Shown here: positions 1-64,000 of the stretch, in pieces
Position numbering within the stretch: the first letter of the stretch is position 1
How the letters are laid out: every line of letters starts with the position of its first letter
NCBI RefSeq assembly: GCF_013409625.1
Contig: NZ_JACCBF010000001.1
Span: 1-64,000 of the forward strand
Length of the DNA stretch: 64,000 nt
From: Nocardioides kongjuensis
Lineage (GTDB): Bacteria > Actinomycetota > Actinomycetes > Propionibacteriales > Nocardioidaceae
Direction: 5' to 3'
Notes under the pieces: generated by a model
What the model saw: only the letters and a program-made list of their open reading frames with translations
Told to the model about the DNA's origin: nothing
The model's database searches: none
Translations under genes and position numbers: made by a program

Positions 1-12
1 GCGCGCACTGCG

Positions 13-18
13 TAGGGT
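13..18 (+). promoter_or_regulatory. Leaderless -10 box of purK
   Basis: TAGGGT ends 6 nt before the GTG start of purK, so the transcript should begin at or next to the start codon. No Shine-Dalgarno sequence is visible. The same arrangement recurs across the window. Confidence 0.6.
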
Positions 19-24
19 TCGGCC

Positions 25-1203
25 GTGTCGACCACCGAACCCGCACCCCGGATCGCCGTGATCGGAGGGGGCCAGCTCGCCCGGATGATGGCCCAGCCCG
101 CCGTGGCCCTCGGCGTACCGCTCCGCGTGCTCGCCGAGGCCGAGGGCGTCTCGGCCGCCCAGGTCATCCCCGACCAGATGGTCGGTGACTACCGCGACCT
201 GGCCACGCTGCGCACCGTCACCGAGGGTTGCTCGGTGGTCACCTTCGACCACGAGCACGTCCCGACCGAGCACCTGCGCGCCCTCGCCGCCGACGGCGTG
301 ATCGCCCACCCGGGCCCCGAGGCGCTGGTCCACGCCCAGGACAAGGTCGTGATGCGCGAGGCGATGACCCGCCTCGGTGCGCCGCAGCCGCGCTGGGCCG
401 TCGTCGCGACCGAGGCCGACGTCGAGGCGTTCGGCCTGCCGTGCGTCCTCAAGGTCTCCCGCGGCGGGTACGACGGCAAGGGCGTCTGGGTCGTCCGGAC
501 TCTCGCGGACGCGGTCGAGCCCCTGGCGGTCGCCGCGGACCGAGGCGTGCGGCTGCTCGCCGAGGAGCTCGTCGACTTCCGCCGCGAGCTGTCCGCCCTC
601 GTCGCCCGTGCCCCGAGCGGCCAGGCGGCGGCGTACCCGGTCGTCGCGACGCTCCAGGTCGACGGCGTGTGCCGCGAGGTGATCGCCCCCGCGCCCGACC
701 TCGACCCCGCTCTGGCGACCTCCGCGCAGGAGCTCGCGCTGCGCATCGCCGGCGAGCTCGACGTCACCGGCATCCTCGCCGTCGAGCTGTTCGAGGCGGT
801 CGGCGCCGACGGCCACCCGGCCGTCTACATCAACGAGCTCGCCATGCGCCCCCACAACACGGGCCACTGGACCCAGGACGGCGCTGTCACCAGCCAGTTC
901 GAGAACCACCTGCGCGCCGCCCTCGACCTGCCCCTCGGCTCGCCCGCCCCGCGCGCCCGCTGGACGGTGATGGTCAACATCCTCGGTGGCGACAACCCCG
1001 ATGTCGGCCGCCTCTACGACGGCTACCCCCACGCCCTGGCCCGCGACCCACAGCTGCGGGTGCACCTCTACGGCAAGGACCTGCGCCCGGGACGGAAGGT
1101 CGGCCACGTCAACGTCTACGGCGACGACCTCGAGGACTGCCTCGAGCGGGGTCGCCACGCCGCCGCGTGGTTCCGCGGCGACCTCGGCAACGAGAGCGAG
1201 TAG
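25..1203 (+). CDS. purK: N5-carboxyaminoimidazole ribonucleotide synthase
   Basis: ATP-grasp enzyme that carboxylates AIR to N5-CAIR with ATP and bicarbonate in de novo purine synthesis; its product feeds PurE, encoded about 590 bp downstream. At 392 aa it has normal family length. Visible features are the N-terminal nucleotide-binding loop GGGQLARMM, the ATP-grasp lysine and glycine loop VSRGGYDGKGVW near residues 145-157, and the catalytic-site segment NELAMRPHNTGHWT near 270. The GTG at 25 is chosen because a TAGGGT -10 box lies 6 nt upstream. PurK and PurE are split by an opposite-strand lipoprotein gene instead of being directly adjacent. Confidence 0.95.
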   Translation: MSTTEPAPRIAVIGGGQLARMMAQPAVALGVPLRVLAEAEGVSAAQVIPDQMVGDYRDLATLRTVTEGCSVVTFDHEHVPTEHLRALAADGVIAHPGPEALVHAQDKVVMREAMTRLGAPQPRWAVVATEADVEAFGLPCVLKVSRGGYDGKGVWVVRTLADAVEPLAVAADRGVRLLAEELVDFRRELSALVARAPSGQAAAYPVVATLQVDGVCREVIAPAPDLDPALATSAQELALRIAGELDVTGILAVELFEAVGADGHPAVYINELAMRPHNTGHWTQDGAVTSQFENHLRAALDLPLGSPAPRARWTVMVNILGGDNPDVGRLYDGYPHALARDPQLRVHLYGKDLRPGRKVGHVNVYGDDLEDCLERGRHAAAWFRGDLGNESE

Positions 1204-1206
1204 GCC

Positions 1207-1746
1207 TCAGCGGTCGGCGCAGGCGGCGACCAGCGGCTCGCTGTCGTCCGCCTCGGCTGCTTCCGCGAGATCGGCGTACCTGTCGTCGAGGACCCCGGCC
1301 GCCGTGACCAGGTCCCGGCCGCGGTACCACGCCTCGCCGCCCTCCGCCACGAACAGGCAGCCGGTGCCGGCGAGCAGGGCGGCGTCCGGGGCGACCTCGT
1401 CGACGTCGGCGCACGCGTGGTCGACCTGCGACCTGCCCTCCTCGACGTTCTCCTCGTCCGGCTCGTTGCCGACCAGCAGGTCACGGACCGAGAAGTCTGC
1501 GCGGTCGATCCCCTCGGTGATCTCCGGCGCGAGGAGGGTGCTGAGGTCGACCTGGGCCCGCCAGAGCGCGTTCTGGTCGTCGTCGCTGGCGAGCTCGAGC
1601 CCGCTGACGTCGCGCTGCTGGTGGTGCAGCCCGCACAGGACCCGGGTCAGCAGGCCCGGCTCGAGACTCGGCTCCGGCGTGCCCGAGCAGGAGGTGAGGA
1701 CGAGGAGCGCAGCCGGGAGGGCCGCCACCGGAGCCGTGCGTGACAT
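1207..1746 (-). CDS. Putative lipoprotein of unknown function
   Basis: A 179-residue protein with an N-terminal signal peptide and lipobox (LVLTSCSG), so export and lipid anchoring at a cysteine near residue 22 are expected. The mature part is acidic and has three further cysteines (CGLHH, DHACAD, TGCLF), which could form a disulfide. No enzymatic motif is recognised. The frame stays open further upstream, but that extension would run through the purE start region and has shadow-like composition, so the ATG at 1746, directly before the hydrophobic signal, is preferred. It lies between purK and purE on the opposite strand, diverging from purE. Confidence 0.75.
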   Translation of the reverse strand: MSRTAPVAALPAALLVLTSCSGTPEPSLEPGLLTRVLCGLHHQQRDVSGLELASDDDQNALWRAQVDLSTLLAPEITEGIDRADFSVRDLLVGNEPDEENVEEGRSQVDHACADVDEVAPDAALLAGTGCLFVAEGGEAWYRGRDLVTAAGVLDDRYADLAEAAEADDSEPLVAACADR

Positions 1747-1776
1747 GGCCCCGATCCTGCCCAGCGGCCTCGCCGA

Positions 1777-1782
1777 TAACCT
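1777..1782 (+). promoter_or_regulatory. Leaderless -10 box of purE
   Basis: TAACCT followed by 6 nt (CTCCCC) and then the ATG of purE. It gives purE its own promoter, separate from purK. Confidence 0.55.
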
Positions 1783-1788
1783 CTCCCC

Positions 1789-2277
1789 ATGACTGCGCGC
1801 GTGGGCATCGTGATGGGCTCCGACTCCGACTGGCCGGTGATGAAGGCTGCGGCCGAGGCGCTGCGGGAGTTCGGCATCTCCTACGAGGCCGACGTCGTCT
1901 CGGCGCACCGGATGCCGGCCGAGATGCTCGCCTACGGCCAGGACGCCGCCGGTCGGGGGCTGTCGGTGATCATCGCCGGCGCTGGCGGCGCGGCCCACCT
2001 GCCGGGCATGCTCGCGGCCGTCACGCCGCTGCCGGTGATCGGGGTGCCGGTGCCGCTGAAGTACCTCGACGGCATGGACTCGCTGCTCTCCATCGTGCAG
2101 ATGCCGGCGGGCGTGCCGGTGGCGACGGTCGCGATCGGCGGCGCGCGCAACGCCGGCCTGCTCGCCGTACGCATCCTCGCGGCGACCGACCCGGCGCTGC
2201 AGCGGCGGATGGCCGACTTCCAGGCCGAGCTGAAGCTCGCGGCCGAGGCGAAGGGCGCGGTCGTCCGCGACCAGTAG
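1789..2277 (+). CDS. purE: N5-carboxyaminoimidazole ribonucleotide mutase
   Basis: Converts N5-CAIR to CAIR in purine synthesis, as an octamer in known class I enzymes. At 162 aa it is typical for the family. The conserved N-terminal phosphate loop [13 protein letters not shown], the VVSAHRMP segment with the catalytic histidine, and the [12 protein letters not shown] loop are all present. It has its own leaderless promoter; the intervening lipoprotein gene breaks the usual purK-purE operon. Confidence 0.96.
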
Positions 2278-2280
2278 GGC

Positions 2281-2700
2281 TCAGCGGGCGCGCTTGCGCC
2301 ACTCGATGGCCGGGCAGGTGTCCATGACCATCGGTACGCCGGCCGCCCGGGTCCGCGCGAAGGCGGCCTCGTCGACCACCCCGAGCTGGAACCACACGCC
2401 CCCGGCGCCGACCGCGACCGCCTCGTCGGCGAAGCGCCCCGCGTCCTCGGAGCGACGGAACACGTCGACCACGTCGATCGGGAACGGGACGTCGGCGAGG
2501 GTCGCGTAGCCCTGCTCGCCGAGCACCACCGGCGCCGACGGGTGGATCGGCACGATCTTCTTGCCGCGCGCCTGCAGCAGCTCCGCGATCCGGTACGCCG
2601 TGCGGTCGGGGTTGCCCGACAGGCCGACGACCGCCCAGGTGGTCGCCTCGTCGAGCATCCAGTCGATGGTCTCGGGGTCGAGGTGCGAAGTCGTGGTCAC
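2281..2700 (-). CDS. CoA-binding domain protein (YccU-like)
   Basis: Small Rossmann-fold CoA-binding protein of about 139 aa, the usual size for single-domain family members; its physiological role is not established. The N-terminal TWAVVGLSGNPDRTAYRIA segment is the nucleotide-binding loop, and KKIVPIHPSA and DTCPAIEWRK are characteristic later motifs. It follows the TetR gene on the same strand. The GTG at 2700 gives the family-like N-terminus VTTTSHLDPET. An alternative in-frame GTG at 2739 overlaps the TetR stop codon as GTGA and would add 13 residues by translational coupling. Its last codons lie 3 bp from the purE stop. Confidence 0.85.
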   Translation of the reverse strand: MTTTSHLDPETIDWMLDEATTWAVVGLSGNPDRTAYRIAELLQARGKKIVPIHPSAPVVLGEQGYATLADVPFPIDVVDVFRRSEDAGRFADEAVAVGAGGVWFQLGVVDEAAFARTRAAGVPMVMDTCPAIEWRKRAR

Positions 2701-2735
2701 GTAGGTGCAACCCGGGTCGGGGCCCGGCTCTTCCC

Positions 2736-3401
2736 TCACGCCCGGCCGAGGGCGTCGCGGACCTCGCGCACGACCTGCTCGACGTCGCGCCCGCCGCTCG
2801 TGATCACGATGGTGGGCGCGCCCGCGGACGCGGGTCCACGCAGCACGGCGAGCGCGTGGTCCAGGGCCCGGTCGACGAGCGCCTGCGCCGTCGCTGCGTC
2901 GTCGACCTCGCCGCGCAGCCACTGCCGCAACACGTGGTTGTGGCCGATGACGACCGCGGAGGCGACCAGCTCGGCGCGCAGGGACCCGTCGGTCTCGGCG
3001 TCGAGCCAGCGGTGGACGTGCTTGCCGAACAGGCGCACGTAGCGCTGCACGCTCGCGATCTCGCGGTCGCGGATCGCCGGCACGGTGCTGGCCAGCCGGT
3101 AGCGGGTGCGGGCGGTCTCGCCCTCGTCGAGGTAGTGGGCCAGCACGATCCCGGCCGCCTCGCGCAGTGCCACCTCGCGTCCCGCGCTCGAGGCCGTGGC
3201 GAGCCGCTCGTCGACCCGGCCCAGCAGCGCCTCGTGGTCGGGCAGGACGACGTCGTCCTTCGTGGGGAAGTGGCGGAAGAACGTGCTCCGGCCGGTGCCG
3301 GCGCGGGTGGCGATCTCGTCGACGGTGGTGGCGTCGTAACCCTGGCCGGCGAAGAGCTCGAAGGCGGCGGCGACGAGACGGTCGCGGGAGGTGGCGGGCA
3401 C
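2736..3401 (-). CDS. TetR-family transcriptional regulator
   Basis: A 221-aa TetR repressor. The helix-turn-helix is in residues 10-50 (VDEIATRAGTGRSTFFRHF). The rest is an all-helical ligand-binding domain whose ligand cannot be read from sequence. It diverges from an acyl-CoA dehydrogenase gene across a 73-bp interval containing an AGTA/TACT palindromic array, so control of that gene and of itself, perhaps with an acyl-CoA ligand, is the likeliest role. The GTG at 3401 is supported by TAGGGT 6 nt upstream. Confidence 0.88.
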   Translation of the reverse strand: MPATSRDRLVAAAFELFAGQGYDATTVDEIATRAGTGRSTFFRHFPTKDDVVLPDHEALLGRVDERLATASSAGREVALREAAGIVLAHYLDEGETARTRYRLASTVPAIRDREIASVQRYVRLFGKHVHRWLDAETDGSLRAELVASAVVIGHNHVLRQWLRGEVDDAATAQALVDRALDHALAVLRGPASAGAPTIVITSGGRDVEQVVREVRDALGRA

Positions 3402-3407
3402 GGGCTG

Positions 3408-3413
3408 ACCCTA
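3408..3413 (-). promoter_or_regulatory. Leaderless -10 box of the TetR gene
   Basis: On the minus strand TAGGGT ends 6 nt before the GTG at 3401. Confidence 0.55.
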
Positions 3414-3436
3414 ACTCGACGGAACGGAGTCTCACT

Positions 3437-3453
3437 AGTACGATACTGAGTAC
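3437..3453. promoter_or_regulatory. Putative TetR operator
   Basis: The array reads AGTA-CGA-TACT-G-AGTA and contains two overlapping inverted repeats that share the central TACT. It sits between the divergent TetR and acyl-CoA dehydrogenase starts, where a repressor could block both. Inferred from symmetry and position only. Confidence 0.5.
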
Positions 3454-3474
3454 CAAAGAGACCAGGAGGCCGTC

Positions 3475-4641
3475 GTGAGCGACTACCCGATGTACGCCCT
3501 GTCCGAGGAGCACCAGGCGATCCGCGAGGCCGTGCGCGCGATCTGCGACGCCAAGGTCGCGCCGTTCGCGGCCGAGGTCGACGAGCAGGCCCGCTTCCCG
3601 CGTGAGGCCGCCGAGGCCCTCAGGGCCGCCGACTTCCACGCGCCCCACGTCCCCGAGGCGTACGGCGGCGCCGGCGCCGACGCCCTGGCCACCGTCCTGG
3701 TCATCGAGGAGATCGCCCGCGCCGACGTCTCGGCCTCCCTGATCCCGGCCGTCAACAAGCTCGGCTCGCTGCCGGTCATGATCGGCGGCTCCGAGGAGCT
3801 CAAGCAGAAGTACCTCGGCCGGCTCGCGGCCGGAGAGGGCTTCTCCTACTGCCTGTCCGAGCCCGACGCCGGCTCGGACGCCGCCAACCAGAAGACCCGT
3901 GCGGTCCGCGACGGCGACGCCTGGATCCTCAACGGCACCAAGCGCTGGATCTCGAATGCGGGGGAGTCGGAGTTCTACACCGTGCTCGCCACCACCGACC
4001 CCGACGCCCGGACCAAGGGGATCTCGGCGTTCGTCGTCGAGAAGGGAGACGCCGGCGTCTCCTTCGGTGCCCCGGAGAAGAAGCTCGGCATCAAGGGCTC
4101 GCCCACCCGCGAGGTCTACTTCGACAACGTCCGGATCCCCGCCGACCGGATCATCGGTGAGGAGGGCAAGGGCTTCGAGTACGCCATGAAGACCCTGGAC
4201 CACACCCGGGTCACGATCGCCGCCCAGGCTGTCGGCGTCGCCCAGGGTGCCCTTGACTACGCGCTCGAGTACGCCAAGGAGCGCCAGCAGTTCGGCAAGG
4301 CGATCGCCGACTTCCAGGGCCTGCAGTTCCTGCTCGCCGACATGGGCATGAAGGTCGAGGCCGCCCGCCAGCTGACCTACGCCGCCGCCGGTCGGTCCGA
4401 GCGTGGTGACAGCGACCTCACCTTCTTCGGTGCCGCGGCCAAGTGCTTCGCCTCGGACGTCGCCATGGAGGTCACCACCAACGCGGTGCAGGTCCTCGGC
4501 GGCTACGGCTACACCCGCGACTACCCGGTCGAGCGGATGATGCGCGACGCCAAGATCACCCAGATCTACGAGGGCACCAACCAGGTGCAGCGGATCGTGA
4601 TGGCCCGCCAGCTCCTCGCCGGGGTGCAGAGCGAGATCTGA
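3475..4641 (+). CDS. Acyl-CoA dehydrogenase
   Basis: FAD enzyme that introduces the alpha-beta double bond in acyl-CoA during beta-oxidation. At 388 aa it is standard. Visible motifs are the FAD/substrate segment [17 protein letters not shown] near residues 122-140, WISNAGE, and the C-terminal signature [11 protein letters not shown], whose Glu366 is the expected catalytic base as in short-chain enzymes. An AGGAGG ribosome site (3464-3469) precedes the GTG by 5 nt. In mycobacteria the equivalent syntenic gene beside purE/purK is fadE25. Divergent from, and probably repressed by, the TetR gene. Chain-length preference cannot be read from sequence. Confidence 0.93.
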
Positions 4642-4741
4642 GTCACACGCGTGGCTGTGTGTGCCTCTGCCTCGGGTGGGTAGGTCCCGGCTCGGGGGGA
4701 CGTCCGGTCCTGCCCGACGTACTCACCCGAGGAGAGAATCC

Positions 4742-5347
4742 ATGCAGATGCGCCGGCTCCGCCAGGCCCTGGTCGCCGTCATCGTCCCTGCCGCCCTGGT
4801 CGGCCTGACGGTCGGTCCCGCCGAGGCGGCCGCGAAGGCCCCGAAGCTCCCCACCCCCGCCAAGGTCGCGGCGGCCTACCCGCACCTCGCCGGTGTCACG
4901 CCGGTGGTGGTCTCCGGCGCGGCGAAGCCGGGCAACTGCACCCCGGCCGCGCTGGTCAAGGGCGCCAAGTCCTCCGCCGCCGTCTACAGCGCCTCCGCCC
5001 CGGCTGCCGCCACCCCGTCGGTCACCGTTGCGGCCATTCGCTTCAAGTCGGCCACCAAGGCGAAGGCGTACCTGAAGAAGGCTGCCGCCTTCATCGCGTG
5101 CGAGTCGCAGGCTCTGGGCTTCACCTTCAGCTCGACCGCGTTCAAGTTCAAGCTCAAGGGCACCGACCAGCGCGTCGGCCTGACCACCACCCAGTCGATC
5201 AGCGGCATCAGCATCGCCGGTCAGACCCTGCTCGCCCGCAAGGGCGAGAAGGTCGTCAGCGTGACGGCCGTCTCCGGGAACGCCACGGCTCCGGCCGTCG
5301 AGCCGGCCCAGGGCCTGCTCAAGGTCGCGGTCAAGGCCGCTCGCTGA
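4742..5347 (+). CDS. Secreted protein of unknown function
   Basis: A 201-aa protein with a clear Sec signal (MQMRRLRQ, hydrophobic stretch, cleavage likely after AEA near residue 29). The mature part is rich in Ala, Lys, Val and Thr and has only two cysteines (GNCTP, IACES), which could form a disulfide. No family is recognised. The ATG at 4742 is chosen because AGGAGAG (4730-4736) lies just upstream. It follows the acyl-CoA dehydrogenase by 100 bp and is probably separately transcribed; a perfect 15-bp hairpin follows its stop codon. Confidence 0.8.
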   Translation: MQMRRLRQALVAVIVPAALVGLTVGPAEAAAKAPKLPTPAKVAAAYPHLAGVTPVVVSGAAKPGNCTPAALVKGAKSSAAVYSASAPAAATPSVTVAAIRFKSATKAKAYLKKAAAFIACESQALGFTFSSTAFKFKLKGTDQRVGLTTTQSISGISIAGQTLLARKGEKVVSVTAVSGNATAPAVEPAQGLLKVAVKAAR

Positions 5348-5361
5348 CCCACGCCAGGACG

Positions 5362-5395
5362 AACGCCCTGCAGCCCGCTCGGGCTGCAGGGCGTT
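5362..5395 (+). terminator. Strong hairpin terminator after the secreted protein
   Basis: A perfect 15-bp inverted repeat (5362-5376 with 5381-5395) with a GCTC loop, 14 bp after the stop codon. The following CTGCTTGTC is only weakly T-rich, as is usual in this lineage. Confidence 0.8.
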
Positions 5396-5540
5396 CTGCT
5401 TGTCACGACTTGTCACCGACGTGGAGTGACCCCTCGCCAATGCCCGGCTACCAAAGGTGTTACCGGATGTCGCGTGTAGAAGGGTAAAAAGTCGGCGGGA
5501 GGGCCGTAACAAACCTCACAGGGGCCCGTTTGACCATCAA

Positions 5541-5598
5541 GCTCGCCCATCAACCGGGGCGATGGGCGAAGCGTCCGTGTTTCATCTTTCGGGAGATG
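5541..5598 (+). promoter_or_regulatory. Structured 5-prime leader of the first LPNTG gene
   Basis: The 211-bp gap after the terminator holds no ORF of interest. Its last 60 nt can form a 9-bp hairpin (5543-5551 with 5561-5569, extended by two GC pairs around a bulge) and a second one (CATCT 5583-5587 with AGATG 5594-5598) whose loop and 3-prime arm contain the GGGAGA ribosome site for the ATG at 5607. Translational control is inferred; no known riboswitch consensus was recognised. Confidence 0.4.
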
Positions 5599-5606
5599 GG
5601 GTCTTG

Positions 5607-6128
5607 ATGCGTCGTTACCTGGTCCTGGGGAGTGCCGTCGTGGCACCCCTCGCGTTCCTGCTCGCCCTGGTCGGGTGGGGGAGTCCCGCGTCCGCGGACG
5701 ACTACACGCCGGCGCTGCCGACGTCGTGCCGGGTCAGCGTGCCCGCCACCGTCGTCGGCGACCGCGTCGTCGTACGGGTGCGGGTGAGCGTGGCCGGCAA
5801 CGTGCAGCCGACCGGGAACGTGACGGTCGAGGTCGACAAGAGCTTCTCGAAGAAGGTGCGCTACGACGGGGTGGCCGTCGAGGTCCTCGGTCCGCGGCTG
5901 AGCCGGGGCGAGCACAAGGCGAGTGCCACCTTCGTCCCCGACGATGTGAAGAAGTTCTCCGGGTGTCGCGACGCCGTGACGTTCTCCGTGGGTGCCGAGC
6001 AGGCCGGTGGGGGCGGCACCGGTGGACTGCCCAACACCGGTGGGCCGCACCTGGGGTTCCTCCTCGCCGGGGTCGGGCTCGTGGCGACCGGTGGTGGACT
6101 CGTCGAGCGGGGCCGCCGCCGGGCGTGA
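5607..6128 (+). CDS. LPNTG-anchored surface protein, paralogue 1
   Basis: A 173-residue wall-anchored protein: signal peptide 1-30 (cleavage after PASA), a beta-rich Ig-like domain about 40-130, a glycine-rich linker, the sortase motif LPNTG at 141-145, a hydrophobic segment and a GRRRA tail. Cys41 and Cys120 could pair. Its C-terminal half aligns with the second LPNTG protein at 7056-7628 (GPRLSRGEHKASATFVPDD against GPRLPKGGYLAHAALTPDD), so the two are paralogues. A sortase gene begins 69 bp downstream. The ATG at 5607 starts directly at the charged N-region of the signal; the longer upstream reading has no signal peptide. Ligand or role unknown. Confidence 0.85.
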   Translation: MRRYLVLGSAVVAPLAFLLALVGWGSPASADDYTPALPTSCRVSVPATVVGDRVVVRVRVSVAGNVQPTGNVTVEVDKSFSKKVRYDGVAVEVLGPRLSRGEHKASATFVPDDVKKFSGCRDAVTFSVGAEQAGGGGTGGLPNTGGPHLGFLLAGVGLVATGGGLVERGRRRA

Positions 6129-6197
6129 CACGCAGGTCCGCGCCGCGTTGGATGGGGTGGGGCTGTCCGACGTGGGGCCCCGCGAGGAGGGAACCCC

Positions 6198-6962
6198 ATG
6201 ACCCAGACGGAGCGGCCCGACGACACGGACGTCGCGCCCGAGCGCGTACGACGACGGCGCTCTCGCCCCGCTGACGCCCCGTCCGGCAAGGCATCGGTCT
6301 CGACGGGCCGCCGGATCTCGTTCTGGACCGGTTGCGGCCTGATCGTCGCCGGTCTCGCCGTGCTCGGCTGGGTGGCGTGGCAGTTCTGGGGCACCAACTG
6401 GCAGTCTGGCCAGCGGCAGGACGACGTACGCCGTGCGCTCCAGTCCGGCTGGGGCGACGGCCAGGACGTCGTCCGCACCGACTTCGGCAATGCCACCGCC
6501 ATCGTGCACATCCCGAAGTTCGGCAAGGACTACGCGGTCCCCGTGCTCGAGGGCTCGAGCCAGGAGGTGCTCGCTGCAGGGGTGGGCCACATGGCCGACA
6601 CCGCGGACGCGGGTGCTGCCGGCAACTACGTCCTCGCCGGGCACCGGGTCACCCACGGCGAGCCCTTCGCCGAGCTGCCCTCGCTGGAGCCCGGCGACGA
6701 GGTGGTGGTCGAGACCCGCGCTGCGACGTACACCTACGTCCTCGACACCGGCGGCCAGGACCTGGTCATCCCGTTCACCCAGACCTGGGTCCTCGACCCG
6801 AAGCCGGTGAACCCTCACGGCGGCACCCAGCCGCCCGCCGACGCGGGGGACCACCTGATCACCCTGCTCACGTGCTCGGAGATCTTCCACACCGACAACC
6901 GCTCGGTCGTCTTCGGCCACCTCGTTGAGACGAAGCCCACAGGCGAGTCCGCGGCCGGCTGA
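6198..6962 (+). CDS. Class E/F-type sortase
   Basis: Membrane-bound transpeptidase of 254 aa, expected to cut LPNTG between Thr and Gly and attach the flanking proteins to the wall. It has a basic cytoplasmic N-terminus, one membrane segment about 42-64 and an extracellular catalytic domain. The triad is visible: His149 (VLAGHRVTHGE), Cys226 (LITLLTCSEIF) and Arg235 (DNRSVVFGH). A GAGGAGGG ribosome site precedes the ATG. It sits between the two LPNTG genes, so enzyme and substrates form one island. Actinobacterial class E enzymes are known for LAXTG-type signals; the LPNTG here fits class F or A better, but the class cannot be settled by eye. Confidence 0.92.
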   Translation: MTQTERPDDTDVAPERVRRRRSRPADAPSGKASVSTGRRISFWTGCGLIVAGLAVLGWVAWQFWGTNWQSGQRQDDVRRALQSGWGDGQDVVRTDFGNATAIVHIPKFGKDYAVPVLEGSSQEVLAAGVGHMADTADAGAAGNYVLAGHRVTHGEPFAELPSLEPGDEVVVETRAATYTYVLDTGGQDLVIPFTQTWVLDPKPVNPHGGTQPPADAGDHLITLLTCSEIFHTDNRSVVFGHLVETKPTGESAAG

Positions 6963-7055
6963 CCCGGCAGGGGTGATGTGCACTACGCTGAGCGATGCAC
7001 TGCCCGTCACCTTGAACACCACGGGTCGTTGCATGGGGAAGTTCAAGGAGGACAC

Positions 7056-7628
7056 GTGCTCAAGAAGCTGGCTGCGCTCGCCACGCTTGCCGCCGCATTC
7101 GCTGTCGCGCCGTCGGCGCCCGCGCGTGCGGATGACGGCTACACGGTCAAGATCCCGACCGTGACCCACATCCAGGTCATCACCGCCGAACCGGGTGAGC
7201 CGATCGTGCTGGAGGTCAGCGCGAGCGCCAACTACCCGACGCCGCCCGCCGGCAACATCGCGGTCACCGTCTCCGCGGGGGGCAACGCCGCCCGTGGGGC
7301 CCAGGTCGCCGCTGCCAAGCCGGTCTTCTCGACCACGGTGCACTTCGTCGACAAGCCGATCCGGGTCAAGGGTCCGCGCCTGCCCAAGGGCGGCTACCTC
7401 GCCCACGCGGCCCTCACCCCCGATGACGCGGCCCGGTTCCTGCCGTCGTCCGACACCACCGGCTTCCGCATCGGCGCTGCCGATGCCGGTGGCGGCGACA
7501 AGGGCGGCGCGCTGCCCAACACCGGTGGCCCGGACCTGATCTGGCTGGTCCTCGGCGCCGGCCTCGTCGCCGCGGGTGCGGGTGGGGTCGGCTACGGCCG
7601 CCGCCGCAGCGCCCCGGCTGCCGCCTGA
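7056..7628 (+). CDS. LPNTG-anchored surface protein, paralogue 2
   Basis: A 190-residue protein with signal peptide 1-25 (cleavage after ARA), an Ig-like beta domain about 28-140, a Gly/Asp linker, LPNTG at 153-157, a membrane segment and a GRRRS tail. It is paralogous to the protein at 5607-6128. AAGGAGGA (7045-7052) supports the GTG at 7056. Unlike its paralogue, the mature part has no cysteines. Likely a substrate of the sortase encoded 93 bp upstream; function otherwise unknown. Confidence 0.85.
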   Translation: MLKKLAALATLAAAFAVAPSAPARADDGYTVKIPTVTHIQVITAEPGEPIVLEVSASANYPTPPAGNIAVTVSAGGNAARGAQVAAAKPVFSTTVHFVDKPIRVKGPRLPKGGYLAHAALTPDDAARFLPSSDTTGFRIGAADAGGGDKGGALPNTGGPDLIWLVLGAGLVAAGAGGVGYGRRRSAPAAA

Positions 7629-7645
7629 CGCACCACGATCCATCC

Positions 7646-7675
7646 CACCGGCCGTCCCCTCGGGGGCGGCCGGTG
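7646..7675. terminator. Bidirectional terminator of the sortase island
   Basis: A 14-bp inverted repeat with one G-T mismatch (7646-7659 with 7662-7675) between the convergent LPNTG and GH6 genes. Confidence 0.7.
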
Positions 7676-7710
7676 TGCTGTGCGCCGACCCCGTCGTGCG
7701 ACGGGGTCGG

Positions 7711-9009
7711 TCAGGGGGCGAACCAGCCCGTGCTGCGGGCCATGCCGATGGCGCGGTCGGCGCCCTTCCAGTTGGCCTGCATGAACAGCCAGGGCCGGGC
7801 GTACCAGAGGAAGCCGTCGACGTACTGCTTCGCCTCGCGGCTGGTCTGCTTCGACAGGCCCCAGCGCTCGTCCCCGACGCGGGAGGTCGGGGGGATGCCG
7901 AGGGTGACGCAGCCGCGGCGGTCGGAGGTCGAGCCGCAGACGCGGGCGTTGTCGTTGACCCGGCTGCCCTGGGCCTCGACCTCAGGCCAGGTCATGCCGT
8001 TGCCGTTCTGGGCGGTGTCGACGACGAAGTGGACGCCCTTGACACCACGCGCGCGCAGGATCCGGACCAGCTCGGCGCCGTAGGCGACGGACTCCTCGGT
8101 GCCGACGTAGTGGGTGGCGTTGAGGGCGAAGCCGCGGGCCTCGGCGATGCCGTTGGCCATCAGCAGGTCGGCGGCCTGGGAGGCGCGGGGCGCGCCGACC
8201 TGCGGGGTGCTGCTCCAGTCGGCGGCGCCGGCGTCGAGGTAGACGCTGGTGTTGGGCTGTGCGGCGAAGGTCTTGACGGCGTAGGTGATCAGCGAGCTGG
8301 TCACCGCGCGGTTCGAGCACCACCAGAACGGCAGGTCCGGCTGCAGGATGATCGCGGTGTGCTGGCGTCCGAGGGCCCGGGCGGCGTTGGCGATCCAGCG
8401 CCGGTAGGTGTCCTGACCGCCGCGGGACGGGGCACGACCGCCGCAGACGGCGTGCTCCCACGGGTCCATCCGGAAGATCGCGAGCTGGACGAGGACCTTC
8501 GGGTCGCCGCCGGAGGCGTTCTCGACGTACTCCCGCACGACCGAGCCGATCTGCTCCGGCGACCCGCTCCAGTCGCCGAGCCACAGCGACTTGGGGCGCA
8601 GCGCGATCTTGCCGAGCAGCCGCTTCGTGTCCCCGCCGGCGGACTCGTACGCGCGCCAGGTCTGCTCGAGGTCGCCCTTGTAGACGCCCCAGCGTCGCTC
8701 GGCGAGCGGGTTCTTCAGGTTCTGCAGGTGGGCCGGCTGCGCCTTCTGCCAGACCTCCTTGTCCCTGAGGTAGGGCCGCTGGGTGCGCTGGACGTGGGGC
8801 AGCGCCGTCTTCGACTGCTCGGCCGCGGGCGGCTCCGGCGCCGGTGTCGGCGGGGGAGCGGCCGTGGTCGGCGGTGCGGTCGTGGGTACGGCGGCCGCGG
8901 GCTCCGCGGGGCCGGGCTCCTGCTCGTTGCAGCCGGCCAGGGCCACGGTCGCGAGGACGGCGACGAGGGTCGCGAGGGTACGTCGGACGGGGGCTCCAGG
9001 GCTGCGCAT
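7711..9009 (-). CDS. Glycoside hydrolase family 6-like lipoprotein
   Basis: A 432-aa lipoprotein: signal with lipobox VALAGC (Cys27), a Pro/Thr/Ala-rich linker to about residue 68, then a GH6-like domain (cellulase/beta-1,4-glucanase family). GH6 landmarks are VYLDAGAADW, ARGFALNATHY and the base-like aspartate region HFVVDTAQNGNG. The usual general-acid region (family pattern near PDRDC) reads FRMDPWEHAVCGG, and the usual EPD reads LQPDLPF, so catalytic residues may have shifted and activity on cellulose is uncertain. TAGCCT lies 8 nt before the ATG. It stands alone, so the role (cell-wall glycan or external glucan) is open. Confidence 0.8.
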   Translation of the reverse strand: MRSPGAPVRRTLATLVAVLATVALAGCNEQEPGPAEPAAAVPTTAPPTTAAPPPTPAPEPPAAEQSKTALPHVQRTQRPYLRDKEVWQKAQPAHLQNLKNPLAERRWGVYKGDLEQTWRAYESAGGDTKRLLGKIALRPKSLWLGDWSGSPEQIGSVVREYVENASGGDPKVLVQLAIFRMDPWEHAVCGGRAPSRGGQDTYRRWIANAARALGRQHTAIILQPDLPFWWCSNRAVTSSLITYAVKTFAAQPNTSVYLDAGAADWSSTPQVGAPRASQAADLLMANGIAEARGFALNATHYVGTEESVAYGAELVRILRARGVKGVHFVVDTAQNGNGMTWPEVEAQGSRVNDNARVCGSTSDRRGCVTLGIPPTSRVGDERWGLSKQTSREAKQYVDGFLWYARPWLFMQANWKGADRAIGMARSTGWFAP

Positions 9010-9017
9010 CGCCGTCG

Positions 9018-9023
9018 AGGCTA
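9018..9023 (-). promoter_or_regulatory. Leaderless -10 box of the GH6-like gene
   Basis: On the minus strand TAGCCT ends 8 nt before the ATG at 9009. Confidence 0.5.
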
Positions 9024-9070
9024 ACCCGACGGGCGCCTCGTGCCGAAGTCGCCGGAGCTCCGGGTCGCCC

Positions 9071-9089
9071 TAGACTGGAACGCGTTCTG
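9071..9089 (+). promoter_or_regulatory. Promoter with palindromic operator before the DUF1059 gene
   Basis: A -10 box TAGACT (9071-9076) runs into a perfect GAACGCGTTC palindrome (9078-9087). The 14-mer at 9076-9089 matches the published KstR-type consensus TnnAACnnGTTnnA except for the last base. A lipid- or sterol-responsive TetR repressor could bind here; this is inference. Confidence 0.4.
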
Positions 9090-9111
9090 TTCCCCGTTCC
9101 CGGAGGTCCCG

Positions 9112-9255
9112 ATGCCCTCGCTGCGTTGCCCCTGCGACACCACCCTGCGCGCCGACACCGACGACGAGCTGGTCGAGAAGGTGCAGGAGCACCTCGCGGC
9201 CGAGCACCCCGGTCGGGAGTACAGCCGCGAGGAGATCCTCTTCATGGCGATGTGA
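9112..9255 (+). CDS. DUF1059-like small protein
   Basis: A 47-residue protein (MPSLRCPCDTTLRAD...) resembling the DUF1059 family, whose members have an N-terminal CxC segment and a short acidic helix ending in xxHP. Function unknown; the cysteine pair (Cys6, Cys8) suggests metal or redox chemistry. GGAGGT (9102-9107) is 4 nt from the ATG. A longer reading from 9040 is rejected because it runs through the promoter. Its stop codon lies inside the palindromic terminator shared with the enoyl-CoA hydratase. Confidence 0.75.
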   Translation: MPSLRCPCDTTLRADTDDELVEKVQEHLAAEHPGREYSREEILFMAM

Positions 9256-9269
9256 CCCGCCGGGTCACA
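9251..9269. terminator. Palindrome containing both convergent stop codons
   Basis: TGTGACCC-GCC-GGGTCACA is a perfect 8-bp stem. One TGA ends the DUF1059 gene (9253-9255); the mirrored TCA (9265-9267) is the stop of the enoyl-CoA hydratase. Confidence 0.6.
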
Positions 9270-10128
9270 CGATCCGGGGCAGCTGCGACGCCTTGCCGCT
9301 GAAGCTCGGCGTGCGCTTGTCCAGGAACGCCGCGACGCCCTCCTTGCCGTCGCCGATCGACGTCCAGAACATGGCGAGCGAGTCGGTGAGGTGCGCCTCG
9401 AGCGGGTCGGCGGCCGCGCTGTTGCGGTAGAGCATCTGCTTGGCCAGGCCGAGCGCGACGGGGGAGCGGTCCGTGACGAACGACCGTGCCAGCTCGTACG
9501 CCGCCGGGAGCAGCTCGTCGGGCTCGTGGACGCTGCGCAGCAGCCGGCCCGCCAGGGCCTGCTCGGCAGTGAGGATGTCGGCCGAGTAGACCCACTCCAG
9601 GGCCTGCTGGATGCCCACGATGCGCGGCAGGAACCAGGTCGAGCAGGCCTCCGGCACGATGCCCAGTCGGCCGAAGACGAACCCGATCCGGGCCTTCGTC
9701 GAGGCCAGCCGCAGGTCCATCGCCAGGGTCATGGTGGCGCCGATGCCGACCGCCGGGCCGTTGATCGCGGCGATGACCGGCTTGGGCAGGGCGTGGATCG
9801 CCAGGGTGATCTTGCCGCCGGTGTCGCGCACGCCGTCCGCGTACGGCGGCTCGTCGTACGCCGCCCGGAAGGCCTCGGGCGTCGGGGCGAGCGACTCGTC
9901 GAGCCCGAACACGTTGCCGTCGGCGGACAGGTCCATGCCGGCGCAGAACGCACGCCCGGAGCCGGTCACCACGACCGCGCGGACGGCGTCGTCGCGGGCT
10001 TCGGTGGTGAACACCTGCAGCAGCTCGCGGGCCATGGTGAGGTCGAACGCGTTGAGCGCGTCGGGCCGGTGCAGGGTCAGCGTCGCGATGCCGTCGTCGT
10101 CGACGTGCCAGGTCAGGGTCTCGTACAC
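9265..10128 (-). CDS. Enoyl-CoA hydratase/isomerase family protein
   Basis: Crotonase-fold protein of 287 aa that should hydrate or isomerise enoyl-CoA. The two oxyanion-hole segments are visible (RAFCAGMDLS and AAINGPAVGIGATM). The usual acid/base positions contain Glu in GIVPEACSTWFLPRIVG, a crotonase-type catalytic glutamate. It is slightly longer than the 260-aa norm. The ribosome site GGAGG precedes the GTG at 10128. It lies 22 bp downstream of the LCP gene on the same strand and could be co-transcribed, though no functional link is obvious. Substrate unknown. Confidence 0.9.
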   Translation of the reverse strand: MYETLTWHVDDDGIATLTLHRPDALNAFDLTMARELLQVFTTEARDDAVRAVVVTGSGRAFCAGMDLSADGNVFGLDESLAPTPEAFRAAYDEPPYADGVRDTGGKITLAIHALPKPVIAAINGPAVGIGATMTLAMDLRLASTKARIGFVFGRLGIVPEACSTWFLPRIVGIQQALEWVYSADILTAEQALAGRLLRSVHEPDELLPAAYELARSFVTDRSPVALGLAKQMLYRNSAAADPLEAHLTDSLAMFWTSIGDGKEGVAAFLDKRTPSFSGKASQLPRIV

Positions 10129-10150
10129 GAGGTCCTCCGGTGGGGTGCGG

Positions 10151-11350
10151 TCAGCGGGCGAGGCCGGTGGCCGTGCAGAGATCGGGGGTGATCTCGTCGG
10201 TCCGGTCGGCAGCGATCTTGCCGAAGAGCTGCTGCGCGCGCTTGGTGTCCCACGTGGTGTCGGCCCGGGCGAGCGGCACGGTGCACGACTTCTCGACCTT
10301 GGTCATCGCCAGCGCCCACTTGCCGGCGGCGACCGGGCCGGTCGTCTTGCCGAAGCGGAAGAAGTCCGGCACGGCGCCGTTGAGCTCCCACCAGCGGATC
10401 GGGTTGAGCACCGACCACGGGGAGAGCACCTTGTCGCCGACCGCCGCGATCACCTCGCGCTGCTGCTGGACCCGGGCCAGGTCGGAGATCGGGCTGTACT
10501 TGCGTGCTCGCGAGTAGGCCAGCGCGGTGGCGCCGTCGACCTCCTGGCAGCCCTTCTTCACGTTGAGTCCGGAGTCCTTGTCCTTGATCCGCTGCTTGGG
10601 GCAGATCTCGATGCCGCCGACGGCGTCGACGACCCCGACGAGGCCGCCGAAGCCGATCTCGACGTACTGGTCGACACGCAGACCGGTCGCCTTCTCCAGG
10701 GTCTGGACGAGCAGCGGCGTGCCGCCCTTGGCGTACGCCGAGTTGACCTTGCTCCTCCCGAACCCGGGGATCTCGAGGGGGGAGTCGCGGGGGATCGACA
10801 CCAGCGTCGTCGGGCCGTCGCCGGTGTGCAGCAGCAGGATGGTGTCGGTCAGCTCGGAGGCGGCGTCGCCGGTGTGGAGCTTGCGGCGCTCCTTCGGGGA
10901 CAGGCCCGCGCGTGAGTCGCTGCCGACGAGCAGGTACGTCGTCCCCGGCTGCTCGGCCGGGCGGTCGGCGCTGGGCTCGAAGTCGACCTTGTCGACCTTG
11001 TTCCACGCGATGAGCGGGACGGCCACGAGGAAGGCCAGCCACAGCACCAGCACGAGGAGCACCAGTCGCACGTAGGTGCGCGGCCGGGTCCAGCGCCCGC
11101 GCCTCGGCGGGCGGGCCGAGGGGCGCGGCCCACCGGGCTCGGGCGTGGCGCCGTACTGCTGGGCCGGGGGCAGCCGGACCGGCGGCGGCGGCGGACCCGG
11201 CGGGGTCGCTCCCGGTCGTCGCTGGACCGGGATCCGGCGGGTGGGTTCGGGGTCGGAGGAGCCGCGGGGACCGTCCTGCGAGCCGGACCCGTAGACCCAG
11301 TCGAAGTCCTCGCCGCCGGTGCCCCCGGTGTCGTTGCCACGCCCTGCCAT
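10151..11350 (-). CDS. LytR-CpsA-Psr (LCP) family protein 1
   Basis: A 399-aa membrane protein of the LCP family, which transfers polyprenyl-phosphate-linked polymers onto peptidoglycan (arabinogalactan in mycobacteria). It has a Pro/Gly-rich cytoplasmic N-terminus to about residue 90, one membrane segment (about 92-112), then the LCP domain with YLLVGSDSRAG, SELTDTILLLH, SIPRDSPLEIP and ALAYSRARKYSPISDLARVQQQ, including the conserved arginines. The ATG at 11350 is preferred to an upstream in-frame start at 11395 because the latter would overlap the divergent thioesterase and a -10 box lies 7 nt upstream of 11350. A likely partner of the galactan locus. Confidence 0.9.
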   Translation of the reverse strand: MAGRGNDTGGTGGEDFDWVYGSGSQDGPRGSSDPEPTRRIPVQRRPGATPPGPPPPPVRLPPAQQYGATPEPGGPRPSARPPRRGRWTRPRTYVRLVLLVLVLWLAFLVAVPLIAWNKVDKVDFEPSADRPAEQPGTTYLLVGSDSRAGLSPKERRKLHTGDAASELTDTILLLHTGDGPTTLVSIPRDSPLEIPGFGRSKVNSAYAKGGTPLLVQTLEKATGLRVDQYVEIGFGGLVGVVDAVGGIEICPKQRIKDKDSGLNVKKGCQEVDGATALAYSRARKYSPISDLARVQQQREVIAAVGDKVLSPWSVLNPIRWWELNGAVPDFFRFGKTTGPVAAGKWALAMTKVEKSCTVPLARADTTWDTKRAQQLFGKIAADRTDEITPDLCTATGLAR

Positions 11351-11357
11351 GCCGATG

Positions 11358-11367
11358 ACGCTACCGT
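11358..11367. promoter_or_regulatory. Overlapping divergent leaderless -10 boxes
   Basis: In only 23 bp between the divergent starts, ACGCTA (minus TAGCGT, 11358-11363, 7 nt before the LCP ATG) overlaps TACCGT (11362-11367, 6 nt before the thioesterase GTG). The two promoters share two base pairs and are probably mutually exclusive. Confidence 0.55.
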
Positions 11368-11373
11368 CACGGC

Positions 11374-11880
11374 GTGAGCGAAATCGTCGCGGCACGCACG
11401 CCGTCGTACTCCCGCATCGAGCTGGCCACGCTGACCTCGCGGGCGCAGGCCAACCTGCTGGGCAACATCCACGGCGGCGAGGTGGTCAAGCTGGCCGACT
11501 CCACGGCGGGTGTCGTGGCGCAGCGGCACAGCGGGGGCCCGGCCGTCACCGCGGCGCTCGACGAGATGGCCTTCCTCGAGCCGGTCCGGGTCGGCGACAT
11601 CATCCGGACCTTCGGCCAGGTCAACTGGGTGGGCCGGTCCTCGATGGAGATCGGCGTCCGGATCGAGACCGAGCCGTGGGACGCGGCCGGCAAGGTGCTG
11701 CACGTCGGCTCGGCCTACTTCGTGTTCGTGGCCGTCGACGGCGCGGGCCACGGCCGGCCGGTCCCGGCGCTCGAGCCGGAGACCGACGAGGACCGTCGCC
11801 GGATGCACGAGGCCGAGGTGCGCCGGGCCCACCGGCTCGCGCGACGCACGGAGATCGACGCGATCCGCGCCGGGTCCTAG
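11374..11880 (+). CDS. Acyl-CoA thioesterase, hotdog fold
   Basis: A 168-aa hotdog-fold thioesterase of the YciA/BFIT type, hydrolysing acyl-CoA to free acid and CoA. The signature NLLGNIHGGEVVKLAD carries the helix-start region used by this family, and FLEPVRVGDIIRTFGQVNWVGRSSMEIGV is typical of its strands. The GTG at 11374 has a -10 box 6 nt upstream. The last bases overlap the stop of the convergent LysR gene by 3 nt. Confidence 0.9.
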   Translation: MSEIVAARTPSYSRIELATLTSRAQANLLGNIHGGEVVKLADSTAGVVAQRHSGGPAVTAALDEMAFLEPVRVGDIIRTFGQVNWVGRSSMEIGVRIETEPWDAAGKVLHVGSAYFVFVAVDGAGHGRPVPALEPETDEDRRRMHEAEVRRAHRLARRTEIDAIRAGS

Positions 11881-12755
11881 GCCCTTGCCACCTCGGTCAG
11901 CGCGGCGGCCACGGCGTCGACGGCAGCGGGACGCGGGGGAGCGCCGTACGTCGAGAGCTGGACGCGGCGGTGCGCGGCGAGCGGGCGGCGTACGACGTCG
12001 CGGTTCTGGTGGGCACGCAGGGCCAGCCCGGGCAGCACGGTGACGCCGAGCCCGCTCGCGACCAAGGACTGCACGGCGACGTAGTCGTCGCTCGCGAACG
12101 CGATCGCGGGGGTGAAGCCGGCGTCCGCGCACAGGCTGAGCAGCTCGCGCCGGCAGCGCTCGCAGCCGGTGATCCAGCCCGACCCGGCGTAGCCGGCGAG
12201 GTCGACGGCGCCGTCGGGCGGCGCGGCCGAGGCGGGCGTGACCAGGTGCAGCGGGTCGTCGACGACGGGGACCGAGGTGATCTGCTCGGGCTCGGGCTGG
12301 TCGGGGTAGGCGAAGGTGAGGGCCAGGTCGATCTCGCCGCCGCGCAGCAGCTCGTAGGCCTCGGGCGGCTCGGCCTCGACCAGGTCGAGCTGGATCCCCG
12401 GGTGCCGGGTCGCGAGCAGGGCCAGTGCATCGGGGACCAGGGTGGCCGCGCCGGAGGGGAAGGCCGCGAGCCGCACCCGGCCCGACTGCAGGCTGGTCGC
12501 GGCGGCGAGCTCGGCCTCGGCACGCGCGAGCAGGCCCAGGATCTCCTCGCCGCGGCGGGCCAGGCGCTCGCCCTCCGGCGTCAGCCGGACCCCGCGGCCG
12601 ACCCGCTGGAGCAGCACCGCACCCGTCTCGGCCTCGAGCCGGCGCAGGTGGTGGGAGATCGTCGGCTGCCCGTAGTGCAGGTGGGCCGCGGCCGCCGACA
12701 CCGAGCCGGTGCGGTGCACGGCGACGAGGGCCTCGAGGCGGCGCAGGTCGATCAC
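11877..12755 (-). CDS. LysR-family transcriptional regulator
   Basis: A 292-aa LysR regulator: N-terminal winged helix-turn-helix 1-60 (GSVSAAAAHLHYGQPTISHHLRRLE), then a two-lobed effector domain. It diverges from a PLP-dependent ammonia-lyase-like gene, the classical layout for LysR control of a neighbour, with a perfect ATCGAC-CAT-GTCGAT palindrome between them. The GTG at 12755 is supported by TATGCT 6 nt upstream. The effector is unknown; an amino acid or keto acid is a fair guess from the neighbour. Confidence 0.9.
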   Translation of the reverse strand: MIDLRRLEALVAVHRTGSVSAAAAHLHYGQPTISHHLRRLEAETGAVLLQRVGRGVRLTPEGERLARRGEEILGLLARAEAELAAATSLQSGRVRLAAFPSGAATLVPDALALLATRHPGIQLDLVEAEPPEAYELLRGGEIDLALTFAYPDQPEPEQITSVPVVDDPLHLVTPASAAPPDGAVDLAGYAGSGWITGCERCRRELLSLCADAGFTPAIAFASDDYVAVQSLVASGLGVTVLPGLALRAHQNRDVVRRPLAAHRRVQLSTYGAPPRPAAVDAVAAALTEVARA

Positions 12756-12761
12756 CGGTCC

Positions 12762-12783
12762 AGCATAGATCGACCATGTCGAT
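12762..12783. promoter_or_regulatory. LysR promoter and palindromic operator
   Basis: Minus-strand -10 box TATGCT (12762-12767) abuts a perfect 15-bp interrupted palindrome ATCGAC-CAT-GTCGAT (12769-12783), placed to control both lysR and the divergent PLP enzyme. Confidence 0.55.
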
Positions 12784-12841
12784 CATTCCTGTCGAAAGGA
12801 ACTATTGGACCGATGGATGTTCGGTCGCCGACGATGGACCC

Positions 12842-13801
12842 ATGACCTTCGACCTCACCTACGACGACGTCCTCGCCGCCGCCGAGGTCGTCGGTGCGCA
12901 CCTGCCGGTCACCCCGCTGCAGGCGCACCCGCTCCTCGACCAGGCGCTCGGCCGCCCGGTGCTGGTCAAGCACGAGAACGTGCAGCCGACCGGCGCCTTC
13001 AAGGTCCGCGGCGGCGTGCACCTCTCGGCGACCCTGACCGACGCCGAGCGCCGGCACGGCCTGGTCACCTGCTCGACCGGCAACCACGCCCAGTCGGTGG
13101 CGTACGGCGCCCGCCTGGCCGGCGTCCGCGCCACGATCGTGATGCCGGCCAGCGCCCCGGCGGCCAAGCGCGACGCGGTCGCGGCCCTCGGGGCCGAGGT
13201 CGTGCTCGTCGGCGCCAGCCTCGGCGAGGCGGGTGAGCACGCCCGCGCGCTGGCGGCCGAGACGGGCGCCGCCTTCGTGTGCCCGACCGACCCGCGGATC
13301 GTGCTGGGCCACGCGACGGCGTACCTCGAGCTGTTCGGGCAGGCCCCCGCCCTCGACGCGCTGTTCGTCCCGATCGGCAGTGGCACCGGTGCCGCCGGCG
13401 CCTGCCTGGCCCGCGACGCGCTCGCTCCCGGCTGCCGGGTCATCGGCGTGCAGTCGTCGGCAGCCCCCGCCGGCTGGCACTCGTGGCGCACCGGCCTGAT
13501 CGAGGCTGCCCCGGCCACGACGCGCGCGGCCGGCCTGGCGACGACGACCGGCTATCCCCGGACCCAGGCGATCCTGCGCGCCCGCCTCGACGACTTCGTG
13601 CTGGTCGACGACGACGCGATCGACGAGGCCGCGCGCCTCCTGGCCACCTGTGCGCACACGCTGGCCGAGGGCGCCGGCGCTGCGTCGCTGGCCGGCGCGA
13701 TCGCGACCGGCGTCGAGGGGGCCGTGGCGGTCGTCTGCACCGGTGCCAATGCCTCGGCCGACGAGATCGCCCGGCTCGCAGGCTCGGTCGCTGCTGCCTG
13801 A
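12842..13801 (+). CDS. PLP-dependent threonine/serine ammonia-lyase family enzyme
   Basis: Fold-type II PLP enzyme of 319 aa, similar to catabolic threonine dehydratase and serine racemase. The PLP lysine is Lys54 in TGAFKVRGG, the cofactor-phosphate loop is GSGTGAAG, and STGNHAQSVAYGARL is the substrate loop. It lacks the C-terminal ACT regulatory domain of biosynthetic IlvA, which suggests catabolism. The start at 12842 follows the predicted LysR-controlled promoter region; upstream sequence in frame belongs to the promoter and lysR. Exact substrate (Thr, Ser, hydroxyaspartate) cannot be fixed. Confidence 0.85.
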   Translation: MTFDLTYDDVLAAAEVVGAHLPVTPLQAHPLLDQALGRPVLVKHENVQPTGAFKVRGGVHLSATLTDAERRHGLVTCSTGNHAQSVAYGARLAGVRATIVMPASAPAAKRDAVAALGAEVVLVGASLGEAGEHARALAAETGAAFVCPTDPRIVLGHATAYLELFGQAPALDALFVPIGSGTGAAGACLARDALAPGCRVIGVQSSAAPAGWHSWRTGLIEAAPATTRAAGLATTTGYPRTQAILRARLDDFVLVDDDAIDEAARLLATCAHTLAEGAGAASLAGAIATGVEGAVAVVCTGANASADEIARLAGSVAAA

Positions 13802-13845
13802 CCCGCCCGCGGCGCGTCGTCACCGGAGTGGCGTGTGGGACTGGT

Positions 13846-13851
13846 GATACT
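13846..13851 (+). promoter_or_regulatory. Leaderless -10 box of LCP gene 2
   Basis: GATACT ends 6 nt before the GTG at 13858. Confidence 0.5.
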
Positions 13852-13857
13852 GGACGG

Positions 13858-15351
13858 GTGCCTCAGCAGATGCCCGTCGACGAACGCGCCGCCCGGGTGC
13901 GGTTCCGCCGGGCCCTGACCCTGATGGCCTTCACCCTCGTGGTGCCGGGCTCGGCCCAGCTGCTCGCCGGCAACCGTGCGATCGGCAAGCTCGCGCTGCG
14001 GATCTGGCTGTTCTCGCTCGCCACCCTGCTCGCTGTCGCCGCCTGGAGCTGGTTCGACAAGGGCTTCGCGCTGACGCTGGCCTTCAGCCCCACCGTGATG
14101 CTGGTGATCCGCCTCTACCTGATCGTCGGGGCGCTCGGCTGGGCCGCGCTCTTCGTCGATGCCTGGCGGATCGGGCAGCCGCTGAGCCTGCGCCTCCCGC
14201 ACCGCCGCGCCGTCGTCGGCGTCAACGGCATCCTCTGCTTCTCGGTCGCCGGCACCATGCTCTTCGGCGCGCACCTCGCCGCCGCGCAGCGCGAGTGGCT
14301 GACGATGTTCGCCGACGGCGACCTCGGCAGTGCCCACAACGGCCGCTACAACATCCTGCTGATCGGCGGCGACTCCGGCAACGACCGCTGGGGGCTGCGC
14401 ACGGACTCGATGACCATCGCCTCCGTCGACGCCACCACCGGACGCACGGTGATGATCGGCCTGCCGCGCAACATGCAGAACTTCCCGTTCCGCAAGGGCA
14501 GCGTGATGGCCGAGCAGTTCCCCAAGGGCTTCAACTGCGACGGCTGCTACCTCAACGGTGTCAGCACGTGGGTCGGCGACCACACCCAGCTGTTCAAGGA
14601 CTCCGAGAACCCCGGCATCGACGCCACCGTCTCGGCGATCGAGGGCATCACCGACCTCGACATCAACTACTGGGTGATGGTCAACATGCGCGGCTTCGAG
14701 CGCCTGGTCAACGCGTTCGGCGGCGTCACCCTCAACGTCCGCTCGCGAATCCCCGTCGGCGGCCTCGGCAAGGACGTCACCGGCTACATCGAGCCCGGCA
14801 GGCGCAAGCTCAACGGCCACGACGCGCTCTGGTACGCCCGGGCCCGTGAGGGCTCCGACGACTACTCGCGGATGGCGCGGCAGAAGTGCGTGTTCTCCGC
14901 GCTCGCCTCACAGGTCAGCCCGGCCCAGGCGCTGACCAACTTCCAGGAGATCGCCAAGGCGTCCAGCGCGATGATCCAGACCGACATCCCCGGCGGCGCG
15001 CTGAGCGACTTCGTCCAGCTGGCGCTGCGGGCCCGCACGCAGAAGATCTCCTCGGTCTCGCTCGTGCCCCCGCGCATCGACACCGCGCACCCCGACATCG
15101 ACCTGGTCCAGCAGATGATCCGCAACGCCATCGACCGGGCCGAGGGCGACCCGAAGGCGGCCAGGAAGGGCGCGACGCCGGAGACCGGCAAGCCGAAGAG
15201 TGGCAATGGGGACCAGACCACCGACCAGGCCACCGACCCGGCCACCGAGCAGCCCGCCCAGCAGTCCGGCACCGTCACCGGCGGCTCGCTCGGATCGCGC
15301 AACCAGGGCTACCGGGCCAACGAGACCGACGACGTCGCGGCGGCCTGCTGA
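13858..15351 (+). CDS. LytR-CpsA-Psr (LCP) family protein 2
   Basis: A 497-aa LCP protein with an unusual N-terminus: about four hydrophobic segments (residues 18-40, 48-66, 74-100, 118-140) before the LCP domain at about 165-400. LCP motifs are ILLIGGDSGNDRWGLRTDSM, GLPRNMQNFP and ALWYARAREGSDDYSRMARQK. The low-complexity C-terminus is rich in Thr, Gln, Pro and Gly. The GTG at 13858 has GATACT 6 nt upstream; an ATG four codons later is possible. A second wall-polymer ligase next to the galactan locus suggests division of labour with LCP protein 1. Confidence 0.9.
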   Translation: MPQQMPVDERAARVRFRRALTLMAFTLVVPGSAQLLAGNRAIGKLALRIWLFSLATLLAVAAWSWFDKGFALTLAFSPTVMLVIRLYLIVGALGWAALFVDAWRIGQPLSLRLPHRRAVVGVNGILCFSVAGTMLFGAHLAAAQREWLTMFADGDLGSAHNGRYNILLIGGDSGNDRWGLRTDSMTIASVDATTGRTVMIGLPRNMQNFPFRKGSVMAEQFPKGFNCDGCYLNGVSTWVGDHTQLFKDSENPGIDATVSAIEGITDLDINYWVMVNMRGFERLVNAFGGVTLNVRSRIPVGGLGKDVTGYIEPGRRKLNGHDALWYARAREGSDDYSRMARQKCVFSALASQVSPAQALTNFQEIAKASSAMIQTDIPGGALSDFVQLALRARTQKISSVSLVPPRIDTAHPDIDLVQQMIRNAIDRAEGDPKAARKGATPETGKPKSGNGDQTTDQATDPATEQPAQQSGTVTGGSLGSRNQGYRANETDDVAAAC

Positions 15352-15368
15352 CCGCGGGCGTCAGCGGT

Positions 15369-16034
15369 TCAGCGGACGATCTTGAAGTTGAACGACGCGC
15401 TGCCGAGCGCGCCGTACAACCGCAGCCAGACCGGCAGCATCATCTCGGTGCCCCGGGCGGTCGTGATGTCGCCGAGGTCGATGACGTCGGTGTGACCGAG
15501 CTCCTCGAGCAGCGCCGTCGCCGTGCCCTTGGCGTCGGCGTCGTTGCCCGAGACGAACACGCTCGACCCCTCCGGCAGGGTCTCCGGGTGGACCATCAGG
15601 TCGGCGTTGAGGGTGTTGAGCGTCTTGACCACCCGCGCGTCGGGGAAGGCCCGCTGGACCTGCTCGCCGAGCGAGTCGGTGTCCTTGACGAACAGCGTGG
15701 GCGGCATGCCCTGCGAGAAGTCGAGGGGATTGGCGACGTCGAGGAGCACCTTGCCCGCGAGCCGCTCGGCGCCGGCGAGCGCCAGCACGTCGAGGGAGGC
15801 GGCGCCGTTGGTGGCGCACACGACCACCTCGGCGCCCGCCGCGGCGTCGGCGAAGGTGGCCAGCCCGATCCGGGGGTGCTCGGCGGCCCATGCGGCGTAC
15901 GACGCAGTGCCCTCGTCGCGTGCTCGCGTCGCCTCGGGGTCGCGGGTGCCGACGACCACGGTGTGGCCGAGCTCGTCGAGCCGGCCGGCGATCGCCCGAC
16001 CGACCATGCCGGTGCCCAGGACTGCGATGTTCAT
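15369..16034 (-). CDS. NADPH:F420 oxidoreductase-like protein
   Basis: A 221-aa Rossmann protein resembling NADPH-dependent F420 reductases and related NAD(P)-binding enzymes. The dinucleotide loop MNIAVLGTGMVGRAIAGRL is at the very N-terminus, followed by VVVGTRDPEATRA, typical of NADP preference, and KTLNTLNADLMVHP near the F420 site. GAGGAG precedes the ATG. It lies 43 bp downstream of the inositol-phosphatase family gene on the same strand. F420 genes (fbiA, fbiB) lie in the same window, but direct F420 use here is inferred. Confidence 0.78.
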   Translation of the reverse strand: MNIAVLGTGMVGRAIAGRLDELGHTVVVGTRDPEATRARDEGTASYAAWAAEHPRIGLATFADAAAGAEVVVCATNGAASLDVLALAGAERLAGKVLLDVANPLDFSQGMPPTLFVKDTDSLGEQVQRAFPDARVVKTLNTLNADLMVHPETLPEGSSVFVSGNDADAKGTATALLEELGHTDVIDLGDITTARGTEMMLPVWLRLYGALGSASFNFKIVR

Positions 16035-16077
16035 GGAGTGCTCCTCGGGGGCGGGTGCTGCGCAGGGGGTCAGGGGG

Positions 16078-16845
16078 TCAGATCGGGAGCGCCGCCACCA
16101 CGGCGTCGTACGTCGCCCGGTCGGGGGCGGCGACCAGCCCACCGGCCAGGCGTTGCGGCTGCATCGCGGAGCCGTCGTGCTGGCCGATCACGCCGCCGGC
16201 CTCGGTGAGGACGAGCGACCCGGGGAGGTGGTCCCACGGCATCGAGCGGCTGTAGACGAGTGCCCGGGCGTCCCCGGCGATCAGGTGCGGGTAGTCGACG
16301 CCGCAGCACGCCCAGGTGAGCTCCAGGGCGCCGAGCGTGCCGAGCTCCTGGCCGACCCAGGCGCGCCGCGCGGTCCGGAACGGCACCCCGCCACCGGCAC
16401 TCGCCACGGTGAGCCGCTCGCCGTTGCGCCAAGCGCCGGCGCCGCGCTCGGCGACGTACGACGCCTCGTGCTGGGGCTGCCAGATCCAGCCGCGGGTCAC
16501 CTCGCCGCCCCGGACCTCGGCCACCATCACCGCGTGGTCGGGGGAGCCGTTCACGAAGTTCTTGGTGCCGTCGACCGGGTCGACGGTGAACGCGTGGTCG
16601 GCCGACGCGAACCGGTCGAGCAAGGTGGCGTCCGCGGCCATCGCCTCCTCGCCGAGCACCAGCGCCTCCGGGTAGGCCGCCTGCAGGGCCGCGGTGATCA
16701 GCGCCTCGGACTCGTGGTCGGCCACGGTGACCAGGTCGCCGGGATTCTTCTCGGTGACCTGCTCGTCGGCGAGCGCGCGGAACCGGGGGTTGATCACCTC
16801 CGCGGCGACGTCCTGGAGCAGGGTCAGCACGGCGGCGGTGTCCAC
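16078..16845 (-). CDS. Inositol monophosphatase/histidinol-phosphatase family protein
   Basis: Mg-dependent phosphatase of 255 aa. Metal-binding motifs are visible: GEE in VLGEEAM, DPVDGTKNF, and the C-terminal WDHLPGSLVLTEAGG. In actinobacteria such proteins act as inositol-1-phosphatases or as HisN; the sequence alone does not separate these. The GTG at 16845 is chosen over an ATG-side extension at 16869 because TACCGT lies 6 nt upstream of 16845. Confidence 0.85.
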   Translation of the reverse strand: MDTAAVLTLLQDVAAEVINPRFRALADEQVTEKNPGDLVTVADHESEALITAALQAAYPEALVLGEEAMAADATLLDRFASADHAFTVDPVDGTKNFVNGSPDHAVMVAEVRGGEVTRGWIWQPQHEASYVAERGAGAWRNGERLTVASAGGGVPFRTARRAWVGQELGTLGALELTWACCGVDYPHLIAGDARALVYSRSMPWDHLPGSLVLTEAGGVIGQHDGSAMQPQRLAGGLVAAPDRATYDAVVAALPI

Positions 16846-16851
16846 AGCGCC

Positions 16852-16857
16852 ACGGTA
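16852..16857 (-). promoter_or_regulatory. Leaderless -10 box of the phosphatase gene
   Basis: On the minus strand TACCGT ends 6 nt before the GTG at 16845. Confidence 0.5.
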
Positions 16858-16895
16858 ACGGGACACCACACGCCCTGGTGAGGTTGGGTAGGACC

Positions 16896-17291
16896 ATGCG
16901 CTTCACCGAGCACGAGCTGACCGCAGCACTCGCCGGCGCGGCCAAGGTCGTGCTGGCCGCCGACCGGCGCCTGCGCAAGCGCGGCGTCGACGTCGACACG
17001 GCGTGGGAGCAGATGGACCGCTACCAGCGGTTCAAGGTGCTCGACGCGCTCGGCGACCAGGTGCTGCCGGTCCTCGTCGCCCTGCCCGACGTCGATGTCG
17101 CCCCCGGTACCCGCCCGACGTACGACGACCGCCAGGTCGCCGAGGTCGTCGAGGGTCTTGCCGGCAGCGGCAGGGGGCGGCTGCGCCGGGCGGTCGAGGT
17201 CAAGGCACGCACCGCCCTGGTCCAGGCCGCGCTCGCGGCGATCCCGCCGCGACTCGACCCGGACGCGCTGCTCACCGACGACGACCTCTAG
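16896..17291 (+). CDS. Conserved hypothetical protein
   Basis: A 131-aa, mostly helical, charged protein (MRFTEHELTAALAGAAKVV...) with no signal or membrane segment and no recognised domain. Codon use matches its neighbours, and a good start follows GGTAGGACC. It sits between the divergent phosphatase gene and the galactan locus. Function unknown. Confidence 0.75.
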   Translation: MRFTEHELTAALAGAAKVVLAADRRLRKRGVDVDTAWEQMDRYQRFKVLDALGDQVLPVLVALPDVDVAPGTRPTYDDRQVAEVVEGLAGSGRGRLRRAVEVKARTALVQAALAAIPPRLDPDALLTDDDL

Positions 17292-17348
17292 GTCCGGAGT
17301 ACAGCCCAGCGCAGCCTCCGCGACACGGGTTTTCGGCGGCCGCCCCGC

Positions 17349-17354
17349 TAGGGT
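17349..17354 (+). promoter_or_regulatory. Leaderless -10 box of the galactan GT2 pair
   Basis: TAGGGT ends 7 nt before the GTG at 17362. Confidence 0.5.
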
Positions 17355-17361
17355 CTAGGCC

Positions 17362-18270
17362 GTGCGAGTCCAGGCCGTCGTGGTGACCTTCAACAGGTTG
17401 GCGATGCTGCAGCGACTCGTCGCGCGGCTGCAGGAGATCGCCGGCCTGGAGCGCATCCTCGTCGTCGACAACGCCTCGACGGACGGCACGGGGGAGTGGC
17501 TGGCCGGGCTGGACGACGAGCGGCTGCGCCACGAGACCCTGGCGGCCAACACCGGTGGTGCCGGCGGCTTCCACCACGGGCTCGGCTGGGCGGTGCGCGA
17601 GGGCGCCGACCTGGTGTGGCTGATGGACGACGACGGGCTGCCGGCCCTCGACTGCCTCGACCTCCTGCTGGAGCGGCAGCAGCGCGACGGCCTGGAGTTC
17701 TGCGGCCCGGCTGTGCTGGCCGAGCAGGACCCGTCGCGGCTGTGCTTCCCGATCCGGCTCCCGGGCGGCACGCGGGTCGTGCACGACATGGCCGCCGTCG
17801 AGGCGGCGGCGCGCGAGGGCCTGATCGACGACGTCGTGATCCCGTTCAACGGCGTGCTCGTCACCCGCGAGCTGGTCGAGCGGATCGGCCTGCCCCGCGA
17901 GGAGTTCTTCATCTGGGGCGACGACGTCGAGTACCTGTGGCGCGCGCAGCGGGCCGGCGCCCGGGTCGCCACCGTCGTGGATGCCCACTTCCTGCACCCG
18001 GCCACCGACGACCTCGGCACGCCGATGATGTTCGGGCGCACGACGTACAACCACACCGCGAGCGACCTCAAGCACTACTGCATGGCGCGCAACAACACGC
18101 TGAACCTGCGCACCTACCGCGGCTGGCTGCACGTGCTGCTGTTCTGGCTGAAGACCGTGTGGTTCTACCTGTTCACGAAGCCGCAGCCGGCGCGGATCCC
18201 GCTGAGCGCCCGCGCCGCGGCCGCCGGCCTGCGCGGCGACTTCACCGGCCACCGGAGGTACCTGACGTGA
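17362..18270 (+). CDS. GT2 glycosyltransferase, GlfT1-like
   Basis: Family 2 glycosyltransferase of 302 aa. The nucleotide-sugar fold starts at residue 4 (VVVTFNRLAMLQRL), with NTGGAGGFHHGL, the metal motif WLMDDDG and the acceptor/base motif FIWGDDVEYLWR. The last two resemble GlfT1-type galactofuranosyltransferases, which place the first galactofuranose residues on the polyprenyl-linked primer. The neighbours are a second GT2, glf, GlfT2 and a Wzm/Wzt exporter, which supports this role; rhamnosyl transfer is the alternative. Its stop overlaps the next start as GTGA, so the two GTs are translationally coupled. Confidence 0.85.
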   Translation: MRVQAVVVTFNRLAMLQRLVARLQEIAGLERILVVDNASTDGTGEWLAGLDDERLRHETLAANTGGAGGFHHGLGWAVREGADLVWLMDDDGLPALDCLDLLLERQQRDGLEFCGPAVLAEQDPSRLCFPIRLPGGTRVVHDMAAVEAAAREGLIDDVVIPFNGVLVTRELVERIGLPREEFFIWGDDVEYLWRAQRAGARVATVVDAHFLHPATDDLGTPMMFGRTTYNHTASDLKHYCMARNNTLNLRTYRGWLHVLLFWLKTVWFYLFTKPQPARIPLSARAAAAGLRGDFTGHRRYLT

Positions 18271-19101
18271 GCTCCGAGGCTCGCTCCGCTCGCGCCTCGA
18301 CCACCGAGGCACGGGTGGCCGTCGTCGTCGTGACGTTCAACCGGGCCGACCTGCTCGAGCGGATGCTGGCCGGTCTCGGTGCGCTCGACCGTGCGCCGGA
18401 CGCGGTGTTCGTGGTCAACAACGCCAGCACCGACCACACCCGCGAGGTGCTCGAGCGCAGCGCCCTCGCCGGTCTGGTGCCGATCCACACGACCGACAAC
18501 CTCGGGGGAGCCGGCGGCTTCCGGCTGGGCCTGCAGACCGCCTACGACCGGGGCTTCGACGTGATGTGGCTGATGGACGACGACGTCGTCCCGGCTCCGG
18601 ACTGCCTGACCAGGCTGCTCGAGGCCGACGGCTCCTGCCTGATCGCGGTCCGCGAGGACCTGACCGGCAGGCTCGTCGAGAAGGCGGCGCTGCGCTTCGA
18701 CCTGCGCAACCCGCTCGCGATCCGGCCGAAGACGGCGAGCATCGACTCGACGTACGCCAGTCGTGCGGCGATGCCGGCCAGCGTCGAGGTCGAGAACGTC
18801 GCCTTCGAGGGCTTCCTGGTCCGCCGGGAGGTGATCGACCGGATCGGCCTGCCGGACGCGTCCTTCTTCATCTTCTACGACGACGTCGACTTCGCGATCC
18901 GGGCCCGTCGCGCGGGCTTCGCGATCCGGGCGGTGCGCGACGCCGTCCTCGTGCGCCAGCTCGACTTCGACCAGCAGCACGACCTCGCCGGCTGGAAGGG
19001 GTACTACATGTACCGCAACCTGTTCGTCGTGCACTTCCGGTACGGCGAGAACCTGCTCGTGCGGCTCAAGCCCGCGCTGATCGCACTGGTCGTGGTGCTG
19101 C

Positions 19102-23552
<4,451 letters not shown>

Positions 23553-23556
<4 letters not shown>

Positions 23557-24458
23557 CCACCGACGCACCCGGCGCCCGGGCCATCGACGACGACGAGCCC
23601 GGCCTCCCGCCGCTGCGACCGCCGTCAGCGGAGAACGGCCTGCTCGGGGTCTTCCGGCGCCGCTACCTGCTCCGGCTGCTGGTGACCCGCGAGATCAGCG
23701 CGCGCTACCAGGGCTCGTTCCTGGGCCTGCTGTGGTCGTACATCAACCCGCTGACGCAGTTCTTCATCTACTTCTTCGTCGTCGGGTACATCTTCAACCT
23801 GCACGCGAACATCCCGAACTTCGCCATCCACCTCTTCGCCGGGCTCACGGTGGTGCACTTCTTCACCGAGACCTTCGGGGCGGGGACGCGGTCCATCGTG
23901 CGCAACCGCGCCCTCGTGGTGAAGATGGCGATGCCACGGGAGATGTTCCCCGTCGCCACGATGATGGTGTCGCTCTACCACGTCCTGCCCCAGCTCGTGA
24001 TCCTCACCATCGCGTCGCTGATGTCGGGCTGGATGCCGGAGCCGGTCGACCTGATCGCGCTGGTCCTCGGCCTGCTGATCTGCGGCCTGCTCGGCCTCGC
24101 CGGTGCGCTCTTCTTCAGCGCCGCCAACGTCTTCTTCAGCGACTTCGGCAACATCGTCAGCGTCTTCAACAACTTCGTCCGCTGGGGCGTGCCGATGATG
24201 TACTCGTACTCGATGGTCGACGACCGGTTCGGCCGCTTCGCCCAGTACTACCTCTACAACCCGCTGGCCGACGCCGTCCTGCTGTTCCAGCGGGCGTTCT
24301 GGGTCGGCACCGTGCCGCCGGGGCACGAGGCGGTCCGAGCGATGCCCGACCACCTCATCGTGCACGGTTTCATCATCCTCGTCGCGTCGGTCGGCGTGCT
24401 CGCCGCTGCCCAGTTCGTCTTCAGCCGTCTCGAGAACAAGATCCCGGAGCGCCTCTGA
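23553..24458 (+). CDS. wzm: ABC-2 type polysaccharide export permease
   Basis: Membrane half of the galactan exporter, 301 aa with six predicted membrane segments after a Pro/Asp-rich cytoplasmic N-terminus of about 40 residues. RRRYLLRLLVTREISARYQGS and FLGLLWSYINPL are classic for the Wzm/RfbA/TagG family. It is coupled to glfT2 upstream and wzt downstream. In mycobacteria the equivalent Wzm-Wzt pair flips lipid-linked galactan; the substrate here is inferred from the operon. Confidence 0.92.
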
Positions 24459-25225
24459 TGGCCAAGTCGATCGTGGTGGAGAACGCCACCAAGTACTTCA
24501 CCCTGCGCTACCACCGCACCTTCAAGGAGGTCACGGTCGCGAAGGCCAAGGGCCGCAAGACAGGCGAGACCTTCCGCGCCGTCGACGACGTGTCCTTCAG
24601 CGTCGACATCGGCGAGTCGGTCGGGATCATGGGGCTCAACGGCTCCGGCAAGAGCACGCTGCTCAAGATGATCAACGGCGTGATGCGGCCCGACGAGGGC
24701 TCGATCCTCACCCGCGGGCGGATCGCGGGCCTGATCGCCACCGGCGCCGGCTTCCACAACCAGCTCACCGGGCGCGAGAACCTGTACCTCAACGCCGCGA
24801 TCCTGGGCATGAGCGAGCAGGAGATCAAGCGGAAGTTCGACTCGATCGTCGACTTCGCCGACCTCGGCGCCACCCTCGACGGACCGGTCGGCCACTACTC
24901 CTCCGGCCAGAAGGCACGACTGGGCTTCGCCATCGCGATCCACGTCGACTCCGACATCTTCCTGGCCGACGAGGTGCTGGCCGTCGGTGACAAGCCGTTC
25001 CGGGTCAAGTGCATGAAGAAGATGCGCGAGATCCGCAACAGCGGCGACCGCACCCTCTTCTACGTCAGCCACTCCCCGGAGTCGGTCATCAAGATGTGCA
25101 ACCGCGTCCTGGTCCTGGAGAAGGGACGCCTCGGCTTCGACGGCGACCCGGTCGAGGCGGTCCACTACCTGCGCTACGACGAGGACGACGACCTCGACGA
25201 CGACTCGCTCGCCAACGACATCTGA
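24458..25225 (+). CDS. wzt: ABC transporter ATP-binding protein for galactan export
   Basis: ATPase partner of Wzm, 255 aa. Walker A is GLNGSGKST (59-67), the signature is YSSGQKARLGFA, Walker B is DIFLADEVLAVGD and the switch His is in YVSHSPE. There is no C-terminal carbohydrate-binding domain, so export is probably not coupled to a terminal-sugar signal. The acidic tail (DEDDDLDDDS) is distinctive. The ATG overlaps the wzm stop as TGATG. A perfect 10-bp hairpin follows the stop codon. Confidence 0.93.
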   Translation: MAKSIVVENATKYFTLRYHRTFKEVTVAKAKGRKTGETFRAVDDVSFSVDIGESVGIMGLNGSGKSTLLKMINGVMRPDEGSILTRGRIAGLIATGAGFHNQLTGRENLYLNAAILGMSEQEIKRKFDSIVDFADLGATLDGPVGHYSSGQKARLGFAIAIHVDSDIFLADEVLAVGDKPFRVKCMKKMREIRNSGDRTLFYVSHSPESVIKMCNRVLVLEKGRLGFDGDPVEAVHYLRYDEDDDLDDDSLANDI

Positions 25226-25232
25226 GGCGGAT

Positions 25233-25255
25233 GGCGCGAGCGGCTCGCTCGCGCC
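25233..25255. terminator. Terminator between wzt and the convergent membrane protein gene
   Basis: Perfect 10-bp stem GGCGCGAGCG / CGCTCGCGCC with a GCT loop, in the 33-bp space between convergent genes. The arm resembles the GCTCGC motif of the dispersed repeat. Confidence 0.75.
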
Positions 25256-25258
25256 TCC

Positions 25259-25873
25259 TCACTCGCCATGCCCGGTGGGGAGCGGGCCTCGTCGTGCCCG
25301 GGTGACGGCGAGGACGAGCGCCGCCGCCAGCCCGCCGAGGGTGCCGAGGACCTCGTCGCCGAGCGTGTCCTCGTACGCCGTGTCGAGCTCGGTGCCGTTG
25401 CGGATGAAGCTCACCCACTCGCCGACCTCCCAGCCGATGGCGAGCACCGCTCCCAGGCCGGTGACGGCGACGACCAGGACCCAGGCGGGGGACAGGCGCG
25501 GCGCCAGCAGCAGTCCGAGCCCACCGCACAGGAGTGCCCAGTTGGCGAAGTGGTTGACGTCGTCCCACCACGCCACGGCGTCGTAGAGGTCGAGGCTGTT
25601 GCCGGTCACGTCCACCAGGAACGGCAGCATGACGAGGGTGAACGCGCCCCACGGCGGTGCGGCCGGCGCCGGAGCACGCCGCGCGCGTAGCCACCACCAG
25701 GTCGGCACGACCAGCATGAGCAGGGGATAGGCGACCAGGCGGGCGCCGAAGGCCTTGCCGTCGAAGCGGTCGATCCCGGGGGCTAACGCAGCCATGCCGA
25801 GCTGGGCGACGGTTGCAGCGAGGACCAGACCGGGGACCCACCCCGGGCAGCGTGGCGGAGCGGTGGCGAGCAT
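25259..25873 (-). CDS. DUF2238-like integral membrane protein
   Basis: A 204-aa protein with about six membrane segments. Conserved-looking features are LDLYDAVAWWDDVNHFANW and the C-terminal TAYEDTLGDEVLGTLGG, which resemble YjdF/DUF2238 proteins of unknown function. Standalone gene at the border of the galactan locus. Confidence 0.78.
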   Translation of the reverse strand: MLATAPPRCPGWVPGLVLAATVAQLGMAALAPGIDRFDGKAFGARLVAYPLLMLVVPTWWWLRARRAPAPAAPPWGAFTLVMLPFLVDVTGNSLDLYDAVAWWDDVNHFANWALLCGGLGLLLAPRLSPAWVLVVAVTGLGAVLAIGWEVGEWVSFIRNGTELDTAYEDTLGDEVLGTLGGLAAALVLAVTRARRGPLPTGHGE

Positions 25874-25929
25874 GCGCGCAGCGTCGCACAGGGCGGCGTG
25901 CAGGGCGCGGGCCCGGCTCAGATACCGCC

Positions 25930-26060
25930 GTCCCGGGCCGATCTACAAATTTGCAGGCGATCGGCGTGTCGAGTGGAAATTACACGATTGTAGTTACTCA
26001 CTTTCCCTTCCCAGACTCGTGTGACGCATGTGAAAGTTGCTACTCGTGTGACACCTTCCC
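25930..26060 (+). promoter_or_regulatory. AT-richer promoter region with direct repeats before the amidase gene
   Basis: In this 210-bp gap the GC content drops sharply (ATCTACAAATTTGC, GAAATTACACGATTGTAG). CTACAA at about 25944 and TTGTAG at about 25988 form an inverted repeat. An exact 11-bp direct repeat ACTCGTGTGAC occurs at 26015-26025 and 26042-26052, 27 bp apart. A regulated promoter is likely; the regulator is unknown. Confidence 0.45.
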
Positions 26061-26084
26061 CGCACACACGTCTGGAGCAGAACC

Positions 26085-28184
26085 ATGTCGCCGTACCCCA
26101 CGGAGATCCCCGAGCACACCCGGCGGAGCCGGTTCGTGACGCTGTGCCAGCAGGCGCTGGCCCTGGCTGTCGTCGTCGCCGTCCTCACGCCCGCAGCACG
26201 CACCGTGACCATGGAGGTCCGCCCCGCCGAGCCGGGCGCCACGACCCTGCCCGGCACGGTCAGCCTGCAGGCCGCGACCACCCCGCTGACGGTCCCGACC
26301 GCCACGGTCGACCCGACCGTGACGTCGTACTCGCTCACCCCGTCGCCGAGCGCCGTCAGCGGCCGGGTCACGCTGCACGGCAGCGTCAAGGAGCTGGCCG
26401 ACGGCGGTGACAAGGTCACGAGCGACGCGCTGCCGGTCGAGGGCTACGGCACCGTCGGCGTCACCTGGGCCCACGGCGCCGCCGTCCCCGAGGACGGGAT
26501 CACGGTCGACGTCCGCACCCGTACCGGTGACACCTGGAGCGGCTGGACCGCCGCCGACTACCACGACGAGCACGGCCCCGACCCCGACAGCGAGGAGGGC
26601 CAGCACACGCGCCCCGGCACCGAGCCGGTCCTGGTCGGCGACGTCGACCAGGTGCAGGTCCGGGTCGAGACCGCCGACGTCGCGCCGGCCGACCTGCAGG
26701 TCGCCGTCATCGACCCCGGTACGCCGTCCGCCACCGCGAAGGAGGGCCCGGCGCTCTCCTCGGGTGCCGGTGCCGCGACCACCTCGGGCCAGGCGAACGC
26801 GCGACCCGGGACGGACGGCGCGATCGCGATGCAGGCCGCCACGACCGGTGCGCCGCAGCCGCAGATCTACTCGCGGGCCCAGTGGGGCGCGCCCGAGGAC
26901 CCCAGCTACAAGCCGAAGTACGGCACGATCAGCGCGGGCTTCGTCCACCACACGGTGAACGCCAACGACTACCGGCCCGAGGACGTCCCGGCGATCCTGC
27001 GCGGCATCTGGAAGTACCACGTCAAGACCCGGGGTTGGAGCGACATCGGCTACAACTTCCTCGTCGACCGGTTCGGCCGGATCTGGGAAGGCCGTGCCGG
27101 TGGCATCGACAAGCCGGTCGTCGGCGCCCACACCCTCGGCTACAACGACTACTCCTTCGCGATGTCCGCGATCGGTAATTACGAGACCGCGCAGCCGACC
27201 CCCGAGATGATCAACGCGTACGGCGCCCTGTTCGCGTGGAAGCTCTCCCTGTCCGGCGTCGACGCCGCCTCGATGAGCCAGCAGGTCGGCAAGAGCAGGT
27301 TCGCCGCGATCAACGGACACCGTGACGCCGGCAAGACGGCCTGCCCCGGCAAGTACCTGTACGCGCAGATCCCGGCCATCCGGGCGCTCGCCGCCCAGAT
27401 CCAGCAGGGCGCGCTCCTCGGCCAGCTCAACGGCAACTACATCGGCTCGGCCAACCCGGACGTGGTCGTCCGCAAGGCCTCGACGGGCCGCCTGTTCCTC
27501 CACGACCTCGACCGGGTCGGTGGCCGGTGGGCGATCGCGGCGACGGTGAAGACCAACGTCTACGTGCCGTGGGCCAAGCAGGTGCTCCGCGTCGGCGACT
27601 GGGACGGCGACGGGCTCAACGACCTGATCGTGATCCGCAAGAGCGACAAGGCGCCGGTGCTCTTCCGTGGCGCCGGTGGCGGGACGTTCCAGCCCGCACA
27701 GGTGCTGCCGGGCAGCTTCGGCGGCGTGAAGATGCTCGCTGCCGTCGGGGACATGACCGGCGACAAGCTGCCGGACCTGATGGGCCAGCCGAAGGGCGGC
27801 CAGATGCAGGTCTACCCGGGCAACGGTGTCAACGGCTTCCAGGCGGCCGTGCCCGCAGCGGGCCCGGTCCCGGGCAAGCGACTCGTCCCGGTCGGACGCT
27901 GGAACAAGGACGGGTCGCCCGACGCCCTCGTCAGCGACGGGACGGCGCTCTCGCTCTACACCGGCATCCTGCCCGGTGGGTGGGCGGCCGCGAAGGCCAT
28001 GAAGTCGGGCGTCCCCGGCTACGACTGGGTGATCGGCCTGGGCCCGATGGCCAGCGGTGGCAAGGTCGTCGTCGTGCGCAGCAAGGCGACCGGAGCGGTC
28101 TACGCCCTGGAGAAGACCAAGGCCAAGAAGTTCGGCTCGCCCATCTTCTTGAAGAAGCGCAAGAAGTTCGACCTCGCGGGCTAG
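26085..28184 (+). CDS. N-acetylmuramoyl-L-alanine amidase with C-terminal repeat domain
   Basis: Secreted 699-aa peptidoglycan hydrolase. A signal-like segment lies at about 17-37; then an Ala/Thr/Pro-rich region and an accessory beta domain to about 260; then the PGRP/Amidase_2 domain at about 270-430. Zinc and catalytic residues are visible in FVHHTVNAND, GWSDIGYNFLVDRFGRIWEG and NGHRDAGKTACPG. The C-terminal third contains FG-GAP/VCBS-like beta-propeller repeats (VGDWDGDGLNDLIV, VGDMTGDKLPDLMG, VGRWNKDGSPDALV) that may bind wall or calcium. A GGAG site precedes the ATG. It is preceded by an AT-richer promoter with direct repeats. Confidence 0.9.
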   Translation: MSPYPTEIPEHTRRSRFVTLCQQALALAVVVAVLTPAARTVTMEVRPAEPGATTLPGTVSLQAATTPLTVPTATVDPTVTSYSLTPSPSAVSGRVTLHGSVKELADGGDKVTSDALPVEGYGTVGVTWAHGAAVPEDGITVDVRTRTGDTWSGWTAADYHDEHGPDPDSEEGQHTRPGTEPVLVGDVDQVQVRVETADVAPADLQVAVIDPGTPSATAKEGPALSSGAGAATTSGQANARPGTDGAIAMQAATTGAPQPQIYSRAQWGAPEDPSYKPKYGTISAGFVHHTVNANDYRPEDVPAILRGIWKYHVKTRGWSDIGYNFLVDRFGRIWEGRAGGIDKPVVGAHTLGYNDYSFAMSAIGNYETAQPTPEMINAYGALFAWKLSLSGVDAASMSQQVGKSRFAAINGHRDAGKTACPGKYLYAQIPAIRALAAQIQQGALLGQLNGNYIGSANPDVVVRKASTGRLFLHDLDRVGGRWAIAATVKTNVYVPWAKQVLRVGDWDGDGLNDLIVIRKSDKAPVLFRGAGGGTFQPAQVLPGSFGGVKMLAAVGDMTGDKLPDLMGQPKGGQMQVYPGNGVNGFQAAVPAAGPVPGKRLVPVGRWNKDGSPDALVSDGTALSLYTGILPGGWAAAKAMKSGVPGYDWVIGLGPMASGGKVVVVRSKATGAVYALEKTKAKKFGSPIFLKKRKKFDLAG

Positions 28185-28212
28185 ACCCCGCGAACCGATC
28201 CGTCCTGGTCGT

Positions 28213-28950
28213 TCAGGCGGGGAAGCGGGCCGTGGCGTGCTCGGCGACGTACGTCGCCTCGAGCCGCTCCGGCTCGGCCCGGACGACCAGGACGAGTGAG
28301 CCGCCTGCAAGGAGCGGCTCACAGAGGATCGCCGGCTCCGCGACGGGGTCGGCGACCGCGAGCAGGCGGCCGTTGCCGACCAGACCGGTGACGGCCGCCT
28401 CGCTCCACAGCCCGGCCTGGCTCAGCGTCCGGTCCCCCACCTCGAGGGCCAGGTCGTCGGCCTGTGGCGGGTCCCATGCCGTGAAGGCGTCGGGCTGGGA
28501 CCAGATGTCGATGCCGACGTCGGTCACGCCGGCCGGGACCGGCTCCGCGAACCGGACGCCGAGCGGCAGCAGGGCACAGGCCAGGACCGCGAGCTCGCCG
28601 GTCCGCTCAGCCCACGCGGACAGGGTGTCGGGTCCGCACACGACGGCGGCGAGATCGGTGGGGGCGGCGTCCGCGCTCGTCGTGACGACCAGGCCGCAGT
28701 TCCAGGCCGCGCCGAGGAAGACGGTTCCGAGCCAGTGCGGCGGCAGGTCGACCGCGATCCGGTCGCCACGCTCCAGGCCCAGCTCGTCGACGAGCAGCGA
28801 GCTCGCCTTCGCCACCCAGTTCGCCCACGTGGTGACCGACAGCTCGACCCGCTCGCCGGTCGCCTGGTCGTAGAAGGTCACCAGCGGCTGGCCCGGGTCG
28901 GTGCGGAGGCGGGCGGCCAGGACAGCGGGAAACGTGGTCGGGGTCGTCAC
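28213..28950 (-). CDS. TIGR03089 family protein
   Basis: A 245-aa protein resembling the N-terminal part of AMP-dependent acyl-CoA synthetases (TFYDQATGERVELSVTTWANWV, LGLERGDRIAVDLP) but lacking the adenylation core and lid, as is normal for TIGR03089, whose function is unknown. In actinobacteria it typically lies beside LCP and mannose genes, as here, divergent from manC. The GTG at 28950 has TAGGCT 6 nt upstream. Confidence 0.82.
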   Translation of the reverse strand: MTTPTTFPAVLAARLRTDPGQPLVTFYDQATGERVELSVTTWANWVAKASSLLVDELGLERGDRIAVDLPPHWLGTVFLGAAWNCGLVVTTSADAAPTDLAAVVCGPDTLSAWAERTGELAVLACALLPLGVRFAEPVPAGVTDVGIDIWSQPDAFTAWDPPQADDLALEVGDRTLSQAGLWSEAAVTGLVGNGRLLAVADPVAEPAILCEPLLAGGSLVLVVRAEPERLEATYVAEHATARFPA

Positions 28951-28956
28951 GTCCCG

Positions 28957-28962
28957 AGCCTA
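28957..28962 (-). promoter_or_regulatory. Leaderless -10 box of the TIGR03089 gene
   Basis: On the minus strand TAGGCT ends 6 nt before the GTG at 28950. It faces away from the manC promoter across a 50-bp divergent region. Confidence 0.55.
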
Positions 28963-28988
28963 GGGTTCGGCGGTTGACCGGTGGGCCA

Positions 28989-28994
28989 TAGGGT
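28989..28994 (+). promoter_or_regulatory. Leaderless -10 box of manC
   Basis: TAGGGT ends 6 nt before the ATG at 29001. Confidence 0.6.
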
Positions 28995-29000
28995 GCGGCC

Positions 29001-30080
29001 ATGGTCCTCGACGAGATCCCCGGCTTCTGGGCCGTGGTCCCCGCCGGCGGTGCCGGGACGCGGCTGTGGCCGCTGTCGCGCTCGCACGCTCCCAAGTTCC
29101 TCCACGACCTCACCGGCGCCGGTCGCACCCTGCTCGAGCAGACCCACGACCGGCTCACCCCGCTCGCGGGTGACCGGATCCTCGTCGTCACCGGCGCCGC
29201 GCACCGTGCGGCCGTCCGCGGTCAGCTCCCGACGCTGCCCGAGGACGCCGTCGTGGCCGAGCCGTCGGCCCGGGACTCGATGGCCGCCATCGGACTGGCG
29301 GCCGCCCTGCTCGAGGCCCGTGGCGCCGAGGTGATGGGCTCCTTCGCGGCCGACCACGTGATCCCCGACCCGGAGCGCTTCGGCGCCTCCGTGGCCGAGG
29401 CCGTCGCCGCCGCCCGCGAGGGCTGGCTGGTCACCATCGGCATCGAGCCGACCTTCGCCTCGTCCGCGTTCGGGTACGTCCGTCAGGGCGAGCCGCTGCC
29501 CGGTCACCCGTCCGCGCGCCGGGTCGTCGAGTTCGTGGAGAAGCCGTCGGTCCCGGTGGCCGAGGAGTACCTCGCGACCGGTCAGTACCGGTGGAACGCC
29601 GGCATGTTCGTCGTACGCCCGACGGTGCTGCTCGACCTGCTGGCCGAGCAGGACCCCGGCTTCGCGGCCACCCTGCGCACCATCGCCGCCGCCCCGGAGC
29701 GCCTGGGTGAGCTGTGGGAGAGCCTGCCGAAGATCGCCATCGACCACGCCGTGGCCGAGCCCGCGGCCGCCGCCGGCAAGGTGGTCACCATCCCCGGGAC
29801 CTTCGCCTGGGACGACATCGGCGACTTCGACTCGCTCGCCACGCTCCTCGGCGACGACGACGCCTGCAGCGTCCTCGGCGACGAGACCCTGACCCAGTTG
29901 ATCGGTGCGAGCGGGATCGTCGTCCCGCGCTCGGGCCGCACCGTCGCGGTGATCGGGCTGGACGACGTCGTCGTCGTCGACACCCCGGACGCGCTGCTCG
30001 TCACCACGCGGGCGCGGGCGCAGGAGGTCAAGAACGTGGTCGCCGCGCTGAAGGAGCAGGGGCGCGCGGACCTGGTGTGA
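29001..30080 (+). CDS. manC: Mannose-1-phosphate guanylyltransferase
   Basis: Makes GDP-mannose from mannose-1-phosphate and GTP for glycolipids and glycans. At 359 aa it is a single-domain enzyme with no fused phosphomannose isomerase. The nucleotide loop VVPAGGAGTRLWPLSR, FAADHVIPD (metal site), VEFVEKP and WNAGMFVVRP are all present. It works with the phosphomannomutase at 39050-40429. Downstream lies a tandem repeat and the dispersed hairpin elements. Confidence 0.93.
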   Translation: MVLDEIPGFWAVVPAGGAGTRLWPLSRSHAPKFLHDLTGAGRTLLEQTHDRLTPLAGDRILVVTGAAHRAAVRGQLPTLPEDAVVAEPSARDSMAAIGLAAALLEARGAEVMGSFAADHVIPDPERFGASVAEAVAAAREGWLVTIGIEPTFASSAFGYVRQGEPLPGHPSARRVVEFVEKPSVPVAEEYLATGQYRWNAGMFVVRPTVLLDLLAEQDPGFAATLRTIAAAPERLGELWESLPKIAIDHAVAEPAAAAGKVVTIPGTFAWDDIGDFDSLATLLGDDDACSVLGDETLTQLIGASGIVVPRSGRTVAVIGLDDVVVVDTPDALLVTTRARAQEVKNVVAALKEQGRADLV

Positions 30081-30113
30081 CGGGGCGAGTGCTGGCGACG
30101 GGTGCTCGTGGCG

Positions 30114-30172
30114 GGTGCGCGTGGGTGGTGCGCGTGGGTGGTGCGCGTGGGTGGTGCGCGTGGGTGGTGCGC
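30114..30172 (+). repeat. 13-bp tandem repeat, 4.5 copies
   Basis: Four exact copies of GGTGCGCGTGGGT (30114-30165) plus a 7-bp partial copy, 33 bp after the manC stop. Exact identity suggests recent slippage and length variation between strains. Confidence 0.9.
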
Positions 30173-30195
30173 TACGTGAGCGACTCACGGTGTTG

Positions 30196-30309
30196 GTTTG
30201 GCGCTCGCTTCGCTCGCGCATGTCGCGCCGCCTTGTGACGCCGTTTCTTCCTCCCCCGCTCGCTCGTTCCTCGCTCGCTCCTCCGTCCAGAAACGGCGGG
30301 CGGCGCGAC
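30196..30309 (+). repeat. Dispersed two-tier hairpin element, copy A
   Basis: Architecture in order: a 30-nt flank containing GCTCGCTTCGCTCGCGC (30196-30225), an outer stem arm (30222-30232), an inner stem arm CGCCGTTTCT (30239-30248), a 40-nt loop rich in GCTCGCTCG, then the mirrored inner (30289-30298) and outer (30299-30309) arms. Both stems are perfect, 10 and 11 bp. The flank is an exact 30-bp inverted repeat of 30459-30488. Sense orientation after manC. Confidence 0.85.
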
Positions 30310-30314
30310 GAGAA

Positions 30315-30354
30315 TCAGCCGAATGTCGTGCGCGACCGCACGACATTCGGCTGA
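30315..30354. repeat. Perfect 18-bp stem hairpin between the two elements
   Basis: Arms 30315-30332 and 30337-30354 with a CGAC loop; the arm begins TCAGCCGAATGTCG. It sits midway between the convergent manC and DUF3105 genes and may be a bidirectional terminator, although no T-run follows on either side. Confidence 0.8.
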
Positions 30355-30363
30355 GTGCTCTCT

Positions 30364-30488
30364 GTCGGGCGCCCCGCGTGATCTGGACTGAGCGGAGCGA
30401 GCGACCGAGGAACGAGGGAGCGAGCGCAGCGAGGGAAGATCACGCGCCAAAGGGCGCCCGACATGCGCGAGCGAAGCGAGCGCCAAAC
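30364..30488 (-). repeat. Dispersed two-tier hairpin element, copy C (opposite orientation)
   Basis: Read on the minus strand it has the same order as copy A: a 30-nt GCTCGC flank (30459-30488), outer stem (30364-30374 with 30452-30462, 11 bp), inner stem (30375-30384 with 30437-30446, 10 bp), and a loop sharing CTCGTTCCTCG. Stem sequences differ from copy A on both strands but pair perfectly. Sense orientation after the DUF3105 gene. Confidence 0.85.
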
Positions 30489-30491
30489 GAC

Positions 30492-31250
30492 TCAGTACGC
30501 GTAGGGCTCCGGGGCGTCGGTGAACGGGTACTTGTCCATGAACGTGCTCAGTGCGGCACCGCTGACCTCGGAGCAGTACTGCCAGGAGCCGTACTGCTTC
30601 TGGGTGTCGGGGTCGACGCGCCAGTGGGTGAAGGCGATGTGCTGGCCCTTCGGGAACTTGCCGACCTCCTTCTCGTCCGCCTTGGTCCACGGGGCGACCT
30701 TGAACTTCAGTCGCTGGTTGGTGTCGTTGGCGTCCATGATCTTGGCGATGGCGCGCATGGCCGAGATCTCGGAGGAGTCGTCGTTGGCGGTGGTGTCGTA
30801 CCACAGGATCGTGTAGCCGTGCTCGAGGTTGTGCACGAGCGCCTCGAGCTCGGGGCGGGAGTCCTCGGTGTAGAAGCGGTCGCCGATCGGGGTGGGAGCG
30901 ACGCCGGCCACGTTCCAGTGGGCGCCGAAGGCGGGCGGGGCGTCCTTGTAGTCGACCTGCTGGCCCTCGGGGACGTGCTCGCCGCTGCCCGTGGCCTCCT
31001 TCTCGGTGATCTTGCCGCACACGCTGGCAGAAGCGCCGATCTCGGCGACGCTCTTGCCCTTCCACTTCTGGTCGTTGACCATGTCGCGGACCTTCGGGTA
31101 GAGCGCCGCGCCGACGATGATGAGTGCGACCGCGACGCAGACGCCGACGATGGCCATGCCCTGGCGCTTGTCGGCGCGCTTCTGCTTGCGCCGGATGTCG
31201 TCGATGACTTGGCGGCGCTCCGACTTCTCGGACTTGCTGGACTTGGCCAC
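30492..31250 (-). CDS. DUF3105 domain membrane protein
   Basis: A 252-aa protein with a charged N-terminus (MAKSSKSEKSERRQ), one membrane segment at about 32-52 and an extracellular DUF3105 domain containing HVPEGQQVDY, FGAHWNVAGV, EALVHNLEHGYTILWY and HIAFTHW. The multiple histidines suggest metal binding, but the family function is unknown. GAGG precedes the GTG at 31250. It lies downstream of fbiB on the same strand. Confidence 0.87.
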   Translation of the reverse strand: MAKSSKSEKSERRQVIDDIRRKQKRADKRQGMAIVGVCVAVALIIVGAALYPKVRDMVNDQKWKGKSVAEIGASASVCGKITEKEATGSGEHVPEGQQVDYKDAPPAFGAHWNVAGVAPTPIGDRFYTEDSRPELEALVHNLEHGYTILWYDTTANDDSSEISAMRAIAKIMDANDTNQRLKFKVAPWTKADEKEVGKFPKGQHIAFTHWRVDPDTQKQYGSWQYCSEVSGAALSTFMDKYPFTDAPEPYAY

Positions 31251-31319
31251 GTGCGGGGTACCTCGTCTTGGTCGTGAAGGGCATGCGGGAGCACGCCCCG
31301 TGCGGCGAACGCGGTGAGT

Positions 31320-32276
31320 CTACGGAGTCACCGGTCGAAACCGCAGGTCGGTGTCGACATCGCCGGTCTGCGTGCTGTGCCATCCGTGGGCGAACGCGAC
31401 GATGTCGGCGGCCGCGCGTCGCTCCCTGTCCGTGTGCACGACGTCCGGGGCCGTCGCGTGGGCGGTGATCCCCGCGCGGCCGAGCGCGGCGACGAACTCC
31501 GCGGCGTCGACGGGACTGCCGAACGGCGTGCGTGCGCCCGGCTGGGCGGCGACCGCCTGGATGACGGCCTCGCGGGCGCCGTACCCGAACAGGTCGGCGC
31601 CCTCGGCGCGGATCAGTGCGCGGGCGCCGGGACCGTCCTCGCCCGGGGCGAGGACGAGGTCCGCGCGACCTCGCAGCACGGCGCAGGGGCGGGCGCCGAG
31701 CTTGCCCTGGGCGAGCTCGACGGCGGAGGCGATCTCGTCGGCGACGGCGGGGGCGGTGACGGCGAGCTCGTTGCCGTGGGCGTCGACCCGGCCGGCGAAC
31801 GACTCGAGCACGGCCAGGCCGGCGGCGCCGATGGCGATGTCGGTCTGGCCCTCGCGCCAGGCCCGGCCGGCGGTGTCGGTGACGACGACGCCGACGTTGA
31901 CGCCGCGCCGCTCGGCGACCGCGGCTCGCAGCGCGCGGGCCGAGGCGTCGGGGTCGAGGGGGAGCAGGACCACGGACCCCGCGGCGACGTTCGAGGCGTC
32001 GACGCCGGCAGCGGCCATGGTCAGGCCGAGGCGGTTGCGCACGATCCGGGTCGGGCCGCGGCGGGCGACCAGGCGGTCGGTCTCGGCGTCGATCCACACC
32101 TCGCGGTCGCCGTCCTCGATCCGGCCCTCGGCCTTGCTGACCACCTTGCTGGTCACCACGAGCACGTCGCCGTCGACGAGGTCCTCGGGTCCGAGCGCGG
32201 CGAGCAGGGCAGCAGCGAGGTCGTCGCCCGGACGGATCTCGGGCACGCCGTCGGGCGCGGTCACGCTCAGCGCCAT
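31320..32276 (-). CDS. fbiB: Coenzyme F420-0:L-glutamate ligase
   Basis: Adds gamma-linked glutamates to F420-0 using GTP. At 318 aa it contains the CofE domain (LVVTSKVVSKAEGR, NVGVVVTDTAGRAWREGQTDIAIG) plus a short C-terminal part, and lacks the full nitroreductase-like FMN domain of the 448-aa mycobacterial FbiB that reduces the dehydro intermediate. That step must come from another gene or another route. Overlaps fbiA by ATGA, so the two are coupled. Confidence 0.88.
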   Translation of the reverse strand: MALSVTAPDGVPEIRPGDDLAAALLAALGPEDLVDGDVLVVTSKVVSKAEGRIEDGDREVWIDAETDRLVARRGPTRIVRNRLGLTMAAAGVDASNVAAGSVVLLPLDPDASARALRAAVAERRGVNVGVVVTDTAGRAWREGQTDIAIGAAGLAVLESFAGRVDAHGNELAVTAPAVADEIASAVELAQGKLGARPCAVLRGRADLVLAPGEDGPGARALIRAEGADLFGYGAREAVIQAVAAQPGARTPFGSPVDAAEFVAALGRAGITAHATAPDVVHTDRERRAAADIVAFAHGWHSTQTGDVDTDLRFRPVTP

Positions 32277-33334
32277 CAGCGCACCAGGTCGATCGCAGCG
32301 GCGGCCATGGCGGCCGTGGCGTCGTGGTCGGTCATCATCAGCGGTACGGCGGCCGAGCGGATCCCGGCCGCCTCCAGCCGCGCCACCTGCGCGGCATCGC
32401 GCTCGTCGACCAGCCAGCCGTCGAGCACCCCGCCGGCCGCACGGGCGCCGTAGTTGAGGCCGACGCCGGCCGCGCTGATCTCGACGCCGATCGAGGTCAG
32501 CATCTGCTCGGCCATGCCGCGCACGTGGCTGTCGCCGACGATGGGGGACAGGCCGACGACCTTCGCGTCGGTCGCGCGCACGGCGTCGCGCAGGCCGGGG
32601 ACGCCGAGGATCGTCCCGACCGACACGACCGGGTTCGACGGTGGCAGCACCACCAGGTCGGCGCCGGTGATGGCGTCGAGCACGCCCGGCGCGGGGGAGG
32701 ACTGGTCGAGGCCCACGAACACGACCTGCTCGGCGGGCACCTCCGCGCGCAGCCGGACCCAGTACTCCTGGAAGTGCACGACCCTCTTGCCGCTGGCGCT
32801 GTCCGCGTCGGCGACGGCGACGTGGGTCTCGACGCGGTCGTCGGTCATCGGCAACAGGCGCAGCCGGTCGCCGTACGTCGGCTCCAGCCAGCGCTTGCAC
32901 AGCGCCTGCGTGACCTGCGAGAGCGGGTAGCCCGCGTCGAGCATCTGGGTGCGCACCAGGTGGGTGGCGATGTCGCGATCGCCGAGACCGAACCAGGTCG
33001 GCTCGACGCCGTACGCCGCCAGCTCCTCCTTGGCGCTCCAGGTCTCCTCCCGCCGGCCCCAGCCGCGCTCGAGGTCGATGCCGTCGCCGAGGGTGTACAT
33101 CACGGTGTCGAGGTCGGGGCAGACCTTGAGGCCGTGGATCCACCAGTCGTCGGCGTTGTTGGCGACCACCGTCACGTGGGCGTCCGGGGCGACACCCGGT
33201 AGGGTTCCAGCGGCGATGCCGTGGAGCAGGCCTTGCAGGAAACGGGCTCCGCCCATGCCGCCCGAGAGGACGGTCAGCTTCCGCGCAGGTCGGCCGATGG
33301 GTCCACTGGCTGTCGCGTCAGGTGTCGAGTCCAC
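32276..33334 (-). CDS. fbiA: F420 2-phospho-L-lactate/phosphoenolpyruvate transferase
   Basis: Joins the GDP- or phosphoenolpyruvyl-derived side chain to Fo, forming (dehydro)F420-0. It has 352 aa, against about 331 in M. tuberculosis; the extra 18 residues precede the conserved KLTVLSGGMGGARFLQGL. Further motifs are VVANNADDWWIHGLKVCPDLDTVMYTL (split here by family-typical residues) and LPPSNPVVSVGTIL. The GTG at 33334 is the first in-frame start that fits; no clear ribosome site or -10 box supports it, so the exact start is uncertain. Confidence 0.9.
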   Translation of the reverse strand: MDSTPDATASGPIGRPARKLTVLSGGMGGARFLQGLLHGIAAGTLPGVAPDAHVTVVANNADDWWIHGLKVCPDLDTVMYTLGDGIDLERGWGRREETWSAKEELAAYGVEPTWFGLGDRDIATHLVRTQMLDAGYPLSQVTQALCKRWLEPTYGDRLRLLPMTDDRVETHVAVADADSASGKRVVHFQEYWVRLRAEVPAEQVVFVGLDQSSPAPGVLDAITGADLVVLPPSNPVVSVGTILGVPGLRDAVRATDAKVVGLSPIVGDSHVRGMAEQMLTSIGVEISAAGVGLNYGARAAGGVLDGWLVDERDAAQVARLEAAGIRSAAVPLMMTDHDATAAMAAAAIDLVR

Positions 33335-33399
33335 GGGGGACAACTGTGCCGTGCCCGAAAAAGGCTGCGAGCACGGGGCTCCCCATAGCAGACTCGACC

Positions 33400-33429
33400 T
33401 TGACTGTTTGGGTATGACACGTATGTAAT
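33400..33429 (+). promoter_or_regulatory. Promoter of whiB
   Basis: TTGACT (33400-33405), an 18-nt spacer, then TGTAAT (33424-33429): the best two-box housekeeping promoter seen here. Predicted transcription begins near 33436, about 43 nt before the chosen GTG. Confidence 0.6.
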
Positions 33430-33478
33430 TCCAGAGATGTCGTTCGGGGCATCGGGTCGAGACGTAAGGGGCGTAATC

Positions 33479-33733
33479 GTGAGGGAACTGTTCCTGGTCG
33501 AAGCAGATTCCGAAGAGCTGGGGTGGCAGGAGCGCGCGCTGTGCGCGCAGACCGACCCCGAGGCGTTCTTCCCGGAGAAGGGAGGATCGACGCGCGAGGC
33601 CAAGAAGGTCTGCCAGACCTGCGAGGTGCGCATCGAGTGCCTCGAGGCGGCGCTGGGCAACGACGAGCGCTTCGGCATCTGGGGTGGCATGTCGGAGCGC
33701 GAGCGCCGCAAGCTGAAGAAGCGCGCCGTCTGA
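33479..33733 (+). CDS. whiB: WhiB-family iron-sulfur regulator (WhiB/WhmD type)
   Basis: An 84-aa redox regulator with four cysteines that bind a 4Fe-4S cluster (ALCAQTD, VCQTCEVRIEC), the G(I/V)WGG turn in FGIWGGMSERERR, and a basic tail. The segment EELGWQERALCAQTDPEAFF is near identical to Streptomyces WhiB and mycobacterial WhmD, which control septation and cell division. The GTG at 33479 gives the family length; an ATG at 33437 would add 14 residues. A weak hairpin at 33762-33786 may end the transcript. Confidence 0.95.
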   Translation: MRELFLVEADSEELGWQERALCAQTDPEAFFPEKGGSTREAKKVCQTCEVRIECLEAALGNDERFGIWGGMSERERRKLKKRAV

Positions 33734-33791
33734 GACGTACGACGCGCGGTCGCTCCCTGCTGACGGTTCGCCCCCTTCGGGCCGTCGGTCG

Positions 33792-33797
33792 TAGGGT
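33792..33797 (+). promoter_or_regulatory. Leaderless -10 box of the membrane GT2 gene
   Basis: TAGGGT ends 8 nt before the GTG at 33806. Confidence 0.5.
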
Positions 33798-33805
33798 CTG
33801 ACCTC

Positions 33806-36682
33806 GTGTCGCAACAACCCGAGGTGGCTGTCCTCCTGGTCAGCCACGACGGCAGCACCTGGCTGCCGGCGGTCCTCGACGGCCTGCTCGCGCAGACTGC
33901 GCCCCCCGCGCGCGTGGTGGCCGTCGACACCGGCAGCAAGGACGGCAGTGCCGACCTGGTCCGGGCCGCACTGGCCGGACGCCTGTCCCTCGAGCAGCGC
34001 TCCCTGGCCGGCGACACCGGGTTCCCCGACGCCGTCGCCGAGGGCCTGCTCGTCCTGGCCGAGACCGGCACCGCCCCGGACTGGGTGTGGATCCTCCACG
34101 ACGACGCGAACCCCGCACCCGACGCCCTCGCCGCCCTGCTGGCCGCGGCCGCTGCGCGCCCCGACGCCGACATCCTCGGCCCCAAGCTGCGCGAGTGGCC
34201 CTCGCTGCGCCGGCTCCTCGAGCTGGGCGTCACGATCAGCGGCACCGGCCGGCGCGAGACCGGGCTGGAGCGCGGAGAGTACGACCAGGGCCAGCACGAC
34301 GAGGTCCGCGAGGTGCTCGCGGTCAACTCGGCCGGCATGCTCGTGCGCCGCGAGGTGCTCGAGGAGCTCGGCGGCTTCGACAGTGCACTGCCGATCTTCG
34401 GCAACGACATCGACCTCGGCTGGCGCGCCGCCGCGGCCGGCCGCACCACGCTGGTCGTCCCCGACGCCGTCGTCTTCCACGCCGAGGCCGCCCACCGCGG
34501 CATCCGTCGTACGCCGCTGACCGGGCGGCACACCCACTTCCAGGAGCGCCGCGCCGCGCTCTTCACGCTGCTCGCCAACGGCCGTGGGGCCACGCTCCCG
34601 CTGCAGGTCCTGCGCCTGACCCTCGGCTCGCTGCTGCGCGTGCTCGGCCTGCTCGGTGTCCGCGCCGTCGGCGAGGCGCTGGACGAGCTCGCCGCCCTGG
34701 TCTCCGTGCTGCGGCACCCGGGCCAGGTCCGGGCGGCCCGCCGGGCACGACGTGGCGCCGGCGCCGCGGGCACCGACCGTGCGCGGGTACGACGCCTGCT
34801 GGCCCCGTGGTGGCTGCCCTACCGGCACGGCCTCGACTTCGCCTCCGACCTCGTCGCCGCAGCGACCAACCAGGCGGCCGACGTCGCCGACCGGAGGCGG
34901 ATCGCGGCCGCCGAGCGCGACGCCGCCACGGCCCCGCCCGCCGCCCGGCACCGCGACGAGGACGAGGAGTTCGCCGACACCGGCATCGTCGTCCGCTTCT
35001 TGACGAACCCGGTCGCGGTCGCGACCGCGATCACCGTGCTGGCACTGCTCATCGGCGTGCGCGACGTCGTCGGCGGGGTCGCCGGCGGGGCCTTGTCGCC
35101 CGCGCCCGGCAGCGTCGGCGAGTGGTGGGCGCTGCACCTCGAGGGGCGGCACCCGATCGGGTTCGGCAGCGACGTGCCGGCGCCGCCGTACGTCCTGCCG
35201 CTCGCAGTGCTCGGCCTCCCGTTCGGCCCGTCGCTGCTGATGTCCCTGCTGATGGCGTTCGCCGCGCCGCTCGGGCTGTGGGGCGCCTGGCGCTTCCTGC
35301 GGGTGGTCGGCCGCCTCGTCACGCCGTACGGCGCACCGCGCTGGCTGCTGCTGTGGGGCTCGGTGACCTGGGCGCTGGTGCCGCTGGTCGCCGGCGCCTG
35401 GGGCGGTGGTCGCTGGGGGATCGTCGTCGCGGCGGCCGTGCTGCCGTGGATGGCGCACGCCGCGCTGGGCTTCGCCGATCCCGACGCCGACCACCGCTGG
35501 CGCGCCGGCTGGCGCACCGGCCTCGCGCTCGCCCTGCTGAGCGCCGTCGCGCCCCCGGCGTGGCTGGTCGTCGCGGTCCTGATCGGGGTGCTGCTCGGCT
35601 GCGCCGTGCGACTGCTGCCCAGCGAGGCCGGCGACAGGTCGGTCTGGGGGCCGCCGCTGCTCGCGCTCGCGGTGCCGCTGCTGGTGCTGCTGCCGTGGTG
35701 GCTGCCGGCCCTGCTGGAGGGCGGGATCGCCGGCACCGTGCTCGACATCGGTCGCTGGCCGACCGCGGCCACCTCCGGCTGGGACCTGCTCGCCGGCCGC
35801 CTCGGCGGCCTCGGCGCCCCGGTGCCGGTCGGCTACGTGCTGCCGGTGCTGGCTGCGCTGGCGCTGGTGCCGCGCGCGACCCGGATCCCGGTGGTCGTGT
35901 GCTGGCTGGTCGCTGCGGTGAGCGCCGTGGTCGCCGTACCGCTGGCCGTCACGACCATCGACATCGCCGGTCCGGCCGGCCAGCAGCCCGGCCTCGGCGC
36001 CGTCCTGCTGATGCTGCAGGGCGCGTGGATCACCGCGATCGTGCTGGGCGGCCTCTCGCTGCACCACCTCGGCGACCAGGCGAAGCCGGCACAGGCCGTG
36101 CTGGCGCTCTCCGGCGTCGTCGGCCTGGTCGCCCCGCTCATCGGTCTGGTCTGGTTCGCCGGCTGGGGCGCCGAGGAGCTCGACGACCCGCCGGCCTCCG
36201 ACGTCCCCGTCTACATGGCCCAGCGCGCCGAGCAGGCCGACCAGAACGGCGTCCTGGTGCTGCGCGGCAGCAAGGACACCGGCCTGCGGTACGACGTCCA
36301 CCGCGGCGACGGCCCGACCGTCGGCGAGGACGAGATCGCCGCGCTCACGCCGGAGGACACGAAGGTCACCGCGACCATCCGCTCGCTGGTCACCTCGCCC
36401 GACCCGGACGCGGTGGCCCGTCTCGCCGACCTCGGCATCCTCTACATCGTCCAGGCGGCACCCGCCGACGGGTCGGTCGCCGCCAGCCTCGACGCCACCA
36501 CCGGCCTCGTCCAGGCCAGCTCCGAGCGGGGCACCCGCGCCTGGCAGGTCAGCCCCGAACCGGGACCGCTGCCGAGCCACCACGCCTGGCTGCGCTGGAT
36601 CCTGCTGCTCGTCCAGGCCGCCGCGATCCCGGTGCTGGTCGTGCTCGCCCTCCCGCCGCTGCGAAGGAACCGCGATGAGTGA
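33806..36682 (+). CDS. Large membrane-bound GT2 glycosyltransferase
   Basis: A 958-aa protein: N-terminal GT2 domain (about 5-240; VLLVSHDGSTWLPAVLDGL, WILHDDANPAPDAL, FGNDIDLGWRAAAAG), a charged linker, then a polytopic membrane region with about 10-12 segments (about 395-800) and an extracellular beta-rich tail before a last membrane segment. The layout matches actinobacterial GT2 membrane proteins found next to whiB2 and DUF5719. Donor and acceptor are unknown. Overlaps the DUF5719 gene by 8 bp. Confidence 0.85.
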   Translation: MSQQPEVAVLLVSHDGSTWLPAVLDGLLAQTAPPARVVAVDTGSKDGSADLVRAALAGRLSLEQRSLAGDTGFPDAVAEGLLVLAETGTAPDWVWILHDDANPAPDALAALLAAAAARPDADILGPKLREWPSLRRLLELGVTISGTGRRETGLERGEYDQGQHDEVREVLAVNSAGMLVRREVLEELGGFDSALPIFGNDIDLGWRAAAAGRTTLVVPDAVVFHAEAAHRGIRRTPLTGRHTHFQERRAALFTLLANGRGATLPLQVLRLTLGSLLRVLGLLGVRAVGEALDELAALVSVLRHPGQVRAARRARRGAGAAGTDRARVRRLLAPWWLPYRHGLDFASDLVAAATNQAADVADRRRIAAAERDAATAPPAARHRDEDEEFADTGIVVRFLTNPVAVATAITVLALLIGVRDVVGGVAGGALSPAPGSVGEWWALHLEGRHPIGFGSDVPAPPYVLPLAVLGLPFGPSLLMSLLMAFAAPLGLWGAWRFLRVVGRLVTPYGAPRWLLLWGSVTWALVPLVAGAWGGGRWGIVVAAAVLPWMAHAALGFADPDADHRWRAGWRTGLALALLSAVAPPAWLVVAVLIGVLLGCAVRLLPSEAGDRSVWGPPLLALAVPLLVLLPWWLPALLEGGIAGTVLDIGRWPTAATSGWDLLAGRLGGLGAPVPVGYVLPVLAALALVPRATRIPVVVCWLVAAVSAVVAVPLAVTTIDIAGPAGQQPGLGAVLLMLQGAWITAIVLGGLSLHHLGDQAKPAQAVLALSGVVGLVAPLIGLVWFAGWGAEELDDPPASDVPVYMAQRAEQADQNGVLVLRGSKDTGLRYDVHRGDGPTVGEDEIAALTPEDTKVTATIRSLVTSPDPDAVARLADLGILYIVQAAPADGSVAASLDATTGLVQASSERGTRAWQVSPEPGPLPSHHAWLRWILLLVQAAAIPVLVVLALPPLRRNRDE

Positions 36683-38093
36683 GTCCAAGCCCGCAGGCCG
36701 CCGCGCGGCAGTCGTCCGCCGTCGGCGGGTCGACGTCCTGGTGGCCCTGGCGATCCTGCTGCCCACCGTCGTCGCCCTCGCGCTCGGGGCGATCGGCGAC
36801 GAGCAGTCGCCCGTCGCCGGGCCGCAGCCGCCGGGCACCGCCGAGCTCACCTCCGCCACCGTCGTGTGCCCGGGCGGCACCCGCGCGACGAGCTCGACGC
36901 GGGTCGGCCGCGCGCCCGGTGTCGCCGGCGGCGAGCTCGAGGTGCTCACCGCCCCGGCAGACGGTGCCGAGGCGGTCCCGGGGGCTCCGGTCACCGCCGA
37001 CACGGCGGGCTCGGCCGTCGTACCGGACAGCTCGGGTCCGGTCGTCCTCGACGGTCGCGGCGCTGCCGCCCCCGGCGTCGTCGCCGGCCGCGACGACCCG
37101 CTGGCCGTCCCCGAGTGCCGCGCCCCGGCGTACGACGAGTGGCTGGTCGGCCTCGGTGCCACCGCCCGCTACGCCACCACCCTCGAGCTGGTGAACCCCG
37201 ACGACGGCGAGGCGGTCGTCGACGTGGCGCTGTCCGACGCCGACGGTCCGGTCGAGGAGCCCGCCCTGCGGGGCATCCAGGTCCCGGCGCACGGCGTGCA
37301 CCGGATCGACCTGGCCGCCTCGGCGCCGCGTCGCGAGCTGACCGCCGCCCACGTCACCGTGACCCGGGGCCGGGTGACCCTGACCGCCCGCACCACGCGG
37401 GACCAGCTCGGCCGCGGCCGCGTCACCACCGACTTCCTCCCGACGCAGGCCGCGCCCGACACCGACAACCTGATCCTGGGCCTACCGGCGGGCGCGCGCG
37501 GCGCCTCGCTGCTCGTGGCCAACCCGGGCGACGACGAGGTCCGGGCGCGGGTCCGGCTGGTGACCGCCGAGGCGACCTTCACCCCCACCGATGCGCCGGA
37601 GGTCGCCGTCGGGCCGCACGCGATGCAGGAGGTCGACCTCGGCCCGCTGCTCTCCGGCGACAACGGCACCGGGGTGGTCGGTCTCGTCGTCGAGTCCGAG
37701 GACCCGGTCGTGGCGTCGGTGCGGCTGGTGTCGCGCAAGGACCTGGTCCTGCTCGCGCCTGCGATCGAGGTCCGCGAGCCCACGGCCGCGGTGCTGCCGA
37801 CGGGCGAGAAGACCCTCCTGCTCGGCCACGCCCTGCGCACCGGCGTCGTCCACGTCACGTCGTACGACGCCGACGGGACGGTCCTGCGTGAGGACCAGGT
37901 CGAGGTCGCTCCCGACCGGGCCGCGTCCCTGGCGCTGCCGCCGGAGGCCGTCCTCGTGGCGGTCGAGCCCCGCAACACCCGGATCGCAGGGGTCGTCTCG
38001 ATGCCGACCGGCGGCGCCCAGCCGGGCCTCGCGACGCTGCGTCTGCGGCCGGCCGAGACCCACGCCCGGATCCCGGTCGTCTCGCCCGACTGA
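36675..38093 (+). CDS. DUF5719 family protein
   Basis: A 472-aa protein with an N-terminal membrane anchor (about 20-42) and an extracellular, beta-rich body built of repeated NPxDGEAxVDV-type segments (LELVNPDDGEAVVDVAL, LLVANPGDDEVRARVRL). The family accompanies the large GT2 protein in many actinobacteria, which suggests a joint role in surface glycan assembly. The start overlaps the GT2 stop by 8 bp, so coupling is likely. Function unknown. Confidence 0.82.
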   Translation: MSESKPAGRRAAVVRRRRVDVLVALAILLPTVVALALGAIGDEQSPVAGPQPPGTAELTSATVVCPGGTRATSSTRVGRAPGVAGGELEVLTAPADGAEAVPGAPVTADTAGSAVVPDSSGPVVLDGRGAAAPGVVAGRDDPLAVPECRAPAYDEWLVGLGATARYATTLELVNPDDGEAVVDVALSDADGPVEEPALRGIQVPAHGVHRIDLAASAPRRELTAAHVTVTRGRVTLTARTTRDQLGRGRVTTDFLPTQAAPDTDNLILGLPAGARGASLLVANPGDDEVRARVRLVTAEATFTPTDAPEVAVGPHAMQEVDLGPLLSGDNGTGVVGLVVESEDPVVASVRLVSRKDLVLLAPAIEVREPTAAVLPTGEKTLLLGHALRTGVVHVTSYDADGTVLREDQVEVAPDRAASLALPPEAVLVAVEPRNTRIAGVVSMPTGGAQPGLATLRLRPAETHARIPVVSPD

Positions 38094-38119
38094 CCCCTCG
38101 CTCCCGCTGGCCCCGGGCC

Positions 38120-38581
38120 TCAGTCGTCGTCGAGGTCGGAGGGGTAGCGCGGGTCCACGTCGTGCGGCTCGATGCCGAGCAGCTCGGCGACCTGCTCGAC
38201 CACGAGCGCCAGCACGATGGCCTCGAGGTCGGCCCGGTCGGCCGCGCGGTGCTCGAGCGGACGGCGGAACACCACCAGCCGGGTCGGCGTCGTGCCCGAG
38301 CCGCGCACGAGCGAGGACAGCGGCACGCGCCCCGAGTCCCAGTCGTCGGGCAGCTGCGGTGCGTCCTCGACGGCGTACTCCACCAGGCCGAGGTGCTCGG
38401 ACCAGCGCGCGTCGATGTCGGTGACGACGTCGAGCATGATCTTGTCGAACACCTCGCGCCGGCTGCGCGGCAACGGCGGCCGGTGCCCGGTCGCGGCCAG
38501 CGGCTGCACCGCCGGACCGCGCATCCCGCGCCCGCGCCGGTCGCGGCGTCGGCGGGGGACCAGCTCATCGCGCTCCGTCAC
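38120..38581 (-). CDS. Metallopeptidase-like (DUF1025) protein lacking HExxH
   Basis: A 153-aa protein with the fold signature of the small zincin-like DUF1025 family (EVFDKIMLDVVTDID, LVEYAVEDAP, VVVFRRPLEHRA-like strand). Where active members carry HExxHH, this one reads LVVEQVAELLGIEPHDVD, so zinc-dependent activity is doubtful. The GTG at 38581 is chosen because TAGGCT lies 7 nt upstream; the basic, low-complexity N-terminus (RRRRDRRGRG) is unusual. Divergent from the DUF3499 gene, its usual neighbour. Confidence 0.8.
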   Translation of the reverse strand: MTERDELVPRRRRDRRGRGMRGPAVQPLAATGHRPPLPRSRREVFDKIMLDVVTDIDARWSEHLGLVEYAVEDAPQLPDDWDSGRVPLSSLVRGSGTTPTRLVVFRRPLEHRAADRADLEAIVLALVVEQVAELLGIEPHDVDPRYPSDLDDD

Positions 38582-38588
38582 ACCAGCG

Positions 38589-38594
38589 AGCCTA
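38589..38594 (-). promoter_or_regulatory. Leaderless -10 box of the DUF1025 gene
   Basis: On the minus strand TAGGCT ends 7 nt before the GTG at 38581. Confidence 0.5.
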
Positions 38595-38618
38595 TCCACC
38601 GCTCGACCGTGGGGGCGG

Positions 38619-38624
38619 TAGCGT
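38619..38624 (+). promoter_or_regulatory. Leaderless -10 box of the DUF3499 gene
   Basis: TAGCGT ends 7 nt before the GTG at 38632; only 50 bp separate the two divergent starts. Confidence 0.5.
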
Positions 38625-38631
38625 CTGCGCC

Positions 38632-39015
38632 GTGAGTGTGACGGCGAACGCGGGACCGCAGAGCCTGCGAACCTGCTCGCGCACGGCCTGCGGCCGGCGC
38701 GCGGTCGCCACGCTGACCTACGTGTACGCCGACTCCACCGCCGTCCTCGGCCCGCTGGCGACGTACGCCGAGCCGCACGCCTACGACCTGTGCGACGTCC
38801 ACAGCGAGCGGCTGTCGGCCCCCCGCGGCTGGGAGGTGGTCCGGCTCTCCCTCGGCACCCAGCAGCCCGGCCCCAGCAACGACGACCTGCTCGCGCTCGC
38901 CGACGCGGTCCGCGAGGCCGCCCGCCCGGTCCGGCGCGAGCCGGTCGAGGCGCCGCGTGAGCCCGGTCGCGAGGTGGCCCGCAAGGGGCACCTGAGGATG
39001 CTCACCACCGACTGA
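38632..39015 (+). CDS. DUF3499 family protein
   Basis: A 127-aa actinobacterial protein of unknown function. CSRTAC near residue 15 and LCDVHSERL near 53 give three cysteines and a histidine arranged like a small zinc site. The C-terminus is basic and disordered. It keeps the conserved order DUF1025 - DUF3499 - phosphomannomutase. Confidence 0.87.
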   Translation: MSVTANAGPQSLRTCSRTACGRRAVATLTYVYADSTAVLGPLATYAEPHAYDLCDVHSERLSAPRGWEVVRLSLGTQQPGPSNDDLLALADAVREAARPVRREPVEAPREPGREVARKGHLRMLTTD

Positions 39016-39037
39016 GTGCACCGGGCGCGACATGCCC

Positions 39038-39043
39038 TAGGGT
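39038..39043 (+). promoter_or_regulatory. Leaderless -10 box of the phosphomannomutase operon
   Basis: TAGGGT ends 6 nt before the ATG at 39050. Confidence 0.6.
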
Positions 39044-39049
39044 CTGGGC

Positions 39050-40429
39050 ATGGCCACGACCAGTCCTGACAACCTCGGCAAGGTCTTCAAGGCCTACGAC
39101 GTGCGCGGCCTCGTGGGTGAGCAGCTCGACGAGGAGCTGGCGCGCGCGACCGGTGCGGCATACGTCGAGGTGCTCGGCGTCGACGCGATGGTGATCGGCT
39201 ACGACATGCGGCCCAGCTCGCCGTCGCTCGCGGGCGCCTTCGCCGAGGGCGCCACCGCTGCCGGCGCCGACGTGACGATGATCGGCCTGGCCTCGACCGA
39301 CCAGCTGTACTTCGCGTCCGGGCACCTCGGCCTGCCCGGCGCCATGTTCACTGCGAGCCACAACCCGGCGGCCTACAACGGCATCAAGATGTGCCGTGCC
39401 CTCGCGCAGCCGGTCGGCATGGAGAGCGGCCTCGCCGAGATCCGCGACCGGGTCGCCGCCGGGGTCTCGACCGGCGGGGGACCGCAGCGGAGCATCGGGG
39501 CGATCAGCTCCCACGACGTGCTGCAGGCGTACGCCGCCCACCTGCTCACCCTCGCCCCGGTGACCGGGCGCAGGCTGAAGGTCGTCGTCGACGCCGGCAA
39601 CGGCATGGCCGGCCACACCGCGCCCGCCGTCTTCGGCCGCCTCGCCGACCAGGTCGAGATGGTGCCGCTCTACTTCGAGCTCGACGGCACCTTCCCCCAC
39701 CACGAGGCGAACCCGATCGAGCCGGACAACCTGGTCGACCTGCAGAAGGCGGTCATCGCCGAGCAGGCCGACATCGGCCTGGCCTTCGACGGCGACGCCG
39801 ACCGCTGCTTCCTCGTCGACGAGCGTGGCGAGCTGGTCTCGCCGTCCACGCTGACCGCCCTCATCGCCGCCCGCGAGCTCGCCAAGGAGCCGGGCGCCAC
39901 GGTGATCCACAACCTGATCACCTCGCGCGCCGTGCCCGAGATCGTCACCGAGCTGGGCGGCACCCCGGTCCGCACCCGCGTCGGGCACTCCTACATCAAG
40001 GCCACGATGGCCGAGACCGGGGCGATCTTCGGCGGCGAGCACAGTGGCCACTTCTACTTCCGCGACTTCTGGCGCGCCGACTCCGGCATGCTCGCCGCGC
40101 TGCACGCGATGGCGGCGCTGGCCGAGTCCAACCGGCCGCTCTCCGAGCTGCTGGCCAGCTACGCCCGCTACCCGCTCAGCGGTGAGATCAACAGCACCGT
40201 CGCCGACCAGGACGCGGTGCTCGCCGCGCTGGAGGCGTCGTACGGTGGCCGGGACGGGGTGAGCATCGACAAGCTCGACGGTCTCAGCGTCAGCCACCAG
40301 GACTGGGCGTTCAACGTGCGCGCCTCGAACACCGAGCCGCTGCTGCGGCTCAACGTCGAAGGAAAGGACGAGACCACCATGGCCCGAGTCCGGGACGAGG
40401 TCCTCGCGATCATCCGGAGTGGCAAGTGA
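39050..40429 (+). CDS. manB: Phosphomannomutase/phosphoglucomutase
   Basis: Interconverts mannose-6- and mannose-1-phosphate (possibly also the glucose forms). At 459 aa it has the four alpha-D-phosphohexomutase domains: the phosphoserine loop MFTASHNPAAYNGIKM, the metal loop AFDGDADRCFLVD, the sugar loop GGEHSGHFYF and the phosphate-binding RASNTEPLLRLN. It supplies ManC. Its stop overlaps the next gene by GTGA. Confidence 0.93.
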   Translation: MATTSPDNLGKVFKAYDVRGLVGEQLDEELARATGAAYVEVLGVDAMVIGYDMRPSSPSLAGAFAEGATAAGADVTMIGLASTDQLYFASGHLGLPGAMFTASHNPAAYNGIKMCRALAQPVGMESGLAEIRDRVAAGVSTGGGPQRSIGAISSHDVLQAYAAHLLTLAPVTGRRLKVVVDAGNGMAGHTAPAVFGRLADQVEMVPLYFELDGTFPHHEANPIEPDNLVDLQKAVIAEQADIGLAFDGDADRCFLVDERGELVSPSTLTALIAARELAKEPGATVIHNLITSRAVPEIVTELGGTPVRTRVGHSYIKATMAETGAIFGGEHSGHFYFRDFWRADSGMLAALHAMAALAESNRPLSELLASYARYPLSGEINSTVADQDAVLAALEASYGGRDGVSIDKLDGLSVSHQDWAFNVRASNTEPLLRLNVEGKDETTMARVRDEVLAIIRSGK

Positions 40430-40617
40430 GCGCCGCGCAGGGCGGGATCTCGCCCGAGCTGCTGGCGATCATCGTGTGCCCCTCCTGCAAGGGCGACCTC
40501 GCGGTGACGCCCGCGGGGGAGTCCGTCGAGCTGGTGTGCCAGGGCTGCGGCCTCGCGTACCCGGTGCGCGACGGCATCCCGGTCCTGCTGGTCGACGAGG
40601 CCCGTAAGCCGGCCTGA
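40426..40617 (+). CDS. Trm112-family small zinc protein
   Basis: A 63-aa protein with two CxxC pairs (IVCPSCKGDL and LVCQGCGLAYPV), which bind one zinc, and the family tail VRDGIPVLLVDEA. Trm112 proteins activate methyltransferases; in this operon position, between mutase and SIS genes, a partner has not been established. The GTGA overlap with manB implies coupling. Confidence 0.9.
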   Translation: MSAAQGGISPELLAIIVCPSCKGDLAVTPAGESVELVCQGCGLAYPVRDGIPVLLVDEARKPA

Positions 40618-40618
40618 C

Positions 40619-41644
40619 ATGGTCTGGTTCGACGAGTCCCGGCTGGACGACGAGGCGGCGCTCGCCACCGCCGACCTGCGGTTGCGCACGCTCGCGGAGT
40701 CCGGCGCCCGGGTGCGCCGGGAGGTCGGTGACTCCGCCGAGGCCATCGCCGAGGCGGTGGCCCGTTCGATCGAGACCCGCCCGCGTGCGGTGATCGCCGC
40801 CGGGCCCGACTCCCGCCTGCTGCGGGCCGTGCTCGAGCCGTTCTGCCCCGTGCCGTTCGTGGCCTGGCCCTCGCCGGCCCTGCCCGGCTGGGCCGGCAGC
40901 CTCGACCTCGTCGTGGTGCTCGCTCCGGAGGGAGCCGACCCCGGCACGGCGCTGGCCGTCGCCGAGGCCGCGCGCCGCGGCTGCCAGCTCGTCGTGGCCG
41001 CGCCGCGAGGGTCGATGGTCGCCGAGCACGTGACCGGCCGATGGACCACGCTGCTGCCCACGAGCACCGGCGACCAGCTCGCGACCGCCGTCGCGATGCT
41101 GTCCTTCCTCGACCGCGTGCACCTCGGGCCGAGCGCCGAGCCGGAGGCCGTGTCCGAGGCCCTCGACGCGGTTGCCATCGCCTGCTCGCCGAACCGCGAC
41201 ATCTCGATCAACCCTGCGAAGATGCTGGCCATCTCGCTCGCCGACGCCGCTCCGCTGGTCTGGGGTGGCTCCGTGCTCGCGGCCCGGGCCGCGCGCCGGA
41301 TCGCCGAGTCGATCCGCCGCACCTCCGGGCGCACCGCGCTCGCCGGCGACGCCGAGCACCTCCTCCCCGTGATCGAGGCCGCCCGCCCGCGCAACGTGTT
41401 CGCCGACCCGGTCGCCGACGGCACGGGCGATCGCCGTCCGGTGCTGGTCATGCTCGACGACGGCGTCGACGACCCGGTCGTCCGCGACCAGCGCCAGCGG
41501 CTCGAGGACGCTGCCCGCAGCAAGGACGTCCGGATCGAGCACGTCGCCTCCGAGGCGACCGGCGAGGTGGCCCGCTACGCGTCGCTGCTGCTGAGCGGGA
41601 CGTACGCCGCGGAGTACCTGCGCCTGGGCCTCGTGGACGACTGA
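40619..41644 (+). CDS. SIS-domain phosphomannose/phosphoglucose isomerase-like protein
   Basis: A 341-aa protein of the bifunctional phosphoglucose/phosphomannose isomerase-like group (two SIS sugar-phosphate folds; VIAAGPDSRLLRAVL and APLVWGGSVLAARAARRIA). The C-terminal NPAKMLAISLADAAP region fits this group, but several catalytic positions look altered, so it may be regulatory. It begins 1 bp after the Trm112 stop. The manA gene that usually follows in mycobacteria is absent here. Confidence 0.8.
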   Translation: MVWFDESRLDDEAALATADLRLRTLAESGARVRREVGDSAEAIAEAVARSIETRPRAVIAAGPDSRLLRAVLEPFCPVPFVAWPSPALPGWAGSLDLVVVLAPEGADPGTALAVAEAARRGCQLVVAAPRGSMVAEHVTGRWTTLLPTSTGDQLATAVAMLSFLDRVHLGPSAEPEAVSEALDAVAIACSPNRDISINPAKMLAISLADAAPLVWGGSVLAARAARRIAESIRRTSGRTALAGDAEHLLPVIEAARPRNVFADPVADGTGDRRPVLVMLDDGVDDPVVRDQRQRLEDAARSKDVRIEHVASEATGEVARYASLLLSGTYAAEYLRLGLVDD

Positions 41645-41689
41645 GCCGACCGGGTTTGCCGCGACCGGTTCGCCGGGTAGCAACTCAGC

Positions 41690-41725
41690 ATGCCTCACTC
41701 CACCGTGCCCAGCAGGTGCCGATGA
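41690..41725 (+). CDS. Putative 11-codon leaderless upstream ORF
   Basis: ATG CCT CAC TCC ... CGA TGA encodes 11 residues (MPHSTVPSRCR). Its stop shares bases with the next start as ATGA. A TAGCAA sequence lies 6 nt before its ATG, a weak -10 box for a leaderless transcript. Termination here would place ribosomes on the next start. Inference from position and frame only. Confidence 0.4.
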   Translation: MPHSTVPSRCR

Positions 41726-42828
41726 CCGGGTTCTTCGTCGTCCCGGGCGCGTTGCGCTCCTACGCCGACACCCTCAGCGCCGCCGCCACCAACGGTGGCA
41801 TCAACCTGGCGACCGACTTCTTCAACACCGCCCCGCCGTACGTCGACAAGTACCTCGCGGTCGACCGCACCTCGGGACTCAGCGACCTCTTCGAGGTGAT
41901 CTTGTCCTCCAACGAGACGCTGGTGACCAACGTCAAGGACACCTACTCCACGGTCGGCATGCGCATGTCGATGTCCGGGCTCGCGCTGGCCGACTCGGCC
42001 GATCTCTACGAGACGACCGACGACGAGGCCAATGCCCGGATGGACAAGCTGTGGCCCGGGGCCGGCAAGGTGCCGGAGCTCGACTCGGGGGCCGGTGGCG
42101 GCAAGGTGGCCGAGGCGGCCGGGCCGCTGAACGCCGTACCGTCCGACGACGTGCTGATCCCCGACCCGGTGCACTGGATCATGGACCAGGCCGGTTGGTT
42201 CTCCGTCGGCGACAACCTGCTCAAGATCGCCAACATCTTCGGTCTCGACCCGGCCTCGTCGCTGACCAAGCTGCTGGCCGGCGACTACGGGCTGGTCGCG
42301 CGTGCCGGCCACGCCGCGACGGCCCTCGCGGACTTCGAGCGCAACGTCGCCGAGTCGATGGCGGCGGGCCTCACCACCATGACGACCCAGTGGACCGGGC
42401 ACGCGGCCGACCAGGCCACGTCCTACTTCACCCAGTTCGTCAACGCCTTCGAGGACCACGCCTCCCAGCTCGACGAGGTCGCCTCGAAGTACGCCGAGAT
42501 CGCCCAGGCCCTCGCCCAGGTCGCCGAGCTCCTCGGCGGCCTGCTCGCCACCGCCATCGACAAGCTGTTGATCTGCCTGGCGAAGCTGGCCGCGGCCGGC
42601 TGCCTGGCGGAGATCCCCGGCGTCAACGTGATCGCGGGGATCATCGGCGCCTACTCGGTGTGGCAGGCCAAGGAGGCGGTCGCCGCCTTCCTCAAGGCGA
42701 CGAGCGTGATGGCCGACACCTGCGAGGCGGTCGTGGCGCTGGCGGTCGGCATCTCCGGGTTGTGCACCTCGGGCTCGGCCGATGCCGCCTTCCCCGCGGT
42801 GACCTACGCGAACGGAGCGCAGAAGTGA
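41722..42828 (+). CDS. ESX/EspC-WXG100-like helical protein
   Basis: A 368-aa, mostly helical protein. The N-terminal 110 residues (FFVVPGALRSYADTLSAA...) resemble EspC/WXG100-type type VII secretion substrates, and a central helix-turn-helix has a WTG turn (MTTQWTGHAADQATSYF) followed by a long helix (VASKYAEIAQALAQVAELLGG). The C-terminal part is hydrophobic (CLAKLAAAGCLAEIPGVNVIAG). Probably exported by, or structurally mimicking, an ESX system; no ESX machinery lies in this window. It is coupled to the next gene by GTGA and preceded by a mini-ORF overlapping its start. Confidence 0.7.
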   Translation: MTGFFVVPGALRSYADTLSAAATNGGINLATDFFNTAPPYVDKYLAVDRTSGLSDLFEVILSSNETLVTNVKDTYSTVGMRMSMSGLALADSADLYETTDDEANARMDKLWPGAGKVPELDSGAGGGKVAEAAGPLNAVPSDDVLIPDPVHWIMDQAGWFSVGDNLLKIANIFGLDPASSLTKLLAGDYGLVARAGHAATALADFERNVAESMAAGLTTMTTQWTGHAADQATSYFTQFVNAFEDHASQLDEVASKYAEIAQALAQVAELLGGLLATAIDKLLICLAKLAAAGCLAEIPGVNVIAGIIGAYSVWQAKEAVAAFLKATSVMADTCEAVVALAVGISGLCTSGSADAAFPAVTYANGAQK

Positions 42829-43247
42829 GCGGCTACGGTGTCCCGCCCGGGCGTCGCGACGAGCCGGAGATCCCCGACGCCCGCAGCGCTGCTGACATGA
42901 GGCGCCCCGAGATCGACTACTCGGCGATCGACGCGGTCGCCGGTGGGGATGCCCGGGCCGCCCGTGAGCTGCGCGCCAGCGTCGCCGTGATCGCCCGGCG
43001 GACCGAGGACCCCACGTTGCGCGAGCTGTGCCTGGCCGTGCTGGCCGGGCGGCAGAGCGTGCGCCGCGTGTTCGAGCACCCGGAGTTCCAGCAGATGAGC
43101 ATGGTCAGCCTCCGGCACCTCGAGGAGGGACTGGCACGGCTCGACGACGAGGATCGGGAGGACCTGCTCGCGAGGGTCGGCATCCCCACGCTGGAGCAGG
43201 ACGCCGAGTTCGACCTGATGGAGGGACGCGGGCTGCCCGAGCAGTGA
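42825..43247 (+). CDS. Small acidic partner protein of the ESX-like protein
   Basis: A 140-aa, acidic, helical protein (VSGYGVPPGRRDEPEIPDAR...) with no signal or membrane segment. No family is recognised. The GTGA overlap with the ESX-like gene suggests a stoichiometric partner such as a chaperone or immunity-type protein; this is inference from layout. Confidence 0.65.
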   Translation: MSGYGVPPGRRDEPEIPDARSAADMRRPEIDYSAIDAVAGGDARAARELRASVAVIARRTEDPTLRELCLAVLAGRQSVRRVFEHPEFQQMSMVSLRHLEEGLARLDDEDREDLLARVGIPTLEQDAEFDLMEGRGLPEQ

Positions 43248-43264
43248 CCGGGCCGGCCCCGGCC

Positions 43265-43756
43265 TCACAGGCTCGTGAACAGCCGGCGGGTGTCGTGGGG
43301 AGCAGGGGCGGCCAGGGCGGCGGCGGTGTCGATCGTGGCGCCGGCGCCGGCCGCACGGCGCCGCAGGTCGCCGACGAAGTCCTCGTGCCCGGCGAGGAAG
43401 TGGACGCGGAACGGGCGTCGGCCCCGCGCCGCGATCCACACCGTGTGTCGCGCGACGTCGGGCCGCCCGTCCTGGTGCTCCCAGCTGGCGGCGGTGACCT
43501 CGGACAGCGGCACGCGCACCGTGGTCACCCGTCCCCGCACGACCAGCTCGTCCGCCGTGAGGACGACGGCGCGACGCAGCTCGCTCCAGACCCCGATGCC
43601 CGCCAGCACCCCCAGCGCCGGCAGCACGATCATGCCGGGGACCGAGCCCGATGCGAACGACGCCGCCGCCAGCAGCGCGCTGACGATCCCGAGAGCGCCC
43701 AGCCCGAGAACCATGCGCACGCGGATGGCATCGGTGGGCCTGTAGGTGGTGTCCAC
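43265..43756 (-). CDS. PH domain-containing membrane protein
   Basis: A 163-aa protein with two adjacent membrane segments (residues about 15-50, MVLGLGALGIVSALLAAA and VPGMIVLPALGVLAGI) followed by a bacterial PH-like domain (VVLTADELVVRGRVTTVRVPLSEV). Such proteins are small envelope proteins of unclear role. The GTG at 43756 has a GGGAGA site 9 nt upstream; a longer reading from 43924 is rejected because it overlaps the divergent acyltransferase gene. Confidence 0.8.
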   Translation of the reverse strand: MDTTYRPTDAIRVRMVLGLGALGIVSALLAAASFASGSVPGMIVLPALGVLAGIGVWSELRRAVVLTADELVVRGRVTTVRVPLSEVTAASWEHQDGRPDVARHTVWIAARGRRPFRVHFLAGHEDFVGDLRRRAAGAGATIDTAAALAAPAPHDTRRLFTSL

Positions 43757-43772
43757 GCCATCAGTCTCCCAT

Positions 43773-43806
43773 CGCCCCTGCTCGCGCCGCGGCGCGAGCA
43801 GGGGCG
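43773..43806. repeat. Perfect 34-bp palindrome in a divergent promoter region
   Basis: Arms 43773-43788 and 43791-43806 (16 bp each) around GC. It lies 17 bp upstream of the PH gene start and 57 bp upstream of the acyltransferase start, so it is not a terminator for either gene. Possible operator or cruciform. Confidence 0.6.
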
Positions 43807-43862
43807 TCGCCGGGTTGTCTGACAGTTGGTGTCCGCAGAGGCGATTCGGGTACCAAGGAGTG

Positions 43863-44948
43863 ATGGCCTCAGCACCTCGGACTCGGGACCCGTGGCTCGA
43901 CAACGCGAAGATGGGCCTGGTCACGCTCGTCGTGGTCGGGCACCTGCTCGCGCTGCTGCCCTCCGACGGACCCGGCGGGCGGACGTACGACTTCGTCTAC
44001 CTGTGGCACATGCCGGCGTTCGTGTTCCTGTCCGGCTACCTGTCGCGGGGGTTCGGCTACACCCCCGCGCGGCTGTGGCAGCTGGTGACCACGCTGCTGG
44101 TGCCGTACGTCCTGTTCGAGGGTGCGCTGGCCTGGTTCCGGATCAACGTGGGGCACGAGCACCTCTCCGACCTGTGGACCGACCCGCACTTCCCGCTGTG
44201 GTACCTGCTCGCGATGGTGGCCTGGCGGCTGGTGACCCCGCTGCTCCGGCCGCTGCGGGGCGGCGTGCTGGTCGCGGTGGGCCTGAGCGTCGCCGGTGGC
44301 TTCCTCCTCACCGGGGACTGGACCCGCTGGCTGGACGCCCCGCGGATCGTCGGCTTCCTTCCGTTCTTCGTGCTCGGCCTGAAGGCCACGCCCGAGGCGC
44401 TGGAGTGGCTGCGTGGCCGGTTCGCCGCGGTGGTCGGCGTCGCGACCTTCGCGGCGCTGTGGGTCGCCGCCGGCTCGCTCGACGAGTGGGCCAGCCGCGA
44501 CTACCTCTACCAGCGGCCGTTCGCGCTGCTCGACGACCCGACCTCGACCGCGGTCCTGACCCGGCTGCTCGTGCTGCTCGCCGGTGTCGCCGGCGCGCTG
44601 GCCTGGCTGAGCGTCGTACCCCGCATCGGCGGCTGGTTCACCCGGATGGGCTCGGCGACCCTGGTCGTCTACCTGTTCCACGGCTTCCTCGTGAAGGAGC
44701 TGGAGTACCTCGGCTTCATCGAGTGGGCGCACGACCGGCCCTGGCTCGGCCTGCTCGCCGCGGTCGGCATCGGCGTCGCGGTGGCGCTCGGCCTGGCCGC
44801 ACCACCCGCGCGCCGTGTGCTCGAACGGGTCGTCGACCCCTTCGACGTCGCCCACCGGCGGGTCCGGGAGGCGGTGCAGCTCACCGGGGTCGTCCACGAG
44901 CAGGAGTGGGAGACCACGGACGCGGGCCTCGTGGCCGCGGGCCGGTAG
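43863..44948 (+). CDS. Membrane acyltransferase family 3 protein
   Basis: A 361-aa polytopic protein (about ten segments) of the acyltransferase-3 type that acetylates or acylates glycans. The N-terminal DNAKMGLVTLVVVGHLLALL and the YLWHMPAFVFLSGYLSRGF loop are characteristic; the histidine in VVVGHLL is the expected catalytic residue. An AAGGAG ribosome site is only 2 nt from the ATG, unusually close. Acceptor unknown; a wall or surface polymer is likely. Confidence 0.85.
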   Translation: MASAPRTRDPWLDNAKMGLVTLVVVGHLLALLPSDGPGGRTYDFVYLWHMPAFVFLSGYLSRGFGYTPARLWQLVTTLLVPYVLFEGALAWFRINVGHEHLSDLWTDPHFPLWYLLAMVAWRLVTPLLRPLRGGVLVAVGLSVAGGFLLTGDWTRWLDAPRIVGFLPFFVLGLKATPEALEWLRGRFAAVVGVATFAALWVAAGSLDEWASRDYLYQRPFALLDDPTSTAVLTRLLVLLAGVAGALAWLSVVPRIGGWFTRMGSATLVVYLFHGFLVKELEYLGFIEWAHDRPWLGLLAAVGIGVAVALGLAAPPARRVLERVVDPFDVAHRRVREAVQLTGVVHEQEWETTDAGLVAAGR

Positions 44949-44951
44949 CCT
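44946..44951 (+). promoter_or_regulatory. Leaderless -10 box before the DUF808 mini-ORF
   Basis: TAGCCT ends 6 nt before the ATG at 44958. The box overlaps the acyltransferase stop codon region. Confidence 0.5.
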
Positions 44952-44957
44952 TCGAGC

Positions 44958-44987
44958 ATGCCTCTCACCACGGACCGACCCTCGTGA
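44958..44987 (+). CDS. Putative 9-codon leaderless upstream ORF
   Basis: ATG CCT CTC ACC ACG ... TCG TGA encodes 9 residues (MPLTTDRPS). Its TGA overlaps the GTG of the DUF808 gene as GTGA. TAGCCT 6 nt upstream makes the ATG the predicted transcript start. Like the mini-ORF at 41690 it starts with ATGCCTC. Confidence 0.45.
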   Translation: MPLTTDRPS

Positions 44988-45964
44988 GCGCCGGCCTGTT
45001 CGGTCTCCTCGACGACGTCGCAGCCATCGCCAAGATGGCCGCCGCGTCGATGGACGACGTGAGTGCCGCGGCCGGCAAGGCCACCGCCAAGGCCGCCGGC
45101 GTGGTGATCGACGACACGGCGGTCACGCCGCAGTACGTCCAGGGCGTCGCCGCCACGCGTGAGCTCCCGATCGTGAAGAAGATCGCGATCGGCTCGATCC
45201 GCAACAAGCTGCTGATCATCCTCCCGGCGTCGCTGCTGCTCAGCCAGTTCCTGCCGGACCTGCTCCCCATCATCTTGATGATCGGCGGCACCTTCCTCGC
45301 CTACGAGGGCGCCCACAAGATCTGGCACGTGGTCTCCGGCCACGACGAGCACGAGACGCCCGTCGCCGAGGTCAGCGCCGAGGCCGAGAAGGAGCTGGTC
45401 TCCGGCGCGATCCGCACCGACCTGATCCTGTCCGCTGAGATCATGGTCATCGCGCTGGCCTCGGTCGAGGACGAGTCCTTCTGGACCAAGCTCGCCACCC
45501 TGCTCGTCGTCGCCGTCGTCATCACCGTGGCCGTCTACGGCGTGGTGGCGCTCATCGTGAAGATGGACGACGCGGGCCTGAGCCTCGCGCAGCGCTCCTC
45601 GGCGTTCGCGCAGCGGCTGGGCCGCGGCCTGGTCGCGTTCATGCCGCGACTGCTGTCGATCATCTCGATCGTCGGCACCGTCGCGATGCTCTGGGTCGGT
45701 GGCCACATCCTGCTCGTCAACCTGCACGAGGCCGGCTGGTGGGACGCGCCGTACGAGTGGGTCCACGGCATCGAGCACGACGTCGAGCACGCCGTGCACG
45801 GCGTCCTCGGCAGCGCCCTGGCCTGGCTCGCCAACACCGGGATCTCCGCGGTGATCGGCCTGGTCGTCGGCTCGGTCGTGGTCGCCGTCGTGCGGGTGCT
45901 GCCGTTCACCGGCGACAAGGACCCGATCGAGCGGTACGACGACGGCGAGCCCGCCGCGCACTGA
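44984..45964 (+). CDS. DUF808 family membrane protein (YedI-like)
   Basis: A 326-aa integral membrane protein starting VSAGLFGLLDDVAAIAKMAAASMDDV, the hallmark N-terminus of DUF808, with several membrane segments (about 66-100, 140-180, 210-240, 270-300). Function unknown. There is no ribosome site before the GTG; translation probably depends on the upstream mini-ORF by GTGA coupling. Confidence 0.9.
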   Translation: MSAGLFGLLDDVAAIAKMAAASMDDVSAAAGKATAKAAGVVIDDTAVTPQYVQGVAATRELPIVKKIAIGSIRNKLLIILPASLLLSQFLPDLLPIILMIGGTFLAYEGAHKIWHVVSGHDEHETPVAEVSAEAEKELVSGAIRTDLILSAEIMVIALASVEDESFWTKLATLLVVAVVITVAVYGVVALIVKMDDAGLSLAQRSSAFAQRLGRGLVAFMPRLLSIISIVGTVAMLWVGGHILLVNLHEAGWWDAPYEWVHGIEHDVEHAVHGVLGSALAWLANTGISAVIGLVVGSVVVAVVRVLPFTGDKDPIERYDDGEPAAH

Positions 45965-45997
45965 CCTCGGTCAGGCGCGGCAGGCCCGGCCGCGGGC

Positions 45998-46435
45998 TCA
46001 GAGTGCGGGGAGCCGGACGGTCGCGTCCAGCGCGTTGGCCAGCTCGCGGCCCTTCGTCTCGAAGTGGCGGCGGAAGTAGTCCAGGTGCTCGTCGTGCTCG
46101 TGGAAGTGGTGCGGCGTGAGCACCGCGGAGAACACCGGCACGTCGGTCTCCAGCTGGACCCGCATCAGCGCGTCCACGACGCTGGACGCGACGAAGTCGT
46201 GGCGGTAGATGCCGCCGTCGACGACCAGGGCGGCGGCCGCGACGCCGGCGTACCGGCCGGACAGGGCGCGTCGTCGTACCTGCAGCGGGATCTCGAACGC
46301 ACCGGGCACGTGGACGACGTCCACGGCGTAACCGCGCTGCTCGAGCTCGGTGGTGAACGTGGTGACGGCGACGTCGACGATGTCGGCGTGCCAGCGGGCC
46401 GCGACGATGGCGACGCGGGGGGCGGTGGGTGACAT
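45998..46435 (-). CDS. ribH: 6,7-dimethyl-8-ribityllumazine synthase
   Basis: A 145-aa lumazine synthase, the penultimate enzyme of riboflavin synthesis. RWHADIVD, VPGAFEIPLQ, GGIYRHDFVASSVVDALMR and FSAVLTPHHFHE contain the substrate-binding residues and the catalytic histidine. The YRHDFVA and HHFHE variants are closer to type II (RibH2-like, decameric) enzymes than to the usual icosahedral type. GAGGAG precedes the ATG. It is the only riboflavin gene here and is controlled by an FMN riboswitch, so it may supply flavin independently of the main rib operon. Confidence 0.9.
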   Translation of the reverse strand: MSPTAPRVAIVAARWHADIVDVAVTTFTTELEQRGYAVDVVHVPGAFEIPLQVRRRALSGRYAGVAAAALVVDGGIYRHDFVASSVVDALMRVQLETDVPVFSAVLTPHHFHEHDEHLDYFRRHFETKGRELANALDATVRLPAL

Positions 46436-46491
46436 GGGCTCTCCTCTTCGCGTGTCACCCAGGGCGTGACGACGCGCGCGAGGCCCGTCGC

Positions 46492-46649
46492 GTTCTCTTC
46501 CATCCGGACTGTGACCGTCGGCTCCGGAGTCGCACCGGATCTGCTGACCCGCCCCGGTCGTGACCGGGCCGGCGCTCGCGGGCTCGGTCGCCCCGGATCG
46601 GCCGGGACGCCCTCACCGCCGGTGGGGAGTTCCACCCCGCCCTGAGAAC
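46492..46649 (-). ncRNA. FMN riboswitch (RFN element) upstream of ribH
   Basis: Reading the minus strand, the conserved blocks occur in order: closing GTTCTC, AGGGCGGGGTGGAACTCCC, CACCGGCGGT, AGCCCGCGA, GATCCGGTGCGACTCCGG, AGCCGACGGT, AGTCCGGATGGAAGAGAAC. The 5-prime and 3-prime ends pair (46644-46649 with 46492-46497). It regulates ribH at 45998-46435, with 56 nt between aptamer and start; translational control is likely because no T-run terminator is seen. Confidence 0.96.
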
Positions 46650-46662
46650 GTACGGCGTCAGA

Positions 46663-47031
46663 CTACTGGCCCCGCGCCGCGTGCCGGTCGCGTGCCCGCC
46701 TGATGCCCACGAGCCCCGCCGCCACGAACGGCACCGGTGCCAGCGCGGCGACCAGGCCGCCCTGGCGGCCCACCGTCCGGATGGAGGCGGCGCCGACCAC
46801 CACGTCGGTCAGGTCGCTGGCCAGCGCCGTCGTCGCCCAGCGGGTGAGGTCGGCGTCGGGTGCGAGCACGGTGCCGGCTCCGAGCACCAGGTCGCGGACC
46901 CCGATCGTGCGCAGCAACAGCTGGAACGACGGGTCGTCGTTGCGGCCGACCAGCCGCGGCGCGGCCAGCATCGTGACGCCCACCGCCATCCGTAGGGCGC
47001 CGAGGCCACGGGCCACGCTGGTGTCCGCCAT
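46663..47031 (-). CDS. Small hypothetical membrane protein
   Basis: A 122-aa protein with three to four hydrophobic segments (RMAVGVTMLAAPRLVG, LLLRTIGVRDLVLGAGTVL, GLVAALAPVPFVAAGLV). Unknown family, perhaps DUF4267-like. The ATG at 47031 has TAGCCT 6 nt upstream. It ends 14 bp before the FMN aptamer on the same strand. Confidence 0.75.
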   Translation of the reverse strand: MADTSVARGLGALRMAVGVTMLAAPRLVGRNDDPSFQLLLRTIGVRDLVLGAGTVLAPDADLTRWATTALASDLTDVVVGAASIRTVGRQGGLVAALAPVPFVAAGLVGIRRARDRHAARGQ

Positions 47032-47037
47032 GGCAGC

Positions 47038-47043
47038 AGGCTA
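47038..47043 (-). promoter_or_regulatory. Leaderless -10 box of the small membrane protein gene
   Basis: On the minus strand TAGCCT ends 6 nt before the ATG at 47031. Confidence 0.5.
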
Positions 47044-47205
47044 GGACACGCCCCTGGTGGTGACCTCGGGAGTCGTCCGGGCCGCGGCGTGGGCACGCGG
47101 CCCCAGAAGTCTGGGGAGCGCGCACCACCGGAGGATCTGGGGCACCGGAGAACCCGCCCGCTTGGGATGGTCGGCGTACCGGCGCGACGGACAGCATCTC
47201 GTGCC

Positions 47206-48663
47206 ATGACATCCGCCACCTCCCCGACACCTGCGACGACCGCGACCCCACCGCTCGCCCGGACCGCCGCCGACCGGACGCTCAGCATCGCCGTCGCCTG
47301 CGTGGCGACCGTGATGCTGATGCTGGACGTCAGCGTGGTCAACACCGCACTCGACGACATCGCGGCCGGCCTCGGGGCCAGCCTGTCCGGGCTGCAGTGG
47401 GTGATCGACGCCTACACCCTGCCGCTGGCGGCCGTCGTCCTGTCCGCCGGCTCGATCGCCGACCGTGTCGGCCGCAAGCAGGTCTTCCTCGGCGGCATGG
47501 TGCTGTTCACGGCCGCGTCCGCCGCCTGCGCCGTCTCACCGGGCATCGGCACCCTCGTCGCGGCCCGTGCCGTCCAGGGCATCGGCGCGGCGGTGCTGTT
47601 CGCCACCGCCCTCGCCCTGATCTCCGAGGTGACCCCGACGGCTGAGGAACGCGCCAGGGCGCTCGGCGTGTACGGCGCGTCGATCGGAGCCGCCTTCGCG
47701 ATCGGCCCGTTCGTCGGCGGGGTGCTGACCGACGCCATCGGCTGGCGGGCGATCTTCTGGTGCAACGTGCCGATCGGCCTGCTCGCCCTCGCCCTGGCCC
47801 GCCGGGTGCAGGAGAGCCGGGACCCGCAGGCGCGGCGGCTCGACGTACCAGGTCAGCTGGCCCTCGTCGCCGGGCTGTTCCTCCTCGTGCTCGCCCTGCT
47901 GCGGGGCAACGAGGACGGCTGGGGCAGCGGCCTGGTCGCGGGGTCGCTGGCCGGCGCCGCGGTCGCCCTCGGGGCGCTGGTCGTCATCGAGCACCGCTCG
48001 CGGGCGCCGATGCTCCCGCTGCGGCACTTCCGGCAACCGGCCTTCAGCGCACCGCAGGTGCTGGTGTTCGGCATCTCGGCGTCGTTCTTCGCCGGCTTCC
48101 TCTACCTCACGCTCTACCTCCAGGGGGTCGTCGGTCTGAGCCCGTTGCAGACCGGGCTCGCGTACCTGCCCGGCACCGCGCTCGTCTTCGTCGTCTCCGG
48201 CACGACGGCCGGGCTGATGACCCGGTTCGCCCCTGCCGCCCTGGCCGTCGTCGGTCTGCTGCTCGTCGCTGCCGGGATGGCGGTCTTCGCCTGGACCACG
48301 CACGCGGACTCCGGCTGGGCCTCGATCCTGCCCGGCTTCCTGCTCGCCAGCGTCGGCACCGGGCTGTTCAACCCCTCCGGCAGCGCCCTCGCCCTCGCCG
48401 CCCTCCCGCCCGAGCAGAGCGGGCTCGCCGCCGGCGCGAACGACACCTTCCGGCAGACCGGTCTGGCCGTCGGCGTCGCCTGGCTCGGCACCTTCGTCCC
48501 CGCCGCCGGGCCGTACGGCGCCGACGCCGCCGGGTTCGTCGACGGGCTGCACCACGCGGTGCTCGCGGGCGCGGTCGTCGCGCTCGGGTGCGCGGTGGTG
48601 GGCGGCGTGCTACTGCGGGCGGGGCACGGGCGTGGCGGAGCGGTGGAAGGACATTCCCGATGA
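47206..48663 (+). CDS. MFS drug:proton antiporter, DHA2 (EmrB/QacA) type
   Basis: A 485-aa transporter with 14 predicted membrane segments. Family motifs are LDVSVVNTALDDIAAGLGAS (motif D1 region), SIADRVGRKQVFLGG (motif A) and GIGAAVLFATALALISEV (motif C region). Expected to export hydrophobic or cationic drugs; substrate unknown. No adjacent regulator gene. The ATG at 47206 follows a 174-bp non-coding stretch in which no regulatory site is recognised. Confidence 0.9.
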   Translation: MTSATSPTPATTATPPLARTAADRTLSIAVACVATVMLMLDVSVVNTALDDIAAGLGASLSGLQWVIDAYTLPLAAVVLSAGSIADRVGRKQVFLGGMVLFTAASAACAVSPGIGTLVAARAVQGIGAAVLFATALALISEVTPTAEERARALGVYGASIGAAFAIGPFVGGVLTDAIGWRAIFWCNVPIGLLALALARRVQESRDPQARRLDVPGQLALVAGLFLLVLALLRGNEDGWGSGLVAGSLAGAAVALGALVVIEHRSRAPMLPLRHFRQPAFSAPQVLVFGISASFFAGFLYLTLYLQGVVGLSPLQTGLAYLPGTALVFVVSGTTAGLMTRFAPAALAVVGLLLVAAGMAVFAWTTHADSGWASILPGFLLASVGTGLFNPSGSALALAALPPEQSGLAAGANDTFRQTGLAVGVAWLGTFVPAAGPYGADAAGFVDGLHHAVLAGAVVALGCAVVGGVLLRAGHGRGGAVEGHSR

Positions 48664-48688
48664 TTCCCCGGCCCTCGGAGCACGCTTG

Positions 48689-48784
48689 TAGGGTGTCCTA
48701 CGTCATGCGCGGGAGATCCCGACGATGCGCAGATGCGCCGCAGGACCCAGCTGTCACACGACACTCGAACCTCGAGGATCACTC
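48689..48784 (+). promoter_or_regulatory. ahcY promoter and leader
   Basis: TAGGGT (48689-48694) predicts a start near 48702 and a leader of about 83 nt. The leader can form TGCGC...GCGCA around GGGA-GA-TCCC, and contains a 34-codon ORF (48705-48809) that overlaps the ahcY start. It does not match the SAH riboswitch consensus I know. Confidence 0.4.
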
Positions 48785-50227
<1,443 letters not shown>

Positions 50228-50252
50228 CCAGCTACTGAGCAGTACGTCGACG

Positions 50253-50281
50253 AGGCCCGGCACCGTGGTGGTGCCGGGCCT
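50253..50281 (+). terminator. Terminator of ahcY
   Basis: 12-bp perfect stem AGGCCCGGCACC / GGTGCCGGGCCT, followed by TTCGTC. Confidence 0.8.
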
Positions 50282-50297
50282 TCGTCGTGCCCCCGCC

Positions 50298-50303
50298 TAA
50301 TAT
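50298..50303 (+). promoter_or_regulatory. Leaderless -10 box of mtrA
   Basis: TAATAT ends 7 nt before the GTG at 50311; it is the best -10 match in the window. Confidence 0.6.
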
Positions 50304-50310
50304 TGCGGGC

Positions 50311-51021
50311 GTGACCCCGCCCAGCAGCGCGCCGTACCCGACGAAGGGACGCGTCCTCGTCGTCGACGACGACGCCCCGCTCGCGGAGATGCTCGGCATC
50401 GTGCTGGGGCAGGAGGGCTTCGAGAGCCGGGTCTGCCCGCGGGGCGACCTGGCGCTGGCGGCGTTCCGCGACTACAAGCCCGACCTGGTGCTGCTCGACC
50501 TGATGCTGCCCGGCAAGGACGGCATCGACGTCTGCAAGGAGATCCGCGCCGAGTCCGGCGTCCCGATCGTGATGCTGACCGCCAAGGGCGACACCGTCGA
50601 CGTGGTGGTCGGACTGGAGTCCGGGGCCGACGACTACGTCGTCAAGCCGTTCAAGCCCAAGGAGCTCGTCGCCCGGATCCGAGCGCGGGTACGCCGTACC
50701 GAGGCGGTCCCGCAGGAGGCGCTCGCCATCCGAGACGTCGAGATCGACGTGGCCGGGCACGCGGTGACCCGTGGCGGCGAGGAGATCTCGTTGACGCCGC
50801 TCGAGTTCGACCTGCTGCTGTGCCTGGCGCGCAAGCCCGGCCAGGTGTTCACCCGCCAGGCGCTCCTGGAGGAGGTCTGGGGCTACCAGCACGCCGCGGA
50901 CACCCGCCTGGTCAACGTGCACGTGCAGCGACTGCGCTCCAAGGTCGAGCACGACCCCGAGCACCCCGAGATCGTGCTGACCGTGCGCGGGGTCGGCTAC
51001 AAGGCCGGCTCGGCCCAGTGA
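50311..51021 (+). CDS. mtrA: Response regulator MtrA
   Basis: OmpR-family regulator of 236 aa: receiver domain with VLVVDDDAPLAEML and the phospho-acceptor Asp63 in LVLLDLMLPGKDG, then a winged-helix domain (LTPLEFDLLLCLARKPGQVF, VNVHVQRLRSKVE). MtrA is essential in mycobacteria and controls wall hydrolases and division. The GTG at 50311 is supported by a -10 box; a GTG at 50287 would lie upstream of that box. First gene of mtrA-mtrB-lpqB. Confidence 0.96.
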   Translation: MTPPSSAPYPTKGRVLVVDDDAPLAEMLGIVLGQEGFESRVCPRGDLALAAFRDYKPDLVLLDLMLPGKDGIDVCKEIRAESGVPIVMLTAKGDTVDVVVGLESGADDYVVKPFKPKELVARIRARVRRTEAVPQEALAIRDVEIDVAGHAVTRGGEEISLTPLEFDLLLCLARKPGQVFTRQALLEEVWGYQHAADTRLVNVHVQRLRSKVEHDPEHPEIVLTVRGVGYKAGSAQ

Positions 51022-51027
51022 TCACAG

Positions 51028-52716
51028 GTGCTTGAGGCGCTCCGCCGCTGCTGGGGGTGGCTCGCACCCCGGCTGCGCCGCGCACTGACCTTCTGGCGGC
51101 GCTCGATCCAGGCCCGGGTCGTGGCGAGCACGGTGGTGCTGTCCGCGGTCGTGGTCAGCGGCGTCGGCTGGATCCTGCTGCAGCAGACCCGTGACGGCCT
51201 GCTGCGGCACCGCTCCGAGGTCGTGCTCGGCGAGGTCGACGCCGAGGTCGCCGACGCCCAGGACCGCCTCGAGGCGGCGTCGGGACGCGAGGTCAACGCC
51301 AGCCAGCAGCAGCGCGACCTGGTCGACCCGATCATCGAGCGGGGCGCGAGCCGGGGGTACGCCGTCGTGCTGGCCGGGCCCGAGGGGGAGGACCCGGCCC
51401 TGCGCACCGGCGGCGGCGAGTACACCAGCGGCCTCGACCTGATCAGCATCCCCACCTCCCTCGAGGAGCACTTCGACGCCCCGCGCCGGGCGACGGCGTG
51501 GACCTACACCGAGATCGTGCGCACGACGGGCGCCGGCTCCGACGCGAGGACCACCCGGGAGCCGGGGATCGTGGTCGGCTCCCAGGTCCAGCTGCCCTCG
51601 GACGGCAAGACCTACACGCTCTACTTCCTGTTCCCGCTCTCCGAGGAGCAGGACACCCTCGACCTGGTGACCCGGGCGCTGCTGACGGCGGCCGGGCTGC
51701 TGCTCGCGCTGGTCGCGGGCCTGACCTGGCTGGTGACCCGGCAGGTGGTAACCCCGATCCGGCTGGCCCGGCGGGTCGCCGAGCGGCTCGCGGCCGGGCG
51801 GCTGCAGGAACGGCTGCAGGTCACCGGCGAGGACGACATCGCGCGCCTGGCGTACTCCTTCAACCAGATGGCGACCAGCCTCCAGCGCCAGATCCGCCAG
51901 CTCGAGGAGCTCAGCTGGGTCCAGCGCCGGTTCGTGTCGGACGTGTCCCACGAGCTGCGCACCCCGCTGACGACCGTGCGGATGGCCTCCGACGTCCTTC
52001 ACGACGCGCGCGAGAGCTTCGACCCGGCGACGGCCCGCTCGGCGGAGCTGATGCAGGCCGAGCTCGACCGGTTCGAGAACCTGCTCGTCGACCTGCTCGA
52101 GATCAGCCGCTTCGACGCCGGCGCCGCGGTGCTCGCCACCGAGAACGTCAACCTCGGCGACCTCGTACGACGGGTGGTCGAGGCCGCTCAGCCACTGGCG
52201 GACCAGCGCGGGATCCGGGTGCAGGTCGTCGAGCCGGGGCACCCCGTCCAGGCCGACGTCGACGTGCGCCGGATCGAGCGGATCGTGCGCAACCTGGTCA
52301 CCAACGCGATCGACCACGCCCTCGCCGACGACCCGACCGAGGCGGTCATCGTGCGCCTCGAGTCGGACGAGGAGGCGGCCGCGATCACCGTGCGCGACCA
52401 CGGGGTCGGCCTGGCGCCCGGCGAGGCGTCGATGGTCTTCAACCGCTTCTGGCGCTCCGACCCGGCCCGCACCCGCACCAGCGGTGGCACCGGCCTGGGC
52501 CTCGCGATCGCGCAGGAGGACGCGCACCTGCACGGCGGCTGGCTGCAGGCGTGGGGCAGGACCGGTCAGGGGGCACAGTTCCGGCTGACCGTGCCCCGGC
52601 ACGCCGACGGCACGCTGCGGCACAGCCCGCTCCCGCTGGTTCCCGAGGACGCGATGTCGAGCGACGCCGCCGTCGTGGTCGGGCCCGCGGGCGTCGTACC
52701 CGAGGGGGAGGAGTGA
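51028..52716 (+). CDS. mtrB: Sensor histidine kinase MtrB
   Basis: A 562-aa sensor kinase with membrane segments at about 33-52 and 213-235, an extracellular loop of about 160 residues, HAMP (TRQVVTPIRLARRVAERLAAG), the HisKA site His308 in FVSDVSHELRTPLTT, and ATPase boxes (NLVTNAIDHAL, DHGVGLAPGEA, GGTGLGLAIAQEDAHLHGG). It phosphorylates MtrA. The GTG at 51028 lies 6 bp after the mtrA stop; lpqB overlaps its stop codon. Confidence 0.96.
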   Translation: MLEALRRCWGWLAPRLRRALTFWRRSIQARVVASTVVLSAVVVSGVGWILLQQTRDGLLRHRSEVVLGEVDAEVADAQDRLEAASGREVNASQQQRDLVDPIIERGASRGYAVVLAGPEGEDPALRTGGGEYTSGLDLISIPTSLEEHFDAPRRATAWTYTEIVRTTGAGSDARTTREPGIVVGSQVQLPSDGKTYTLYFLFPLSEEQDTLDLVTRALLTAAGLLLALVAGLTWLVTRQVVTPIRLARRVAERLAAGRLQERLQVTGEDDIARLAYSFNQMATSLQRQIRQLEELSWVQRRFVSDVSHELRTPLTTVRMASDVLHDARESFDPATARSAELMQAELDRFENLLVDLLEISRFDAGAAVLATENVNLGDLVRRVVEAAQPLADQRGIRVQVVEPGHPVQADVDVRRIERIVRNLVTNAIDHALADDPTEAVIVRLESDEEAAAITVRDHGVGLAPGEASMVFNRFWRSDPARTRTSGGTGLGLAIAQEDAHLHGGWLQAWGRTGQGAQFRLTVPRHADGTLRHSPLPLVPEDAMSSDAAVVVGPAGVVPEGEE

Positions 52717-54458
52717 TGACCCGCCTGCGCGCCGTCGTGGTGCTCGTGCTCGCCCTGGCGGTGCTGTCCGGCTGCACGTCGCTCCCGACCTCCGGCCCCG
52801 TGGTCCAGAGCCGCGGCACCGACCGCGGTGACACCCGCCGGGCCAGTGACATCGACGCCCGGCCCCCGGTCGAGGGTGCATCGCGCACCGAGGTGGTCGC
52901 CGGGTTCCTCGACGCGATGACGGCGTGGCCGGTGCAGACCAGCGTCGCGAAGCAGTACCTCACCAAGGAGGCCGCGGCCGGCTGGAACCCCGAGCAGGAG
53001 ACGATCATCTACAGCGACTCGCTGCCCGTGCGCGAGAGCGGGGGCTTCGTGTCGGTGTCCCTGACCGCCGCCGACCGGCTCGACTCGGTCGGGGCGTGGC
53101 GGGGCGCGATGGGCGCCGAGGAGCTGACCCTCGACTTCAAGGTCACCGTGCAGGACGGGGAGTACCGGATCACCGACCCGCCGGACGCGCTCGTCGTGCC
53201 CGCCTCGTGGTTCCGGCAGCGCTACCACCAGGTCTCGCTCTACTACTTCGACCCGGTCGCCAAGATCCTCGTCCCCGAGCCGGTGTTCGTGCCGGAGGGC
53301 GACCAGCTCGCCACCAGCCTCGTCGCCGGCCTGCTCGCCGGTCCGCCGCCACTGGCCCAGGGCGTGGTGCGCTCGTTCCTGCCCTCGGGGCTGTCCGTGG
53401 GGCTGTCCGTGCCCGTCAGCGACGCCGGCGTCGCCGACATCTCGCTCGTCGGCGAGGCCCAGTCGGTCACCTCCGAGCAGGCCGGCCTGATGCTCGCCCA
53501 GCTCGCGTGGACGCTGCGCCAGGACCCGTCGGTCACCGCACTGCGGGTCAGCGTCGACGGCTCCCCGCTGCCGCTGCCGGGCGGTGTCGCGCAGTACTCC
53601 GTCGACGCGGCCGCCGCCTACGGCCCGGCCGGCCCCGGCGGCGGCAAGACGCTCTACGGCATCAGCCAGGGCCGGCTGGTCTCCGGCGCCCAGGACACCG
53701 ACCTCGACCCCGTCACCGGCGTGTTCGGCGACGAGGGGGCAGGTCTCACCGCGATCGCGGTCAGCCCCGACAACGAGGAGGTCGCCGGCGTCGACGCGGG
53801 TGGGCGCCGCGTCCGCCTCGCCCACGTCCAGCAGTCGACCTCCGAGCCCGCCGCGCAGGTGCTGCTCGACGGCGGCAGCTACGCCCGCCCGACCTGGGAC
53901 CACGCCGGACGGCTGTGGGTGCTGGAGCGCAGGGCGAGCGGCGCGGTCGTGTGGTTGTACGACGGCGCCCAGCTGCGCACCGTGAGGGTCCCCGGCATCA
54001 CCGGCACCCGCGCCCGCAGCCTCGTCGTCAGCCGCGACGGCACCCGCCTGGTCGGGGTGGTCCGGGTGAGCGGGCAGGGCGACGAGGTCGTCGGTGCCCG
54101 GGTGTTCCTCAACGGTCGCGGCCAGGTCGCCCGGGCGGGCCGGCCGTTCGTCGTACGCGCTCCCGAGGGCAGTGCCGTCATCGACATCGCCTGGGCCAGC
54201 CCGGTCCGGGTCGCGCTGCTGACCGCGAGCGTCCCCGGCAACCTCTACGAGGTCGACGTGGTCGCCGTCGACGGCGCCACGGTCGGCGTCGACGTCCTGT
54301 CCACCATCGTCACCGGCGAGGTCCTCGGGCTGGCTGCCTCGCCCGTCGAGGACGCGCCGATGTACGCCGTCTACGCCCGCCAGTACGTCGACCTGGTGCG
54401 CCAGGAGGACCACGAGGCCGGGCCGGGAGGGCTCTCGGAGCTCGACTACGCGGGCTGA
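52716..54458 (+). CDS. lpqB: Lipoprotein LpqB, MtrB accessory factor
   Basis: A 580-aa lipoprotein with lipobox VLSGCTSLP (Cys20), a GerMN domain region and a C-terminal propeller-like region (LTAIAVSPDNEEVAGVDAGG). LpqB binds MtrB and modulates MtrA signalling in mycobacteria. The ATG overlaps the mtrB stop (TGATG). Its stop codon lies inside the first unit of a 12-bp tandem repeat, each unit of which repeats that TGA. Confidence 0.93.
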   Translation: MTRLRAVVVLVLALAVLSGCTSLPTSGPVVQSRGTDRGDTRRASDIDARPPVEGASRTEVVAGFLDAMTAWPVQTSVAKQYLTKEAAAGWNPEQETIIYSDSLPVRESGGFVSVSLTAADRLDSVGAWRGAMGAEELTLDFKVTVQDGEYRITDPPDALVVPASWFRQRYHQVSLYYFDPVAKILVPEPVFVPEGDQLATSLVAGLLAGPPPLAQGVVRSFLPSGLSVGLSVPVSDAGVADISLVGEAQSVTSEQAGLMLAQLAWTLRQDPSVTALRVSVDGSPLPLPGGVAQYSVDAAAAYGPAGPGGGKTLYGISQGRLVSGAQDTDLDPVTGVFGDEGAGLTAIAVSPDNEEVAGVDAGGRRVRLAHVQQSTSEPAAQVLLDGGSYARPTWDHAGRLWVLERRASGAVVWLYDGAQLRTVRVPGITGTRARSLVVSRDGTRLVGVVRVSGQGDEVVGARVFLNGRGQVARAGRPFVVRAPEGSAVIDIAWASPVRVALLTASVPGNLYEVDVVAVDGATVGVDVLSTIVTGEVLGLAASPVEDAPMYAVYARQYVDLVRQEDHEAGPGGLSELDYAG

Positions 54459-54507
54459 GCACCGAGCTGAGCACCGAGCTGAGCACCGAGCTGAGCACCG
54501 AGCTGAG
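54454..54507 (+). repeat. 12-bp tandem repeat at the lpqB stop codon
   Basis: Four exact copies of GCTGAGCACCGA (54454-54501) and a 6-bp partial copy. The lpqB TGA (54456-54458) is in copy 1; because the unit length is a multiple of three, copies 2-4 carry TGA in the same frame. Another frame reads repeated ELST. Confidence 0.92.
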
Positions 54508-54566
54508 TCTCCACAGGCTCCCCGGCGCCGGTTGCCCGGGTGGGGGTGGCCTGCTGAGGTGGGCCG

Positions 54567-55268
54567 GTGGCCACCGCGCAGCTGATCGACGGGTTCGTCG
54601 ACCTGGTGCTCGGCTCGCGCTGCGTGGGCTGCGACCGGCCCGGGCGCCCCTGCTGCCCGGCCTGCCGCGACCTGTGCCGGCTGCTGGCCACCCAGGCCGT
54701 GCCGCACTGGCCGACGCCCTGCCCGGCGGGGCTGGTGCCGACCTACGCGGTGGGGGACTACGACGGCCTGCTGCGTGACCTCGTCCTCGCCCACAAGGAG
54801 CGCCGGGTGCTCGCCCTCGCCCGGCCCCTCGGTGACCTGCTCGCCGGGTCGGTCGGGGCCGCGGCACCGCCGGGCCCGCTGGTCCTGGTCCCCGTGCCGT
54901 CGCGTGCCACGACCGTGCGCCAGCGCGGCCACGACCCCACCCTCGCCATGACCCGGGCCGCCGCCGCGCTGCTCGGCGCCGAGACACGGGTGGCCCGGCT
55001 GCTGCGGCTGCGCCCCGGTGTCGTCGACCAGGCCGGCCTCGACGCCGCCGGCCGCTCCGCCAACCTCGCCGGCTCGATGACGGCGCCCGCGCACGCCGTA
55101 CGACGCCTCGCGCGGCGCTGCCCCCGCGCCCACGTCGTGGTGTGCGACGACGTGCTCACCACCGGCGCCACGCTGCGTGAGGCACAGCGCGCGCTGGAGG
55201 CCGCCGGGGTGCCCGTGCAGGCCGCGGCGGCCGTCGCCGCGACCCGGCGCCGGAACCCCGCCAGATGA
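54567..55268 (+). CDS. ComF-family phosphoribosyltransferase-like protein
   Basis: A 233-aa protein with an N-terminal zinc finger (CVGCDRPGRPCCPAC) and a C-terminal PRTase fold with the PRPP loop VVVCDDVLTTGAT and RQRGHDPTLAMT. ComFC homologues take part in natural transformation in other bacteria; in actinobacteria this gene is conserved beside lpqB and hpf without proven function. GAGGTG precedes the GTG. A non-coding stretch of 584 bp follows. Confidence 0.88.
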   Translation: MATAQLIDGFVDLVLGSRCVGCDRPGRPCCPACRDLCRLLATQAVPHWPTPCPAGLVPTYAVGDYDGLLRDLVLAHKERRVLALARPLGDLLAGSVGAAAPPGPLVLVPVPSRATTVRQRGHDPTLAMTRAAAALLGAETRVARLLRLRPGVVDQAGLDAAGRSANLAGSMTAPAHAVRRLARRCPRAHVVVCDDVLTTGATLREAQRALEAAGVPVQAAAAVAATRRRNPAR

Positions 55269-55315
55269 AGGGTCTGAACTTCGGGCCAAGCCTTTCGCCG
55301 TCACCACCGACGGAC

Positions 55316-55321
55316 TAACGT
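55316..55321 (+). promoter_or_regulatory. -10 box for the comF-hpf intergenic RNA
   Basis: TAACGT lies 8 nt before the first base of the predicted closing helix at 55330. Confidence 0.5.
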
Positions 55322-55329
55322 CTGGTCAT

Positions 55330-55593
55330 GGAGTCCGCCCGGGTCCGTGGTTGCGTCGCCCAGGCCGGGCGCGAGCCCAGCCGGGTGCGGCAAGCCGATG
55401 CCAGTCGCAGGCGAAACGGTCCACGTAAGCCGGCCCCCGGGCCGGTGATCACGGTGCGGCTTAGTCGTCAGTCCTGCCTCGGCCCGGACGTCAGATACGT
55501 CCGGCCCCGGGAGAGGGCCGGTAGTGGCAACAAGCTGCGGAAGCCCCAGCAGGCGGGTGTGGGGACGAAGACCAGGTCGGCCGGGCGGACTCC
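55330..55593 (+). ncRNA. Structured RNA between comF and hpf, candidate raiA-motif RNA
   Basis: A 264-nt stretch with no credible ORF whose ends are complementary: 55330-55342 pairs perfectly with 55581-55593 (13 bp). Inside are CCGGCCC-CC-GGGCCGG and GGCC-c-GGACGT-CAGAT-ACGTCC-GGCC hairpins, plus unpaired, less GC-biased stretches such as GGCGAAACGGTCCACGTAAG. From memory, the raiA RNA motif of Firmicutes and Actinobacteria is a large conserved RNA of unclear role located near comFC and raiA, exactly this context. Identity with that family is inferred from position, size and structure, not from a covariance search. Confidence 0.65.
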
Positions 55594-55601
55594 GCCATTT
55601 C

Positions 55602-55712
55602 GCGCTCGCTTCGCTCGCGCATGTCGCGCCGCCTGCCAGCGCCGTTTCTTCCTCCCCCGCTCGCTCGTTCCTCGCTCGCTCCTCCGTGCAGGAACGGCGG
55701 GCGGCGCGACGA
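55602..55712 (+). repeat. Dispersed two-tier hairpin element, copy D
   Basis: Ungapped match to 30201-30311 over 111 nt with 7 differences (about 94%). Five differences fall in the junction between the two stems and two at the inner stem/loop edge, where pairing is kept through a G-T pair. It begins 9 bp after the RNA's closing helix and lies in sense orientation. A second GCTCGCTTCGCTCGCGC motif follows at 55724-55740. Confidence 0.88.
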
Positions 55713-55764
55713 TGGCGCCCTGGCGCTCGCTTCGCTCGCGCGCCGGGCGTCGCCCCTTGAGTTC

Positions 55765-55816
55765 GTGCTGGTCGAGCAACGGGCCAGCACACCGGCTTCC
55801 TGCCTGGGCGGCAGGA
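55765..55816 (+). promoter_or_regulatory. Hairpins in the hpf leader
   Basis: GTGCTGG/CCAGCAC (55765-55771 with 55784-55790) and TCCTGCC/GGCAGGA (55798-55804 with 55810-55816) lie just upstream of the hpf ribosome site. They may be part of a regulatory leader or mark the end of the preceding RNA. Confidence 0.4.
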
Positions 55817-55852
55817 GTACCCATCACGCCGAAATCCCCTTGGAGGTAACTG

Positions 55853-56479
55853 ATGGATGTTGTGGTCACCGGACGGCACTGCGAGATCTCGGACAGGTTC
55901 CGGGAGCATGCCGCGGAGAAGCTCACCAAGCTGGAGAAGCACGATCACCGGATCATCCGGGTCCATGTGGAGGTGGACTGCGAACCCAACCCCCGCCAGC
56001 ACGACCAGGCGGTGCACGTCGAGCTCACGGCCTTCTCCAAGGGGCCGGTGATCCGGGCCGAGGCCGCCGCTGACGACAAGATGGGTGCGCTCGACCTCGC
56101 GCTCGACAAGATGGCCGCGCAGATGCGCAAGGCCGCCGACCGCCGGCGGGTCCACCGCGGCCGTCGTACGCCGGTCTCGGTCGGCAAGGCGCTCTCCGAC
56201 GTCCCGACCACCGTGGTCGAGGAGGACAGCGACGAGGTCGCGATCGACCGGCAGGTCGGTCCGATCACGGTCACCGGCGACGGGCCGCTCGTGGTCCGCG
56301 AGAAGACCCACCCGGCGAGCCCGATGACTCTCGACCAGGCGCTCTACGAGATGGAGCTGGTGGGCCACGACTTCTACCTGTACGTCGACAAGGAGAGCGA
56401 GCGTCCGGCCGTCGTCTACCGCCGCCGCGGCTACGACTACGGCGTCATCTCGCTCGACATCGGGAGCGTGCAGGACTGA
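55853..56479 (+). CDS. hpf: Ribosome hibernation-promoting factor, long form
   Basis: A 208-aa long HPF/RaiA protein: the N-terminal beta-alpha-beta-beta-beta-alpha domain (about 1-100; MDVVVTGRHCEISDRFREHAAEKLTKLEKH) blocks the decoding site, and the C-terminal domain (about 150-205; LDQALYEMELVGHDFYLYVDKESERPAVVYRR) dimerises 70S ribosomes into 100S. GGAGGT (55842-55847) precedes the ATG by 5 nt. It follows a structured RNA and repeat copy D. Confidence 0.95.
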   Translation: MDVVVTGRHCEISDRFREHAAEKLTKLEKHDHRIIRVHVEVDCEPNPRQHDQAVHVELTAFSKGPVIRAEAAADDKMGALDLALDKMAAQMRKAADRRRVHRGRRTPVSVGKALSDVPTTVVEEDSDEVAIDRQVGPITVTGDGPLVVREKTHPASPMTLDQALYEMELVGHDFYLYVDKESERPAVVYRRRGYDYGVISLDIGSVQD

Positions 56480-56554
56480 TCTCCCCAGCATCGTGCAGCG
56501 CTCGAAACCGGACTGGACCGGCACTCACTCGGGAGGTCGTGTCATGATGCCGCC

Positions 56555-57256
56555 GTGGCGGATGGTACTTCGCCGGCCGCAGCACCGGGACAGCCCGTGA
56601 GCGAGCCGGTACGTGTGGTGGTGGTCGACGACCAGGAGCTGTTCCGGCGTGGGCTGACCATGCTCCTGGGCATCGAGGACGGCATCGAGGTCGTCGGCGA
56701 GGCCAGCAACGGCATCGACGGCGTCAGCCTCGTGGTCAGCAGCGTGCCCGACGTGGTGCTGCTGGACGTCCGGATGCCCAAGCAGTCCGGGATCGAGGCG
56801 TGCGTCGCGATCAAGGAGGCGGTCCCGATGACGAAGATCATCATGCTGACCGTCTCCGACGACGAGGCCGACCTCTACGAGGCGGTCAAGAGCGGTGCCT
56901 CGGGCTACCTCCTCAAGGACTCCTCCATCGAGGAGGTGGCCCAGGGCATCCGCGTCGTCGCCGACGGCCAGTCGCTGATCAGCCCGTCGATGGCGGCCAA
57001 GCTGATCGACGAGTTCAAGACGATGTCGAAGCCCGACCGCACCGCCGGCCCGGCCCTCAAGCTCACCGAGCGGGAGCTGGAGGTGCTCCGGTTCGTCGCC
57101 CGCGGCCTGAGCAACCGCGACGTCGCCGCACAGCTCGCGATCAGCGAGAACACCGTCAAGAACCACGTCCGCAACATCCTCGAGAAGCTCCAGCTGCACT
57201 CGCGGATGGAGGCGGTCATGTACGCCGTGCGCGCCAAGCTGGTCGAGCTGGAGTAG
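56555..57256 (+). CDS. NarL/LuxR-type response regulator
   Basis: A 233-aa regulator: receiver with VVVVDDQELFRRGL and phospho-acceptor Asp71 in VVLLDVRMPK, then a LuxR HTH (LTERELEVLRFVARGLSNRDVAAQL, SENTVKNHVRNILEKLQ). No kinase gene is adjacent in this window, so it is an orphan here. CATGAT lies 6 nt upstream of the GTG at 56555, a weak leaderless -10. Target genes unknown. Confidence 0.92.
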   Translation: MADGTSPAAAPGQPVSEPVRVVVVDDQELFRRGLTMLLGIEDGIEVVGEASNGIDGVSLVVSSVPDVVLLDVRMPKQSGIEACVAIKEAVPMTKIIMLTVSDDEADLYEAVKSGASGYLLKDSSIEEVAQGIRVVADGQSLISPSMAAKLIDEFKTMSKPDRTAGPALKLTERELEVLRFVARGLSNRDVAAQLAISENTVKNHVRNILEKLQLHSRMEAVMYAVRAKLVELE

Positions 57257-57356
57257 TCGGGGCACTGCTCGCGCGCGCTGCACGGATCCCCGGAAGTCCC
57301 TGACCGGTGTGACCCCAGGGACAGGTGGGACGGCGGCGGCTGTCGGCGGCGGCTCC

Positions 57357-57362
57357 TAGGGT
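57357..57362 (+). promoter_or_regulatory. Leaderless -10 box of the YcaQ-like gene
   Basis: TAGGGT ends 6 nt before the GTG at 57369. Confidence 0.6.
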
Positions 57363-57368
57363 GGGCCC

Positions 57369-58583
57369 GTGCCCACCACGCAGTCGCTGTCGCTCGCCCA
57401 GGCCCGCCGCATCGCACTGGCCGCGCAGGGCTTCCTCGACCCGGCCCACAGCGCCCCGACGCTGCGCACCTTCGACCGCACCCTGGCCCGCACCGGGGTG
57501 CTGCAGGTCGACAGCGTCAACGTCCTGCAGCGCGCCCACTTCATGCCGCTCTACTCCCGGATGGGGCCCTACGACGTCCAGCTGCTGCAGCGGGCGGCGA
57601 GCGGGCGCAACCGGCGCGTCGTCGAGTACTGGGCTCACGTGCAGGCCTTCATGCCGGTCGAGCTGTGGCCGGCGATGCGGCACCGGATGGACGACTACCG
57701 GGCACGGCGCGGCAAGTGGTTCACCGTCGAGGAGGGCGACCAGCTCGAGGCGGCGCTGCTCGCCGAGATCACCGACCGCGGCGCCAGCACCGCGCGCGAG
57801 CTCGACGACGGACTGCCGCGCACGAAGGACCACTGGGGCTGGAACTGGTCGCGCACCCGCCGGATGCTCGACTACCTCTACATGACCGGGGAGCTGGCCA
57901 TCGCGGGCCGCAACAGCCAGTTCGAGATCCGCTACGACCTGCCCGAGCGGGTCCTGCCGGCAGCGGTCCTGGACGCGCCGGCGATGACCGCGGCCGAGGC
58001 CCACGTCGAGCTCGTACGACGAGCGGCCCGGTCCCACGGCGTGGCCTCGGCCAACTGCCTGGCCGACTACTACCGGATCCGGGTCGGGGAGGCCCGGGCC
58101 GCGGTCGACGAGCTCGTCGCGGCCGGCGAGCTGGAGCCGGTCGAGGTGCAGGGCTGGAAGCGTCCGGCCTACCTGCACACCGAGGCGCGGCTCCCGCGCC
58201 GCATCGGCGCCCGGTCGCTGCTCAGCCCGTTCGACCCGGTGGTGTGGGAGCGCGACCGCGCCGAGGCGCTGTTCGACTTCTTCTACCGCATCGAGATCTA
58301 CGTCCCCGCCGAGCAGCGGGTGCACGGCTACTACGTGCTGCCGTTCCTGCTCGGCGACCGGATCGTCGGCCGGGTCGACCTCAAGGCAGACCGGGTCTCC
58401 GGACGGCTGCTGGTGCAGTCGGCGTGGTCGGAGCCGCACGCCCCCGCCGAGACCGCGGGCGAGCTCGCCGCCGAGCTCGAGCGGCTGGCCGGTTGGCTCG
58501 GCCTCTCCGAGGTGGTGGTCGCGCCCAAGGGCGACCTCGCCCCGGCCCTCATCGCCGAGGTCAGCGCACCCGCAGCCTCCTGA
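57369..58583 (+). CDS. YcaQ/AlkZ-family (HTH_42) DNA glycosylase-like protein
   Basis: A 404-aa winged-helix protein of the HTH_42 family. Known members (YcaQ/AlkX, AlkZ) are glycosylases that remove bulky or cross-linked bases; AlkZ gives azinomycin self-resistance. The catalytic motif Q-phi-(D/Q) appears as QVD at residues 46-48 (GVLQVDSVNVLQRAH), and SPFDPVVWERDRAEALFDF is the C-terminal family signature. No biosynthetic cluster is next to it, so a housekeeping YcaQ-like role in cross-link repair is likelier than self-resistance. Overlaps the convergent aldehyde dehydrogenase by 23 bp. Confidence 0.87.
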   Translation: MPTTQSLSLAQARRIALAAQGFLDPAHSAPTLRTFDRTLARTGVLQVDSVNVLQRAHFMPLYSRMGPYDVQLLQRAASGRNRRVVEYWAHVQAFMPVELWPAMRHRMDDYRARRGKWFTVEEGDQLEAALLAEITDRGASTARELDDGLPRTKDHWGWNWSRTRRMLDYLYMTGELAIAGRNSQFEIRYDLPERVLPAAVLDAPAMTAAEAHVELVRRAARSHGVASANCLADYYRIRVGEARAAVDELVAAGELEPVEVQGWKRPAYLHTEARLPRRIGARSLLSPFDPVVWERDRAEALFDFFYRIEIYVPAEQRVHGYYVLPFLLGDRIVGRVDLKADRVSGRLLVQSAWSEPHAPAETAGELAAELERLAGWLGLSEVVVAPKGDLAPALIAEVSAPAAS

Positions 58584-60171
58584 GCAGCCTGAGCTGGGCG
58601 TTGCCGAGCCCCACGAACCTCTCCACCGCCATGCCGGCGGGCGGGCCGAGGGGGACCAGGCGCTGGGTGGCGACGGTCTGCGACTCGGTGTACTTGCGCA
58701 TGCCCTCCGCGCCGTGGCGCCGACCCAGGCCGCTGTCGCCCATGCCGCCCATCCCGGCCTCGATCGATCCGGCCGCGGCGGCTGCGCCGTCGTTGACGTT
58801 GACCGAGCCGGCCCGGATGCGCTGAGCGAGTGCCTCCGCACGGGCGGCGTCGCGTGACCAGATGCTCGCGGAGAGGCCGTAGCGGCCCTCGTTGGCCTTC
58901 TCGATCGCGTCGAGGTCGGTGGCGACGCGGTAGAGCGAGATCACCGGGCCGAAGGTCTCCTCGAGGCAGACCGGCATGTCGGCGGTGACGCCCTCGAGCA
59001 CGGTCGGCTCGTGGACCAGCGGGCCGAGGTCGGGCCGCGCCCGGCCTCCGGTCAGCACCCGAGCGCCCGACGCCACGGCGGAGGCAACGTGGGAGGTGAC
59101 CGCCTCGAGCTGGGCCGGGGAGGCCAGGGAGCCGACGTCGACGGTGTAGTCGTAGGCCTGCCCGAGGGTGAGCGCCTCGGTCGCGGCCACGAGCGCCGAC
59201 CGGAAGGCGTCGTAGACGTCCTCGTGGACGATCACCCGCTCGATGTGGATGCACATCTGGCCGGTGTTCGCGAAGGCCGCCGCCACGCAGCCGGCCGCGG
59301 CCTTCCCGACGTCGGCGTCGGCGAGCACGACCAGCGGGTTCTTGCCACCGAGCTCGAGCGAGGCCGAGATCAGCATCTCGCCGGCACGACGACCGACGTG
59401 GCGGCCGGTGGCGGTCGAGCCGGTGAAGCAGATGTGGTCGACACCGGTGCCCGGGGAGTCCGGCGAGCCGATGAGGGCGTCGCCGACGACCGCGCCCGGG
59501 CCGACGACGACGTGCCAGACGTCGCGGGGCAGGCCCGCCTCGGCGAGCAGGGCGCGGGTCCACAGCAGGGTGAGCGGGGTCTGCGAGTCCGCCTTGCTGA
59601 CCACGCCGTTGCCGGCGAGCAGCGCGGGCAGCACGTCGCCGACGGCGAGGTAGAGCGGGTAGTTCCAGGGCGAGATCATCCCGATCACCCCCTTCGGCAC
59701 CCGCACCTCGCGGACCCGGGTCAGGCCCGGCATCGCGCCGCGGACCTTGTTGTCGACCAGGTAACGGCGGCCGTGGCGGGCGTAGTGGCGGGCGATGGTG
59801 GCGACCTGCAGGATCTCCTGCCAGGCACTGAAGCGGGACTTGCCCATCTCCCACTGGATCAGGTCGATCACCTCGTCCTGCCGTTCGACCAGCAGGTCGT
59901 GGAAGCGCAGCACGATCCCGGCACGGGTGCTCCACGGCAGCAGCGCCCAGCGGTGCTGGGCGTCGAGAGCGCTCGCGACGGCGTCGGCGACGTCGACGGC
60001 GCTGGAGACCGGCACGGCGGCCGTCGGCTGCCCGTCGTACGGCGCGACCGCGGTGCTGGTGGCGGTCGAGGCCGCGTCGCGCGACACCCACCGGTTCCAC
60101 GCGGAGATCCGCTCGTCGGTGACCCAGCCGGGACGGGCGGTGCTGGTGGGGGCAGCAGTGGTGGTGCTCAC
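58561..60171 (-). CDS. NAD(P)-dependent aldehyde dehydrogenase (succinate-semialdehyde type)
   Basis: A 536-aa aldehyde dehydrogenase resembling SSADH/GabD2 enzymes. Catalytic Cys307 (FANTGQMCIHIERV) and Glu273 (LELGGKNP) are present, as are the oxyanion/cofactor segments ISPWNYPLYLAVGD and FTGSTATGRHVG. About 60 N-terminal residues are low-complexity. The GTG overlaps the FadD stop by GTGA, so the pair is co-translated. Likely oxidises a fatty or semialdehyde intermediate; substrate uncertain. Confidence 0.9.
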   Translation of the reverse strand: MSTTTAAPTSTARPGWVTDERISAWNRWVSRDAASTATSTAVAPYDGQPTAAVPVSSAVDVADAVASALDAQHRWALLPWSTRAGIVLRFHDLLVERQDEVIDLIQWEMGKSRFSAWQEILQVATIARHYARHGRRYLVDNKVRGAMPGLTRVREVRVPKGVIGMISPWNYPLYLAVGDVLPALLAGNGVVSKADSQTPLTLLWTRALLAEAGLPRDVWHVVVGPGAVVGDALIGSPDSPGTGVDHICFTGSTATGRHVGRRAGEMLISASLELGGKNPLVVLADADVGKAAAGCVAAAFANTGQMCIHIERVIVHEDVYDAFRSALVAATEALTLGQAYDYTVDVGSLASPAQLEAVTSHVASAVASGARVLTGGRARPDLGPLVHEPTVLEGVTADMPVCLEETFGPVISLYRVATDLDAIEKANEGRYGLSASIWSRDAARAEALAQRIRAGSVNVNDGAAAAAGSIEAGMGGMGDSGLGRRHGAEGMRKYTESQTVATQRLVPLGPPAGMAVERFVGLGNAQLRLLRRLRVR

Positions 60172-62039
60172 GAGTAGAGCCTCTCCAGGACGTCGGCGTA
60201 CTTGGCGTGGACGACGCGGCGCTTGAGCTTGAGGGTCGGGGTGAGCTCCTCGGACTCGGCGGTCCACTCGACCGGGAGCAGCTCCCAGGCCTTGACCTGC
60301 TCGGGGCGGGAAAGTCGGTCGTTGGCGGCGTCGACGGCCTGCTGGGCGACCGCGAGGATCGCGGGGTGCTGGGCCAGCTCGGCGAGCGAGGTGCCGGCCG
60401 GGATGCCGAGCTGGGCGCCGACCAGAGGCGCGATCTCGGCGTCGAGGGTGAGCACCGCGACGACGTACGGCCTGCCCTCGCCGAAGACCAGCGCGTGGCC
60501 GACGATCGGGCTCTCCTTGAGGTAGTTCTCGATGTTGGAGGGCGCGATGTTCTTGCCGGAGGAGGTGATGATCATCTCCTTCTTCCGGTCGACGACCTTG
60601 AGGAAGCCGTCGGCGTCGATCTCGCCGATGTCGCCGGTGTGCACCCAGCCGTCGGCGTCGATGAGGGCGGCGGTCGCCTCGGGCTGCTTGTAGTAGCCCT
60701 TCGAGGCGACCGGGCCGCGGGCCAGGATCTCCCCGTCCTCGGCGAGGGTGATCTCGATGCCGGGCAGGGCGCGGCCGACGGTCCCGAGCCGGAACTGGTC
60801 GGGTCCGCAGGACGTGACCGCGGCGCAGGTCTCGGTCATGCCGTAGACGTCGTAGATGCGCATCCCGAGACCGGCGAAGAACCTGGCCACCTCCAGCGGC
60901 ATCGGGGCGGCGGCGGACGCCGCCCACTCGCAGCGGTCGAGACCGAGCAGGGCGCGCAGGAAGGCGAGCAGGCCTTCGTCGGCGGCGCGGAACCGGGCCT
61001 CGAGCTCGGGAGAGACGCTGCTACCCGACTGGAGCGCCTCGACGTGCTCCAGGCCGATGGCGAGCGCGGCCTCGACCTGTGCCTTCTTCTCGGGGTCGGT
61101 CTCGGCGGCGAGCTTGGCGGAGATGCCCGTCCTGATCTTCTCCCAGACCCGCGGGACGCCGAAGAAGCGCGTCGGGTGCACCTCGCCGAGGGCGCCGAGC
61201 AGCAGCGCGGGGTCGGCGATCAGGTGGATGTGGGCGCCCATGACCTGCGGGATGTACATGCCGAGCGTGCGCTCGGCGATGTGGGCGAACGGCAGGTAGG
61301 AGATGAACTCGTTGCGCTGGGTCGGCGAGGCGACGCGCAGCGAGCAGACGCACTCGTAGAGCACCGCGTGGTGGGTGAGCACGACACCCTTCGGGTTCCC
61401 GGTGGTGCCCGACGTGTAGAGGATGGTCAGCGGGTCGTCGGGGGAGATGCCTGCGGTGCGCTCGGCGAGCTCGGTCGCGTGGTCGGCACGCCAGGCGGCG
61501 CCCGAGGCGAGGAAGGCGTCCCAGGTCACGAAGCGGCCGTCGTCCTCGGGAGGCGCCGCGTCGATCACCACGACGGTGCGGATCGAGGTGGACTCGGCGA
61601 GCGCTCGCTCCCACCGGGCGAGGTGGTCGGCGCTCTCCAGCACGACGAGGGTGGGCTCGGCGTGCCCGGCGACGTAGGCCACCTGGTCGGGGGAGAGGGT
61701 GTTGTAGACCGACATCGACACCCCGGCGGCGTGCACGACGCCGACGTCGGCGACGACGTGCTCGATCCGGTTGCTCGCCATCAGCGCGACCCGGTCGCCC
61801 GCGGCGACGCCCGCCGCCATCAGCGCGCCGGCCACGTCGAGCGCCTGCTCGCGCAGCCCGGTCCAGCCGACCGTGCGCCACCCCGGTGCGTAGCCCGCGG
61901 ACAGGTCGATCCCGACCTTGTCGGAGTACGCCGCCCGGTCGCCCTCGGCCTCCACGGTGCGGGCCAGGGCCGCGGGCAGGGTGAGGCCGGCGATCTCCTG
62001 CTCGATCTCGGCGCGGATCGTCAGGGTGTCGGTGCTCAT
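60168..62039 (-). CDS. Long-chain acyl-CoA synthetase (FadD)
   Basis: A 623-aa AMP-forming ligase: P-loop ILYTSGTTGNPKGVVLTH, the YGMTETCAAVT adenine motif, DGWVHTGDIGEIDADGFLKVVDRKKE and the catalytic lysine region LKLKRRVVHAKY. Activates long-chain fatty acids to CoA esters. AGAGGAA precedes the ATG at 62039. It lies between an MCE gene and the aldehyde dehydrogenase on one strand, coupling import to activation. Confidence 0.93.
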   Translation of the reverse strand: MSTDTLTIRAEIEQEIAGLTLPAALARTVEAEGDRAAYSDKVGIDLSAGYAPGWRTVGWTGLREQALDVAGALMAAGVAAGDRVALMASNRIEHVVADVGVVHAAGVSMSVYNTLSPDQVAYVAGHAEPTLVVLESADHLARWERALAESTSIRTVVVIDAAPPEDDGRFVTWDAFLASGAAWRADHATELAERTAGISPDDPLTILYTSGTTGNPKGVVLTHHAVLYECVCSLRVASPTQRNEFISYLPFAHIAERTLGMYIPQVMGAHIHLIADPALLLGALGEVHPTRFFGVPRVWEKIRTGISAKLAAETDPEKKAQVEAALAIGLEHVEALQSGSSVSPELEARFRAADEGLLAFLRALLGLDRCEWAASAAAPMPLEVARFFAGLGMRIYDVYGMTETCAAVTSCGPDQFRLGTVGRALPGIEITLAEDGEILARGPVASKGYYKQPEATAALIDADGWVHTGDIGEIDADGFLKVVDRKKEMIITSSGKNIAPSNIENYLKESPIVGHALVFGEGRPYVVAVLTLDAEIAPLVGAQLGIPAGTSLAELAQHPAILAVAQQAVDAANDRLSRPEQVKAWELLPVEWTAESEELTPTLKLKRRVVHAKYADVLERLYS

Positions 62040-62068
62040 CGTGGTTCCTCTCGGTTGGGCGGACGGGA

Positions 62069-63211
62069 CTACTGCTGGGGGACCTCGGCGGAGCCGCGGC
62101 CCTGGGTGCCCTTCGGCGGGTCGGTGCAACGCACGTCGGTGCGCGGCTCGCGGCGGCTGGTGTCCTGGATGTCGCGCTGGACGCTGCGGTCGTAGACGCA
62201 GTTCTTGAGGATCCGGGGGACGAGCACGACCCGGCCGCTGCCGTCGCGCGTGCTGCCGGCCATCACGTCGGCCTGGACCGGCGCCCAGTCCAGCCAGTGC
62301 TGGAGCCCGCGCAGGTGACCGGCGGCCATCTCGGTCAGGGGCACCCCGTCGCGCAGCATCCGCCGCAGCTGCGGGGAGGCCGACCGCCACCAGCGCTGGA
62401 GACGCGGCACCAGGTCGATCGCGGTCGTGACGGTGCTGCGCACGGCGGGCGTGGCCGTCGCGAGCGACTGGGCCACGGCCTCGAGGTCCGCGGAGAGCCG
62501 GCGGATCTCGGGGGAGAGGTCGGCCACCGTGGTCAGCGGTGTCTCGGCCTGCTCCGCGAGCCTCGTCAGGGCGGGCTCGAGCCGGCGCAGCATCGCGAAC
62601 GCACTCTCCAGCTCGACCGCCAACGAGCGCAGGTCGACGTCCTGGTCGTTGTCGCCGAAGATCGCGGCGGTCTCGGTGGCGATGGTCTGCACGTCGGCGA
62701 CGTCGAGGTGCGACATCAGCCGCTGCGCGTGCGCCAGCACGTCGGGCACGCCGAGCGGCACACTGGTCGCCGACAGGGGAACGGTCGACCCGTCGGCGAG
62801 GAACGGGCCCTTGCTCGACGAGGGACGTACGTCGAGGTACTGCTCGCCGACCGCGGACAGGTTGCGGACCTCCATCGCGCTGTCCCGCGGCACCTCCACG
62901 CCGGACTCGATCTCGATCCGCGCGACGACGCCGACGCCGGGCTTCGCGCTCAGCCGGACGTGGGTCACCTCGCCGATGCGCTGGCCGCGGTAGGTGACGA
63001 CCGAGCCCTCGTGCAGGCCGGCGGCCTGCGGGAGCTCGACGGTGACGGCGTAGGGGTGGTGGAACAGGGACCCGCCGACGACGGTGTCGGCCACGTGGAC
63101 GACGCCGCCGACGAGGATGACCAGGATCAGCGACTGGGCGACCCGGATCCGGCGCTGCCACATCCGGGCGGTGGCGGCGACGGCCTCCACGGGCGTGGGG
63201 CGGCGGCTCAC
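62069..63211 (-). CDS. MCE family lipid-import protein, last gene of an mce operon
   Basis: A 380-aa MCE protein: one N-terminal membrane segment (about 22-44), the MCE domain (VTVELPQAAGLHEGSVVTYRGQRIGEV, MEVRNLSAVGEQYLDVRP), a long helical region that forms the needle/tunnel and a Pro/Arg-rich tail. As the gene nearest fadD it resembles MceF. The GTG overlaps the upstream MCE stop by GTGA. Imports lipids or sterols with a YrbE permease not in this window. Confidence 0.9.
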   Translation of the reverse strand: MSRRPTPVEAVAATARMWQRRIRVAQSLILVILVGGVVHVADTVVGGSLFHHPYAVTVELPQAAGLHEGSVVTYRGQRIGEVTHVRLSAKPGVGVVARIEIESGVEVPRDSAMEVRNLSAVGEQYLDVRPSSSKGPFLADGSTVPLSATSVPLGVPDVLAHAQRLMSHLDVADVQTIATETAAIFGDNDQDVDLRSLAVELESAFAMLRRLEPALTRLAEQAETPLTTVADLSPEIRRLSADLEAVAQSLATATPAVRSTVTTAIDLVPRLQRWWRSASPQLRRMLRDGVPLTEMAAGHLRGLQHWLDWAPVQADVMAGSTRDGSGRVVLVPRILKNCVYDRSVQRDIQDTSRREPRTDVRCTDPPKGTQGRGSAEVPQQ

Positions 63212-64000
63212 TGCGCACCTCCGGTCGCCGACAGCGCCTGGAGGTCGAGCAGGAAGGTCAGGTCGAAGTTGGCGAAGTCGCCGGGTGCCGCCCGGTCACT
63301 GCCCTCGGCGAAGGCGACCAGCCCGGTCATCACGCCGTCGATGTCGTCGCGGCCGGCGAGCAGGGTGCGGACCACCGGTTCCATGTCCTCGAGCTGGGCG
63401 ACGAGGTCCTCGCGCACGGCCGCGGTCAGCGGCGTGGCGACGGCGTCGAACCGGCTCAGCGACTCCATCGCCGTGACCAGCTGCGCGCGCTGCCGGTCGA
63501 AGGTGGTGACCAGCCCGGAGAGGGCGGTGAGGGAGCGGGTGATGTCAGGCAGGTCGCCGGCCAGCCGGATGGTCAGCCGGTCCAGCGCGGCGGTCAGCCG
63601 GTCGACCCGCGGGAAGTCTGCGTTCAGGTCGGTGACCGCGGTGTCGAGGCGGTGCAGGAGGCGTCGCACGTCGTCGGCGTTGCCGGTCAGCGCCGCGTTG
63701 AGCTGGTCGATGATCGTGGAGATGTCGGCGAAGCTGCCGCCGGTGACCACCGTGGACAGCGCGCTGAGCAGGTCGGTCACGTCGGGTGCGCTGCCGGTCG
63801 CGGCGACCGGGAGGGTTGCCCCGTCGGCCAGCACGGCTCCGGTGTCGCCGGGGAAGAGCTGCACGAACGCCGTCCCCATGGGGGAGGTCAGGCGGATCTC
63901 GGCGCGCGAGGTGTCGCGCAGCCGCACGGACGTCGACAGCGCGAGCTCGACCTCGGCGACGTAGTCGCCCGCCTCGACCGCGGTGACCTGCCCGACGGTG
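63208..64000 (-). CDS. MCE family protein, partial (N-terminus beyond window)
   Basis: The frame is open to the window edge. The visible 263 residues start TVGQVTAVEAGDYVAEVELALSTSVRLRDTSRAEI (split here for length) and include the MCE strand LTSPMGTAFVQLFPGDTG, then a long amphipathic helical needle region. Equivalent to MceD/MceE. Couples to the next gene by GTGA. The upstream mce genes and permeases should lie beyond 64000. Confidence 0.88.
   Translation of the reverse strand, partial: TVGQVTAVEAGDYVAEVELALSTSVRLRDTSRAEIRLTSPMGTAFVQLFPGDTGAVLADGATLPVAATGSAPDVTDLLSALSTVVTGGSFADISTIIDQLNAALTGNADDVRRLLHRLDTAVTDLNADFPRVDRLTAALDRLTIRLAGDLPDITRSLTALSGLVTTFDRQRAQLVTAMESLSRFDAVATPLTAAVREDLVAQLEDMEPVVRTLLAGRDDIDGVMTGLVAFAEGSDRAAPGDFANFDLTFLLDLQALSATGGAQ

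Follow-up and report, generated by a model that had tools for sequence, protein, structure and literature searches.

What is the 264-nt stretch between comF and hpf in this Nocardioides DNA, and why should a large structured RNA lie from end to end within an open reading frame? The first-pass annotation of the window (the whole 64,000-nt stretch analysed here) had described an ORF-free RNA, closed by a perfect 13-bp helix, a member or relative of the raiA family, made as its own transcript, and possibly tied to ribosome hibernation. The first question has a nearly certain answer: the RNA at 55334-55589 is a raiA RNA. The second leads to a reading of which we are about half persuaded by sequence comparison, namely that the raiA (ModT) RNA has an Actinomycetes form that may serve hpf a second time, as a leaderless ORF in the leader of its mRNA. 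That the RNA belongs to the raiA family is established; what would be new is that the Actinomycetes form appears to be capped by a start codon and to be translatable. The features on which the argument turns are listed here.

54567..55268, +: comF-like phosphoribosyltransferase gene (PF00156 above cut-off; served as the comF query in relatives)
55316..55321, +: -10 box TAACGT, ending 6 nt 5′ of the ATG, a spacing kept in relatives
55328..55330, +: inferred transcription start A55328 and putative leaderless start codon ATG (conservation in relatives)
55328..55849, +: leader ORF, 173 codons, ATG start, with the whole RNA inside (ORF listing; frame kept in relatives)
55330..55342, +: P1 helix, 5′ strand, GGAGTCCGCCCGG (sequence; covariation)
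55334..55589, +: raiA RNA core, Rfam RF03072 (130.8 bits, cut-off 101.3, E 6.3e-32)
55354..55396, +: P2 variable segment, 43 nt, between P1 and P3 (lengths in relatives mostly change by threes)
55403..55409, +: P3 loop AGTCGCA, first half of pseudoknot pk-1 (partner 55455-55461)
55455..55461, +: pk-loop, second half of pk-1 (kept in relatives)
55581..55593, +: P1 helix, 3′ strand (sequence; covariation)
55842..55846, +: hpf Shine-Dalgarno sequence (SD) GGAGG (sequence)
55853..56479, +: hpf, long form, two domains (PF02482 and PF16321)

The raiA RNA and its fold

A covariance-model search of Rfam, the check that the first-pass annotation had proposed, matched RF03072 over all 209 model positions (55334-55589, + strand) at 130.8 bits, compared with a gathering score of 101.3. 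Together with covariation in P1, the pseudoknot pk-1, and the comF and hpf neighbors, this full-length match above the curated cut-off bears out the proposed family membership. In 198 of 211 parsed relatives comF and hpf both flank the raiA RNA on its own strand. The perfect complementarity of the two ends (55330-55342 with 55581-55593) can be read directly in the sequence, and for two given 13-mers would arise at random with a probability of about 0.30^13, near 2e-7 at the local base composition; the 264 nt fold at -149.9 kcal/mol, compared with -130.2 ± 5.0 for shuffled sequences (z -3.96; 0/200 shuffles as good).

The 13-bp helix is P1 of the family, and covariation across relatives, by which its reality was to be judged, is present: i) among 233 Actinomycetes sequences, each P1 position from +5 to +15 is paired in 228-233, with several pair types; ii) position +5 is paired in 228/233 compared with a shuffled mean of 114, and in the same 233 sequences pairing is well above that of shuffled partners wherever the columns vary; and iii) P1 covariation is stronger in 105 non-Actinomycetes raiA sequences than in Actinomycetes. 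Pseudoknot pk-1, which consists of 7 pairs between the P3 loop and the pk-loop according to the cryo-EM structure (PMC11751092), has 6 positions paired in 193/193 parsed relatives and one in 191/193; covariation is weak there because these positions vary little. Alignment to RF03072 places P2 as an extra segment inserted near the discontinuous GNRA turn. One conserved place reads GTCC..GG in 211/211 Actinomycetes RNAs and GTCT..AG in 104/105 others, a compensatory change (C/G versus T/A) that could mark the clade. GTCC..GG is likewise found at locus L317, titled Massilibacillus.

A raiA RNA scoring above cut-off was found in 88/98 genomes of the genus draw, and in 67/149, 54/196, 102/394, and 108/296 genomes of the family, order, class, and phylum draws, which overlap; we take family f1 to be the Nocardioidaceae and the class to be the Actinomycetes. 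Our main comparison set consists of 211 parsed Actinomycetes raiA RNAs (107 after redundancy removal), and our control set of 105 non-Actinomycetes raiA RNAs (Clostridia, Coriobacteriia, Acidimicrobiia, and others) taken from named contigs among the matches listed and from 30 loci of the phylum draw; 23 of 150 control-sample loci were left out before frames were counted. raiA/ModT RNA has been reported in over 2,500 species, and in C. difficile it is abundant and works in trans (PMC11706538). In Clostridia it is known as an abundant structured RNA.

The RNA resembles raiA/ModT of C. acetobutylicum and C. difficile in its full-length model match, P1, pk-1, a promoter at the foot of P1, and comF and raiA/hpf as neighbors. 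Unlike the Clostridial RNA, the Actinomycetes form appears to start on ATG or GTG, keeps an open frame, has GTCC..GG, and is often separated from hpf by a short spacer. The Clostridial RNA works in trans.

A start codon at the inferred first base, and a frame free of stops

The description of the stretch as ORF-free was mistaken: the 173-codon ATG ORF at 55328-55849 covers all of it, and relatives keep the frame open. Its ATG sits two bases 5′ of P1, and its TAA stop (55847-55849) lies 3 nt short of the hpf ATG; other ORFs also overlap the raiA stretch. The -10 box that had been noticed just upstream, TAACGT at 55316-55321, is sound, conservation supporting a promoter there (a simple scan of 55100-56000 returned 0 terminators and 0 consensus sigma-70 promoters). 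The box ends 6 nt before A55328, so that transcription is predicted to begin on the A of the ATG.

The triplet at +1 is ATG in 192/211 and GTG in 15/211 Actinomycetes raiA RNAs, for a total of 207/211 with RTG; a TANNNT -10 box ends 6 nt before +1 in 184/211 and 7 nt before it in 23/211; and RTG at +1 is combined with a -10 box 6-7 nt upstream in 206/211. C is found at -1 in 163 of the 207, and T at +2 in 208/211. Position +1 pairs with an extension of the P1 3′ strand in 113/233 sequences, compared with 110 shuffled, and position +2 in 157/233, compared with 156; the T at +2 is kept, yet its pairing is no better than shuffled, and the codon is therefore not accounted for by pairing. We accordingly rejected P1 as the cause of the codon, given this lack of conserved pairing at +1 and +2 and the scarcity of P1-like helices among raiA-less leaders (3/16). 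In mycobacteria, leaderless initiation needs an ATG or GTG at the 5′ end and nothing more, and start sites favor C in position -1 and pyrimidines in position +2 (PMC4633059). A general start-site preference of this kind could account for part of the CATG pattern.

Outside Actinomycetes, raiA RNAs have the same core, often a -10-like box before P1, and different starting bases. RTG occupies the corresponding place in 4/105, and when all of the 45 nt that precede the core are searched, the -10/RTG spacing is present in 10/105, by chance or otherwise, compared with 207/211 in Actinomycetes. Among 22 control-sample RNAs with Actinomycetes core letters (8 of them identical to RNAs already counted), 21 have the RTG start and 20 the open frame; the sole RNA without RTG is titled Massilibacillus.

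The frame that begins at +1 is stop-free to the end of the RNA in 193/211, compared with 17 and 21 for the other sense frames, and in 101 of the 107 non-redundant RNAs, compared with 3 and 5. The 18 RNAs with a closed frame are distributed over f1 (5), f8, f9, f10, f24, f35, and f42 (12 together), and f12 (1). An antisense gene was considered and rejected, the antisense frames being open in 26, 41, and 63 of 175 RNAs, compared with 164 for the sense frame. Since three blocks of the core each close one phase, through the TAA of CACGTAAG, the TTAG..TAA of the pk-loop, and a TAG in P8, the variable segments are the informative part. In 175 parsed RNAs, the phases that run into the TAA after P2 or the pk-loop stops are each used once, and the P8-blocked phase is used ten times. 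P2, P5, and P7 together contain 0 in-frame stops in 5,736 codons, where 90.2 are expected from composition, and 93 and 22 stops in the other frames; the non-redundant set contains 0, compared with 64 and 16 in the other frames and 55.5 expected, and the other-frame counts are 33 and 16 when the recurrent CTAGCC is left out. In the control RNAs, by comparison, the three frames are open in 2, 0, and 9 of those with GC of at least 0.6 (n = 47; the 9 belong to the +2 frame), in 2, 0, and 3 of those with GC of 0.5-0.6 (n = 48), and in 0, 0, and 1 of those with lower GC (n = 10).

Changes in length tell a similar story for two of the variable segments. Differences are a multiple of 3 in 53/58 disjoint close pairs for P2 (p 3e-20 compared with one third) and in 38/55 for P5 (p 6.5e-8), compared with 17/66 disjoint pairs for the spacer between RNA and hpf, which served as the control; the comF-RNA interval, of which the measured part takes in the end of comF, has an excess of its own, 37/66 (p 1e-4); and the related sequences are not independent, so that all of these p values are only a guide. 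Parsimony on the hpf tree finds multiples of 3 in 46/58 changes for P2 and 48/65 for P5. P7 and P8 mostly shift by one base (multiples of 3 in 0/30 and 1/46); as P8 has two open phases and the tail is nearly stop-free, these single-base changes are compatible with stop avoidance, yet they show that no fixed frame is kept in these two segments.

The likeliest alternative is that this is a raiA/ModT RNA of the usual kind, acting in trans as the Clostridial one does, and that its codon and open frame are by-products of the promoter context and the conserved core. Conservation of the RNA core agrees with it, as do ModT action in trans in C. difficile (PMC11706538), an initiator preference that could supply part of CATG (PMC4633059), and the lack of peptide conservation described below. 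Start-site preference does not, however, explain T over C at +2 (208/211), nor does it explain the stop avoidance and triplet indels that lie at least 26 nt downstream, and high-GC raiA RNAs without an RTG at +1 are open in that frame in just 2/47. We consider a purely trans-acting RNA unlikely.

hpf and the leaders that lack raiA

If the RNA is also the leader of hpf, as we favor, the distance between them matters. The end of P1 lies within 50 nt of the hpf start in 36/203 loci and within 30 nt in 6/203; where it is within 50 nt there is little room for a separate promoter, and hpf is probably transcribed through the RNA. The earlier proposal that the RNA is made as its own transcript stands as regards the conserved promoter at the foot of P1, but not as regards a separate 3′ end, which was not seen, and the compact loci suggest a transcript shared with hpf. 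The proposed tie to ribosome hibernation remains a proposal, which the leader-ORF evidence strengthens in Actinomycetes.

Beyond the RNA, stops return. In the RNA-hpf interval of f1, the ATG frame contains 82 stops in 3298 codons, compared with 36/3358 and 29/3353 in the other frames (OR 2.6; non-redundant OR 2.25, p 2e-5); other small families have a weak excess (OR 1.73, p 0.02), and in f20, which we take to be the Marinactinospora/Nocardiopsis/Nonomuraea group, the enrichment is absent (OR 0.92). The stop lies at -2 from the hpf start, touching it, in 12/123 f1 loci. A fusion of leader and hpf, or a fixed coupling point, was rejected, as hpf has no constant phase with respect to the ATG; we retain the touching stop just as a feature of some f1 loci.

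The f1 genomes without raiA provide a natural deletion series. Their hpf loci have a -10 box with RTG 6-7 nt further on in 18/20, and the motif occurs elsewhere in the same loci in 3/13, a small sample; part of this retention may be plain descent. None of these 18 leaders matched an Rfam family, and a P1-like helix is kept in only 3/16 at p < 0.05. In three of them, L132, L133, and L135, and in another hpf leader, L410, the ORF from +1 before hpf has shrunk to a start and a stop (ATG TGA or ATG TAA). In two more of the f1 leaders without raiA, L119 and L122, a seven-codon ORF runs from the +1 ATG to a TGA that abuts a 10-bp GC hairpin, an arrangement that looks like an attenuator before hpf.

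The same leaders bear on a second alternative, that translation acts on the RNA itself and not on hpf, a pioneer ribosome clearing or timing the folding, or marking misfolded copies for decay. Triplet indels are confined to the RNA, the spacer (17/66) showing no period of 3, and the phase of hpf is not fixed, both as this reading would have it; but it explains neither the retention of RTG at +1 before hpf after loss of the RNA (18/20) nor the early stop before hpf in f1, and we find it distinctly unlikely.

In 60 further hpf leaders from genomes not listed with a raiA match, 23 have the -10/RTG motif within 300-420 nt, a sum of 5/20 and 18/40 obtained with slightly different patterns, and some of these occurrences will be chance; by group, the motif is present in 12/12 of f23, 0/4 of f22, 0/4 of f7g53, and 3/7 of f1g19. 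A universal leaderless start of hpf in Actinomycetes is rejected on these counts. Ten hpf leaders without raiA scanned against Rfam gave no match. The f23 leaders (L389, L390, and L419-L428) have the same start type, mostly TAACGTTTGTGC-ATGGCACCC, and their leader is conserved and compact, some 115 nt long; six scanned against Rfam gave no match, and the consensus fold of ten is almost without covariation. The f23 leader is possibly an undescribed RNA motif.

Peptide, leader, and the supply of ribosomes

Is the frame kept for its peptide? Substitution rates at the first, second, and third codon positions of close pairs are 0.161, 0.200, and 0.153 in P2; 0.192, 0.129, and 0.128 in P5; and 0.160, 0.150, and 0.133 in P7. 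No synonymous excess was found in the variable segments, where synonymous and nonsynonymous counts are alike in all three frames; codon-position GC is slightly gene-like in P2, and not in P5 or P7; and RNAs differ in the phase, one of two, in which they read the pk-loop. The leader peptide matched 0 families in NCBIfam. Gene callers have annotated this ORF at some loci: the protein database yielded 76 matches to the leader ORF, some named hypothetical protein by the source, the best from Pimelobacter and Nocardioides. Ten of the 76 (P0019, P0044, P0045, P0047, P0048, P0049, P0052, P0055, P0064, and P0068) carry the leader frame and PF02482 on one chain; these are annotated HPFs lengthened at the N terminus, rightly or wrongly, by sequence of the raiA RNA.

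A dual-function RNA whose arginine-rich peptide (beginning M[E/A]..VRVRGC or similar) is itself functional would account for the open frame and for the 76 database proteins; against it, the variable segments have no synonymous or third-position excess, the middle of the RNA is read in differing phases among RNAs, and the ORF ends at varying places. We rejected a functional peptide as the main reading on the absence of substitution bias, of synonymous excess, and of an NCBIfam family, and on a GC pattern that is slight and confined to P2, and we regard it as improbable. As the frame is open and the peptide is not conserved, translatability itself seems to be selected. Our conclusion from the comparison, which we hold to be very probable, is that transcripts begin on this ATG or GTG beside P1 and that a stop-free frame is selected without conservation of the peptide.

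How might a leader of this kind serve hpf? Leaderless starts use assembled 70S ribosomes (PMC9386245, PMC4633059). The majority of M. tuberculosis transcripts end within 200-500 nt of their start, with polymerase paused; the translating ribosome promotes elongation, and nonsense codons reduced the downstream RNA of a reporter (PMC10937400). By our tentative mechanism, a 70S ribosome may initiate on the +1 codon of the nascent 5′ end before the 3′ strand of P1 exists, the codon being accessible until that strand is transcribed some 250 nt later; once loaded, the ribosome would trail RNA polymerase through the leader, sustain transcription into hpf, and end near the hpf start. An in-frame stop inside the RNA would uncouple ribosome from polymerase, so the frame must be open, whereas neither the peptide nor the exact stop need be conserved. 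If no ribosome were loaded, P1 would close beside the codon and the knotted fold would form; hpf would then be expressed less, or from its own SD alone, and the folded RNA would behave as the stable RNA known from Clostridia. The leader would in effect sense free 70S ribosomes, the particles that HPF inactivates, and as HPF takes ribosomes out of use, would report ribosome supply to hpf. Both this ribosome riding through the leader into hpf and the corresponding switch capped by a start codon, in which a 70S ribosome catches +1 before P1 closes, and scarce 70S allows the RNA to fold and be released, are possibilities toward which we lean less than halfway.

We wish to stress what would follow if this were true: how much hibernation factor is made would depend on how many of its own targets, free 70S ribosomes, are to be had, and selection would be keeping a large "noncoding" RNA translatable without a conserved protein, an unusual case. 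Among the best-ranked matches of a literature search, none joins the raiA motif with a leaderless start, the C. acetobutylicum paper (PMC10861870) lying outside that search; and the ModT paper contains 0 uses of "ORF" or "peptide" at the start of a word (PMC11706538).

The closest parallels are mycobacterial. Leaderless uORFs (Shell et al. 2015, PMC4633059) have RTG at +1, as the raiA leader would, with C favored at -1, and likewise end before or overlap the next gene; unlike them, the ORF here is the frame of a large structured RNA, and its peptide is not conserved. uORFs within riboswitch leaders of M. tuberculosis, namely the metE and ppe2 B12 switches (PMC11260477) and the Mbox of pe20 (PMC12810186), likewise place translation inside a structured leader with effects on the next gene, an effect that is proposed for raiA, and can raise or lower that gene (PMC11260477, PMC12810186). 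The metE uORFs begin at internal SD sites (PMC11260477), whereas the raiA leader would begin at the inferred first base of the transcript, and, unlike the metE uORFs, the raiA leader ORF spans the entire fold, in 15/18 families sampled. A ligand-binding riboswitch for hpf, suggested by the place before hpf, the knotted fold, and the Rfam type "Cis-reg; riboswitch", is very improbable given no terminator-like site in the scan of 55100-56000 and trans complementation in Clostridia (PMC11706538).

By way of analogy only, the candidate sRNA 1542 (201 nt; northern bands 280 and 60) has been reported in the 5′ leader of M. tuberculosis Rv3241c (PMC3526491), the M. tuberculosis homologue of hpf. Elsewhere in the window, an FMN riboswitch aptamer is located at 46488-46653 on the minus strand (87.5 bits, compared with a cut-off of 66.2). 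Between the raiA RNA and hpf, the palindromic repeat GCGCTCGCTTCGCTCGCGC occurs at both 55602-55620 and 55723-55741; the genome contains it exactly 10 times, including 4 times within the 64-kb window (the other two at 30201 and 30465), and, at no more than 1 mismatch, 16 times, compared with 10 for the reversed control.
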